Shown here: positions 1-41,496 of the stretch, piece after piece
Layout of the letters: each line of letters starts with the position of its first letter
How positions within the stretch are numbered: position 1 is the first letter of the stretch
Assembly (NCBI GenBank): GCA_905233345.1
Contig: CAJODQ010000016.1
Span: 1-41,496, forward strand
From: an uncultured Bacteroidales bacterium
GTDB taxonomy: Bacteria; Bacteroidota; Bacteroidia; Bacteroidales; UBA932
Direction: 5' to 3'
Length of the DNA: 41,496 bases
Position numbers and translations under genes: made by a program
The notes under the pieces: generated by a model
Seen by the model: the letters and a program-made list of their open reading frames with translations, nothing else
What the model was told of the DNA's origin: nothing
Databases searched by the model: none

Positions 1-130
1 GGACCGCAAGAACATCACCCTCGTGGGCGACGCCCTGGTCAAACAGGTCGGCGAATACGAAGCCGTGGTGAAATGCTACAAAGACATCAAGGCCACCGTC
101 AAGTTCAGCGTTGTCCCTGAAGAGGCCTAA
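1..130 (+). CDS. rplI: 50S ribosomal protein L9, C-terminal fragment
   Basis: Only the last 42 codons are present, in the frame starting at base 2 and ending with TAA at 128-130; the gene begins outside the window. The peptide contains DRKNITL, VGEYEAVVK and a final VKFSVVPEEA, which fits the C-terminal RNA-binding domain of L9 (a DRK..I segment, then a 'G.Y...V..H/Y..V...' strand and a hydrophobic end). L9 binds 23S rRNA at the base of the L1 stalk. A strong terminator follows directly, so this was the last gene of its operon. The identification rests on a short tail, so moderate confidence. Confidence 0.65.
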   Translation, partial: DRKNITLVGDALVKQVGEYEAVVKCYKDIKATVKFSVVPEEA

Positions 131-157
131 ACCTCATTTAACCTAAAACACGACGAT

Positions 158-193
158 ACCGGCCGGTCCTCCTCCGAGAACCGGCCGGTTTTT
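158..193 (+). terminator. Rho-independent terminator after the L9-like gene
   Basis: Two copies of the palindromic decamer ACCGGCCGGT (158-167 and 180-189) form a 10-bp GC-rich stem with a 12-nt loop, followed by a run of T (189-193). It lies 27 nt after the stop codon. Confidence 0.85.
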
Positions 194-249
194 CCGCTGA
201 TCCTTTTTTATGCGCTGGAGTGCATCCGTTTGACCTATAGCTATTTACA

Positions 250-279
250 CAAAATCGCCCTCCCCGTCCAGAGGAGGGC
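250..279 (-). terminator. Terminator of the C10 peptidase operon
   Basis: GCCCTCC (257-263) pairs with GGAGGGC (273-279) around a 9-nt loop. Read on the minus strand the stem is followed by GATTTTG. It lies about 50 nt past the stop of the last minus-strand gene (330). On the plus strand it is also followed by T-rich sequence, so it may work in both directions. Confidence 0.55.
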
Positions 280-329
280 AATCTTTTGCATTTTTCTGAT
301 ATTCAGCGAATCAGCCTCCAGTCGGAAGA

Positions 330-764
330 TTATGGCAATTGCGAGACGACGATCCGGGCGAAACCATAATGATAGGGAGCGAATCCGGTGGTATCCAGCA
401 GTTCAATCCCAAGGGCCTGCCGCTTACCTGTCGAATTCTTTTTAGCGGTAATGACATAAGAGGTCTCCATGTCAGAAATTTTCTCTCGTGTTACCGTAAA
501 ATGGCCTTCAGAAGCTGAACTGCCAATCTGCACCTGGTCGTCCAGCCTTTTCTTTTCGGGATTATCAAGATAGAAGGCAACCAATTTCAACGTCCCTCCG
601 TCAGGACTGATCGTAAATTCATTTTTAGCGACTCTTTCTATACCATCTTCGGCGACAAATATTCTAAGAAAATTCCCATTGTCCAAAGAAGGATTGTCTT
701 GAATCTCGCTGCAGCTGCTAAAGCACAAAACAGAAACCAGTAAAAATGTGAGTGTGTTCTTCAT
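330..764 (-). CDS. Small lipoprotein, BACON/Ig-like, third gene of the C10 peptidase operon
   Basis: A 144-residue protein starting MKNTLTFLLVSV. The hydrophobic N-terminus ends in a lipobox-like FSSC (Cys18), so an outer-surface or periplasmic lipoprotein is expected. An open frame continues upstream to 872, but that would put the signal peptide in the middle and overlap the peptidase gene, so ATG at 764 was chosen. The mature part (about 30-144) looks all-beta: 'FTISPDGGTLKLVAF', a central variable stretch, 'ITAKKNSTGKRQALGIEL' and a final 'RIVVSQLP'. This pattern resembles BACON-type domains (inference from pattern only). It starts 55 nt after the C10 peptidase stop. In Bacteroides, C10 proteases are often encoded beside small inhibitor-like proteins, so a role as inhibitor or partner is possible but not shown. 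Confidence 0.6.
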   Translation of the reverse strand: MKNTLTFLLVSVLCFSSCSEIQDNPSLDNGNFLRIFVAEDGIERVAKNEFTISPDGGTLKLVAFYLDNPEKKRLDDQVQIGSSASEGHFTVTREKISDMETSYVITAKKNSTGKRQALGIELLDTTGFAPYHYGFARIVVSQLP

Positions 765-819
765 AATAATGATTTTATTTAATAGATGCAATAGACTTAT
801 ACAATGTTGAGTTACTTGA

Positions 820-2190
820 TCAATTTTGGCTCCACCCGATAAAAATGATTCTATTATTGGGATAATAAGCATATTCCGCAGATTGAATGTGGTGTGCAGA
901 AGGATTTCCGGTATTGATATTCCAATAGAAGTTTTCGTGCATATAAATTGTTTCTTGTATCAGATTTCCGCTCATATCCCGGACTTGTTCAATTTCACGA
1001 CACTTGATCCAATAATAACCATCAATCAAAAAAGCATGCCCCGATGTTTCGTTCTGATTTGCTGTGCCACCAGTCAATACTGGACGTCCATTCTGGATTT
1101 CGTTTATCACATCCGCCTTAGTATAAGACTCTTGGCTTGTCCCATACAAAAAGAAAGAAGACATGGTGGATGGGACATTTGCTACTGGGGTACTACCATA
1201 TGTAGGGTCGTATAACAATGGATTAATTAAGGGATCCACGCCATAAGCAGTTCCACTTCTTTGTGCTATCAATGCGCAAAGAGCAGGCATATATGGATCA
1301 AACATACAGAGAGGATCGTCATCAAATGAGAGTACCATTTGATCCCAACTAGTAGTTGTCGGATTTGTAAGTACAAAGCTATATGGCGGCCCGTCTGAAT
1401 AGTAGTCATCACATGACGCGCTTTCATATATCTCATTAGGAAACCCAAAATGATAATGTGTGTAATACAGTAGTTGAGCTATGCCTATAACTGTACATCC
1501 CGCCAAGCAACGATCATTTGTCGTATATTTTGGCATGGCATTATTCCAAGGGACAGATTGATCCCAACTAGTCGAAGTCAAGCCTGGATAATTCTCATAG
1601 ATAAGGGTATCGATAATTAATTGAATGTCTACTTCAATGGTATCAGGGTCTTCGCTTCGGATTCCTCCAGATCTTCTACCCGATAGTCGCATTGCTAATG
1701 TGTTGGAATGAATCCACTCGCTCTGATTTCTTCGCGTTTCCTCTGACATTGTCGTTCTGTTCTTGACGATGACATCTCGTAAGGATTCCAACCATAATCT
1801 ATCATGGCGAGGTAAAGCAGATAAGTCTTTTTCTAAATAAAAACCATTATGACTGCCTTTAATTACAATAGGAGAAGTCGAGTAATCACCTGAAAAAATA
1901 AACCATCGACCATCTTTAAGATTAACAATATAAATATATGTGTCCTCATCAAGGTCATATTTTGTGATATCCTTAATTTCATCTGGAATAATCGACATCA
2001 TATAAACCATGTAATTCTCAACGTCCGCCTGAGTGATCCCCTCAGACAAGCGGTCAGTAATGGATTTCGTCAGGAGAGCCTGATTCGCAAGATATGACTC
2101 TTTAATCGAGTCAGGTTGTTGTTCGTCTGTATTGATACATGAAGAGGCCAGCAGACAAAGGCTCATCAAACAGGAAAAAACTTTTTTCAT
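820..2190 (-). CDS. C10 family (streptopain-like) cysteine peptidase, lipoprotein
   Basis: A 456-residue secreted cysteine protease of MEROPS family C10. The N-terminus has a signal peptide and lipobox LASSC (Cys18). Residues about 30-180 are the expected Spi-type propeptide that keeps the zymogen inactive. The catalytic Cys is Cys232 in CLAGCTVIGIAQLL, matching the 'GC.A.A.AQ' block of streptopain. The catalytic His is His385 in GHAFLIDGYY. A Trp-rich block HENFYWNINTG (418-428) fits the region after the active-site His. The usual small residues after the catalytic Cys are replaced by T-V-I-G, a mild deviation. It sits 15 nt downstream of a DUF3244-like gene and upstream of a small lipoprotein, in one minus-strand operon. 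Proteins of this family in Bacteroides and Prevotella process host or self proteins. Base composition is more AT-rich than the genes to the right. Confidence 0.85.
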   Translation of the reverse strand: MKKVFSCLMSLCLLASSCINTDEQQPDSIKESYLANQALLTKSITDRLSEGITQADVENYMVYMMSIIPDEIKDITKYDLDEDTYIYIVNLKDGRWFIFSGDYSTSPIVIKGSHNGFYLEKDLSALPRHDRLWLESLRDVIVKNRTTMSEETRRNQSEWIHSNTLAMRLSGRRSGGIRSEDPDTIEVDIQLIIDTLIYENYPGLTSTSWDQSVPWNNAMPKYTTNDRCLAGCTVIGIAQLLYYTHYHFGFPNEIYESASCDDYYSDGPPYSFVLTNPTTTSWDQMVLSFDDDPLCMFDPYMPALCALIAQRSGTAYGVDPLINPLLYDPTYGSTPVANVPSTMSSFFLYGTSQESYTKADVINEIQNGRPVLTGGTANQNETSGHAFLIDGYYWIKCREIEQVRDMSGNLIQETIYMHENFYWNINTGNPSAHHIQSAEYAYYPNNRIIFIGWSQN

Positions 2191-2205
2191 GGTAAAGAGT
2201 TTTTA

Positions 2206-2592
2206 TTAAAAACAAATAAAATGGCCGAATAATCTAACTCCATCATCTAACTGGAACTCTATTCGAAATAGTCCAGGACCAATGGAAACGGGGATGAGAT
2301 AGGTCCCACAGACGGGATTGACAAGCAAGGAAACACTGTCTGATGTGGTCAGATTCTTAAGACGTATATTCACGTCTTCTGTAAAGTCAGAGAAAGATAC
2401 AGAAACAATACTGCTTTGCTGAAAGTAAGTAGCTGAAATAGGTAAGGGATTCAAAGAGCGATTGACAGGCGTTCCCGTCGGGTCGATTAACAAGTCAATT
2501 ACATCGCCATCACCATCCTCTTCACCATCTGCATGAGCTACGGCTAATGGGAAGAAAAGTAATAAAGTGGCCATCATGATGGCTGTTTTCAT
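2206..2592 (-). CDS. DUF3244-like small secreted protein
   Basis: A 128-residue protein beginning MKTAIMMATLLLFFPLAVAHA, a clear signal peptide with cleavage expected near residue 21. An in-frame Met 9 codons upstream would bury the signal, so 2592 was chosen. After an acidic linker (DGEEDGDGD) the rest is a short all-beta domain ending 'GPGLFRIEFQLDDGVRLFGHFICF'. This fits the Bacteroidota DUF3244 pattern of a small beta-sandwich with 'G.Y.I.....G..YG.F'. It is the first gene of the C10 operon, with a well-formed promoter about 45-80 nt upstream. DUF3244 proteins often accompany C10 peptidases; the function is unknown. Confidence 0.6.
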   Translation of the reverse strand: MKTAIMMATLLLFFPLAVAHADGEEDGDGDVIDLLIDPTGTPVNRSLNPLPISATYFQQSSIVSVSFSDFTEDVNIRLKNLTTSDSVSLLVNPVCGTYLIPVSIGPGLFRIEFQLDDGVRLFGHFICF

Positions 2593-2639
2593 TGAGTGAG
2601 ATCTCAGAAGTGAATGCATAAATAGAAGTAATTTTTATA

Positions 2640-2671
2640 CAAAATTATTGTCTTGTTGAGCTTGGCGCAAA
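2640..2671 (-). promoter_or_regulatory. Promoter of the C10 peptidase operon
   Basis: On the minus strand TTTG (2668-2671) is separated by exactly 20 nt from the -7 box TAATTTTG (2640-2647), a full match to the Bacteroidota TTTG-N17-23-TAnnTTTG pattern. The TTTG lies inside the 66-bp repeat; the -7 box is outside it. The start codon follows after about 45 nt. Confidence 0.65.
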
Positions 2672-2730
2672 TGAAAAATCTGTCGCATGACAAAATAAAA
2701 CGGCCTCAGAAGTGTCTCTGGGGCCGATTT
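2665..2730. repeat. 66-bp perfect direct repeat, copy 1
   Basis: Identical over 66 bases to 4529-4594, in the same orientation. It includes a 10-bp GC-rich hairpin (2701-2726), an A/T run, a short dyad TGTC-GCAT-GACA (minus strand TGTCATGCGACA) and a CAAA that is the -33 TTTG of the promoter reading leftward. The identity stops just outside the hairpin on one side and just past the -33 element on the other. Confidence 0.95.
2690..2726 (-). terminator. Terminator of the TPR-HTH regulator gene
   Basis: CGGCCTCAGA (2701-2710) and TCTGGGGCCG (2717-2726) form a 10-bp stem with one G-U pair and a 6-nt loop. On the minus strand TTTTATTTTG follows. It lies 115 nt after the stop of the regulator gene and is part of the 66-bp repeat. 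Confidence 0.75.
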
Positions 2731-2840
2731 CTCGGGTTAGTTCTAGGATAATTCTGTCGCTTTTGTAATTGGTTGAAAATCAGTAATTTGCCAAAACGTG
2801 GCCAGGGGGGGGAAGTGGTAACCAGCTAATTATCAATGCA

Positions 2841-4481
2841 TTATGTCAACATTTTTAAAAATAACTTCTTGTGCGGAGCATCTCCAGAACGGATTTTCCG
2901 CAGTAATCTGCTTTTTCTTGAGTGGACGGCTTGCTTGCTGGGTAGATTCATGAGCGTACAGATGGTCGTCCCGTCAAAACCGGCGAATAAATAGCATGCC
3001 AACAGATAATCGGCTTCCGAGGCTCCAGGATATTCTTCTCGGTAGTGGGTCATGACATTATTGAATTCGCGGTTCATCATGGACTCGAACTCTCCTTGAC
3101 GTACTCTGTCAAGGCGTAGCTTCTGCATGATTCGTTTCAGTTTGGCAATCAGCCGTTCTGCCCCTTCTTCCGTGTCGCTCTCCCGCAACATGTCTCGGAT
3201 TACGCCCATTTGTTGCAGATAAGTCCTGTATATTTCGATATATCTGTCGGTTATATCTTCGTCTGGCTGGCGCTTTGTTAATATCGAAATAGTTTCCAGG
3301 AGAGCTTCCTTTTCTTCATCCGTTTGGCGTATGCGCTGGCGGATCCACCACCAAGTGGCAGTGGCAAGGCCGACAAAAATAAGGAGTAAAAGCAGTACTA
3401 TGACTCTTCGGGAGTTGACCTTTTCTTGAAGCAGCACATTCTTTGCTTGAGCATGTTCCAGCTGAGTTTTGATGACGGACTGCCTTAATGTCTTCCGTAC
3501 ATTCTCTGTCTGTAAATCCATGGCTTTGGCCGTCAAGGCATAGGCATCACTTGCATTTCCATGCTTGGTTTCGGTTCTTCCCTTCCAGCCTAAATAGGCA
3601 AAGGTGTCTTCAAGACCCATGGCTCGAAGCTGCTCAAAAATCTGTTCGGATTTCTGTCGGTTGCCCGTAGCGGCAAGACAATATGCATAGGCTCCCCAAT
3701 GGTTGTAACTGTCGAAACGTCCCTTAGAAAGGCACTGCTCAAACAGGTCCCGGGCTTTCGTTGCATCGTCATACAGGCCAAGGACGGTCATGGCATATCC
3801 CGATAGGATTCTGGGATAAAGCCGTGTGTCTTTTTTAACCAAAGTGTCGCTCAGCAGCAGATGAAATATGGAATCTGATTCGTGGAATCTTTTCAAATTG
3901 TTGAGATTCTGAGCCTTGCGGTATAGAGACGCATTGGCGAGCGGCATGTCACCGGCTTTCAGGCAATAAACGATGGAACTATCGGAGAACGACAGCGCCT
4001 CTTCATATAAGGATGTGGCTCCGTATGTATCCCCCATAGCTTGGAAAACTAGCGATCTGAAGCGGTCGTCTAGATGTACCGACCATTGGGCGGCTTGAAT
4101 AAGAGATAATATGGCTTCATCATATCTATGACCATTATATTGGATTCGGCCCAGATAATACCAAGCCTTTGCTCGGCGTTCGGGGTCGTGGTGTTTGTTA
4201 TAGTACCCAACTGCTGGCGCGATGACAGCCTCGTCGGTCGTGTCGATCCAATTCTTGTCAAGTGCCATGGCATAGAGCAGGGAGTAGTAAGCACGAAGGC
4301 TACGGGTGTTTAACGCGGAGGTATCGAAAGCACGGATCGTTGTTAAGGCGCTGTCAGGATGTTCCTGAATCAATGAAGCGATGCAATCGAGTTTGCTTGA
4401 CGTTTGTTTACTGGTACATGCAACGACAATGCTGATAGAAATCAGCAGCGTAAAATAGGTCAAGAAGTGACAATGGCGCAT
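2841..4481 (-). CDS. TPR-transmembrane-HTH regulator (Bacteroidota type)
   Basis: A 546-residue protein. The N-terminus has a hydrophobic segment and lipobox-like VVAC (Cys22). Residues about 35-330 are helical TPR-type repeats (for example AWYYLGRIQYNGHRYDEAI at 106-124, and others at 147-165 and 265-285). One strong transmembrane helix lies at 359-380 and is followed by arginines, placing the C-terminus in the cytoplasm. A helical linker (385-460) leads to a C-terminal LuxR/sigma-4-like HTH near 500-530 (FDGTTICTLMNLPS...VHSRKSRLLRKI). Membrane-spanning TPR regulators of this layout are common in Bacteroidota and probably sense periplasmic events; targets are rarely known. The gene lies between two identical 66-bp repeats, and its promoter shares the -33 half with that of the C10 operon, so co-regulation or autoregulation is plausible (inference). 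Confidence 0.75.
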   Translation of the reverse strand: MRHCHFLTYFTLLISISIVVACTSKQTSSKLDCIASLIQEHPDSALTTIRAFDTSALNTRSLRAYYSLLYAMALDKNWIDTTDEAVIAPAVGYYNKHHDPERRAKAWYYLGRIQYNGHRYDEAILSLIQAAQWSVHLDDRFRSLVFQAMGDTYGATSLYEEALSFSDSSIVYCLKAGDMPLANASLYRKAQNLNNLKRFHESDSIFHLLLSDTLVKKDTRLYPRILSGYAMTVLGLYDDATKARDLFEQCLSKGRFDSYNHWGAYAYCLAATGNRQKSEQIFEQLRAMGLEDTFAYLGWKGRTETKHGNASDAYALTAKAMDLQTENVRKTLRQSVIKTQLEHAQAKNVLLQEKVNSRRVIVLLLLLIFVGLATATWWWIRQRIRQTDEEKEALLETISILTKRQPDEDITDRYIEIYRTYLQQMGVIRDMLRESDTEEGAERLIAKLKRIMQKLRLDRVRQGEFESMMNREFNNVMTHYREEYPGASEADYLLACYLFAGFDGTTICTLMNLPSKQAVHSRKSRLLRKIRSGDAPHKKLFLKMLT

Positions 4482-4503
4482 CTATGAATTCTTGGATAAA
4501 TAA

Positions 4504-4535
4504 CAAAAATACAAACTTGCATGATAGAGCGCAAA
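4504..4535 (-). promoter_or_regulatory. Promoter of the TPR-HTH regulator gene
   Basis: On the minus strand TTTG (4532-4535, inside repeat copy 2), a 20-nt spacer, then TATTTTTG (4504-4511). The start codon follows about 22 nt after the -7 box. The spacing is the same 20 nt as at the C10 operon, with a different spacer sequence. Confidence 0.65.
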
Positions 4536-4594
4536 TGAAAAATCTGTCGCATGACAAAATAAAACGGCCTCAGAAGTGTCTCTGGGGCCGATTT
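4529..4594. repeat. 66-bp perfect direct repeat, copy 2
   Basis: Identical to 2665-2730. The two copies bracket the TPR-HTH gene, 1864 bp apart start to start. Here the hairpin (4565-4590) serves as terminator of the upstream glycosyltransferase gene. Confidence 0.95.
4555..4590 (-). terminator. Terminator of the tmk-DoxX-GT2 operon
   Basis: Same 10-bp stem as the hairpin in repeat copy 1, stems at 4565-4574 and 4581-4590, with TTTTATTTTG following on the minus strand. It begins about 35 nt after the GT2 stop codon. Confidence 0.75.
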
Positions 4595-4625
4595 ATTGGG
4601 CTCGCGGAAGGATGGCTCTGTCACG

Positions 4626-5639
4626 CTAGAGTTCGCGTTCGATGTCGGACCAGCGGAGTTTCCTGCCTGACTGGAAGAAGCGGAAGATGATGCTGCGATA
4701 GTAGATGCCGATATTGTTGCGTTCTTCCTCGAAGGGAGACGGATCCTCTTCCCGGCGCAGGCGGCGGTAGTCCCGGTGCGCCTTCCAGACTGCGCGGAAG
4801 AACGACCATTTCCCCGTGACCAGATAGACGGAGGCCGACATCCCGTCGAGCAGCATGCGGACGAAAATGCGCCGCGCCCGTACGCTTTCCGGCAGGTTCT
4901 TATAGAGCATCAGCAGGTTGTTGCGGTAGTTGAAATAGAGTTTCCGCGGGGAATTGTTGGGCAGCGTGCCGCCGCCCACGTGCCAGACCGTCGACGCGGG
5001 GACACACCACACCTGGTAACCCAGCATCTTGGCCCGCCAGCAGAAGTCAATCTCCTCCATGTGGGCGAAGAACAACTCGTCGAGGCCGCCCAGGTGGTGG
5101 TAGAGCGCGCTCCGCACCATCATGCAGGCGCCGGTCGCCCAGAAGCACTCCACCGCTTCGTCGTACTGCCCGCTGTCTTTCTCCAGGTTCGAAAGGATGC
5201 GCCCGCGGCAGAAGGGATAGCCCAGATAGTCGATGAAGCCGCCGGCCGCACCGGCATATTCGAAACGGTCGCGCTCGGCTATCGACAGCACTTTCGGCTG
5301 GCAGATGCCCACCTCGGGATGTTCCTCCATGAAGCCCGCCAGCGGCTCGAGCCACTTCCCGCCGACCTCGATATCGGAGTTGAGCAGCACGTAGTAGTCG
5401 GCGTCGATCTCGCGCAGGGCGCGGTTGTAGCCGCCCGTGAAGCCGTAGTTCCGGTCGAAACAGAGGGTCCGGACCGCCGGATAGTTCGCTTGCAGCCAGG
5501 CCACGGAGCCGTCGGTCGAGCCATTGTCGGCCACCACGATGAAGGCGCCCGGGCAGGTGGTCCGTGCGATCAGGGTCGGCAGGTAGGTCTGCAGCATGCC
5601 CAGGCCGTTCCAGTTGAGTATGACAACCGCGATATCCAT
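4626..5639 (-). CDS. GT2 family glycosyltransferase (rhamnosyltransferase-like)
   Basis: A 337-residue inverting GT-A glycosyltransferase. The N-terminus MDIAVVILNWNG and ADNGSTDGS (about 38-46) bind the nucleotide sugar. The DxD-equivalent is NSD (NSDIEVGGKW, about 88). FFAHMEEIDFCWRAKMLGY carries the usual E/D catalytic-base and aromatic region. 'LPNNSPRKLYFNYRNNLLMLYKN' is typical of the WbbL/rhamnosyltransferase branch, which builds cell-surface polysaccharides. The C-terminus is amphipathic and basic, suggesting a peripheral membrane location. It starts 3 nt after the DoxX-like gene ends, so it is translated from the tmk operon. The sugar and acceptor cannot be told from sequence. Confidence 0.85.
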   Translation of the reverse strand: MDIAVVILNWNGLGMLQTYLPTLIARTTCPGAFIVVADNGSTDGSVAWLQANYPAVRTLCFDRNYGFTGGYNRALREIDADYYVLLNSDIEVGGKWLEPLAGFMEEHPEVGICQPKVLSIAERDRFEYAGAAGGFIDYLGYPFCRGRILSNLEKDSGQYDEAVECFWATGACMMVRSALYHHLGGLDELFFAHMEEIDFCWRAKMLGYQVWCVPASTVWHVGGGTLPNNSPRKLYFNYRNNLLMLYKNLPESVRARRIFVRMLLDGMSASVYLVTGKWSFFRAVWKAHRDYRRLRREEDPSPFEEERNNIGIYYRSIIFRFFQSGRKLRWSDIEREL

Positions 5640-5642
5640 GGA

Positions 5643-6785
5643 TTACTTGACGATGATGAACGATTTGCAGATGATGCGCATGAAAGCCATCAGCACCAGC
5701 GCACCGGCAATCAGGATGCTGACGTAAAGTTGCTCGCGGATGCGGTGCCGGAGAATCAGCACGTCGGGGTCCTCGTCGAGCACGGCGGTCAGGTCGACCT
5801 CCGGCAGTTCAAGGTTGGACCATTTGGCTACGATGGTGCCGTCGTTGAAATATACGGCGCCGCCGTTGCTCCGGTTGAGCGTCATGAGCGATTTGCGGTC
5901 GGCCGTCACATAGTCGCCGGACGGACCGTAGAGCACGACTTCGTGGCCCTGCAGGAGCGCCGCGGAGCGGAAATGGTTGATGCGTTCCAACTGTTTGGCA
6001 TCCAGCGCCTCGGGGGAATAGACCGTTACGGCCAGCAGCGGCCCCGTCATCTGCTCGAGTTTGAAGTCGACCTGGGCCATTTTCGTGGAGCCGCCCACCT
6101 GCACCGTCTTGCTGTCGAGGTAGGTCCAGCTTTCATCCGGCAGCTGGTCGAGCGTGAATTCTTCCACCTTCCCGTCTTTCGTATAGAGGAAAGTGGTCTC
6201 GTAGCGCGCCTGGTTCTCCTGCGCGAGTTCGTCGAGGCTGTTGCCCACGCGGTAGGCCGTGAAATCGACCTGCGGAATGGTGGCCAGGGCCCGGACCGAC
6301 ACGCCCAGCGCCAGGGCGGCGAAAATCCCCACGAAGGTCCATTCCAGCCAGGCCGGCGCCACGCGGGTGGCCCGTTTGCGGCCCAGGAAGATGAAGATGG
6401 CCAGGGCCAGCAGCACCACGTTCTTCAGGAAGGTCTGGGTGTTGGTCAGGTGGATGGCTTCGCCGAAGCAGCCGCAGTCGCTGATGGGATTGAAAAGCAT
6501 CAGGTAGAGCGTCAGCAGCGTAAAGCCTGCGGTCAGGATGAGCGTCACCCAGGCGATGATGCGGATGCGCAGGCCGCCCAGGATGCAGATGCCGATGGTA
6601 AACTCGGTGACAGCGAGGGCCATGCCCAGGCCGATGGCGGCAGGTTCAAGCGCACCCAGGTGCATGAAATCGAGGTACTCCTTGATGATGAGTCCCGTGC
6701 CGACCGGATCGACCAGCTTGAGCGCGCCCGAGACGATGAAGGTCAGGGCGAAAAGAATCCGGAATAGGGCGAGCAGGAACCTCAT
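5643..6785 (-). CDS. DoxX/MauE-like membrane protein (BT_3928-type)
   Basis: A 380-residue protein with start ATG at 6785 overlapping the tmk stop in ATGA; a longer in-frame extension into tmk was rejected because it is Arg-rich and not membrane-like. The first ~150 residues hold four hydrophobic helices of the DoxX/MauE fold, with a conserved SDCGCFGE motif that in MauE-like proteins is linked to disulfide chemistry. After a further helix (about residues 140-165) comes a ~190-residue soluble domain, then a C-terminal helix near 355-375 (LYVSILIAGALVLMAFM). This matches the Bacteroidota family annotated from BT_3928. The role is unknown; the CGC motif suggests redox or envelope protein maturation (inference). 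Confidence 0.7.
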   Translation of the reverse strand: MRFLLALFRILFALTFIVSGALKLVDPVGTGLIIKEYLDFMHLGALEPAAIGLGMALAVTEFTIGICILGGLRIRIIAWVTLILTAGFTLLTLYLMLFNPISDCGCFGEAIHLTNTQTFLKNVVLLALAIFIFLGRKRATRVAPAWLEWTFVGIFAALALGVSVRALATIPQVDFTAYRVGNSLDELAQENQARYETTFLYTKDGKVEEFTLDQLPDESWTYLDSKTVQVGGSTKMAQVDFKLEQMTGPLLAVTVYSPEALDAKQLERINHFRSAALLQGHEVVLYGPSGDYVTADRKSLMTLNRSNGGAVYFNDGTIVAKWSNLELPEVDLTAVLDEDPDVLILRHRIREQLYVSILIAGALVLMAFMRIICKSFIIVK

Positions 6786-7459
6786 AGACAGGCATCGATT
6801 TCGTGACGGATACGGCGGAAGATGTCGGCGGCCGGCAGCATGCCGCCTTCGGCGTCGCTGCAGTCGATGCGGATGAACTGCGGATCGCGGCGGCACTCAT
6901 CGAGATAATGCTCACGGACTTTCACCTGAAAACGGATGTCGGCCTCATGGATGTCGGATTTCCCCTCCAGATAGGCCCGGTCGCCGCCCTTGCGGTTGAG
7001 CTTGAGCTTGGCGTCCACGAAGGAGATGGGCACGTCGAGGAAGAGGTTGAGCGTCGGGCGGGGAATGTCGTTGTGCTGGTATTCGAGCGCGAAGATCCAG
7101 TCACGCAGGGCGGCGGCCTCCGCCTCATCGGGAATTTTGGCGCACTGGAAGGCGATGTTGGAATAGACGTAACGGTCGAGAATCACCACGTGTCCTTCCT
7201 CCATCCAGCTGCGGATCCCGGCGGCGGCGGTGCGGCGGTCTTCGGCGAAAAGCAGCGCCACCAGCTGCGGATGCACCTGGTCGATGGCACCGAAATCACC
7301 CCGCAGGAACTTGGCGATGAGTTCGCCGTATACGGGCGCCGCGTAGCGCGGGAAGTGGAGATATTCCACCTTTCGGCCCTGAGAAGTGAAATAGGATGTC
7401 ACCATCTTGAGCTGCGTCGATTTGCCGGCGCCGTCCAATCCTTCGAGAACGATCAGCAT
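6782..7459 (-). CDS. tmk: Thymidylate kinase
   Basis: A 225-residue dTMP kinase that makes dTDP for DNA synthesis. The P-loop GLDGAGKST lies at 7-15, the substrate-binding 'DRYVYSNIAFQ' near 96-106 and a lid-like basic region after 'LDVPISFVDAKLKLNRKG'. The length is normal. Its stop overlaps the DoxX-like start by 4 bp. A near-consensus -7 box (TATCTTTA on the minus strand, 7486-7493) lies about 27 nt upstream, divergent from the folP promoter. Confidence 0.93.
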   Translation of the reverse strand: MLIVLEGLDGAGKSTQLKMVTSYFTSQGRKVEYLHFPRYAAPVYGELIAKFLRGDFGAIDQVHPQLVALLFAEDRRTAAAGIRSWMEEGHVVILDRYVYSNIAFQCAKIPDEAEAAALRDWIFALEYQHNDIPRPTLNLFLDVPISFVDAKLKLNRKGGDRAYLEGKSDIHEADIRFQVKVREHYLDECRRDPQFIRIDCSDAEGGMLPAADIFRRIRHEIDACL

Positions 7460-7466
7460 AAAGTAT

Positions 7467-7474
7467 TATCTTTG
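7467..7474 (+). promoter_or_regulatory. -7 box of the folP promoter
   Basis: TATCTTTG ends 27 nt before the folP start codon. It sits in the 42-bp gap between the divergent tmk and folP genes. Confidence 0.55.
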
Positions 7475-7501
7475 CAATACAATCTGTAAAGATACGAAAA
7501 G

Positions 7502-8254
7502 ATGAGCATCGGACAAGCGAAAATCATGGGAATCATCAACCTCAACGAGGACTCTTTCTACGCGCCTTCGCGGGCGGCGTCGGCCGACGCCTTCCGCCGG
7601 CGGGCGGACGCGCTGCTGGAGGCCGGCGCCGACATCCTCGACCTGGGGCCGGTGTCTTCCCGTCCGGGCGCCACGCTGGTCGACGCCGAAGAAGAATGGG
7701 CGCGGCTGGAACCCGTCGCCGAGACGGCGGCGCGCCACTATCCGGGCGTCACCTTCTCGATCGACACCTTCCGGGCTTCGGTGGTGGTCATGGCCTACCA
7801 GGTCATGGGGCGTTTCTGGGTCAATGACATCTCTTCCGGTGAATGGGACGAGGCCATGCTGCCTGTGGCAGGCCGCCTCGGCCTCCGCTACATAGCGATG
7901 CACCACCAGGGCGATTTCGCGACGATGCACCGGACCTATGTCTACGACGACGTGGTCGAAAGCGTGAAACAGTATTTCCGCGATTTTTCGGTCCGGGCCA
8001 GGGAAGCGGGCGTCACCGACTGGGTCCTCGATCCCGGCTTCGGCTTTTCGAAAAGCAACGAAGACAACCAGACGCTCTTCGACCGGCTCGACGAGCTCAA
8101 AAGCTTTCGCCGGCCGCTGCTGGTGGGCGTCTCGCGCAAGCGCTTCATCTGGCAGCCCCACGGCCTGACGCCCGACACCTGCGGCGACATCGTCCGCGAA
8201 TACGAGGAGCGCGCCGCCGCCATGGGCGCCGACATCATCAGAACCCACTTATAA
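7502..8254 (+). CDS. folP: Dihydropteroate synthase
   Basis: A 250-residue TIM-barrel enzyme that joins p-aminobenzoate to the pterin diphosphate in folate synthesis. Visible motifs: KIMGIINLNEDSFY (loop 1 region, normally NxTPDSF), DLGPVSSRPGA (loop 2, the Bacteroidota SSRPGA variant), SIDTFR, VNDIS, a short MHHQG, DPGFGFSKSNEDN and GVSRKRFI (Lys and Arg of the pterin/sulfate site). It starts at the first strand, without the usual ~15-20 residue lead, and ends IIRTHL, without the normal final HDV helix, so it is on the short side. All ligand motifs are present, so it is probably active. It is convergent with the M49 peptidase gene, 5 bp apart. Confidence 0.9.
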   Translation: MSIGQAKIMGIINLNEDSFYAPSRAASADAFRRRADALLEAGADILDLGPVSSRPGATLVDAEEEWARLEPVAETAARHYPGVTFSIDTFRASVVVMAYQVMGRFWVNDISSGEWDEAMLPVAGRLGLRYIAMHHQGDFATMHRTYVYDDVVESVKQYFRDFSVRAREAGVTDWVLDPGFGFSKSNEDNQTLFDRLDELKSFRRPLLVGVSRKRFIWQPHGLTPDTCGDIVREYEERAAAMGADIIRTHL

Positions 8255-8259
8255 TTCCG

Positions 8260-10260
8260 TTACAGCGTGCGGTACTGCTTGCCGTACTGGAGCTGCTGCT
8301 GGAGGAAGTCGTCGCCGTAGACAATCTGGTAGTCGACGACTTCGCCGTCCTTGACCACCGGCACGATGTCGGGGTTGATGAAGCCGCGGTAGGGCTTCAG
8401 GCCGAGGCTGGCGTAGCGTTCCAGCACTTCTTTGTGCAGGGCGGGATCGATGTTTACGGCATAGTTCAGCACGAGGGCCTTGCCAGCTTCATAGTCGCCT
8501 TCCGACTTGATGCGCTGGATCTCAGCGAGCAGTTCGCCGAAGAGGCCGCGGAGCTTCTCAAAGTCGTTGATCACGAAATAAGTCTTGCCGTCGCGGACTT
8601 TCTTTTCAATGACGTTGTCGGCCTTGCCATGCTCATAACACCAGTCGGCGATGAGCTTGCGGTTCTGCATGTGGGCTTCGGTGTTCTGCTTGCCGAGTTC
8701 GACGCGGCTGAACTGCGTCATGATGCCGTTGCGGATATAGCTCATGTAGGCAGCCTTGTAGGCCTCGGGGCTGTTGAGCAGGCCCAGTTCCACGAGCTTC
8801 GGATCGGCCATGTAGTAGAGGCCGAAGAGGTCGGCACGGGCCTCCTCCAGCGTGGAAGTAAACTCCTTCAGCGCATTGGCAGGGGTGCCGGGCAGCAACT
8901 GGCCGGAGCCGTGGCCGAGGCACTCGTGCAGGTCGGTGTGCAGGTTGTCGGTGACATTGCCGTATTTCTTGCAGAGGTCGATCTCGTCCTGGTCCCAGGC
9001 AAATTCCGAGAGGACGCTCTTCGGGCGCTGTTCCGAAGCGAGGGCATAGGCGTCGGTGATGTTGGCGATGGTCACGGACTTGGAGCCGTGCTCCTTGCGG
9101 ATCCAGTCGGCGTTGGGCAGGTTGATGCCGATGGCCGTGGCGGGATAGTTGTCACCGGCGATCACAGCCACGTTGATGACCTTGGCCGAGACACCCTTCA
9201 CTTCTTTCTTCTTGAAGCGCTCGTCGATCGGAGAGTGATCCTCAAACCACTGGGCATTGCCGCTGATGAGTTCCGTGCGTTTCGAAGCTTCGCGGTCGCG
9301 GTAGTTGACAATGCCTTCCCAGGATGCCTTGCGGCCGAGGGGATCGTCGTAATCCTCAATGAAGCCGTTCACGAAGTCTACGTCACTCTGCGTGTCGGCC
9401 ACCCAACTGACGTTGTACTGGTCCCACATGCGCAGGTCACCGGTCTTGTAGTATTCGATGAGTTCGTCGATGTATTTCTTCTGGAGGTCATTCTCGGCAT
9501 ATTTCCGCGCTTCTTCCAGGTGACCGATAATCACCTCGAGCGCCGGGCCATAGATGCCGCCGACCTTCCAGGTCTTCTCCACGACCTTGCCGTTTTCTTT
9601 CACCACCTTGCTGTTCAGGCCGTAGCTGATGGGGTGCGGATCGGACGGGTTTTCCATCTTCGCATAGAAATCGTTGACTTCCTGCGCGTTTACACCTTCA
9701 TAGAAGTTCACGGCCGAAGCTTCCACCAGGTCCTTCTCGGTGCCCTGATACTGCAGGGTCGGATAGAGGTTCGGATCGTACATGACCATCAGCAGAATGG
9801 CGGCCTCTTCGGCGCTGACGTCCACCGCCTCCATCAGGCTGGCAAAATAGGTCTGCGGGCAGCCCGGCAGGATTTTGTCGTTGGCATAGTGGTGATGGAT
9901 GCCGTTGCTGAAAAACACACGTTTGGCGTAGGTCAGGAAGGCGTCCCACTCCTCGCCCTTGCGCTCACCTTCGTAGTTCTCGAGGATGTTCTCCAGGACA
10001 TGGCGGATGGGCAGGTTATACTTGAAATTCTGGTCCCAGGTGATGTCGCGGCCCGCCTTGGCGGCTTCTGCCAGATGGTAGATATAGGCTTTCTGCTGGA
10101 AGCTCAATTCGTCCCAGCCCGGCACCTGATAGCGCAGAACTTCGATGTCGGCAAATTCGTCGATGGAATACTTGAACTGGGGATCTCCGGTCTTCGATCC
10201 GCAGGATGTCAGCACCAGGCCCACGCCGGTTGCAATGATCATGGCTTTGATAAGTCTCAT
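8260..10260 (-). CDS. M49 dipeptidyl-peptidase III family, lipoprotein
   Basis: A 666-residue zinc exopeptidase that removes dipeptides from oligopeptide N-termini. Signal peptide with lipobox LTSC (Cys20), so it is likely anchored in the envelope rather than cytosolic. The zinc motif is HECLGH at 445-450, the bacterial version of the family's HExxxH, with the second ligand in LEEARADL near 472. These features and the length match the Bacteroides DPP III type. It is monocistronic with promoter TATCTTTG (minus strand, 10302-10309). Together with the neighbouring C11 gene it forms a small peptidase pair. Confidence 0.9.
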   Translation of the reverse strand: MRLIKAMIIATGVGLVLTSCGSKTGDPQFKYSIDEFADIEVLRYQVPGWDELSFQQKAYIYHLAEAAKAGRDITWDQNFKYNLPIRHVLENILENYEGERKGEEWDAFLTYAKRVFFSNGIHHHYANDKILPGCPQTYFASLMEAVDVSAEEAAILLMVMYDPNLYPTLQYQGTEKDLVEASAVNFYEGVNAQEVNDFYAKMENPSDPHPISYGLNSKVVKENGKVVEKTWKVGGIYGPALEVIIGHLEEARKYAENDLQKKYIDELIEYYKTGDLRMWDQYNVSWVADTQSDVDFVNGFIEDYDDPLGRKASWEGIVNYRDREASKRTELISGNAQWFEDHSPIDERFKKKEVKGVSAKVINVAVIAGDNYPATAIGINLPNADWIRKEHGSKSVTIANITDAYALASEQRPKSVLSEFAWDQDEIDLCKKYGNVTDNLHTDLHECLGHGSGQLLPGTPANALKEFTSTLEEARADLFGLYYMADPKLVELGLLNSPEAYKAAYMSYIRNGIMTQFSRVELGKQNTEAHMQNRKLIADWCYEHGKADNVIEKKVRDGKTYFVINDFEKLRGLFGELLAEIQRIKSEGDYEAGKALVLNYAVNIDPALHKEVLERYASLGLKPYRGFINPDIVPVVKDGEVVDYQIVYGDDFLQQQLQYGKQYRTL

Positions 10261-10301
10261 AAAAAGTATGACAATTTTGTGCTTGGCACGGTTTTATTTG
10301 A

Positions 10302-10309
10302 CAAAGATA
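10302..10309 (-). promoter_or_regulatory. -7 box of the M49 peptidase promoter
   Basis: TATCTTTG on the minus strand, about 41 nt before the start codon. No clear TTTG was found at the usual -33 distance. Confidence 0.5.
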
Positions 10310-10356
10310 GGGATTTTTTGTAGTATTGTAATTTGTACCGAGAATCAGCGTCAAAG

Positions 10357-11619
10357 ATGAAACGTTTTCTCCTCTTGCTGTGCACACTGTTGTGCCTGTG
10401 CGGATGCGACCCCGACGAGCGTCTGGCCAAGGAGCGCCAGATGACCCTGGTGTATCTTGCCGGCAACAACAATCTCTCGGATAACGCTGTCAGCGATTAT
10501 AACGATATCAAGGCTGGGTGGCTGCCGACCACCCGGGGCAGCGATAAAGTGCTGCTGGTCTACCACCATTACCTGCTCAGGGATGAAAAAACGTATGAAG
10601 TCATCGATAAAACGCCTGTACTGGTGCGTTTGTCCAAGGACCGCAAGGGCAATGTGGTGGAAGATATCATCCAGACCTACCCGGAGGAAACAAATTCAGC
10701 TGACCCACAGACACTCGCAACCGTCCTGGCCGACGCCGAAATGGCCTGGCCGTCCGCTCACCACAGCATCGTACTGTGGTCACATGGCAGCGGTTTTCTG
10801 CCGCCGGGCTACTATAGGAATCCGCAGGAGCGCGCCCAGGAAGATCCGGTGTTTACGGAAGCTGACCCGTATGCCTTCATGGTCAAAGCGGGCGACGACG
10901 CGATCAAGAGTTTCGCGGAAGACAATGGTAAAGAAATGGACCTGCTTGATCTGCGCAAAGTCCTGTCCCGTTTCCACTACGACTTCATCGCCTTCGACTG
11001 CTGCCTGATGGGCAACATCGAGCTGGCCTACGAGTTGCGCAACATCTGCGACTACCTGCTCTTTTCGCCCACCGAGATCCTGACCGACGGTTTCCCCTAC
11101 GAGATGATGATGCAGGCCATCTTCAACCAGCCGACGGAAACCGCCCTGCGCAATATCGCCCAGAGCTACATGGCCCACTACCGCGCCTACACCGACGAAA
11201 TGTATCAGTCGGCGACGATCAGCCTGGTCAGCACCGCCGGCCTGCCGGCCTTGGCCAGTGCCTGCCAGACTGTTTTCCATAACCACCAGGACCAGATTTT
11301 GATGATCGACCGCAGCCGGGTCCAGCAATACTTCCGTGGCGACAAGCACTGGTACTACGACATCGACGACTTGGTTAAGCAGGTGGCGGACGACAATGAG
11401 TACCGGGCTTTCAACCGGGCCCTCAATCAGGCCGTCATTTACCGCGACGCGACGGAGTACTTCTTTAAGGACACAGACCCATACGGCATGGTCCACTACG
11501 ACATAAAGTTCGAACACTATTCGGGCCTCAGCATCTACATACCAAGGCCCGAATATACTGTGCTCAACAATTACTACAAGACCCTAGCCTGGAACCAGGC
11601 GACAGGGCTGGTGCAGTAA
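10357..11619 (+). CDS. C11 (clostripain) family cysteine peptidase, lipoprotein
   Basis: A 420-residue protein starting MKRFLLLLCTLLCLCGC; the lipobox Cys is Cys17. An in-frame ATG 8 codons upstream is less likely because it would place charged residues before the signal. The caspase-like fold shows TLVYLAGNNNL (30-40), the catalytic His in VLWSHGSGF (His143) and the catalytic Cys in FDCCLMGN (Cys216, family pattern D-A/C-C-L-M). Clostripain-type enzymes cut after Arg or Lys and usually activate by self-cleavage. This single-chain copy is at the surface or in the periplasm. It is convergent with the rubrerythrin gene, 6 bp apart. No confident promoter was found. Confidence 0.88.
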   Translation: MKRFLLLLCTLLCLCGCDPDERLAKERQMTLVYLAGNNNLSDNAVSDYNDIKAGWLPTTRGSDKVLLVYHHYLLRDEKTYEVIDKTPVLVRLSKDRKGNVVEDIIQTYPEETNSADPQTLATVLADAEMAWPSAHHSIVLWSHGSGFLPPGYYRNPQERAQEDPVFTEADPYAFMVKAGDDAIKSFAEDNGKEMDLLDLRKVLSRFHYDFIAFDCCLMGNIELAYELRNICDYLLFSPTEILTDGFPYEMMMQAIFNQPTETALRNIAQSYMAHYRAYTDEMYQSATISLVSTAGLPALASACQTVFHNHQDQILMIDRSRVQQYFRGDKHWYYDIDDLVKQVADDNEYRAFNRALNQAVIYRDATEYFFKDTDPYGMVHYDIKFEHYSGLSIYIPRPEYTVLNNYYKTLAWNQATGLVQ

Positions 11620-11625
11620 CGCCGG

Positions 11626-12180
11626 TTATTTCTTGAAATAGCGATTGTAAAGACCCTCGAAGCCTTTGCCATGGCGGGCTTCGTCTTTGGCCATCTCATG
11701 GACGGAGTCGTGGATGGCGTCGTAACCGAGTTGTTTGGCGCGGGTGGCGATGGCTTTCTTGCCTTCGCAGGCACCGGCCTCGGCTTCCATGCGTTTCTTC
11801 AGGTTGGTCTTGGTGTCCCAAACCACCTCACCGAGCATTTCGGCGATGCGGGCGGCGTGATCGGCCTCCTCGAAAGCGTAGCGGCGGAATGCCTCAGCTA
11901 CCTCGGGATAGCCTTCGCGGTCGGCCTGGCGGCTCATGGCCAGGTACATGCCGACTTCGGAACATTCGCCGCGGAAGTGATCCTGGAGCCCCTGCCAGAC
12001 TTCGGGATCGCAGCCCTTGGCCACGCCGATCACATGCTCGTCGACGAAGGTCAGTCCGCCTTCGCTCTCGACCATTTCATTGAATTTCTCCTTGGGAGCC
12101 TTGCAGAGGGGGCATTTTTCGGGGGCCTCAGGGCCTTCGTGCACGTAACCGCACACGGTGCAGATCCATTTCTTTTTCAT
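11626..12180 (-). CDS. Reverse rubrerythrin / NADH peroxidase-type protein
   Basis: A 184-residue cytosolic peroxide-scavenging protein. The N-terminal rubredoxin knuckles are CTVCGY (7-12) and CPLCKAP (23-29). The C-terminal four-helix ferritin-like domain (about 55-184) has the di-iron ligands in [20 protein letters not shown] and MAKDEARHG. Having rubredoxin first is the 'reverse' order found in anaerobes. This suits an anaerobic lifestyle in which H2O2 is reduced with electrons from NAD(P)H via a partner reductase. Confidence 0.9.
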
Positions 12181-12229
12181 GATGTTGTGATTTTGAATAT
12201 TTTTAATTTAGAATTTTTATAATCTATTA

Positions 12230-12260
12230 CAAATATATGCAATTAATTGGTATCCACAAA
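12230..12260 (-). promoter_or_regulatory. Promoter of the rubrerythrin gene
   Basis: On the minus strand TTTG (12257-12260), a 19-nt spacer, then TATATTTG (12230-12237). The leader is about 50 nt. It is divergent from and interleaved with the L25 promoter. Confidence 0.65.
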
Positions 12261-12277
12261 AAAAAATCATATCTTTG
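12247..12277 (+). promoter_or_regulatory. Promoter of the L25 gene
   Basis: TTGG (12247-12250), a 19-nt spacer and TATCTTTG (12270-12277). The leader is about 80 nt, longer than most in this window. Confidence 0.6.
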
Positions 12278-12316
12278 CGGTCCGCTGAAAAAGGGAAACC
12301 TTTTGGTGCAATGGGA

Positions 12317-12333
12317 GCCGGACCCGATCCGGC
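12317..12333 (+). promoter_or_regulatory. Hairpin in the L25 leader
   Basis: GCCGGA (12317-12322) pairs perfectly with TCCGGC (12328-12333) around CCCGA, in the untranslated leader 28 nt before the start codon. It could be a simple translational control or protein-binding stem. Confidence 0.35.
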
Positions 12334-12361
12334 TTGAGTAACACATTTTAAAACAAAGAAA

Positions 12362-12946
12362 ATGAAACATTTCGAACTCAAAGGTAAGAAGAGAATTACC
12401 GGCAAGAAAGCTGACGTCAAGAGCGTCCGCAAAGAAGACCGCGTTCCTTGCGTCATCTACGGCGCGGGCGTAGAGAATGTCTCTTTCTCGGTTGACGAGA
12501 AGGAACTCAAGGGCCTCACCCACACCCCGTACTCCCACATCGTGGATCTCGACATCGAAGGTGCCAAGCACCAGGCCGTCCTCCAGGCGATCCAGTATCA
12601 CCCGGTGACCGACCGCGCCCTCCACGTGGATTTCCTTGCCCTCGACCCGAAGAAGCCCGTCACCATTGACGTGCCCATCAAGATCACCGGTAACTCCATC
12701 GGTGTCCGCCAGGGTGGCAAGCTCAACGTTCCGACCCGCAAGCTCAAAGTCTGCGGCATGATCGAGAAACTCCCCGACGAACTTCCTGTCGACATCACCG
12801 AACTCGGCCTTGGCAAACAGATCAACGCTGGCGACCTCAAATACGACGGTTTCCAGATTGTTTCGCCGAAGGGTACGCTGGTCTGCGCTGTTCGCGCGAC
12901 CCGCAACTCCGCCGCCGCAGCTGCCGAGACGCCGGCTGCTGAATAA
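12362..12946 (+). CDS. rplY: 50S ribosomal protein L25 (Ctc form)
   Basis: A 194-residue protein. Residues ~1-95 are the L25 5S rRNA-binding domain (MKHFELKGKKRITGKK..., RVPCVIYG, HIVDLDIEG, AVLQAIQYHPVTDRALHVDFL). The rest is the TL5/Ctc-type C-terminal beta domain (VTIDVPIKITGNSIGVRQGGKL, LPDELPVDIT). It ends in an Ala-rich tail (SAAAAAETPAAE). The pth gene follows after 11 nt, a very common arrangement in bacteria. Confidence 0.95.
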   Translation: MKHFELKGKKRITGKKADVKSVRKEDRVPCVIYGAGVENVSFSVDEKELKGLTHTPYSHIVDLDIEGAKHQAVLQAIQYHPVTDRALHVDFLALDPKKPVTIDVPIKITGNSIGVRQGGKLNVPTRKLKVCGMIEKLPDELPVDITELGLGKQINAGDLKYDGFQIVSPKGTLVCAVRATRNSAAAAAETPAAE

Positions 12947-12957
12947 TCTCTCTTCCT

Positions 12958-13581
12958 ATGAACTACCTTGTGGTCGGACTGGGCAACATCGGCGCGGAAT
13001 ACGCCGCCACCCGCCACAACATGGGATTTATGGTATTGGATGCCTGGGCTCAGGCATCCAATGCTGTTTTTACCCCCAGCCGCTACGCCTCCGTCACCGA
13101 AGTCTCGTACAAAGGCCGGAAATTCACGCTCGTGAAGCCCTCCACCTACATGAACCTCAGCGGCAAGGCGGTGCGCTACTGGCTCCAGAAAACCAAGATT
13201 CCGCGCGAAAACCTGCTGGTGGTGCTCGACGACTTTGCCATCCCCTTCGGGACGCTGCGCATGCGCAAGCGCGGCTCCGACGGCGGGCACAACGGCCTCA
13301 AGAGCATCGACTACGAACTCGCCAGCGACGACTACGCGCGCCTGCGCGTGGGCACGGGCAACGGCGGCTTTGCCGAAGGCCATCAGGTGGATTTCGTGCT
13401 GGGCGAATTGCTGCTCGAAGAAAAACGCGCCCTGCCGGAAGTGCTGGAGCGCGCCGTAGCTGCCATCAAATGTTATGGTACCGAAGGCATCGACCGGGCC
13501 ATGACGCAGTTCAACCGCAGCAAGCCCGCTGAGCCGGCTTCCCCGGATCAGTCGTCTTCTCCCTCGAAAAAAGAATCGTAG
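12958..13581 (+). CDS. pth: Peptidyl-tRNA hydrolase
   Basis: A 207-residue enzyme that recycles peptidyl-tRNA released from stalled ribosomes. Motifs: VVGLGNIGAEYAATRHNMGF with the catalytic His20, KPSTYMNLSGKAV, DDFAIPFGTLRMRKRGSDGGHNGLKSI (catalytic Asp and substrate-binding GGHNGL) and LRVGTG. The last ~20 residues (PAEPASPDQSSSPSKKES) are a low-complexity tail that exists only because the frame runs into the convergent hslR gene, overlapping it by 34 bp. Confidence 0.95.
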   Translation: MNYLVVGLGNIGAEYAATRHNMGFMVLDAWAQASNAVFTPSRYASVTEVSYKGRKFTLVKPSTYMNLSGKAVRYWLQKTKIPRENLLVVLDDFAIPFGTLRMRKRGSDGGHNGLKSIDYELASDDYARLRVGTGNGGFAEGHQVDFVLGELLLEEKRALPEVLERAVAAIKCYGTEGIDRAMTQFNRSKPAEPASPDQSSSPSKKES

Positions 13582-13943
13582 AGCGACTCCATGTCGCGGC
13601 GCTCCTTTTTCGTCGGACGGCCGGTTCCCCGGTCGCGCCGGATGAAGAAGGTCTCGACCGGTGCGTGCAGTTTGTCGAGTTCGCTCTGCGGGGTGAGGTT
13701 CTCCGCGTAGCGAGGCACGTCTTTCGCCCCCACCCGCTTCTCCAGCGGAGCCAGCACTTTAAACGTATAGAGAATGGGGCCTTTGCGGGCCGTGATCACG
13801 TCGCCCGCCTTCACTTCGCGAGCCGGTTTGATATCCGCACCGTTCACGGTCACCTTGCTGCCTTTACAAGCGTCGGTGGCGTCAGTGCGGGTTTTGTAGA
13901 CCCGGATGGCCCAGAGAAATTTATCGATTCGTACAGCATCCAT
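13548..13943 (-). CDS. hslR: S4-domain RNA-binding protein, Hsp15 family
   Basis: A 131-residue protein. The N-terminal S4 domain starts VRIDKFLWAIRVYKTRTDATDACKGSKVTVNG, then AREVKAGDVI. The basic C-terminus (RRDRGTGRPTKKERRDMESL) is the Hsp15 signature. In E. coli Hsp15 binds free 50S subunits carrying a nascent chain and helps rescue them, which fits its position beside pth. It is convergent and overlaps the pth 3' end by 34 bp. Confidence 0.88.
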   Translation of the reverse strand: MDAVRIDKFLWAIRVYKTRTDATDACKGSKVTVNGADIKPAREVKAGDVITARKGPILYTFKVLAPLEKRVGAKDVPRYAENLTPQSELDKLHAPVETFFIRRDRGTGRPTKKERRDMESLYDSFFEGEDD

Positions 13944-13946
13944 GGC

Positions 13947-13974
13947 AAAAAGGGCCGCTCATTGGCGGCCCCTT
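13947..13974 (-). terminator. Terminator of the Hc1-like gene
   Basis: GGGCCGC (13952-13958) pairs with GCGGCCC (13965-13971) over a 6-nt loop. On the minus strand the stem is followed by TTTTT. It separates the Hc1-like gene from hslR, which begins 3-4 nt further on, so hslR needs its own initiation or read-through. Confidence 0.7.
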
Positions 13975-13995
13975 TGTTTCCAAATACAAGGAAAA

Positions 13996-14169
13996 TTATT
14001 TGGCGTTGAGCACCGAAACTTTTCTGAATTCTTTCAGGAGTTTGGTGAGTTCGAGGGCGTTCTTGCGAGCGCGGGTGCCAGCAGCTTTGTTGCCCTTGGT
14101 GACCTGGAGATTGGCATTGAGCTGGAAAGCAGCCATCTCAACAGCGATTTTGTCGACGAGTTCTTTCAT
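13996..14169 (-). CDS. Histone H1-like protein Hc1 family, 57 aa
   Basis: A 57-residue frame (start ATG 14167-14169, stop TAA 13996-13998) reading MKELVDKIAVEMAAFQLNAN, then ...NKAAGTRARKNALELTKLLKEFRKVS. The block 'GNKAAGTRARK.ALEL.KLLKEFRK' is the signature of the small Bacteroidota histone H1-like proteins related to chlamydial Hc1, which bind DNA in the nucleoid. The length is typical of this family. A candidate promoter with one mismatch (TATCTTCG, 14231-14238) lies about 60 nt upstream. Confidence 0.88.
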   Translation of the reverse strand: MKELVDKIAVEMAAFQLNANLQVTKGNKAAGTRARKNALELTKLLKEFRKVSVLNAK

Positions 14170-14304
14170 GGTGGTTTTAGATTAATTATTAATAAAATTA
14201 GGTAAGAATTTTCGTTAAATCAATCGCTTACGAAGATATAAAGTTTTTGCGGACTATCCAAATTTTCCATTAAAAAAAACTTAAAAATCCTAATTAATGT
14301 CTGA

Positions 14305-15831
14305 TTATTCCGGCCTTCGAACCACGTAACGGCCATATCCGGGGGCGTCTTCCTCCAGTTGCATCCTTGCGCCACTGCGGCTGACGGCCTTGGTTTTCAC
14401 ATTTTTCACCGGCGGATAACTACCCGTCGCAATCCGCGTCAGGCAGGCCTTGATGAGATCTTCTTCCACGCCGAAATCGTGGAACAAGTCATCGGTTCGC
14501 GCGTTGTTCGGAATGAAGCCATGGTCGGGAATCGCTTCAAGCTTGCTGTTCATGTTATAGAAGCAGATGGGCAGGAACACCCATTTGAGCTTCGAAAAGT
14601 CGTCGGCGTAGAAGCGCTCGTAATCACTGTCCGTGCCCGGGTAGATGAAGACGTACATGCCGTTGGGCTTGCCGTAGGTGGTGTCGCCCACCATCTGGAG
14701 TTTGTCGCCCATGTACGGCCGCAAACCGTTCATCACCATTTCGCTGGCAGAGGCCGAACCCTGGCCCGTGATGAAATAGATGGCGTCAAGGTCGAGACGG
14801 TTCGGATAGACCTTGTCCCACACGGCCTTCTGATCCTTGTCCTCGGGAGGTATGGAGGAAATAACGTAGAAGGTATTGTTTTCGTCGCTGTAAGAACTGC
14901 TCTGCGACTGCAGGTAGTCGTTGTGATGGCGGATCACGTAGGGTTGTCCTTCCGCGGACTTCGGCGCCAGGTAGTCGATCAGGCGCTGGCTGGCGCGCGA
15001 GTCGCCGCCGCCGTTGTAGCGCAGGTCGATGATGGCTTTCTTCACGCCGGCATCGTGGAAGGTCTTCATGGCGCTGTCGATATCTTCGAGGAAATTGGCC
15101 AGGAACGAGAGATAGTGGAAATAGCCCACCGGCTCGGTCAGGCCCGGGAAGTCACCGGGCTGGAAGACCCGGGTGATCAATCCCGGACGCGTGGCAAGCG
15201 AAGCGGCCTTCGTGGCGGTGAAGGTCGTGTCTCGGCCGTCGGCCAGACGGAACGTGAATGTCTGGGGCGACACGTTGTAGTTTTCGTTGAAATAGCTCAA
15301 CTTGGCCTGCGTGAAGCCTTCTTCGTCGTCCATCACGTTGACGCCGTTGATATGGGTGATCTTGGCGCCGCGCGTGACGCCGAATTGCTCGAAGGGAGAG
15401 CCCGGATACATGTAACGGATATAGACCGAATAGTCACCCAGTCTGACGGCCTGTCCGAGGCTCACGCCCCAGGTACCGTTGTACACGCCGGTCTCGCTCG
15501 ACACATAATACTCTTTGTCGCACATCCAGCTCCAGTGATCCCGGTCGTAGAGCATCGCTTCGAAGAAATCGTAGATATCGTAGTTGTACGGTTTTAAGTT
15601 AGCATTGTGGCTTTTCACCTGGTCACGCCAGTAGTAATACACGTCCATGTATTCCTTGCGCAGGAAATCCTTGGCCTTGTAGTCGGGATCGGCTGCGATC
15701 TTTTCGGCCTCTTCGTCCTTCACGGGCGGATCTTCCTTGGGCGGGCACGCCTGCAGGACCGCGAGCAGCGGAAGCAGGGCCACGAACAGCCAGAAACGGG
15801 AACTATTGTGCACTTTCATTTTCGTTTTCAT
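14305..15831 (-). CDS. S41 family C-terminal-processing-type peptidase, lipoprotein
   Basis: A 508-residue envelope serine peptidase if the first Met is used. Signal peptide with lipobox LQAC (Cys29). A PDZ-like segment (about 135-215) is seen in YPGSPFEQFGVTRGAKITHINGV. The S41 catalytic core has KKAIIDLRYNGGGDSRASQRLIDYL and TGQGSASASEMVMNGLRPY, with the nucleophile Ser in the SASASE stretch, and GDTTYGKPNGM. The -7 box on the minus strand (15845-15852) ends only 13 nt from the first ATG, so the in-frame Met at 15819 (MKVHNSSRF) is an equally good start; the signal peptide works with either. It resembles Bacteroides S41 lipoproteins of unknown substrate. Confidence 0.87.
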   Translation of the reverse strand: MKTKMKVHNSSRFWLFVALLPLLAVLQACPPKEDPPVKDEEAEKIAADPDYKAKDFLRKEYMDVYYYWRDQVKSHNANLKPYNYDIYDFFEAMLYDRDHWSWMCDKEYYVSSETGVYNGTWGVSLGQAVRLGDYSVYIRYMYPGSPFEQFGVTRGAKITHINGVNVMDDEEGFTQAKLSYFNENYNVSPQTFTFRLADGRDTTFTATKAASLATRPGLITRVFQPGDFPGLTEPVGYFHYLSFLANFLEDIDSAMKTFHDAGVKKAIIDLRYNGGGDSRASQRLIDYLAPKSAEGQPYVIRHHNDYLQSQSSSYSDENNTFYVISSIPPEDKDQKAVWDKVYPNRLDLDAIYFITGQGSASASEMVMNGLRPYMGDKLQMVGDTTYGKPNGMYVFIYPGTDSDYERFYADDFSKLKWVFLPICFYNMNSKLEAIPDHGFIPNNARTDDLFHDFGVEEDLIKACLTRIATGSYPPVKNVKTKAVSRSGARMQLEEDAPGYGRYVVRRPE

Positions 15832-15836
15832 TTTAT

Positions 15837-15852
15837 TATCTTTGCAAATATA
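15837..15852. promoter_or_regulatory. Back-to-back divergent -7 boxes (AGCS / S41)
   Basis: TATCTTTG on the plus strand (15837-15844) directly abuts TATATTTG on the minus strand (15845-15852). Together they give a near-perfect 16-bp dyad. The plus box serves the symporter gene (ATG 21 nt on); the minus box serves the S41 gene. Confidence 0.55.
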
Positions 15853-15864
15853 ACGTTTTTTCTG

Positions 15865-17256
15865 ATGAATTCGGCTGCCATACTCATCGAAAAGCTTTCC
15901 TCAGCCGTCTGGGGATGGCCCATGATCATCCTTTTGCTGGGTACGCATATCTTCATGACCATCCGTCTCCGCTTCCCCCAGCACTGGGTGATGAAGGCCA
16001 TCCGGCTCTCCTTCACCAAGGACAAGCATTCCCATGGCGACGTGAGCCAGTTCGGGGCGCTGGCCACCGCACTGGCCGCCACCATCGGCACCGGCAACAT
16101 CGTCGGCGTGGCCACGGCCGTGGCCCTCGGCGGCCCCGGCGCAGTGTTCTGGTGTTGGATCACAGGCGTTTTCGGCATGGCAACAAAGTACTCCGAAGGG
16201 TTACTGGCCGTCAAATACCGCGCCAAAACTGCCGATGGCAGGATGCTGGGCGGCCCGATGTTCGCGCTGGAGCGCGGCCTGCACGCCAAATGGCTTGCCA
16301 TCATCTTCGCCGTTTTCACCGCCATCGCCGCATTCGGCATCGGCAATACGGTGCAGGCCAACTCCATCTCGATGCTGCTCAACCAGACCTACGGGCTGTC
16401 GCCTTACCTGGTGGGCGGTATCCTGGCGGGCTTAGTGCTGCTGGTCATCGTTTTCGGGGTCAAAGGCATTTCCAAAGTATGCTCGATGTTGGTACCCATC
16501 ATGGCCCTGCTCTATATCCTGGGCTGTCTGGTAATCCTCGGCTTTAACTGGCCGTACCTGGGCGAGAGCATCCGCCTCATCTGCCGCTCCGCGTTTTCCG
16601 CACGCGCAGCCGGCGGCGGCTTCATCGGCACCACCGTGCTGATGGCCTGCCGTTTTGGCATAGCGCGCGGCCTCTTCTCCAACGAATCGGGCCTCGGCTC
16701 CGCCCCCATTGTGGCCGCCGCCGCGCAGACGCGCAACCCGGTCCGCCAGGCCCTCGTTTCCTCCACCGGCACCTTCTGGGACACCGTGGTGGTGTGCGCG
16801 CTCACCGGCCTAGTGCTGGTCAGCAGCATCGTAGCGAATCCGGAACTGGACAGCACGCAGGGAGCCGCCCTCACCAAGGCCGCTTTTGAAAGACTGCCTT
16901 ATGTGGGCGATTTGATCCTGTCGGTAGGTATTGTCGCCTTCGCTTTTTCCACCATCCTCGGCTGGTCGTACTACGGGGAAAGGGCCGTGGAGTATCTCAC
17001 GGGGCGCAACCACAAAGCGGGAAAGATTGCGATTGCGGTCTATCGTGTCATCTGGATTGCGCTGGTTTTCGCGGGCTCCGTGCTGAGCCTCTCGCTGGTG
17101 TGGAATCTGTCGGATATCGCCAACGCGCTCATGGCCATCCCGAACCTGATCGCCGTCCTGTTGCTCAGCGGTGTGATCGTCAACGAGACGCGGAAATACC
17201 TCTGGAGCGGACACCTCGACGAGGAATCCAACGAAGAACCTCCCGTTATCGAGTAG
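15865..17256 (+). CDS. AGCS family alanine/glycine:cation (Na+) symporter
   Basis: A 463-residue inner-membrane transporter with about 10-11 hydrophobic helices. The family signature GTGNIVGVATAVALGGPGAVFWCWITG lies near 75-100, and MATKYSEGLLAVKYR and FGIARGLFSNESGLGSAPI are further AGCS motifs. It imports alanine or glycine with Na+. The start ATG at 15865 follows its -7 box by 21 nt; the same frame stays open upstream through the antisense of the S41 gene, which was discounted. The position next to peptidase genes suits uptake of released amino acids, but no operon links them. Confidence 0.92.
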   Translation: MNSAAILIEKLSSAVWGWPMIILLLGTHIFMTIRLRFPQHWVMKAIRLSFTKDKHSHGDVSQFGALATALAATIGTGNIVGVATAVALGGPGAVFWCWITGVFGMATKYSEGLLAVKYRAKTADGRMLGGPMFALERGLHAKWLAIIFAVFTAIAAFGIGNTVQANSISMLLNQTYGLSPYLVGGILAGLVLLVIVFGVKGISKVCSMLVPIMALLYILGCLVILGFNWPYLGESIRLICRSAFSARAAGGGFIGTTVLMACRFGIARGLFSNESGLGSAPIVAAAAQTRNPVRQALVSSTGTFWDTVVVCALTGLVLVSSIVANPELDSTQGAALTKAAFERLPYVGDLILSVGIVAFAFSTILGWSYYGERAVEYLTGRNHKAGKIAIAVYRVIWIALVFAGSVLSLSLVWNLSDIANALMAIPNLIAVLLLSGVIVNETRKYLWSGHLDEESNEEPPVIE

Positions 17257-17269
17257 ACAGAGTCCTACC

Positions 17270-17596
17270 CTATTTTATTACATAAACTTCTTCGCCGTCC
17301 TGGAGGTAGAAGTACTCTTCGCGTGCGAATTTTTCGAGCGAGTCGCGCTGCGACTTGAGCTGTTCGAGCTTGCGCTCCATCTGGGAGATCTCCCGTTCAT
17401 AGAATTCGATCTGCTGCCGCTGGCTGCGCAGGGTGCGGCGGGCGCGCAGCATCTGCCCCACGTTGTTGGTGTCGAAGAAGCAGATCCACACCACGAAGAT
17501 AAAGCCCACGATGAAGTACTTGTTCAGCAGCACTTTCCCCAGGGGACGCTGCCGGAACCAGCGGTATCGGGCCTTGATTTTGGTGAAGATCGACAT
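17270..17596 (-). CDS. Septum formation initiator, FtsB/DivIC-like
   Basis: A 108-residue single-pass protein. A basic cytoplasmic N-terminus leads to a transmembrane helix (about 28-44, FIVGFIFVVWICFFDTN), followed by a coiled coil (about 55-90, RRTLRSQRQQIEFYEREISQMERKLEQLKSQRDSLEKFAREEYFY). The end 'FAREEYFYLQDGEEVYVIK' is the FtsB/DivIC family signature. It forms part of the divisome subcomplex with FtsL and FtsQ. Promoter -7 box TATTTTTG on the minus strand (17615-17622). Confidence 0.87.
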   Translation of the reverse strand: MSIFTKIKARYRWFRQRPLGKVLLNKYFIVGFIFVVWICFFDTNNVGQMLRARRTLRSQRQQIEFYEREISQMERKLEQLKSQRDSLEKFAREEYFYLQDGEEVYVIK

Positions 17597-17627
17597 GGGG
17601 GACGGATGTTTTCACAAAAATAATGTT

Positions 17628-17635
17628 TATTTTTG
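17628..17635 (+). promoter_or_regulatory. -7 box directly before the CPBP start codon
   Basis: TATTTTTG with only 4 nt between the box and the ATG at 17640. A transcript started from it would have almost no leader. Confidence 0.5.
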
Positions 17636-17639
17636 AACG

Positions 17640-18452
17640 ATGATTCAAAAGTTTCAATATTACAAGCCCGGGCTTGGTCAATCATGGCTGATCGTCGCCC
17701 TGATCATTGCGGGTAGTGCCGTTGTGGGCGTCATCTTGCCACATGCACCCCAGTCGCTGCAGTATTTCCTGATGATGATGATTCCGGTCGCTTTCTGCTG
17801 GTGGCAAGGCAGCAATGCCCAACTGGCCGGTAGAACACCGCTTCCCCTCAATGCGCCGCACTTCGGTCAGTTGCATCCCGTGCTCTTTTTCCTGCTTGCC
17901 GGCATCGCCATGCTGGCGCTCAATGTCGTCATCGAGCCTACCACAACTTTCATCCCGATGCCTGACTTCGTCAAGAATGTCTTCGAAAAAGCGTTCATGG
18001 ATTCGCCGTTGTGGGATGTGATCCTGTCCACCTGCCTCCTGGCGCCACTGCTGGAAGAGTTCCTCTGCCGCGGCATGATGCTGCGTGGCATGCTGCCGCA
18101 AAAGGGCGCACGGAAAGCCATCCTTTGGTCGGCTTTTCTCTTCGCGTTCATGCACCTGAACCCCTGGCAGTCGATTCCGGCCTTCCTCATCGGCCTTTTC
18201 ATGGGCTGGGTCTACTGGCGGACGCATTGCCTCTGGGCCACCATATTTATGCATTTTTTGAACAATGCGATCTCCGTCATCACCTCCCGCATCTGGACCG
18301 ACCTTCCAGTTGACGCGAGCATGATGGATATCCTCCCGCCGACCACGTACTGGCTCACTTATGCCGTTTGTGCCGTCGTGGCAGCCGTTTCACTCTATAT
18401 TCTCTATGAAAAAACTCTACCCGTTAAAGTTTCATCCCCAGTGGATGCCTAA
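17640..18452 (+). CDS. CPBP family intramembrane metalloprotease
   Basis: A 270-residue polytopic membrane protein with about 7-8 hydrophobic segments. The Abi/CPBP motifs are complete: LLEEFLCRGMMLRG (Glu139, Glu140, Arg144), FAFMHLN (His172) and FMHFLNN (His205, Asn208). This is the Rce1-like glutamate protease fold. Such proteins handle prenylated-protein-like or peptide substrates and bacteriocin self-protection in some bacteria; here the substrate is unknown. The manA start lies inside its last 47 bases, indicating translational coupling. Confidence 0.88.
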   Translation: MIQKFQYYKPGLGQSWLIVALIIAGSAVVGVILPHAPQSLQYFLMMMIPVAFCWWQGSNAQLAGRTPLPLNAPHFGQLHPVLFFLLAGIAMLALNVVIEPTTTFIPMPDFVKNVFEKAFMDSPLWDVILSTCLLAPLLEEFLCRGMMLRGMLPQKGARKAILWSAFLFAFMHLNPWQSIPAFLIGLFMGWVYWRTHCLWATIFMHFLNNAISVITSRIWTDLPVDASMMDILPPTTYWLTYAVCAVVAAVSLYILYEKTLPVKVSSPVDA

Positions 18453-19404
18453 GGCCTGGGGCGGCGAGCACTGGGACCTGTGCGGCTTCGAAGAAACGCC
18501 GTCCGTGGTTTCGGACGGCTACCTGGCCGATAACGATCTTCCCGACATTCTGGAAACCTATCTGGGCGACCTGGTGGGCGACGAAATCTTCGATTGGCAT
18601 AATCTCTATTTCCCGCTGCTGATCAAGCGCTTGGACGTGGAGGACCGCCTGTCCGTGCAGGTACATCCGGACGACACGGTCGCTGCTGATCGTTTCGGCG
18701 AGTTTGGAAAGACTGAATTCTGGTATGTGCTGGAAGCCGGACCGGATGCCCGCATCTGGATGGGCTTCAAGGAAGACACGGATGCCGGCACGCTTTACAA
18801 AGCCTGCCACGACGGAACGGCTGACCAGCTGCTGAACGCCTACAAGCCGCAGCCGGGCGACTGCTTCTTCATTCCGACCGGTACGGTGCACGCTGCCGGC
18901 GGTGGCCTGAAGATTGCCGAGATCCAGGAAGCGTCCGACATGACCTTCCGTCTTTACGACTGGGGCCGGGAGTTCAATCCCGCCACCCGGCGCGAGATGC
19001 ATCTCGATGAGGCGCTCGATAGCATCAACTACAAAAAATACGACGAAGTAGCCTGCAGCTGCCATCTGGAAACAGATCCCGTGAAGGCCGTCGAAAAGGG
19101 CGAAGGCGTCCGCGTCCTTGTAGAAGACCCGCACTTCGTGATCACGAGCCTTTCACTCACGGCTCCCGCCAAGGTCTCGATGGAGCAGTTCAAGAGTTGT
19201 GTGGTTTTCCAATGCCTGAGCGGCGCGCTGACCGTCCAATGCGACAGCGCCTCCTTCCCGCTGGCGGCCGGCGAGACGATGCTCATCCCCGCCTCGCTCG
19301 ACACCGTGACGCTCACCCCCGCACCCAGTGGTGCACACCTCCTGCAGGTCCACCTCCCCCAGCCGCCGAAAGACGACGTCTACGACGGACCGGAGCCGGA
19401 ATAA
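18406..19404 (+). CDS. manA: Mannose-6-phosphate isomerase, class I
   Basis: A 332-residue zinc enzyme that interconverts mannose-6-P and fructose-6-P, feeding GDP-mannose for surface glycans. MKKLYPLKFHP and KAWGGEHW start the fold. Metal ligands are visible in SVQVHPDD (His87) and KTEFWYVLE (Glu104), and later in PTGTVHAAG. The C-terminus is the cupin-like domain of the short bacterial form. The start at 18406 was chosen over an in-frame ATG at 18361 because the family begins directly at 'LYPLKF'. It overlaps the CPBP gene by 47 bp. Confidence 0.92.
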   Translation: MKKLYPLKFHPQWMPKAWGGEHWDLCGFEETPSVVSDGYLADNDLPDILETYLGDLVGDEIFDWHNLYFPLLIKRLDVEDRLSVQVHPDDTVAADRFGEFGKTEFWYVLEAGPDARIWMGFKEDTDAGTLYKACHDGTADQLLNAYKPQPGDCFFIPTGTVHAAGGGLKIAEIQEASDMTFRLYDWGREFNPATRREMHLDEALDSINYKKYDEVACSCHLETDPVKAVEKGEGVRVLVEDPHFVITSLSLTAPAKVSMEQFKSCVVFQCLSGALTVQCDSASFPLAAGETMLIPASLDTVTLTPAPSGAHLLQVHLPQPPKDDVYDGPEPE

Positions 19405-19445
19405 GCCACAATCTATTAAGCGGCTGCTTCATCCCATTTTCTTCC

Positions 19446-19555
19446 CGCGACACAGACGGTTTAACCATATCATCTGTGTCGCGAAGCATTTTTATCGTTT
19501 TTCTCAGAAAAACAACACGCGACACAGACGAGACGGCATCCACATCTGTGTCGCG
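19446..19555. repeat. Tandem 38-bp dyads with a central hairpin
   Basis: Two copies of CGCGACACAGACG-N12-CATCTGTGTCGCG (19446-19483 and 19518-19555). Arms are identical in both copies and form an 11-bp stem; the 12-nt centres differ completely. Between them GTTTTTC-TCA-GAAAAAC (19497-19513) forms a third hairpin. The block lies between convergent manA and the OmpA-type gene. T-rich sequence follows the first hairpin on the plus strand and the second on the minus strand, so it may act as a bidirectional terminator. Confidence 0.85.
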
Positions 19556-19582
19556 ATATTAAGGATCGCGCAGAGCGACTCG

Positions 19583-21061
19583 TTATTTCTTGACAAATTC
19601 GACGCGGCGGTTCTTGGCGCGGCCTTCGTCGGTGGCGTTGTCGGCGATGGGCTCGTGGGCGCCTTTGCCGACGGCGCGAAGATTGAAGCCGTCGACACCC
19701 AGGCTTTCAAGGGCTTTCACGACCGCCTCGGCACGCTGCTGGCTGAGCGGATCGTTGATCTTGTCAGAGCCCTGGTTGTCGGTATGACCCTGTACCTCAA
19801 AGCGGGCGGAAGGGTTCTGTTTCATGTAGTCAGCCACCTTCTGGATCTCCTCCATCGACTCAGGTTTCAGGGTCGCCTTGCCGGTCTCGAAGAGGATGTT
19901 GTTGGTGACGAACTTGCCCGTCTCGGCAATGGCCTTCTCAACGGCGGAGAGATCTGTCGTCTTCCGCTCATACAGGTCGACGGCACCGGCCGCAAGAACT
20001 ACATTGGCGATGCCCCTGTATTTGTAATCGCCATTGCAGAAGAACTCAAAGCGTCCGGGTGCCGCTACGTTGGGAAGATTGATGACACGAACGCCATTAA
20101 TATATCCCTTTAAGGCACGTTTATTAAACGAGACCGCAAAATGATTCCATTGACCGATCTTGATGATATCTTCCAAGGCATCCCAGCCGAAGCTGCCATC
20201 CAATTGACCGTTGGTATTTCCTTTCTTAAAATAATAACTTCCGTAATAATCGGGATTCCACGAACGGAACGTCAATTCGAATTCGCCAACCCGATCATCG
20301 CCATTAAACAGATTCATTTCAATCGAAGATTGTCCAAAATCTCCTTGTTTGCTGCAATACACATCCCACTCCAGCGTAAAGACATCGGGCAGATAAGCTT
20401 CCATGTTCTCCATCAAGGGCTGGACCTGATTGTAATCGGTGGCGAAATACAGATATTTGGTTCCATTGAGAACGGCCGTTTCTGCATTGCCGTCTCTGAC
20501 GACATCCCACTTGGAAGGGAACTCTCCGATCTGTTCATCGGCAAAGTCATCTTCGAACAGAATCACCTCGCCCCGCTTAAAGTCGCTTTTTACGTTCTGC
20601 GTCGTAGCATCTTTCACGCCACCCGGCCTGGTCGCACCACATTCTTCGCAGAATTTTCCGGTATTCCCTTCGTGGCCACATTCGGGACAAGTCCAGGTCG
20701 CGTCTTTCGCAGCCGGACGCGGGGCGCCGCATTCCGAGCAGAACTTGCCGGTGTTTCCTTCATGGCCACATTCCGGGCAGGTCCAGGTGTCGTCGTCCTC
20801 GGCGCTGCGCTGGCGCTTGATTTGTTCCGCCCTTTCCTGATTTTCCCGGCGGAGTTCCTCCTCATTCTGCTTGTTATTTTTGTCGTTTTTGACAACCTTT
20901 CCGTCCAGCACGTCATTGACGCCTTTTTCAACTTTGTTGCCAATATTTTGTTCGGCCGCGTTCTTTGCCCGGTTTTTCAGGCGGTTGAGCACGTTGCTTT
21001 GCGCAGAGGCGCCGCCGCAGACCAGCAGCAGGGCCGTCATCAGTAAAACGATCTTTTTCAT
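19583..21061 (-). CDS. Secreted protein with two zinc ribbons, LamG-like region and OmpA C-terminal domain
   Basis: A 492-residue protein. Signal peptide 1-20 (cut after GGASA). A charged helical linker (25-88) leads to two nearly identical 30-residue zinc ribbons with ligands Cys95/98/108/111 and Cys125/128/138/141 (TWTCPECGHEGNTGKFCxECGA). Residues ~165-375 look like a concanavalin/laminin-G-type beta-sandwich (ILFEDDFADEQIGEFPSKWDV, GQWNHFAVSFNKRALKGYINGVRV). Residues ~388-492 are an OmpA peptidoglycan-binding domain (ILFETGKATLKPES, VQGHTDNQGSD, LSQQRAEAVVKAL, KNRRVEFVKK). OmpA domains bind diaminopimelate in peptidoglycan. Zinc ribbons of this kind are usually cytosolic, which makes this exported pair odd. 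A -7 box TAGATTTG (minus, 21099-21106) lies upstream. Confidence 0.82.
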   Translation of the reverse strand: MKKIVLLMTALLLVCGGASAQSNVLNRLKNRAKNAAEQNIGNKVEKGVNDVLDGKVVKNDKNNKQNEEELRRENQERAEQIKRQRSAEDDDTWTCPECGHEGNTGKFCSECGAPRPAAKDATWTCPECGHEGNTGKFCEECGATRPGGVKDATTQNVKSDFKRGEVILFEDDFADEQIGEFPSKWDVVRDGNAETAVLNGTKYLYFATDYNQVQPLMENMEAYLPDVFTLEWDVYCSKQGDFGQSSIEMNLFNGDDRVGEFELTFRSWNPDYYGSYYFKKGNTNGQLDGSFGWDALEDIIKIGQWNHFAVSFNKRALKGYINGVRVINLPNVAAPGRFEFFCNGDYKYRGIANVVLAAGAVDLYERKTTDLSAVEKAIAETGKFVTNNILFETGKATLKPESMEEIQKVADYMKQNPSARFEVQGHTDNQGSDKINDPLSQQRAEAVVKALESLGVDGFNLRAVGKGAHEPIADNATDEGRAKNRRVEFVKK

Positions 21062-21098
21062 TTATTTGACGCTTTTTGACAATTCGACATTATCTATG

Positions 21099-21106
21099 CA
21101 AATCTA
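21099..21106 (-). promoter_or_regulatory. -7 box of the zinc-ribbon/OmpA gene
   Basis: TAGATTTG on the minus strand, 37 nt before the start codon. Confidence 0.45.
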
Positions 21107-21155
21107 ATCAATGACAATGAAAAATGCAAGAGATCCCGTCGCGTCCTGCCGCGAA

Positions 21156-21175
21156 CGCAAGACCAAAATCGCCTC
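21156..21175 (-). repeat. 20-bp element after holA (inverted copy of 23742-23761)
   Basis: On the minus strand, 26 nt past the holA stop, GAGGCGATTTTGGTCTTGCG occurs. It is flanked by TCCTG and CAGGA, which can pair and place the element in a loop. The same 20-mer follows the cca gene on the plus strand. Confidence 0.75.
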
Positions 21176-21201
21176 AGGAAAGGTCCGCCGAAAGAAAGGG
21201 T

Positions 21202-22260
21202 CTAAGCGAGGATTTTTGCGGTCAGTTCTTTGAGAAGATCGCCGTCGGAAGCTTCGCCGCGCGTGTTCGATTTAGAACGCTGGTCATAGTCCTTGAGGAG
21301 AGCGATGATGCGCATCACTTTCTTGACAGGATAGTTGCGGATGGCCGTGTCGTATTCGCCGCCGAAATACGGATTGATGCCGAGCTGCGCCAGGATATCG
21401 TTGCGCGAAACACCGTCCTGCAACAAAGCGTGGTAGCGCAGCAAGCGGAGGAAATGGCTGCTCAAAGCCGCCATGGTCATCGGAAGCGGAAAGCGCTTGG
21501 GCGAATCGGCGAAATAGCCCACAATGCGGAAGGCCTTGGCTGCGTCGCGCAACGAGAGCGCCTTGGTCAACTCGAAAGCCGAATAGTCGCGGCTCATGCC
21601 CACATTCTCCTCCACGTCCTGGATGCTGATGCGGCGGCGGTCTTCGGGCAGGACCTTGCGCAGCTTCTCGACCGCCAGGGCCAGTTTCTGCAGGTCGGTG
21701 CCGGCCGACTCGGCAAGGAGCGAAGCCGCGTCCGGTGCAATGCTGAGCCCCTGCTCGGCCACGAAGCCATCGATCCAGCGGGTGATGCGATAGTCCGGGA
21801 TGGGATTCGACTCGAAGACCACGCCGGCTTTCTTGGCATTCTTGTAGAACGTGGAGCGTTTGTCGATGTTCTTGCCGCTCTTGGTGGGATCGTTGTTGGT
21901 CTTGTAGCAGACCACCAGCACGGTCGTCGGCTGGATACCCTCGAAGTACACGCCGATGTCCTCCACTTTCTTCATCATCTGCGCCTCCTTGACCACCACC
22001 AGCTGGCGAGCGATCATCATGGGGAACTGCCGGGCGGTGCTCACCACCTGGTTGGCCGTCACGTCGGCGCCGAAATACACGAGCTGTCCGAAATCGCGCT
22101 CCTCCGGCGGAATCACCGTTTCCATCAACAACTTGCAGAGTCCGTCGATGTAGTAGTGTTCCTTGCCGAAGAGCAGATAGAAAGGCTTGATGTCGCCGCG
22201 AAGGATTTCCTCGCGCAGCGCCTTGTATTCCTGGACGGTATCGGTCGTGGTTTTCGCCAT
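21202..22260 (-). CDS. holA: DNA polymerase III subunit delta
   Basis: A 352-residue clamp-loader subunit that opens the sliding clamp. The N-terminal region contains 'IKPFYLLFGKEHYYIDGLCKLL', matching the HolA start (Y.L.G.E.yl). It is followed by an AAA+-like fold without a working P-loop (VLVVCYKTNNDPTKSGKNIDKRSTFYKNAKK) and the typical helical C-terminus (MTMAALSSHFLRLLRYHALLQ). Length is normal. The likely -7 box TACCTTTG (minus, 22268-22275) leaves only 7 nt before the ATG. In Bacteroidota the gene lies beside an HsdR-N orphan, as it does close by here. Confidence 0.9.
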   Translation of the reverse strand: MAKTTTDTVQEYKALREEILRGDIKPFYLLFGKEHYYIDGLCKLLMETVIPPEERDFGQLVYFGADVTANQVVSTARQFPMMIARQLVVVKEAQMMKKVEDIGVYFEGIQPTTVLVVCYKTNNDPTKSGKNIDKRSTFYKNAKKAGVVFESNPIPDYRITRWIDGFVAEQGLSIAPDAASLLAESAGTDLQKLALAVEKLRKVLPEDRRRISIQDVEENVGMSRDYSAFELTKALSLRDAAKAFRIVGYFADSPKRFPLPMTMAALSSHFLRLLRYHALLQDGVSRNDILAQLGINPYFGGEYDTAIRNYPVKKVMRIIALLKDYDQRSKSNTRGEASDGDLLKELTAKILA

Positions 22261-22267
22261 ATCGTGA

Positions 22268-22275
22268 CAAAGGTA
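22268..22275 (-). promoter_or_regulatory. -7 box of holA, 7 nt from the start codon
   Basis: TACCTTTG on the minus strand; the ATG lies 7 nt further on, so the leader would be only a few nucleotides. Confidence 0.45.
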
Positions 22276-22285
22276 CGAAATAAAG

Positions 22286-22312
22286 CGTCATTCCGGGCTT
22301 GACCCGGAATCT
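22286..22312. repeat. 27-bp palindromic interspersed repeat, copy 1
   Basis: Identical over 27 bases to 38295-38321. The core is ATTCCGGG-CTTGA-CCCGGAAT, a perfect 8-bp stem with a 5-nt loop, REP-like. This copy lies between the divergent holA and cca genes and abuts the cca -7 boxes. Confidence 0.9.
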
Positions 22313-22327
22313 ATTTTTGTATCTTTG
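22312..22327 (+). promoter_or_regulatory. Tandem -7 boxes of cca
   Basis: TATTTTTG (22312-22319) and TATCTTTG (22320-22327) lie side by side; the start codon begins 4 nt after the second. CTTG inside the palindromic repeat (22298-22301) is 18 nt from the second box and may be its -33 element. Confidence 0.5.
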
Positions 22328-22331
22328 CGAT

Positions 22332-23726
22332 ATGTTTGCGGAAGCATTGAACGGGAAAATCTTCGACATCGTGTCGCAGACCGCGCAGGAGCAGGGCGTG
22401 CGGGCCTTCGTCATTGGAGGTTATGTGCGCGATTTCTTCCTGCAGCGCGAAAACAACGACATCGACATCGTGGTCGAGGGCAGCGGCATCGCGCTGGCGC
22501 AGGCCGTGGCCGACAAGCTGCACGTGAAGGTCTCCGTTTTCAAGAATTTCGGCACAGCCATGCTGCACTACAAAGGCATGGAAGTGGAGTTCGTGGGGGC
22601 GCGCCGCGAATCGTACCGCGCCAATTCCCGCAAGCCCATCGTGGAAGACGGCACCTTGGAGGAAGACCAGCAGCGCCGCGATTTCACCATCAACGCCATG
22701 GCATTCAGCCTGCAGCGCGACGACTACGGCAGTCTGGTCGATCCTTTCGGAGGCATCCGCGACCTGAACGAAGGCCTGATCCGCACCCCGCTCGATCCCG
22801 ACACGACCTACAGCGACGACCCGCTCCGCATGCTCCGCGGCATCCGCTTCGCCACGCAGCTGGGATTTACCATCGTCCCCGAATCCATCGAATCGATGCG
22901 CCGCAACAAGGAACGGCTCAAGATCCTCTCGGCCGAACGCATTGCCGACGAGCTCAACAAGATCATGAAGGCGCCCAAGCCTTCCGTGGGCTTCTACCTG
23001 CTTGATGAGTGTGAGCTTCTGCCCTACGTGCTGCCGTCGCTGGCGGCGCTCAAGGGCGTGGAAACCGTCTCGGGCCGGGCGCACAAAGACAATTTCAAGC
23101 ACTCGCTCCAGGTGCTCGACAACGTGGCTGCTGCCAGCGACAAGCTCTGGCTCCGCTGGGCCGCGTTGCTGCACGACGTGGGCAAGGCGCCGACCAAGCG
23201 CTGGGAGCCCGGCATCGGCTGGACTTTCCATGGGCACGAGTACGTGGGTTCCAAGATGGTCAAGGGGATTTTCAACCAGTTGAAGATGTCGCAGACCGAG
23301 GACATGAAATACGTCCAGAAGTTGGTGGGCCTGCACATGCGGCCCGTGGCGCTGGTCACCGACGAAGTAACGGACTCCGCCGTCCGCCGCCTGCTCTTCG
23401 AGGCCGGCGACGACATCGACGACCTGATGATCTTGTGCAAAGCCGACATCACCTCAGCCAACGAGCAGAAAGTCGAACGCTACAAGCAGCAGTACGAACA
23501 CGTCCGCGAGAAACTGGAAGAGGTGGAGGCGAAAGACGCTGTCCGCAACTTCAAGAATCCCATCACGGGCGAGCTGGTGATGGAAAAATACCACATTCCG
23601 CCCTGCCGGGAAATCGGCATCATCAAAGAGGCGGTCAAGGAGGCCATCCTCGACGGCGTCATCCCCAACGATTTCGACGCTGCCTACGCCCTCATGGAGC
23701 AAAAGGCCGCGGAATTAGGATTATAA
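22332..23726 (+). CDS. cca: CCA tRNA nucleotidyltransferase, HD-domain type
   Basis: A 464-residue enzyme that adds or repairs the 3' CCA of tRNA. The class II nucleotidyltransferase head has FVIGGYVRDFFL (27-38) and the metal-binding NDIDIVVEG (Asp43, Asp45), then RRDFTINAMAF and DPLRMLRGIRFATQLGF. An HD phosphohydrolase domain follows (ALLHDVGKAPTKRW, His281/Asp282; GHEYVGS). An upstream in-frame start (22299) overlaps the repeat and was rejected because the family begins near 'L..KIF.IV'. Bacteroidota usually carry this HD-fused form. Confidence 0.92.
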   Translation: MFAEALNGKIFDIVSQTAQEQGVRAFVIGGYVRDFFLQRENNDIDIVVEGSGIALAQAVADKLHVKVSVFKNFGTAMLHYKGMEVEFVGARRESYRANSRKPIVEDGTLEEDQQRRDFTINAMAFSLQRDDYGSLVDPFGGIRDLNEGLIRTPLDPDTTYSDDPLRMLRGIRFATQLGFTIVPESIESMRRNKERLKILSAERIADELNKIMKAPKPSVGFYLLDECELLPYVLPSLAALKGVETVSGRAHKDNFKHSLQVLDNVAAASDKLWLRWAALLHDVGKAPTKRWEPGIGWTFHGHEYVGSKMVKGIFNQLKMSQTEDMKYVQKLVGLHMRPVALVTDEVTDSAVRRLLFEAGDDIDDLMILCKADITSANEQKVERYKQQYEHVREKLEEVEAKDAVRNFKNPITGELVMEKYHIPPCREIGIIKEAVKEAILDGVIPNDFDAAYALMEQKAAELGL

Positions 23727-23741
23727 GTGCGGGCCCTTCCG

Positions 23742-23761
23742 GAGGCGATTTTGGTCTTGCG
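23742..23761 (+). repeat. 20-bp element after cca (copy of the post-holA element)
   Basis: GAGGCGATTTTGGTCTTGCG starts 16 nt past the cca stop. Flanking GGCCCTTCCG and CGGAGGGCC can pair (one bulge), placing the element in a large loop. The stems differ from the holA copy, the loop is the same. The rest of the gap 23762-23820 shows nothing recognisable. Confidence 0.75.
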
Positions 23762-23820
23762 GTTTCGGAGGGCCTCAACGCGCAAAACGCAAAATCTCCA
23801 CCAGGCCAACACACGGCCCG

Positions 23821-24219
23821 CTAGTCATTCAACCATCCTTCGGGAATAGTCGTGCAGGGATCAAAAGCAGTGCCGTCGGGACGGCGCTGGAGAAGGTGCG
23901 TCGTCGTGCCATTGGTAACCAGCACGTAGCGGACGGGAAGAACACGGGTGTAGCGCAGCACCTGATCGACGAGCGCAGTGCCCAGCGGCACCCCCGGCGC
24001 CTTGCACTCCACCAGCAGCAGCGGCTGCAGCGCCCGGTCGAATACCAGCACGTCCGCCCGGTAACGGCGGCGGTTGTAAACGAACCCGACTTCGCTCTCC
24101 ATACGCGCATACGATACCCCGCAACTTTCGTGGAGCCAACGGATGACCTGCTGCCGCACCTCCTCTTCGGGCGTGCGGGCCACATTTTTTCGACGCAAAG
24201 GATCGTAGATTTCGTCCAT
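23821..24219 (-). CDS. HsdR N-terminal-domain orphan (PD-(D/E)xK nuclease-like)
   Basis: A 132-residue protein matching the type I restriction enzyme R N-terminal domain that occurs alone in many Bacteroidota next to holA. Motifs: ARTPEEEVRQQVIRWL (glutamate of the nuclease core), NRRRYRADVLVFD and LLLVECKAP, giving the E...D...ExK set. There is no helicase part and no hsdM or hsdS nearby, so it is not a working type I system. The function is unknown, perhaps DNA repair or end-processing (inference from holA linkage). It begins 5 nt after the small lipoprotein gene and is probably co-transcribed with it. Confidence 0.82.
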   Translation of the reverse strand: MDEIYDPLRRKNVARTPEEEVRQQVIRWLHESCGVSYARMESEVGFVYNRRRYRADVLVFDRALQPLLLVECKAPGVPLGTALVDQVLRYTRVLPVRYVLVTNGTTTHLLQRRPDGTAFDPCTTIPEGWLND

Positions 24220-24224
24220 GCAGC

Positions 24225-24698
24225 TCAGATTCGCTGGACGATCATGCCGACTTTCTGGAACTCATTCCAAAGCCAGAGATACTCCTCCGTTGCCTTGACC
24301 ACGATGAACTTGACGATGAGCGTGGTCTGCTCGCCGGCAGCCAGGCGGTACTGGATCTCGCACTCCACCTCCTCTCCCTCGGCAGAAGGGATTTCCTCCG
24401 TGTAACGCACATGCAGGTAACGGGTCTGGTCGTCGCTCTGGATGCGGTAGGTGGCGCGGTCATGGCTGGCGGCGCGCTGGTACTTCTCCTGGTTGTAAGC
24501 CAGGGCAATGGCGCCTTTCAGGAAGAGACCCTCCGTGTAGGAGGCCTCGAGCTGCTGGCGCTCGGGCGACTTGGTGATGACCGGCTCCGGGGGTTCGGGC
24601 CCGATCGGATCGGGTTTCGGGCAGGAGACCGCCATCGTGGTGGCGACCACGACCATCAATAGCGTAAAGCGCAGGGCGAAAGACCAGTTCCTTTTCAT
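24225..24698 (-). CDS. Small lipoprotein of unknown function
   Basis: A 157-residue protein with signal peptide and lipobox AVSC (Cys26), a Pro-rich linker (PKPDPIGPEPPEPVITKSP), then a mixed region with beta-strand-like repeats (ATYRIQSDDQTRYLHVRYTE, EGEEVECEIQYRLAAGEQTTLIVKFIVVK). I do not recognise the family. Its ATG overlaps the M6 peptidase stop (ATGA, 24695-24698), so it is translationally coupled to that peptidase and may be its partner or inhibitor, but nothing in the sequence proves it. Confidence 0.7.
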   Translation of the reverse strand: MKRNWSFALRFTLLMVVVATTMAVSCPKPDPIGPEPPEPVITKSPERQQLEASYTEGLFLKGAIALAYNQEKYQRAASHDRATYRIQSDDQTRYLHVRYTEEIPSAEGEEVECEIQYRLAAGEQTTLIVKFIVVKATEEYLWLWNEFQKVGMIVQRI

Positions 24699-26692
24699 TC
24701 TTTGACCTCCAGGATTTTGGTGAGTGTTTCCCGGGCTCCGTCGGAATAGACGATGGTCGCGGAAATCTTGTGGTCGCCCGAATGGGCGAAGGTATAGACT
24801 TCGTCATTCACGGGCTGACTGTCAACGGCCCAGCTGACCACGGCCTTTTCATCGGTGAGGTTGAGCAGGAAAAGGCGGATCTGTTCGCCCTTGTGCCAGC
24901 TGCGATCCATGGCGCCGATGAGCGGATAGTCACTCAAGCGGTTGAGCGCCTGGAATTCAAGCCGGTAGACGCGGCCGGTGACGTTCCACTGGCTGTAATA
25001 CAATTCACAGTAGTAGGTCTCGCCCGGAAGCAGGTCCTCGAAGACATATTGGTTCTTGCTGCCCACCGCCACGGTCTGGCTGCTGATGCCGTTGACGGCA
25101 CCCCAGCGCAGGTTCCATTGGCCACTGCCGCGCTTGTCGCTTTCCCAGCTCAACTGGGCGGAGGTCTGACCAGGCACGATGGAATAGCCAGTCAATACGG
25201 GAAGGTCCCAGCTGTTGTCGAAGACCAGCTGGCAGCTGATGCCGTCGGAGGTGCGGGTAATGTCGGTCACACCCAGGCCAACACCCTTGCCGCTCCAGGC
25301 CAGCAGCGGGAACAGATAAGCGGAATGAATGGTCCGCACATTTTTCTTGCCGGGATAGAAGGCGTCCTCCACGCCCGTAGCCTCCGTGCCGGTCGACGGG
25401 ACGAAACGCGCACAGGGGTGGGCGGCGCTGCCGTTCACGGCATTGGCCGTCCAGCGCATGCGCGCCGACATCGAGCCCGCCATATTGTTGCTCTTGTCGA
25501 TCTGGTAGACCACCAGGCCCGTTCCGCCGATGGCGGCATCCCATTTCGCACCGTCACGGTATTCGAGCCAGAAGTCCTCGCCCGAATTGCCGGTTGGCAG
25601 CACATACGCCTGCATCGCCTGCTGCACCGGCGGCACGATCAGCGCCTGTTCGTTCCGCAGCGTCGTGGCCCGAACCAGCCCGATGAGTTGGCGCTCGAAG
25701 ATGGTCAGGTAGGGCGGCGTGCGGCCGTCATTGTTGTAGTTGCCCCGGTCCATGATGGAGAGGGAGCCGTACAGGCCGGGCCCCGCGCCTTCTTCGTCGT
25801 CATTGACGTCGTAGAGGTCAGGCAGTCCCAGAAAATGGCAATATTCGTGGCAGATCGTGCCGATGCCGGCAAACTGATAGCCCGAAGGACCCGTGTATTC
25901 GGAATAGAGCGAGAAATTCGAAATCTTCATGCCGTCGAGCCACAGGCCCAGGTCGGAGATGTTCCATGACTGAGGCCAGAGCGTATTATCTCCGCCGCCC
26001 TCGGCTTCGTTGTGTCCGGCAAAAAAGAGGAAGACATTGTCCACCACTCCGTCGCCGTCGAAATCGTACCGGGTGAAATCCACCCCGGCCGCATCCGCGG
26101 CCTGGCAGGCATGCTGCACCATCTGCTTGATGTTCCGGTCGGTGACGCCATCGGCATTGGCGCCGTACCAGGCCTCGTTGAGGGGCAGGGTCACCACGTC
26201 GCAGACTTCAAAACTGAACGTGCTGCCGCTTCCCAGGTTGTCGCGGAACCAGTCGAGCACACTGCCCGTGGCCCCGTTTTCCGAATAATACTGCTGGTTG
26301 AAGAGGTTGTAGATGGTGTTGCGGGGAGAAGGAATGGTGAATTTCCGATCCTGGAATTGCACCGGAATCACGATGGTCCGGATGTTGACGGAAGCCTTGG
26401 TGGCCAGGAAGAGGGTCAACAAACCGCCCTCGGGATTGAGCTGCTTCTTCAGCAGGAGCGAGACGGGCGGCAGGGAGTCGGTCACGCGCCACCAGCCCTG
26501 CGCATCCTGGTAGACAGGGCGCCCGTCGGGCGTGGTCTTCCACGAACGGTTTTCATCGCCATGGAGGAGGATTGTCAGCACGCTGCCGTCGGGCTGCTGC
26601 ACCTGCACCGGATACGGCCAGGCTTTCACTGCATCCAATTGCAGCGAAAAGGCCAGCAAGGCGATCAGCACGACAAACAATTTCCGGCACAT
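24695..26692 (-). CDS. M6 family (immune inhibitor A-like) metalloprotease
   Basis: A 665-residue secreted zinc protease. Signal peptide ~1-24. Residues ~25-100 are a propeptide with the W.T.DG..V...G.W pattern. The catalytic domain follows from about 105 (VNIRTIVIPVQFQDRKFT) with DFDGDGVVDNVFLFFAGHNEAEGG (calcium-like loop) and zinc motif CHEYCHFLGLPDLYD (His282, Glu283, His286, Asp292). Residues ~500-600 look like a fibronectin III domain (LPVLTGYSIVPGQTSAQLSWES...ETYYCELYYSQWNVTG) and the tail resembles a PKD-like strand set. No T9SS sorting domain was recognised. It is the first gene of a three-gene minus-strand operon. Confidence 0.88.
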   Translation of the reverse strand: MCRKLFVVLIALLAFSLQLDAVKAWPYPVQVQQPDGSVLTILLHGDENRSWKTTPDGRPVYQDAQGWWRVTDSLPPVSLLLKKQLNPEGGLLTLFLATKASVNIRTIVIPVQFQDRKFTIPSPRNTIYNLFNQQYYSENGATGSVLDWFRDNLGSGSTFSFEVCDVVTLPLNEAWYGANADGVTDRNIKQMVQHACQAADAAGVDFTRYDFDGDGVVDNVFLFFAGHNEAEGGGDNTLWPQSWNISDLGLWLDGMKISNFSLYSEYTGPSGYQFAGIGTICHEYCHFLGLPDLYDVNDDEEGAGPGLYGSLSIMDRGNYNNDGRTPPYLTIFERQLIGLVRATTLRNEQALIVPPVQQAMQAYVLPTGNSGEDFWLEYRDGAKWDAAIGGTGLVVYQIDKSNNMAGSMSARMRWTANAVNGSAAHPCARFVPSTGTEATGVEDAFYPGKKNVRTIHSAYLFPLLAWSGKGVGLGVTDITRTSDGISCQLVFDNSWDLPVLTGYSIVPGQTSAQLSWESDKRGSGQWNLRWGAVNGISSQTVAVGSKNQYVFEDLLPGETYYCELYYSQWNVTGRVYRLEFQALNRLSDYPLIGAMDRSWHKGEQIRLFLLNLTDEKAVVSWAVDSQPVNDEVYTFAHSGDHKISATIVYSDGARETLTKILEVKE

Positions 26693-26740
26693 TCCGTATC
26701 CGTTTTTACCCGTTTATACACGTTTCAAACTACATAATTA

Positions 26741-26748
26741 CAAAAATA
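26741..26748 (-). promoter_or_regulatory. -7 box of the M6 peptidase operon
   Basis: TATTTTTG on the minus strand, 48 nt before the start codon. Confidence 0.45.
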
Positions 26749-26784
26749 TCTCCATACCACCAAAATTTGATCCCGCAAGTTTGC

Positions 26785-26792
26785 TATCTTTG
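26785..26792 (+). promoter_or_regulatory. -7 box of the GT2/LpxB-N/ArnT unit, 6 nt from the start codon
   Basis: TATCTTTG is followed after only 6 nt by the ATG at 26799; a leaderless or nearly leaderless transcript is implied. Confidence 0.5.
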
Positions 26793-26798
26793 CACGTG

Positions 26799-27533
26799 AT
26801 GAACCGCACCGCATCCTATCGCTTCACCATCGTCGTGCCCCTCTTCAACGAGCGCGACAACCTGCCGCAGCTGGAAAAACGCCTGGCCGCCTACCTCGAA
26901 ACGGCGGCGATGCAGCCCGCCTGCGTGATCTTCGTGGACGACGGCTCCACCGATGGCGGCAGCCCGCTGCTGGAAGCGATGTGCCAGCGGCACAAAGACT
27001 TCTACTTCCTGCACTTCGCCCGGAACCGCGGGCTGAGCGCCGCGCTCAAAGCCGGCTTCGACGCCTGTGAATCGCCCTTCGTGGGCTATCTGGACGCCGA
27101 CCTGCAGACCGATCCCGAGGACTTCGACCTGCTCCTCCCCCATGCGGAGAAGCATGCCATGGTCCTGGGCATCCGGACCGGTCGCAAAGACAGCTTCAGC
27201 AAGCGCCTGATCTCGAAGATCGCCAACCACGCCCGCCGCCGCATCGTCCACGACACAGCCCTGGACACGGGCTGTCCGCTCAAAGTGCTGCAAACCGATT
27301 ATGCCCGGCGTCTCCCCTGCCTCAGCGGCATGCACCGCTTCCTGCCTGCGCTGATCAGCGTCATGGGCGGCGACTACCTGCAAATCCCGGTGCATCACCA
27401 TCCGCGTACCGCCGGAAAGAGCAAATTCAACCTGAAGAACCGCTTCTGGGGCCCGATCCGCGACGCCTTCGGCTATCGCTGGTATCTGCGGCGCTGGATC
27501 AACTACACCATCGACAACAGCCAACTCGACTGA
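26799..27533 (+). CDS. GT2 glycosyltransferase, DPM/ArnC-like
   Basis: A 244-residue GT-A enzyme. Motifs: FTIVVPLFNERDNLPQLEKRL, FVDDGSTDGG, NRGLSAALKAGFDAC, YLDADLQTDPED (the DxD metal site) and a late HHHPRTAGKSKFNL, which is the R.GKSK.N block of dolichyl/undecaprenyl-phosphate glycosyltransferases. No C-terminal membrane anchor helices are present, unlike ArnC or GtrB. It most likely makes an undecaprenyl-phosphate sugar. The next gene begins in its stop codon (TGATG), and an ArnT-like transferase follows. Confidence 0.87.
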   Translation: MNRTASYRFTIVVPLFNERDNLPQLEKRLAAYLETAAMQPACVIFVDDGSTDGGSPLLEAMCQRHKDFYFLHFARNRGLSAALKAGFDACESPFVGYLDADLQTDPEDFDLLLPHAEKHAMVLGIRTGRKDSFSKRLISKIANHARRRIVHDTALDTGCPLKVLQTDYARRLPCLSGMHRFLPALISVMGGDYLQIPVHHHPRTAGKSKFNLKNRFWGPIRDAFGYRWYLRRWINYTIDNSQLD

Positions 27534-28168
27534 TGGATCAACTCTGGATCTTCGCGCTCGGTACCGTGGCGCAATTGCTCTTCGCATCGCGCATGCTCGT
27601 CCAATGGCTACAGTCGGAGAAAGCCCGGAAAGTGCAGAATCCCACCATCTTCTGGATCCTGAGCCTGGCCGGTTCCCTGCTCTACCTGCTCTACGGCTGG
27701 CTGCGCAAGGACTTCGCCCTGATGCTGGGCCAGCTGATCGGCTACTACGTGTATATCTGGAACCTGGGCGCCAAGGGCGTCTGGCAGAAACTGGGCGCCT
27801 GGCGCTACGCCGTCGTGAGCGTGCTGCTGCTCATCCCTGTGGCGGCCGTCATCCCGATGGCCGGCCAGTGGCCCGAAGTCTCCGCCAAACTCTTCCACAA
27901 CGACGCCATCCCGCGCGGCCTGCTGCTCTTCGGCACCGCCGGGCAACTCATCTTCTCCACGCGCTTCCTCTATCAGGCCATCTACTCCGCCCGCCGGAAA
28001 GAATCGCTGCTGCCCGTCGGCTTCTGGATCATCAGCGCCGTCGGCGCCAGCATGATCCTGGTCTACGGCATCCTGCGGCGCGATCCCGTGGTTGTGATGG
28101 CAGAAGTGTGCGGTCTGGTCACCTACATCCGCAACCTCATGCTATGGAACCGGGAAAGAAAAGCCTGA
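27533..28168 (+). CDS. LpxB N-terminal-domain membrane protein, two PQ-loop-like repeats
   Basis: A 211-residue membrane protein with two copies of the short LAB_N domain: residues ~5-75 (AQLLFASRMLVQWLQSEKARKVQNPTIFWILSLAGSLLYLLYG) and ~120-200 (AGQLIFSTRFLYQAIYSARRKESLLPVGFWIISAVGASMILVYG). Each repeat holds three helices, and the fold belongs to the SWEET/PQ-loop type of small transporters. It lacks any LpxB catalytic domain. It is coupled on both sides (TGATG with the GT2 gene, 25-bp overlap with the ArnT-like gene). By analogy with ArnE/ArnF it could flip the lipid-linked sugar (inference). Confidence 0.8.
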   Translation: MDQLWIFALGTVAQLLFASRMLVQWLQSEKARKVQNPTIFWILSLAGSLLYLLYGWLRKDFALMLGQLIGYYVYIWNLGAKGVWQKLGAWRYAVVSVLLLIPVAAVIPMAGQWPEVSAKLFHNDAIPRGLLLFGTAGQLIFSTRFLYQAIYSARRKESLLPVGFWIISAVGASMILVYGILRRDPVVVMAEVCGLVTYIRNLMLWNRERKA

Positions 28169-29283
28169 CGGAGCGGCTGCTGGACACACAGTGGGCGCGG
28201 CTGGCCCTGTACCTGCTGCTCTTCCTCCCGTTGCTGCTGCGCCGGGAGCCCACCCCGGACAACGAGCTGAAATACCTGCAGATCGCCGACGAAGCCCTCC
28301 GCGACGGGCATTTCTGGTGCCTGTATCTTGACGGGGCGGCCTACGCCGACAAGCCCCCGCTCTACTTCTGGATCATCATGCTTTTCCGGAAACTGCTGGG
28401 CTTCCACTGCGTGCCGCTGCTGGAACTATTCTCGCTGCTGCCTGCCTTCGGCATCCTCGTGCTCTTCAACCGCTGGTGCGGCGCGCGGCTGCCCAGGCGC
28501 TGGCTGATCGCCGCAGAACTGGCCCTGCTGACCACTGCCTATTTCCTGGGCGGCGCCGTGGTGCTACGCATGGACATGCTCATGTGCTTCTTCATCACGC
28601 TGGCCCTGTGGCTCTTCTGGCGCATGGACCAGGGGGACCGGAGCCCTGCCCTGCCCTGGTGCTTCGCCCTGGCGGTGTTCGGCGCCATCTTCAGCAAGGG
28701 CCCGGTGGGATTCATTTTCCCACTGCTGGGCTGCTTCGTGTGGCTGCTGGCCGAGCGCCGGTTGCGCCATTTCGGCCGGGCGTGGGGCTGGCGCACCTGG
28801 CTCGTGCTGGTCGTGCTCTGCGGCTTCTGGTGGGGATTCGTCTACCTGGAAGGCGGGCGTGACTACATCGACAACCTGTTGGTCCACCAGACAGTGGGCC
28901 GGGCGGTCGACGCCTTCCACCACAAGCGGCCCGTGTACTGGTATCTCTATGTGGTCTGGTATGCCATGGGCCCCTGGTCGCTGCTGACCATTCCCGTGGG
29001 TATCTGGGGCGCCGTGCAGCACAGGCTCCAGGCCCTGGAGCGCTTCTTCCTGCTCATCTCCGCCGCTTTCTTCGTAGTGATGTCGCTTTTCAGTAGCAAA
29101 CTGCAGATCTACCTGCTGCCGATGTTCGGTTTCGTCAACTATGCCTGCTTCCTGATCCTGGCCGCGCAGGAGGGTGAAAATCCCCGCGCCAGCCGGATTC
29201 TGCGCAGGGTCTGCTACTTTGTAGCAGGGCTGATGCTTGCGGGTATGCTCACGGCCGGCCTCTTCTTTCCCGACATTTTTTAG
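28144..29283 (+). CDS. ArnT/GT39-GT83-like membrane glycosyltransferase
   Basis: A 379-residue polytopic protein (about 9-10 hydrophobic segments). The N-terminal extracytoplasmic loop has PTPDNELKYLQIADEALRDG...YADKPPLYFWI, the signature of ArnT/PMT-type transferases, where the acidic residue before the 'E..Y' block is catalytic. FSKGPVGFIFPLLG also matches the family. Shorter than E. coli ArnT (no large periplasmic domain). The start at 28144 lies inside the previous gene; the same frame is open further upstream but that part is a shadow of the LpxB-N gene. It probably moves a sugar from undecaprenyl phosphate to lipid A or a surface polymer. Confidence 0.82.
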   Translation: MEPGKKSLTERLLDTQWARLALYLLLFLPLLLRREPTPDNELKYLQIADEALRDGHFWCLYLDGAAYADKPPLYFWIIMLFRKLLGFHCVPLLELFSLLPAFGILVLFNRWCGARLPRRWLIAAELALLTTAYFLGGAVVLRMDMLMCFFITLALWLFWRMDQGDRSPALPWCFALAVFGAIFSKGPVGFIFPLLGCFVWLLAERRLRHFGRAWGWRTWLVLVVLCGFWWGFVYLEGGRDYIDNLLVHQTVGRAVDAFHHKRPVYWYLYVVWYAMGPWSLLTIPVGIWGAVQHRLQALERFFLLISAAFFVVMSLFSSKLQIYLLPMFGFVNYACFLILAAQEGENPRASRILRRVCYFVAGLMLAGMLTAGLFFPDIF

Positions 29284-29314
29284 CCGACAGAGTATAACTT
29301 TACTGTCAATTCGT

Positions 29315-29322
29315 TACTTTTG
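29315..29322 (+). promoter_or_regulatory. -7 box of alr
   Basis: TACTTTTG, 32 nt before the alr start codon. Confidence 0.45.
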
Positions 29323-29354
29323 TAAGTTAAAGTGAGTAAGTATTAGCGTAGACA

Positions 29355-30464
29355 ATGGCACAGAATCCTCCTCTTGCGCGACTCGAACTGAGCCGCAGTG
29401 GCATACGGAACAACTATACCCATTTCCGCTCCCTCCTCAAGCCCGAGACCAAGATCCTGATCCTGGTCAAGGCCAATGGCTACGGGCACGGCGCCGTACC
29501 CTTCGCCAAGCAGATGGAAGAGGCGGGCGCCGCCTATCTGGGCGTGGCCCTGCCCGGTGAAGGCGTGGAATTGCGCAAAGCCGGCATCAACCTGCCGATC
29601 CTTGTGCTGACCACCGGCACCGACGACTATCCCGAGATCATCCGCTACGGACTGGAGCCGGGCATGCCCGACCTGTACGCGCTCACGCGCCTGCGTGAAG
29701 AGCTGCGCATCGTCGGCCGCCGCGACTATCCCGTGCACATCAACATCGACACGGGCATGCACCGCCTGGGCTTCATGGAAAAAGAAATCCCCGCCCTGAT
29801 CGATTTTCTGGCCGAGAGCCCGGAAATCCACATCGAGGGCCTGTATACCCACCTGGCCGCCTCTGACGAGGTGCAGCACGACGAATTCACCCTGGGCCAG
29901 ATCAAACTGTACGAGAAGCTCAGCACGCAGATCATGCAGCACCTGCCCTACAAGCCGCTGCGCCACGTGCTCAACTCGGCCGGCATCGAGCGTTTCACCG
30001 AATACCAGTACGACATGGTCCGCCTGGGCATCGGCATCTACGGCATCAGCGCCATCTCCGACCCGCGGCTGAAACCCGCCGCCTTCTTCCGCTGCCCCAT
30101 CCTGCAGATCAAGGATCTGCTGCCCGAAGACGGCACCATCGGCTATGGCCGCCACGGCATCCTGCACGAGGGTGTCACCCGCTCCGCCACGCTTTGCGTG
30201 GGCTATGCCGACGGCATCAACCGTCACCTGGGCTGCGGACGCGCCAGCTTCGAAGTCAACGGAAAGATGGCCCCTACCATCGGCAACATCTGCATGGACA
30301 TGTGCATGCTCGACGTCACCGGCATCGACTGCGAGGAAGGCGACATGGTGACCATTTTCGGCGACAAGCCCACGGCCGGCGACCTCGCCCAGATCCTCGA
30401 CACCATCCCTTACGAAATTTTCACCTCGATCCCGCGGCGCGTGAACCGCGTCATCGTGGACTGA
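29355..30464 (+). CDS. alr: Alanine racemase
   Basis: A 369-residue PLP enzyme supplying D-Ala for peptidoglycan. The PLP lysine is Lys39 in ILVKANGYGHG, and the second catalytic base is Tyr264 in IGYGRHG. HINIDTGMHRLGF, YTHLAASDE and GYADGINRHLGCG are further family motifs. Length matches the stand-alone form, not the MurF-fused form found in many Bacteroidota. The next gene starts 46 nt later without a clear promoter, so read-through is possible. Confidence 0.95.
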   Translation: MAQNPPLARLELSRSGIRNNYTHFRSLLKPETKILILVKANGYGHGAVPFAKQMEEAGAAYLGVALPGEGVELRKAGINLPILVLTTGTDDYPEIIRYGLEPGMPDLYALTRLREELRIVGRRDYPVHINIDTGMHRLGFMEKEIPALIDFLAESPEIHIEGLYTHLAASDEVQHDEFTLGQIKLYEKLSTQIMQHLPYKPLRHVLNSAGIERFTEYQYDMVRLGIGIYGISAISDPRLKPAAFFRCPILQIKDLLPEDGTIGYGRHGILHEGVTRSATLCVGYADGINRHLGCGRASFEVNGKMAPTIGNICMDMCMLDVTGIDCEEGDMVTIFGDKPTAGDLAQILDTIPYEIFTSIPRRVNRVIVD

Positions 30465-30510
30465 CACAACCCTATTTGAAAACTAAAAACTAAATCAAAT
30501 TATTACCACC

Positions 30511-31167
30511 ATGGCAACTGAGAAACTCGACATCATGCAGACCATCAAGGACGGCGTCCAGTATGGCCTGAAGAACTTCTTTCCCCTCCTGCTGATGGTC
30601 ATCCTCTACGTAGTGACTGTCTGGATCCCTTACCTCAACGTCGGCACCACCATCGGCTTCTACAAGGCCATCATCAGCATCGGCCGCGGTGAGACCATTG
30701 ATCCGACATCCATCTTCTCGGGCGAAAACTTCAAGAACCTCAGCGGTTTCTTCCTGCTGCTGGGCCTGCTGTACATCGGCATCGTGGTCGCCACCTTCTT
30801 CATGTTCATCCCGGGTCTGGTGATGAGCATCGCCTGGAGCTTCGCCGTTTATTTCTTCATCGACAAAAAAGTTTCCCCGCTCAAGTCGCTCCAGCTGAGC
30901 TATGACTCCACTTTCGGCAACAAATGGCGGATCTTCTTCACGGAACTTCTCTGCTGCATCCTCGTCTCCATCGTCTGCGGTATCCTCGCCGTGATTCCGA
31001 AAGTCGGTGTCGTACTGTCCGGCATCGCCGTCGTCCTCTGCGCCGCCATCGTTGTGGCTGTCGAAGGCGTGATGTACAACTTCTTCTCGCAGAAAGCCGA
31101 CGAGATCCTGAGCAAGAAAGAAGTAGTCGAAAAAGAAGAAGTCGAAGTCGTTCCCACCGAGGCGTAA
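30511..31167 (+). CDS. Integral membrane protein, first gene of the lipid cluster
   Basis: A 218-residue protein with a short N-terminal amphipathic stretch and about five hydrophobic helices (PLLLMVILYVVTVWIPYL at 26-43; FFLLLGLLYIGIVVATFFMFIPGLVMSIAWSFAVYFF at ~77-113, a double span; and ILVSIVCGILAVIP plus VVLSGIAVVLCAAIVVAVEG after 150). A charged tail follows (LSKKEVVEKEEVEVV). The middle resembles the DUF975/GDPD-membrane-domain type ('PGLVMSIAWSFAVYFFIDKKVSPLKSLQLS'), which has no assigned function. It is 14 nt upstream of the MMPL exporter gene, suggesting a partner role. Confidence 0.6.
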   Translation: MATEKLDIMQTIKDGVQYGLKNFFPLLLMVILYVVTVWIPYLNVGTTIGFYKAIISIGRGETIDPTSIFSGENFKNLSGFFLLLGLLYIGIVVATFFMFIPGLVMSIAWSFAVYFFIDKKVSPLKSLQLSYDSTFGNKWRIFFTELLCCILVSIVCGILAVIPKVGVVLSGIAVVLCAAIVVAVEGVMYNFFSQKADEILSKKEVVEKEEVEVVPTEA

Positions 31168-31181
31168 GCACCCCGAGTTAG

Positions 31182-33683
31182 ATGCACAAGATTTTTCTGC
31201 CACTGTACCGCTATTTCCGCGGCCACAGGGCTGTGATGTACACCCTGCTGATTGTCAGCACGCTGGTATTCCTGTTTTTTGGCCTGCAGCTCCGCTACGA
31301 AGAAGACGTGGCGAAGCTGCTGCCGCGTTCGAGCGTTGACAGCGAGTTGGCTTTCAGCGACATCGAACTCAAAGACAAAATTTTCATCCAGATCACGTCG
31401 GCCGACCCTGAACAGCCGCTCGACACCTGGACGATGAGCGACTACATCGACGAGTTCAGTGCCGCGCTCCTGCAACGCGACACCGCGGGCCGCTATATCA
31501 TCGGCATCCTCAGCTCGATCGACCCCGGCACGATGCTCGGCGCCATGGACTATGGCTTCGAACACCTGCCCTCCCTCATCGACACGGCCTTCTACGCCGA
31601 TTTCGAAGCGGCGATGACCCCCGAGGCCATCATGGACCAAATGGCCCGCAACCGCGAACAGATCGACGCCGACATGACTGGCCAGACGACCCAGATGGTC
31701 TGCACCGACCCGCTCGCCCTGCGCAACATCTTCCTGGCGAAGATGTTTCCGGAGGGCCTGGGTGCCGGCACCGTGGGCGACTTCACCATGGAGAACGGGC
31801 ATTTCTTCTGCCCCGACCGCACCGTGGCGATGGCCTTCATCTCATCGACCGTCGACCAGACCGACTCAGGCACCGGCACCCGCTTCGCCCGCATCCTCAA
31901 CCAGGAACGGAAGAAGTTTGAAGCCGCGCACCCCGACGCCCGCGTGCTGCTGCACGGCAATCCGCTCGGCGGTGTGTCGAACGCCAGCACCATCAAGACC
32001 GACCTCGTATGGACCATCGGCATCTCGCTGCTGATCATCCTGGTCATCCTGCTGCTGTGCTTCCACCGCTTCCGCTTTGTGGTCCACATGCTGGCCCCCG
32101 TCCTCTACGGCACACTCTTCGCCCTGGCCTGCGTCTACTGGATCAAGGGCATCATGTCGTTCATGGCCCTGGGCATCGGCGCCATCATCTTGGGCGTCGC
32201 GCTGAGCTACTGCCTCCACGTGCTCATCCATTACTATTTCGTGGAAGATGTGGAGCGGATGCTGCGCGAGGAATCCACCCCCGTGGTGCTGGGCTGCCTG
32301 ACCACCATCGGTGCCTTCCTGGGCCTGCTCTTCACGGAAAGCGACCTGCTGCGCGACTTCGGCCTCTTCGCCACTTTCGCGCTGCTGGGCAACACCCTCT
32401 ATGCGCTGGTGTTCCTGCCGCATTTCCTCAAAAAAGAGGATGTCTGCTACAAGAAAGATAAAGGCTTCCCGTTTGTCGACCGTTTCAACAACCTGCCCTG
32501 GGACCGCAACCCGTGGATCCTTGGTGTGATGACCGCCCTGCTGGTTTTGGGCATCGTCATGAGCCCGCGCGTGAAGTTCGATACCGACCTGCGCAACCTC
32601 AATTACGTAAACGAGCCGCTCGCCGAGAGCCAGAACCTCTATAACGAGAAGAACGAGAACGGCAGCATGACCCTGTATTTCGCCGCCTACGGCGAGACCC
32701 TCGACGAGGCGCTGGAGTGCAACAAGTCGCTGCGCGATCGGCTCGACTCCCTCGAAAAGGCCGGACAGCTGACCCGCTACTCCGCCCTCGTACCCGTGCT
32801 CTTCCAGACGCAACGCGACCAGGAAGACCGGATCGCCGCCTGGAACGCCTTCTGGACACCGGAACGCATCGCCCGCACGCAGCGCAACATTGCCGCCGCC
32901 GCCAAGAAGCAGCAGCTGGATCCTGATATCTTCATTCCTTTCTACGCATTGCTGGAAAGCGATTATGAACCGGCCTCGCTGTACGATGCCGGCGTGATCC
33001 CGCACGAGATGATGTCCAATTTCGTGGAGCACCAGGCCAGCGGCCGCTGGATGGTCTTCTCAACCGCGGCATTCGCTCCGGAAGACAAGGACCAGATCAC
33101 CGACGCATTGGTCGACGGGCCGCAGGCCGTGGTCCTGGAGCCTTTCTACTATTGCCAGGACATGGTCAAGATCGTCCACGACGACTTCCAGCTTACGCTG
33201 CTGATCTCCTCGATCTTCGTGCTGCTGGTCCTGCTGGTGGCGTTCCGCAACCTCTGGATCGCGCTGGTGGCCTTCTTCCCGATGTTCCTCTCGTGGTATG
33301 CCCTGCAGGGCTTCATGGCGCTGCTCGGGCTGCAGTTCAACCTGATCAACATCGTGATTGCCACCTTCGTCTTCGGTATCGGCGTGGACTACAGTATCTT
33401 CGTGATGGAAGGCCTGCTGCAGGAAGCCCGCACCGGCTCGAAAGAACGACTGGCCTACCACAAGGTGGCCATCTTCTTCTCGGCCGTGGTGCTGATCATC
33501 GTGATCGGGTCGCTGGTCTTCGCCCGCCACCCGGCCATTCAGTCGACGGGCGTGATCACCCTCATCGGCATGATCTTCACCATCCTGATGACCTACTCCC
33601 TCGAGCCTTTCGTCTTCCGCTGGCTGATGCGCTTCCCGTATTTCCGCAAGCAGTTCCAGAAAGACCCGAACAACCCGCAATAG
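31182..33683 (+). CDS. MMPL/RND-type lipid exporter
   Basis: An 833-residue transporter of the MMPL (COG4258-like) branch. An N-terminal helix (~18-36) is followed by a periplasmic domain and helices 2-6 (about 275-425). The same layout repeats with a second periplasmic domain (~460-670) and helices 8-12 (about 675-825). The second half has the RND proton-relay type motif GIGVDYSIFVMEG (Asp736). The matching site in the first half reads LGVALSYCLHV (338-348) and has no acidic residue. MMPL proteins export lipids or lipid-linked products; this branch is found in aryl-polyene and other fatty-acid-derived clusters. It sits 7 nt before fakA. Confidence 0.85.
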   Translation: MHKIFLPLYRYFRGHRAVMYTLLIVSTLVFLFFGLQLRYEEDVAKLLPRSSVDSELAFSDIELKDKIFIQITSADPEQPLDTWTMSDYIDEFSAALLQRDTAGRYIIGILSSIDPGTMLGAMDYGFEHLPSLIDTAFYADFEAAMTPEAIMDQMARNREQIDADMTGQTTQMVCTDPLALRNIFLAKMFPEGLGAGTVGDFTMENGHFFCPDRTVAMAFISSTVDQTDSGTGTRFARILNQERKKFEAAHPDARVLLHGNPLGGVSNASTIKTDLVWTIGISLLIILVILLLCFHRFRFVVHMLAPVLYGTLFALACVYWIKGIMSFMALGIGAIILGVALSYCLHVLIHYYFVEDVERMLREESTPVVLGCLTTIGAFLGLLFTESDLLRDFGLFATFALLGNTLYALVFLPHFLKKEDVCYKKDKGFPFVDRFNNLPWDRNPWILGVMTALLVLGIVMSPRVKFDTDLRNLNYVNEPLAESQNLYNEKNENGSMTLYFAAYGETLDEALECNKSLRDRLDSLEKAGQLTRYSALVPVLFQTQRDQEDRIAAWNAFWTPERIARTQRNIAAAAKKQQLDPDIFIPFYALLESDYEPASLYDAGVIPHEMMSNFVEHQASGRWMVFSTAAFAPEDKDQITDALVDGPQAVVLEPFYYCQDMVKIVHDDFQLTLLISSIFVLLVLLVAFRNLWIALVAFFPMFLSWYALQGFMALLGLQFNLINIVIATFVFGIGVDYSIFVMEGLLQEARTGSKERLAYHKVAIFFSAVVLIIVIGSLVFARHPAIQSTGVITLIGMIFTILMTYSLEPFVFRWLMRFPYFRKQFQKDPNNPQ

Positions 33684-33690
33684 CGCAAAC

Positions 33691-35286
33691 ATGGAAACCC
33701 TCGACGGCAAACGATACCTGACGATGGTCAGCAGCGGCGCTGCCTGGCTCAACGCCCAGCGGCAGCTCATCAACGAGCTGAACGTCTTCCCCATTCCCGA
33801 CGGCGACACGGGCGACAACATGTACATGACGATCGAAGCCGGCTGCCGGGTGAGCCCGGGGCCGCTCGGCGTCACCACCGCCGCCGTCTCGCAGGGGATG
33901 CTGACGGGAGCCCGGGGCAACTCCGGTGTGATCCTCTCACGCATTTTCGCCGGGATCGCACAAGGGCTCGCCGACCTGGAAGAAGCCGACCTGCCGGCCT
34001 TCGAAAAAGCCATGGCCAGCGGCGTGGAAGCTTCCTACAAGGCTGTCGCCCAGCCCGTGGAGGGCACCATGCTCACCGTCTTCCGGGAAGGTGTCGCCGC
34101 AGCGGCCGGCAGCGCCAGTTTCGACGCTTATTTCGACCGGCTCTGTGCCGCCATGGATACTTCGCTCCAGCATACGCCAGAGCTGCTCGACGTGCTCAAG
34201 AAAGCCGGCGTGGTGGACAGCGGCGGCGCCGGCCTGCTCCAAATTGCAGAAGGCATGCGCGCAGGCCTGCACGGCGAAGCCACCGCCCTGCCCGAAAGCA
34301 GCAATGCGCCCGCACAGCAGGTAGACCTGAGCGCCTTCACCGAAGACAGCGTGCTGGAATTTGGCTATTGCACCGAGTTTCTCCTCCGGCTCCAGCGCAG
34401 CAAGGTCGACCTCGACCATTTCGACGAAAGCGTGCTTTCGGACTGGCTCGCGGCCCACGGCGAATCGCTGGTGTTCTTCCGCGACGGCAGCATCGTCAAG
34501 GTGCACGTCCATACCCCCACGCCGGGCGAGATTCTCAACCACTGCCAGCAATACGGCGAATACCTGACCGTCAAGATCGAAAACATGACGCTCCAGCACC
34601 ATGAAAACCGGATGGACGAGCGCTACCGCACGAAGGGCAAGGCCCTGGGTGTGGTGGCCGTGGCTGCGGGGGGACCCCTGCAGGAGGCCTTCCGTGAGAT
34701 GGGCGCCGACGCAGTGATCGAAGGCGGCCAGACCATGAACCCGCCCGTGCAGGCCTTCCTCGACGCCTTCGACCGAATCGGCGCCGAAAGCATCCTGGTA
34801 CTGCCCAACAACGGCAACATCCTCCTCACGGCCCGGCAGGCCGCGGCGATGTACGACAAGGCGCGCATCGAAGTGCTGCCGACCCGCAACCTCGGCGAAG
34901 GCTATTTCGCCCTGGCCAATCTCGACACGTCCGAAACGGTCGACGAGATCGTCGCCGAGCTGAACGAAGCGCTGGAGGGCTGCGTCACCGGCATGGTATC
35001 GCGCGCCATCCGTGACAGCCAGGCCGGACACAGCGGCGACTACCTGGGCTTCAGCGACAAGGACATCCTCTGCGGATCGCCCGAGCGACGGCAAGCCCTG
35101 CTCGACCTGGCCGAGCGCCTCAATGCCGGCAGCCAAGACATCGCCCTGCTCCTGACGGGTGCAGACGTGCCGGCCGACGAGGCAGAAGCCGTCACCGAAA
35201 CCCTTACCCGCCAATTCCCCCGCACGGAATTCTCGCAGATCACCGGCGGACAACCTGTATACGACTATATCCTACTGCTATGTTGA
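33691..35286 (+). CDS. fakA: Fatty acid kinase catalytic subunit FakA-like (DAK2 domain)
   Basis: A 531-residue protein. The N-terminal DhaL/DAK2 ATP-binding domain (~1-200) has NVFPIPDGDTGDNMYMT with the Mg-ADP aspartates Asp37, Asp39 and Asp42, then GARGNSGVILSRIFAG and DSGGAGLLQIAEGM. The C-terminal half carries a FakA-type domain (~210-531; FGYCTEFLLRL, VKVHVHTPTPGEIL, LPNNGNILLTARQAA). FakA with a FakB partner phosphorylates free fatty acids to acyl-phosphate, as established in Firmicutes. Its stop overlaps the fakB start (ATGTTGA, 7 bp). Confidence 0.85.
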   Translation: METLDGKRYLTMVSSGAAWLNAQRQLINELNVFPIPDGDTGDNMYMTIEAGCRVSPGPLGVTTAAVSQGMLTGARGNSGVILSRIFAGIAQGLADLEEADLPAFEKAMASGVEASYKAVAQPVEGTMLTVFREGVAAAAGSASFDAYFDRLCAAMDTSLQHTPELLDVLKKAGVVDSGGAGLLQIAEGMRAGLHGEATALPESSNAPAQQVDLSAFTEDSVLEFGYCTEFLLRLQRSKVDLDHFDESVLSDWLAAHGESLVFFRDGSIVKVHVHTPTPGEILNHCQQYGEYLTVKIENMTLQHHENRMDERYRTKGKALGVVAVAAGGPLQEAFREMGADAVIEGGQTMNPPVQAFLDAFDRIGAESILVLPNNGNILLTARQAAAMYDKARIEVLPTRNLGEGYFALANLDTSETVDEIVAELNEALEGCVTGMVSRAIRDSQAGHSGDYLGFSDKDILCGSPERRQALLDLAERLNAGSQDIALLLTGADVPADEAEAVTETLTRQFPRTEFSQITGGQPVYDYILLLC

Positions 35287-36149
35287 CACTATTCACTGAT
35301 ACCGACACCGACATCACGCCCGCCGTCGCGGCACAATATGGCTACAAACTTATCAGCATGCCCTACAGCGTGGATGCCAAGACCATCTATCCCTACGTGG
35401 ACTTCGACGTTTTCGACTCGCGCAGCTTCTACGACATGCTGCGGAGCGGCGTGCTCCCGACCACGAGCGCCATTTCCAAGGAGCGCTACATGGAGTATTT
35501 CGAGCCCGATCTCGCTGCCGGCAACGACATCCTCTACGTCCATTTCTCCCGGGCGATGACCGCCACCTTCGACGCGATGGACCAGGCCGTGGCCGAACTC
35601 CGGAAAAAATATCCCGAACGCCGTTTCGAAGAGATCGACACCAAGGGCATCACGACCATCAGCTACGCCATCGTGCGGGCTGTGGGCGACGAGTTCCTGA
35701 CCGGCAAGACTCTAGACGAACTGCTCAAATGGGCGCGCAAGGAAGTGGATCACTACGCCATGTACTTCTTCGCCGACGACCTGAAGTTCTTCCGCCGCAG
35801 CGGTCGCGTGAGCGGCTTGGCCGCCACGATGGGCACGCTGGTCGGTATCCGCCCGATCATCTACATGTCGCCCGAGGGCAAGATGGTCTCCTGCGGCAAG
35901 ACCAAGGGCCGGCTCAAGGCCATGGAACTGCTCGTCGACCGCGTAGCCGAACTGGGCGATGACATCAAGGGCCACCGCTTCTACATCGGCCACACCGACG
36001 CCCCGGAAATGGCGGAGGAGGTCGGCCGCATGATGAAAGCGCGCTTCGGCGAAGACCTGACCATCGAATACGTGGTGACCAACCCCACCGCTGGCAGCCA
36101 CTCCGGCCCCAACGGCGTCGGCGTCTGTTTCCACGCCATCCACCGCTAA
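35280..36149 (+). CDS. fakB: DegV/FakB family fatty-acid-binding protein
   Basis: A 289-residue protein with the two-domain DegV fold. Motifs: LFTDTDTDI (in place of the usual DSTxDL), LPTTSAISKERYMEYF (fatty acid carboxyl-binding TS), VHFSRAMTATFDAM, FRRSGRVSGLAATMGTLVGIRPI and a C-terminal GSHSGPNGVGVCFH. FakB holds the fatty acid for phosphorylation by FakA; the direct overlap with fakA supports a matched pair. The chain specificity cannot be read from sequence. Confidence 0.85.
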   Translation: MLTLFTDTDTDITPAVAAQYGYKLISMPYSVDAKTIYPYVDFDVFDSRSFYDMLRSGVLPTTSAISKERYMEYFEPDLAAGNDILYVHFSRAMTATFDAMDQAVAELRKKYPERRFEEIDTKGITTISYAIVRAVGDEFLTGKTLDELLKWARKEVDHYAMYFFADDLKFFRRSGRVSGLAATMGTLVGIRPIIYMSPEGKMVSCGKTKGRLKAMELLVDRVAELGDDIKGHRFYIGHTDAPEMAEEVGRMMKARFGEDLTIEYVVTNPTAGSHSGPNGVGVCFHAIHR

Positions 36150-36152
36150 CCC

Positions 36153-37274
36153 ATGATCGACATCCAAGAAGTCACCACGCGCCACCAGCAGCGGGAGTTC
36201 CTGGAATTCCCGATCCGGCTCTACAAGGGCAACCCCTTTTTTGTCCCGCCGCTCTACGCCGACGAGCAGAAGATGTTCCGGAAAAACTACGTCTATTCAG
36301 ACTGCTGCCAGTGGGTCTGCTACAACGCTTACAAAGACGGCGTGATGGCCGGGCGCATCCAGGGCATCATCCAGGTGGCCGCCAACGAGAAGAACCACGA
36401 GCGGCGTGCCCGCTTCAATCGTTTCGACGCCATCGACGACCCGATGGTGTCGAAGGCGCTCTTCGACGCGGTCGAGCGCTGGGCCCGCGAAAAGGGCATG
36501 GATACCGTCTGCGGCCCGCTGAGCTTCTCCGATCTGGAGCGCGAAGGCCTGCTGATCGAGGGCTTCGACCAGCCCCAAACCTTCGAGGAGCAATACAATG
36601 CTCCCTACTACCAGCAGCACATTGAGCAGCTGGGCTACAGCAAGGAAGTCGACTGGCTGGAATATCGCCTCCGCGCCCCCGAGACCGACGAAGAGGATCT
36701 CGACAAACTCACTGACTTCATCTTCCGCCGTTACAAGCTGCATTTCGGCCCTTCGAAAAACGCCAAGGACTTCCTGGCCCGCTACAAAGACGGCATCTTC
36801 CGCTTGCTCGACCAGTCGTATGAAGGCCTCTACGGCACGGTGCCTTTCACCGATCGCATGAAGGCCCTCATGATCGACAATTTCCGCCTGGTCATCGACC
36901 CGAAATACACGGCTGTTATCCTCGACGAGAACGACCGCATGGTCTGCTTCGGCTTCGCCATCCCGAGCCTGGCCTCCGCCCTGGTCGGCACGAAAGGCAA
37001 GTACACCCCGCGGGTGCTCCTGCGCCTGCTGCGCAACATCCGCCACCCGAAGATCATCGACCTCTGCCTGATCGGCGTAGATCCGGAGTACCTCAACCGT
37101 GGCGTGTCGGCGGCCTTCGCCTCGGCCATCCTGCACATGCTGCGCGACACCGACGTGGAATACGCCGAGACCAACCTCAACCTCGAGGACAACTACGCCA
37201 TCCTCAACCTGTGGCGCCGCTTCGATGCCGAGCAGGCAAAGCGCCGCCGCGCTTATGTGAAGAAGCTCCCATGA
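36153..37274 (+). CDS. GNAT-like acyltransferase of unknown substrate
   Basis: A 373-residue protein, starting 3 nt after fakB and overlapping plsX in ATGA. N-terminal region: LEFPIRLYKGNPFFVPPLYADEQKMF, then AGRIQGIIQVAANEKNHERRARFNRFDAIDDPMVSKALFDAVERWAREKGMDTVCGPLSFSD, which looks like a first GNAT-type half ('GR..........G.F......V...L......WA...G...V.GP'). The second half has 'YTAVILDENDRMVCFGFAIPSLA' and 'IGVDPEYLNRGVSAAFASAIL', again GNAT-like. Two-GNAT proteins of this type are widespread and uncharacterised. In this operon it could put the activated acyl chain on an amine (inference). Confidence 0.65.
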   Translation: MIDIQEVTTRHQQREFLEFPIRLYKGNPFFVPPLYADEQKMFRKNYVYSDCCQWVCYNAYKDGVMAGRIQGIIQVAANEKNHERRARFNRFDAIDDPMVSKALFDAVERWAREKGMDTVCGPLSFSDLEREGLLIEGFDQPQTFEEQYNAPYYQQHIEQLGYSKEVDWLEYRLRAPETDEEDLDKLTDFIFRRYKLHFGPSKNAKDFLARYKDGIFRLLDQSYEGLYGTVPFTDRMKALMIDNFRLVIDPKYTAVILDENDRMVCFGFAIPSLASALVGTKGKYTPRVLLRLLRNIRHPKIIDLCLIGVDPEYLNRGVSAAFASAILHMLRDTDVEYAETNLNLEDNYAILNLWRRFDAEQAKRRRAYVKKLP

Positions 37275-38290
37275 TCAAGATCCTCATCGACTGCTTTGGC
37301 GGCGACCATTCGCCCCAGGCGCCCTTGGAAGGCGCGCTCGCCGCACTGGCCAAGAACCCCGACCTGTCCCTGATCCTGACGGGCGATGAAGCGCTGCTGC
37401 AGGCCGAACTCACCGGCAAGTCGTACGACGCGTCCCGGCTGGAGATCGTCCACGCTCCGGAAGTCATCGGCTGCGACGAGAAGCCGACCGACGTAATCCG
37501 CCTCAAGCGCAACAGCTCGATGATGAAGGCCATCATCCTGCTGCGCGACCGCGACGACATCGCCGCGATGGTCTCCACCGGTTCGACCGGCGCCCTCGTA
37601 ACCGGCGCGCTCGTGCGCCTGGGCCGCATCCCCGGCGTCATCCGCCCCGCCTTCTGTCCGCTGCTCCCCACCATGACCGGCGGCATCGTGGGCATCTGCG
37701 ACAGCGGCGCCAACCCCGAAGCCACGGCGGTCCATCTGCGGCAGTTCGCCATCATGGCCAGCCTCTATCTGGAGCACGTCTACGGCGTGAAGCAGCCCCG
37801 CACCGCCCTGCTCAACGTGGGCAAGGAGCCCGAAAAGGGCGACGACATCCACCGCGAGGCCTACCAGCTGCTGAAAGAGACCCCGTCCGTGAACTTCGTG
37901 GGCAACATGGAGAGCCGCGACCTGCTGTCGGGCGCCTACGACCTGGTGGTCGCCGACGGCTTCTCGGGCAATGTGCTGGTGAAGACTACTGAAGGCACCG
38001 CCATCGAGCTGCTCAAGAAGCTCAAGAAAGACATCTACTCCCGCACGCTCTACAAGTTGGGCGCGCTGCTGATGAAGCAGATGTTCCTGGAGGAAAAGGA
38101 ATTCATGAACTACCAGAACTACGGGGGCAGCGTGCTGCTCGGCACCGAGAAGGTCGTGGTCAAAGGCCACGGCAGCAGCAAGGCTGTCGCCGTGGAGAAA
38201 TGCATCGAGCAGGCCTACAAGATGGAAACCGCCCGCCTCTCAGCCAAAATCGAAGCGGAAATCGCCAAATACGAACATTACGAAGATTAA
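37271..38290 (+). CDS. plsX: Phosphate acyltransferase PlsX
   Basis: A 339-residue peripheral membrane enzyme that swaps acyl chains between ACP and phosphate. It starts MIKILIDCFGGDHSPQ (the usual DAMGGD has Cys-Phe for Ala-Met), then VSTGSTGALVTGAL, RPAFCPLLPT, LLNVGKEPEKG, FVGNMESRDLL, DLVVADGFSGNVLVKTTEGTA and GSVLLGTEKVVVKGHGSS. It is separated from the usual rpmF-fabH context and placed with fakA/fakB and an ACP, so acyl-phosphate from either route could meet here. The ATG at 37271 overlaps the upstream stop. Confidence 0.9.
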   Translation: MIKILIDCFGGDHSPQAPLEGALAALAKNPDLSLILTGDEALLQAELTGKSYDASRLEIVHAPEVIGCDEKPTDVIRLKRNSSMMKAIILLRDRDDIAAMVSTGSTGALVTGALVRLGRIPGVIRPAFCPLLPTMTGGIVGICDSGANPEATAVHLRQFAIMASLYLEHVYGVKQPRTALLNVGKEPEKGDDIHREAYQLLKETPSVNFVGNMESRDLLSGAYDLVVADGFSGNVLVKTTEGTAIELLKKLKKDIYSRTLYKLGALLMKQMFLEEKEFMNYQNYGGSVLLGTEKVVVKGHGSSKAVAVEKCIEQAYKMETARLSAKIEAEIAKYEHYED

Positions 38291-38294
38291 AACC

Positions 38295-38321
38295 CGTCAT
38301 TCCGGGCTTGACCCGGAATCT
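38295..38321. repeat. 27-bp palindromic interspersed repeat, copy 2
   Basis: Identical to 22286-22312 in the same orientation. It begins 4 nt after the plsX stop and ends 8 nt before the acpP start, inside the operon. As RNA it would form an 8-bp hairpin between the two genes. Confidence 0.9.
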
Positions 38322-38329
38322 CTACTGCC

Positions 38330-38563
38330 ATGTTTGATAAAGTACAGGCCATCCTGGCCAAACAGCTCCGGAAAGATCCGGCCATCATCACCCGCGAATC
38401 AAAGATCAAGCGCGACCTGGGCGCCGACTCCATCGACATCCTGCAGCTGCTGATGAAAGTGGAAGACCAATACGGCATCGTCATCCCCGACAAGGCCCTT
38501 GCCACCTTCGAGACGGTGGGCGATGTCGTGGATTTCCTCGAAAAGGAGGAAGCTGAAGGCTAG
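38330..38563 (+). CDS. Acyl carrier protein
   Basis: A 77-residue ACP. The phosphopantetheine serine lies in LGADSIDILQLLMKVED (DSI, where fatty-acid ACPs usually have DSL). The acidic helix II and the final helix (TVGDVVDFLEKEE) are intact. Because it sits in the plsX operon rather than with fabF, it is probably a specialised ACP. Its stop codon lies in CTAG, which also serves the convergent LolA-like gene (4-bp overlap). Confidence 0.9.
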   Translation: MFDKVQAILAKQLRKDPAIITRESKIKRDLGADSIDILQLLMKVEDQYGIVIPDKALATFETVGDVVDFLEKEEAEG

Positions 38564-39078
38564 TACGTGAAAACGTATTCGGTGGAAATCCCGCCAAACT
38601 CCTCGAGCACCATCCGCACCGGGAGATTCTTCTTATTGTATTCCATCAGGATCCGGGAATAACCGCGGGGGGCTTTCTTGCGGGCCGTCATCTCCACGGT
38701 CTTGATCCCGTTCTTCTCCGACACGGCCAGATCGGCGTCGTTGTCCTTGGCAGCGGTCTCATAGTCACCGGTAATGCAGTTGAGCAACGTATTGCGTAGG
38801 TTGCGGAAACGCGGGTTCGTACTTGTATCAATGGAAAGCTGCTGTCCCTGGGAATTGCTCCGAAGCATCGGCCCGGCAATCACCAGATACTCCCCTTCCG
38901 GCTTGGTGTAGGTCATGGTCAGCTGATCGGGCGCCTTGAAAGAAATGACGCCTTCGGAATGGATGACTTTGCCCGAAGCCTTGATGGTTTTGTCCTGGGT
39001 AAAACGGCAGTCCAACTGCTGGGCGCCGGCCAGCCAGGTGCAGCAGGTCAGCACAAAAAGTAACAAGTATTTCTTCAT
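38560..39078 (-). CDS. LolA-like outer-membrane lipoprotein carrier
   Basis: A 172-residue periplasmic protein with signal peptide MKKYLLLFVLTCCTWLAGAQ. The ATG at 39078 was chosen over a TTG two codons upstream. The body is the LolA/LolB-type half-barrel: DCRFTQDKTIKASGKVIHSEGVISFKAPDQLTMTYTKPEGEYLVIAG, then a GMGY-like beta series and GISTEYVFTY. In Bacteroidota such LolA paralogues are often encoded in lipid or aryl-polyene clusters and are thought to carry the product across the periplasm. It is convergent with the acp gene. Promoter TATCTTTG on the minus strand (39108-39115). Confidence 0.72.
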   Translation of the reverse strand: MKKYLLLFVLTCCTWLAGAQQLDCRFTQDKTIKASGKVIHSEGVISFKAPDQLTMTYTKPEGEYLVIAGPMLRSNSQGQQLSIDTSTNPRFRNLRNTLLNCITGDYETAAKDNDADLAVSEKNGIKTVEMTARKKAPRGYSRILMEYNKKNLPVRMVLEEFGGISTEYVFTY

Positions 39079-39107
39079 TTTCAATTCTGTTCGCGATTAA
39101 AATTGCG

Positions 39108-39115
39108 CAAAGATA
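39108..39115 (-). promoter_or_regulatory. -7 box of the LolA-like gene
   Basis: TATCTTTG on the minus strand, about 30 nt before the start codon. Confidence 0.5.
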
Positions 39116-39138
39116 GCGTAATTATTCCTGATTATTCC

Positions 39139-39146
39139 TAAATTTG
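39139..39146 (+). promoter_or_regulatory. -7 box of the AraC-family gene
   Basis: TAAATTTG, 17 nt before the ATG at 39164. It covers the alternative in-frame GTG at 39146, which excludes that codon as the start of this transcript. Confidence 0.4.
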
Positions 39147-39163
39147 TGCCAAACGATGCAGAA

Positions 39164-39973
39164 ATGACAGAAATCGAGCCCTATTGGAATACCGCGCAAA
39201 ACCTGTCCCAGTTCCTCTTCAGCATCCGGAAAGTGGAACGGCGGGGGTATGTGGACGTCTCCGACATCCCTTTGACCACTTTGCCTTTTTTCGCCTTCGC
39301 CTATCTCACAGAAGGGGAAATCCTGATGGAGATCGGCGAAACGGCCTACCTGTGCAAGGCGGGCCAGATCCTGCTGATTCCGGCCCGGATCCCCTTCCAC
39401 ATCCTGTATTTCAAGGGGAACACCGGCTTTGAATGTGGCTTCTCCATCACCGCGCTGAAAGACCCGTCGTATGCCTGCCTGCACAACCAGCAGCCCCTGC
39501 TGCAAACCCTGCCCGAAGAAGACATCCCCTTCACCACCCTGCTCCTGGAAGAGCTGATGAGCGCTTTCAAGCAGGATCGGCGGAAAGTGATCGCCAGCGC
39601 GCTCGATCTCTTCCTGAGCCGCCTCGAAGCGCCGGATTCCACCCCGGGCAATCCCATCGTGAACCGTTTCCTCGAGCTGGTGTTCGACCGCAACCAGAAG
39701 CCGGGGAAGGTGATCACCTACGCTGACGCGCTCTGCATCACGCCCAACTATCTGAACCGCCTGGTCCGCAACCAGACCGGCCATTCCGCCATGGAATGGA
39801 TCGAGATCTCGCGCCTGAACCTGGCCAAACTGCTGCTCCGGCAAAACCAACTGCAGATCGCCGAAGTCGCCGCTGCCACCGGCATTGACGACCAGTCCTA
39901 TTTCACGCGCTTTTTCAAGAAAAGCGAAGGTTGCACCCCGTCGCAGTACCGCGAGAAAGTCCTGCAGGGCTAA
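39164..39973 (+). CDS. AraC family transcriptional regulator
   Basis: A 269-residue protein. The N-terminal ~120 residues form a cupin-like sensor (FAYLTEGEILMEIGETAYLCKAGQILLIPARIPFHILYF). The C-terminal AraC double HTH (about 170-269) contains ITYADALCITPNYLNRLVRNQTGHSAMEWIEISRLNLAKLLLRQNQLQIAEVAAATGIDDQSYFTRFFKKSEGCTPSQYR. It stands between the LolA-like and thioesterase genes and overlaps the latter by 4 bp at the 3' end. Control of these lipid genes is possible but not shown. Confidence 0.9.
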   Translation: MTEIEPYWNTAQNLSQFLFSIRKVERRGYVDVSDIPLTTLPFFAFAYLTEGEILMEIGETAYLCKAGQILLIPARIPFHILYFKGNTGFECGFSITALKDPSYACLHNQQPLLQTLPEEDIPFTTLLLEELMSAFKQDRRKVIASALDLFLSRLEAPDSTPGNPIVNRFLELVFDRNQKPGKVITYADALCITPNYLNRLVRNQTGHSAMEWIEISRLNLAKLLLRQNQLQIAEVAAATGIDDQSYFTRFFKKSEGCTPSQYREKVLQG

Positions 39974-40713
39974 GCAAAGCGAATATCCACACAGAACGAG
40001 GAACGGTCGCCCACGCGGCCTTCCACCACCCAGCCGCCTTCGACCGGAGCGCGGAAGAGTTCGACCGTGTCGCCCGCACAGACCTCCTTGTTGAAATTGA
40101 TGCGGAGGGAGCGCACACGACGCGTGCTGACTTCCTCGTAGTCGAGGCTGTCCATGGCCCAGACCACATAGCGGGCGTTGTTGGCGTGCCCCACGAAGTC
40201 GATGTCGGAATAGCCCACGCGGTGCTCGAACATCTCTTCCAGCTCAGCTTCGGGCAAGGTTACCTTGCCGCAGGATTCGGCGATGGCGTCCTCGTGGCAC
40301 TCCGTGTCGAGCGGGAGCTTGCCCTCCAGATGCTCGCGGCGCAGGAGCCGGCGGCTGTTCATGTCGAGGATCAGCCAGGAAGAAGTGGCCAGGACGGCCG
40401 GCTGCCCGTCCGCACCCAGCATCCGGAAGTCGCGCACGTAGAACGGGCCGTCGAAGCCCTTGTGCCAGGTCTGGAGCTCCACCACGTCCTTCCAGCGCGG
40501 CATGTTCAGGAACTCGATGTGCATGCGCGAGAGGATCCAGGCCGTGCCGTAGCGCTGCAGGTCCTTGAAGCCGAAGCCCAGTGAATCGGCGGAAATATTG
40601 GCCAGCTCCTGGGCCAGGTCCATGAAGGCACCCGGTTTCAGATAATGGGCTACATCGGTGTCGTAGCAGGGAATGGCGAAGCGCCGGATGGTCTTTTTAT
40701 CAGCGTCTGACAT
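39970..40713 (-). CDS. Acyl-ACP thioesterase (FatA/FatB-like)
   Basis: A 247-residue double-hotdog enzyme that releases free fatty acids from ACP. First hotdog: RRFAIPCYDTDVAHYLKPGAFMDLAQELANISADSLGFG and TAWILSRMHIEFLNMPRWKDVVELQTW. Second hotdog: VGYSDIDFVGHANNARYVVWAMDSL, which contains the conserved Asp and the His/Asn pair (D-x-x-x-H-x-N-N). Free fatty acids made here are the substrate type of FakB/FakA, so the two functions complement each other. Promoter TAATTTTG on the minus strand (40736-40743). Confidence 0.87.
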   Translation of the reverse strand: MSDADKKTIRRFAIPCYDTDVAHYLKPGAFMDLAQELANISADSLGFGFKDLQRYGTAWILSRMHIEFLNMPRWKDVVELQTWHKGFDGPFYVRDFRMLGADGQPAVLATSSWLILDMNSRRLLRREHLEGKLPLDTECHEDAIAESCGKVTLPEAELEEMFEHRVGYSDIDFVGHANNARYVVWAMDSLDYEEVSTRRVRSLRINFNKEVCAGDTVELFRAPVEGGWVVEGRVGDRSSFCVDIRFA

Positions 40714-40735
40714 GGGGGCTTGTGCAAATTTTTCT

Positions 40736-40743
40736 CAAAATTA
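40736..40743 (-). promoter_or_regulatory. -7 box of the thioesterase gene
   Basis: TAATTTTG on the minus strand, 22 nt before the start codon. Confidence 0.45.
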
Positions 40744-40756
40744 ACGATTGTTTCAC

Positions 40757-40764
40757 TATTTTTG
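40757..40764 (+). promoter_or_regulatory. -7 box of the DUF3108 gene
   Basis: TATTTTTG, 43 nt before the start codon, divergent from the thioesterase promoter. Confidence 0.45.
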
Positions 40765-40807
40765 CACGCTGCGCAAGAATAATTCGCCAACGGGCGAAAT
40801 TTGCATC

Positions 40808-41496
40808 ATGAGACGACTCGTTACGATCCTTTTCCTGCTGCTGTCAGCAGGCCTGCAGGCACAATCTTTCTCCTTCGGGGAAGAGACCTTGAACTATTCC
40901 ATCCGCCACAACCTGTTCCCGGGAACCATCGGCACCATGACCTACGTCACGCACGACGCCGGGGAGAACTGGCAGGTCGACGCCACGCTCAAGGCCTCCG
41001 TGGGCAGTATCTATACGCTCGACTGCGACTACGGTTCCGTCTTCCGCAAAGACGCGGACCTGACCCCCGTCTCGGCCACCCGCAGCCAGGTCGAAAAGAA
41101 ATACTGGGCCAAGGGCATCTACGAGTGGCAGGCGCCCGGCCAGGTGCACATGGACGTCACCAAGAGCTCCCGCCCGCACCGCGACGAGATCCTCTCCTGG
41201 GCCGGCACGGTGCGCGACCTGCTCGGCATGATCTGGTGGCTCCGCACGCTCGACTACGACCAGCCCGGCCTCACCATCGCCCCCAACGCCCTCCTGATTG
41301 ACCACGACGCCCTGCCCGTGACCATCGCCTCCTACCAGAAGAAAACCTTCAAATACCAGGGCGCGCAGGTCCCCGTCATCGAGGTCACCGTCTCCCAGGA
41401 AGGCAAGGAAGCCCTCCACCTCACCCTCACCGACAACGCCGAGCGTAAACCCTTGCGCTTCTCCATCGGTTTGCCGTTTGGAACGATCAAGGGGAC
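40808..41496 (+). CDS. DUF3108 protein, 3' end outside the window
   Basis: An open frame from ATG 40808 to the window edge (229 complete codons, no stop). Signal peptide MRRLVTILFLLLSAGLQAQS. The body fits DUF3108: FSFGEETLNYSIRHNLFPGTIGTMTY, then alternating beta-strands (WQVDATLKASVGSIYTLDCDYGSVFRKDADLTPVSA), a VRDLLGMIWWLRTLDYDQPG helix, and 'YQGAQVPVIEVTVSQEG...LTLTDNAERKPLRFSIGLPFGTIKG'. The final 'D..R.PL....GLPFG.I.' block is the family's end, so only a few codons are missing. Periplasmic, function unknown. Confidence 0.8.
   Translation, partial: MRRLVTILFLLLSAGLQAQSFSFGEETLNYSIRHNLFPGTIGTMTYVTHDAGENWQVDATLKASVGSIYTLDCDYGSVFRKDADLTPVSATRSQVEKKYWAKGIYEWQAPGQVHMDVTKSSRPHRDEILSWAGTVRDLLGMIWWLRTLDYDQPGLTIAPNALLIDHDALPVTIASYQKKTFKYQGAQVPVIEVTVSQEGKEALHLTLTDNAERKPLRFSIGLPFGTIKG

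Follow-up and report, generated by a model that had tools for sequence, protein, structure and literature searches.

The window, i.e., the whole stretch of 41,496 nucleotides analyzed here, harbors a real and conserved operon of seven genes. In the interpretation that we favor with moderate confidence, the fatty-acid kinase FakAB and the phosphate acyltransferase PlsX charge a dedicated acyl carrier protein (ACP) feeding a diverged N-acyltransferase of the ceramide-synthase type, and the whole would represent a self-contained N-acylation line provided with lipid export. More tentatively, the Fak route, with PlsX working without PlsY and with a private ACP, might have arisen for salvage in this genus of rumen Bacteroidales, conveying scavenged free fatty acids directly to the amines of long-chain bases of the sphingolipid or sulfonolipid type through a dedicated ceramide-synthase paralogue; the N-linked chain would then be set by the diet and the rest made de novo. 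If true, this would imply that PlsX is partnered by a fatty-acid kinase rather than by PlsY, and would represent a new way of supplying acyl chains to bacterial ceramide-type synthesis.

Organization and Conservation of the Operon

According to the list of open reading frames (ORFs), all seven genes lie on the forward strand (Table 1), and the spacings between successive genes are +14, +7, −7, +3, −4, and +39 nt; these values use as the plsX start the ATG at 37271, where the TIGR00182 match begins, in place of the GTG at 37211 of the mechanical frame. Together with the family profile matches, this confirms the compact one-strand run that a previous sequence-only reading had described. The Pfam search of the first gene product did not retrieve any match, and the MMPL transporter matches TIGR00921 and TIGR03480 below their cut-offs. 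Downstream, the LolA-like gene converges on the ACP gene, overlapping it by 4 nt.

Table 1. Genes of the operon (first seven rows) and of its downstream neighborhood.
Product	Position	Strand	Basis
Small membrane protein, 218 aa	30511..31167	+	First gene of the run; ORF list
MMPL/RND (HAE3/HpnN-like) transporter, presumed lipid exporter	31182..33683	+	PF03176 above cut-off
FakA fatty-acid kinase (DAK2 + FakA_M + FakA_C)	33691..35286	+	TIGR03599, 486 bits (cut-off 396)
FakB fatty-acid-binding subunit (DegV)	35280..36149	+	TIGR00762, 173 (cut-off 100)
Tandem-GNAT N-acyltransferase, YghO/bCerS family, clade A	36153..37274	+	Homology, tree, AlphaFold model
PlsX phosphate acyltransferase	37271..38290	+	TIGR00182, 326 bits (cut-off 243)
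Acyl carrier protein, Ser34 in GADSI	38330..38563	+	TIGR00517, 77 (cut-off 70)
LolA-like periplasmic carrier	38560..39084	-	PF03548, 41 bits (cut-off 23.6)
AraC-type regulator, between LolA and thioesterase	39146..39973	+	PF12833, 82 bits
Acyl-ACP thioesterase, possible free-fatty-acid source	39970..40713	-	PF01643, 75 bits; PF20791, 52 bits

The same neighborhood was compared among 13 loci of the genus (L013–L025), whose gene positions are extrapolated from tblastn. The genes for FakA, FakB, GNAT, PlsX, and ACP stand together in 11 loci, preceded by the MMPL gene in 10; the latter is present in 12 loci and was not found in L025. The neighborhood, whose conservation the sequence-only reading had proposed to check, is thus not restricted to one strain. 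Moreover, on the tblastn-extrapolated positions, the 4-nt overlap between the GNAT and PlsX genes recurs in 12 of the 13 loci and the 7-nt overlap between those of FakA and FakB in 11, which argues against a chance arrangement. As for the exceptions, L016 lacks PlsX and ACP, and L020 lacks an ACP adjoining PlsX. The LolA-like (11/13) and thioesterase (8/13) genes are less constant than the operon core; the AraC-type regulator is present in seven loci, and the small membrane protein, absent from some relatives, in eight.

Among the genomes of the genus, the clade A GNAT is present in 20 of the 22 that harbor FakA, and one of the other two (G015) is cut by contig ends at this point. In the genome G016, FakA, FakB, and ACP are retained although the GNAT is missing, and in G039 a PlsC-like acyltransferase occupies the GNAT slot; the Fak-PlsX-ACP module is therefore not tied to N-acylation. 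This would fit a general salvage route, where FakAB, PlsX, and ACP make acyl-ACP for all membrane lipids (through PlsC/PlsB-like enzymes and elongation) and the GNAT is one user or a passenger. The nine places matching the acyltransferase family PF01553 in the host genome (G000), the gene order in G148 and G266, where PlsY follows FakA-FakB, and the use of FakAB-PlsX published for Gram-positive bacteria, i.e., acyl-ACP for general lipid synthesis (PMC11586512), point in the same direction. We nevertheless consider this scenario unlikely, given the recurrent GNAT/PlsX overlap and the almost constant presence of the GNAT in the genomes with FakA.

The Fatty-Acid Kinase

FakA possesses the DAK2, middle, and C-terminal domains and keeps the PDGDTG, GARGNSG, YCTE, and VHVHT motifs, with the catalytic Asp/Asp, Cys, and HxH residues all present (roles as given in PMC9136124). 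It matches the FakA structures 8vip and 7rm7 of the PDB and reaches 383 with the NCBIfam FakA_VfrB equivalog, below the cut-off of 975. FakB, a DegV-family protein whose gene overlaps fakA by 7 nt, is the only DegV match in the genome; among the chains named FakB1, the best matches it with E 2e-12, and it scores 80 with the FakB1 equivalog (cut-off 350). On the basis of homology and of the conserved catalytic motifs, FakB would take up the free fatty acid and FakA would phosphorylate it.

This activation route is known mainly from Gram-positive bacteria, and its presence in Bacteroidota had been regarded as notable. In a sample of 295 genomes of the order, which included one genome of this genus only, 48 harbor a DAK2 protein whose match to FakA is confined to residues ~4–302, mostly in frames of ~600 codons. 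Five of them, one truncated at a contig end, were read by eye as FakA-FakB fusions; among these five, L091 was checked by Pfam. Fak is thus not rare as such, and the idea of a Firmicutes oddity was rejected; what stands is the scarcity of the full-length FakA, above the cut-off in four of the 295 genomes.

PlsX without PlsY and the Dedicated ACP

No PlsX match other than that of the operon was retrieved in the genome, which by itself could suggest that the enzyme runs in its usual direction, from acyl-ACP to acyl-phosphate, for glycerophospholipid synthesis. However, PlsY (PF02660) does not exceed the cut-off in any of the 37 genomes of the genus (one partial match below it, in G035), and 14 of them, many of which are incomplete, have no PlsX above the cut-off. 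The same PlsY profile exceeds the cut-off in 14 of 24 genomes outside the genus. These data suggest that neither PlsY nor PlsX is needed for the membranes of the genus; the PlsX/PlsY phosphatidate pathway was accordingly rejected, and the usual direction of PlsX appears very improbable. PlsX rather follows FakA: both are present in 22 of the 37 genomes, PlsX alone in one, and neither in 14. Outside the genus, PlsY accompanies PlsX in 12 of 13 genomes, the exception carrying FakA and a FakB-acyltransferase-PlsX-ACP run.

Judging from gene content, PlsX, with no PlsY detected to serve, would move the acyl group from the phosphate to the operon ACP. The same conversion of acyl-phosphate to acyl-ACP by FakAB and PlsX is described in vitro for E. 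faecalis (PMC11586512), so that the loading of a dedicated ACP through PlsX, as previously proposed, has both gene content and a precedent on its side. The operon ACP shares 25–35% identity with the four other ACPs of the genome that were matched; of the 11 places in the genome with a carrier protein, six, operon ACP included, entered this comparison. The host encodes a further GNAT, the paralogue GNAT-C, whose neighbors are a separate ACP and an acyl-AMP ligase, a set found in G000, G003, and G029; no AMP-binding match was retrieved among the scanned operon proteins, nor any AasR match in the window. An acyl-AMP ligase beside an ACP, as in the AasR-AcpR pair, is thus absent from the operon and present in the GNAT-C set.

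The Tandem-GNAT Protein and Its Family

The GNAT protein reaches 19.7 with PF00583, below the cut-off of 20.7. The best matches of its AlphaFold model (mean pLDDT 84.1) are tandem-GNAT structures, and the label of two-GNAT protein was therefore right. No solved structure matched the GNAT family significantly by sequence (best E 0.24 and 0.087), and the PHROGs search gave no match. BLASTP aligned the protein over its full length with YghO of E. coli BL21 (160 bits, 29%, 111/380 identical columns), and hhalign gave a probability of 100 (E 9e-41). In PMC9386255, yghO and CC_1154, the latter encoding the ceramide N-acyltransferase of Caulobacter, are both listed under the name aca, a gene required for dihydroceramide; the placement in the bCerS/aca/YghO family rests on the comparison with YghO. 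The neighbors of yghO in E. coli BL21 are a fatty acyl-AMP ligase, a NAD-dependent epimerase/dehydratase-type gene, an ACP, and spt.

In the tree, the operon copies group separately as clade A (support 100/100), on a long stem (1.0), and do not carry the LxP[FL]G motif, which 11 of the 12 other aligned rows possess; their substrates may therefore have changed. The sister group (support 96/89) includes one copy, from G055, adjacent to a serine palmitoyltransferase (SPT) gene. As the earlier reading had supposed, the GNAT protein is the likely consumer of acyl-ACP: it would take the acyl chain from the operon ACP and attach it to an amine.

The Putative Acceptor

The same reading had left the acceptor unknown. 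The YghO/CC_1154 family and the SPT and cysteate-acyltransferase-type enzyme of the host now allow a guess, i.e., most likely a long-chain base, either sphinganine/3-ketosphinganine (from SPT) or of the capnine type (from the cysteate-acyltransferase-type enzyme). In the host genome, the SPT (G000:C12) was identified by PDB match (505 bits to a solved SPT, 289 to the next kind), in agreement with bCerS membership, and the cysteate-acyltransferase-type enzyme scores 529 bits to 28eh and 210 to SPT. This PDB check covers G000; in the other genomes, the SPT, Kbl, and SulA groups are bit-score bands of one family search. On this basis, a GNAT is present in all 21 genomes of the genus with an SPT-band gene, and the six genomes without GNAT also lack such a gene. 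GNAT-A follows SPT (Fisher p 0.003) and not SulA (p 0.52), the related and partly incomplete genomes being treated as independent. Five SulA-band genomes have no GNAT homologue, and a capnine-only acyltransferase was rejected.

Relatives of the operon GNAT adjoin SPT-like genes (SPT-SDR-GNAT in G006, G021, and G029; SPT-GNAT in G047 and G055). For the operon GNAT itself, no SPT is present in the window or in the 13 loci, the linkage with spt being seen only in the paralogues; on contigs that carry both, the two genes are never closer than ~95 kb. In L025, an AOS gene 4.6 kb away shares 38% identity with SPT, the value also seen for Kbl. The missing linkage is not decisive, since, according to PMC11334938, the three genes do not cluster in Bacteroidota that produce sphingolipids.

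The GNAT could instead acylate another amine (glycine, another amino acid, a peptide, or a sugar), yielding an acyl-amino-acid or a glycolipid. The long stem and the lost motif would agree with this, as would the four of 20 operon-GNAT genomes without an SPT-band gene (G001, G007, G008, and G019, the last also without a SulA-band gene) and the GT2 and LAB_N (lipid A biosynthesis N-terminal) genes kept just upstream in 8 of the 13 loci. The full-length homology with YghO and the nesting among SPT-linked members of the family speak against it, and make this alternative rather improbable. For glycine lipids, PMC10191378 names GlsB as an N-acyltransferase. The finished lipid might be carried outward by the MMPL pump and the LolA-like protein, a putative export.

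Comparison with Known Systems

The operon resembles the rhodobacterial sphingolipid set (the acyl-ACP synthetase AasR, AcpR, SPT, epi/CerR, and aca), where, as proposed for the operon, a dedicated ACP is charged with free fatty acid (PMC9386255) and the aca product (CC_1154, YghO) belongs to the same N-acyltransferase family as the operon GNAT. That set, however, activates the acyl chain by an acyl-AMP ligase, whereas the operon would use FakAB and PlsX, with SPT elsewhere in the genome. In E. faecalis, Fak and PlsX also turn free fatty acid into acyl-ACP (PMC11586512); the gene of the auxiliary AcpB, 30% identical to AcpA, is apparently cotranscribed with plsX (PMC6509188, PMC11586512). In that species, the repressor FabT is the proposed target of acyl-AcpB, and the acyl-phosphate is used by PlsY, whereas here PlsY is undetected and the GNAT gene overlaps plsX. 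The SPT-SDR-GNAT-B set (G006, G021, and G029) shares a paralogous GNAT N-acyltransferase but is linked to long-chain-base synthesis instead of acyl activation. The GNAT-C set also combines a GNAT paralogue, its own ACP, and an acyl activator, which is an AMP ligase in place of FakAB and PlsX.

Aryl-polyene and flexirubin clusters share several gene types with the operon and its surroundings, namely those for an MMPL exporter, an ACP, a LolA-like protein, and a thioesterase. No ketosynthase was retrieved by Pfam among the 14 window proteins between 26793 and 40713 (the rest of the window being covered by the ORF list), and the LolA-like protein reaches 68 bits with NF053544, versus a cut-off of 125. 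Such a cluster was thus rejected, as the sequence-only reading had already done for the aryl-polyene type.

In the open-access literature searched, we found no paper joining bacterial ceramide synthase, GNAT, and Bacteroidetes, none on yghO as an acetyltransferase in a sphingolipid context, none on Fak in Bacteroidetes judging by titles and abstracts, and, among the matches listed, none on Fak feeding ceramide synthesis. The presence of three GNAT paralogues in one genome, two of which are each accompanied by a separate ACP and activator, makes it directly testable which acyl donor and which enzyme N-acylate long-chain bases in Bacteroidota. Furthermore, gut Bacteroidetes sphingolipids are described as host-modulating in PMC10865984 and PMC9278070, and how dietary fatty acids might enter such lipids is therefore of wider interest.

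Gene Content and Conservation of the Operon

The sequence-only reading described a run of seven genes on one strand, and the ORF listing bears it out on the plus strand, with the PlsX start taken at an ATG. The window is contig C16 of the source genome, G000 (2.3 Mb, 68 contigs). Pfam and NCBIfam assigned the operon proteins to the MMPL, FakA (YloV), FakB (DegV), PlsX and ACP families; the curated cut-offs were reached for the PlsX, YloV, DegV and ACP models, and not by the operon FakA and FakB for the specialised FakA_VfrB and FakB1 models. On sequence comparison, FakA retains the motifs of S. aureus FakA (Mg2+ aspartates, catalytic Cys and HxH), whose roles are described in PMC9136124. G000 has one match each for PlsX, FakB and FakA, and 11 carrier-protein places; among the six ACPs compared (operon ACP included), four matched the operon ACP at 25–35% identity. 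A REP-like palindromic repeat lies inside the 39-nt plsX-acp gap, with a second copy in the window (two copies at up to 3 mismatches vs. 0.00 expected).

Features and their coordinates
Feature	Location	Remark
Seven-gene run	window 30511-38563	+ strand
PlsX start	window 37271	ATG
REP-like repeat	window 38298-38322	plsX-acp gap
REP-like repeat, second copy	window 22289-22313	
GT2, LAB_N (lipid A biosynthesis N-terminal), PMT_2-like genes	window 26793-29283	directly upstream of alr
G039 PlsC-like acyltransferase	L082:744-2120	between FakB and PlsX-ACP
PF19576/PF01553 acyltransferase and homologue	L075:598-1461, L076:4011-4835	G021, G006; after SPT-SDR-GNAT in G021
L025 AOS gene	L025:15708-16841	4.6 kb from GNAT
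G029 Kbl-like AOS gene	L074:14749-15939	adjoins Fak operon MMPL gene
2446-codon open frame	G000:C10:44212-47421	two carrier-protein domains

The neighbourhood also recurs among relatives. The close relatives with names are uncultured Bacteroidales/Bacteroidia, many of rumen or other ruminant-gut origin. In the 13 loci compared with the window (L013-L025, several identical to records counted among the genomes), FakA, FakB and the GNAT occur together in all 13, PlsX and MMPL in 12 each (absent from L016 and L025, respectively), the ACP in 11 (absent from L016 and L020, the latter having none in the 2.1 kb downstream of PlsX), LolA in 11, and the first membrane protein and the thioesterase in eight each; the full MMPL-to-ACP set is found in 10, and a 4-nt GNAT/PlsX overlap in 12. 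The GT2 and LAB_N genes are retained near the cassette in 8/13 loci. Among the 37 genomes of the genus, many of them incomplete, FakA is present in 22, PlsX over the cut-off in 23 and an operon-type GNAT (at least 67% identity) in 20. Two genomes have FakA without the operon GNAT: G015, in which contig ends split the operon at the GNAT place, and G016, in which FakA, FakB and ACP are together and PlsX is on a separate contig. The operon is a genuine, conserved and unusual combination of known parts.

PlsX without PlsY

PlsY over the cut-off was found in none of the 37 genus genomes (one partial match fell below it) and in 14 of the 24 other genomes of the order. Within the genus, FakA and PlsX are both present in 22 genomes, PlsX alone in one (G010, 75% complete) and neither in 14 (Fisher p 2.5e-9, uncorrected for relatedness); one of the 22, G001, carries a divergent PlsX-ACP pair elsewhere in its genome. 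Since PlsY is undetected in the genus and PlsX tracks FakA, PlsX would act here as an acyl-phosphate-to-ACP enzyme, and the data fit a transfer of the acyl chain from the Fak acyl-phosphate onto ACP. According to PMC11586512 and PMC6509188, this reaction has been demonstrated in vitro with E. faecalis Fak and PlsX; the auxiliary acpB appears to be cotranscribed with plsX, and AcpB is the better acceptor from acyl-phosphate.

Outside the genus, PlsY accompanies PlsX in 12/13 genomes. The exception, G039, has a full-length FakA on one contig and FakB, a PlsC-like acyltransferase, PlsX and ACP on another; the acyltransferase (PF01553, 25 bits, cut-off 23) occupies the GNAT slot and also has a weak zinc-ribbon match. 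In L088 and L089, from other families of the order, PlsY instead partners FakA-FakB (PF02660, 111 and 115 bits). FakA is followed by a FakB-like gene in L087, L088 and L089 (genomes G086, G266 and G148), and PlsY comes next in the last two loci. Of the order's 295 genomes, 48 (those of L090, L091, L094, L105 and L110 included) have a DAK2 protein whose match to FakA is confined to residues about 4–302; L091 has one 603-aa ORF with Dak2, FakA middle and DegV Pfam domains, a FakA-FakB fusion.

The GNAT Protein and Its Family

The predicted model of the operon GNAT (pLDDT 84.1, pTM 0.82) has a tandem GNAT fold, and its best Foldseek matches are tandem GNATs; lower matches include a histidine acyltransferase with bound N-myristoyl histidine and N-myristoyltransferases. 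E. coli BL21 YghO is a full-length homologue of the protein (160 bits, 29%); the yghO cluster also contains genes for an acyl-AMP ligase and an ACP, an epimerase/dehydratase-type gene and spt. In PMC9386255, yghO (ECD_02850) and CC_1154 are listed together as aca, which is needed to make dihydroceramide, and ECD_02850 is said to be possibly the N-acyltransferase; bCerS is described in PMC11087976. By sequence, the operon GNAT belongs to this ceramide-synthase family, and ceramide-synthase activity is putative.

At E values up to 1e-40, 208 of the order's 295 genomes contain homologues; among the matches listed, best first, those from outside the genus do not exceed 41% identity. An SPT-like gene adjoins the homologue in G047 and G055, and SPT-SDR-GNAT runs occur in G006, G021 and G029. 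In G021 an acyltransferase follows this run, with an 86% homologue in G006.

In a tree of 71 rows with the root drawn at midpoint, the 18 Fak-operon GNATs form a single clade (support 100/100, stem 1.0), whose sister (96/89) is the pair G055 (beside SPT) and G267. SPT-linked rows are scattered over four places, and the four ligase-linked copies form one clade (100/99). Of the 12 aligned non-operon rows, 11 carry the LxP[FL]G motif, among them YghO; the three aligned operon rows and the G055 sister row lack it.

With SPT and SulA groups assigned by score bands, each of the 21 genus genomes that carry an SPT-band gene also has a GNAT, and none of the six without a GNAT has such a gene. The operon GNAT and SPT are both present in 16 genomes, GNAT only in four, SPT only in five and neither in 12 (p 0.003); the corresponding values for SulA are 13, 7, 9 and 8 (p 0.52). 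No SPT lies near the operon in the window or in L013-L025, and on shared contigs (G011, G033, G036) the two are about 95 kb or more apart. The AOS gene of L025 is 38% identical to SPT. In G029 a Kbl-like AOS gene neighbours the operon.

Proposed Acyl Flow

Sequence comparison establishes the gene identities, catalytic motifs, conserved order, non-detection of PlsY and GNAT family. On this basis, fatty acids, possibly supplied by the thioesterase, would pass through acyl-phosphate and acyl-ACP to an N-acyl lipid, the putative acceptor being a sphingoid or capnoid base, and MMPL and LolA may export the product. The operon would work like the Rhodobacteria AasR-AcpR-aca supply line with the activator swapped. 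Against this mechanism count the lack of SPT in 4/20 operon-GNAT genomes, the lost motif and long stem of the operon clade, the G016 and G039 variants, and L016, without PlsX and ACP.

Parallel Gene Sets in the Source Genome

G000 has three GNAT paralogues. GNAT-B (L032) has an SDR-gene homologue 3.9 kb away, with SPT on a separate contig (L069; 505 bits to solved SPT, next kind 289). GNAT-C has its own ACP and an AMP-binding ligase as neighbours, a trio recurring in G003 and G029; of this set, G039 has the ligase, and no ACP was seen there. Two of the paralogues are thus each paired with a dedicated ACP and an acyl activator, which is the ligase for GNAT-C and FakAB with PlsX for the window copy. 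G000 also encodes a SulA-type (cysteate-acyltransferase) enzyme (529 bits to 28eh vs. 210 to SPT); Alistipes SulA takes acyl-ACP, according to PMC9304779. The long open frame on contig C10 is perhaps a nonribosomal peptide synthetase, a name given by guess.
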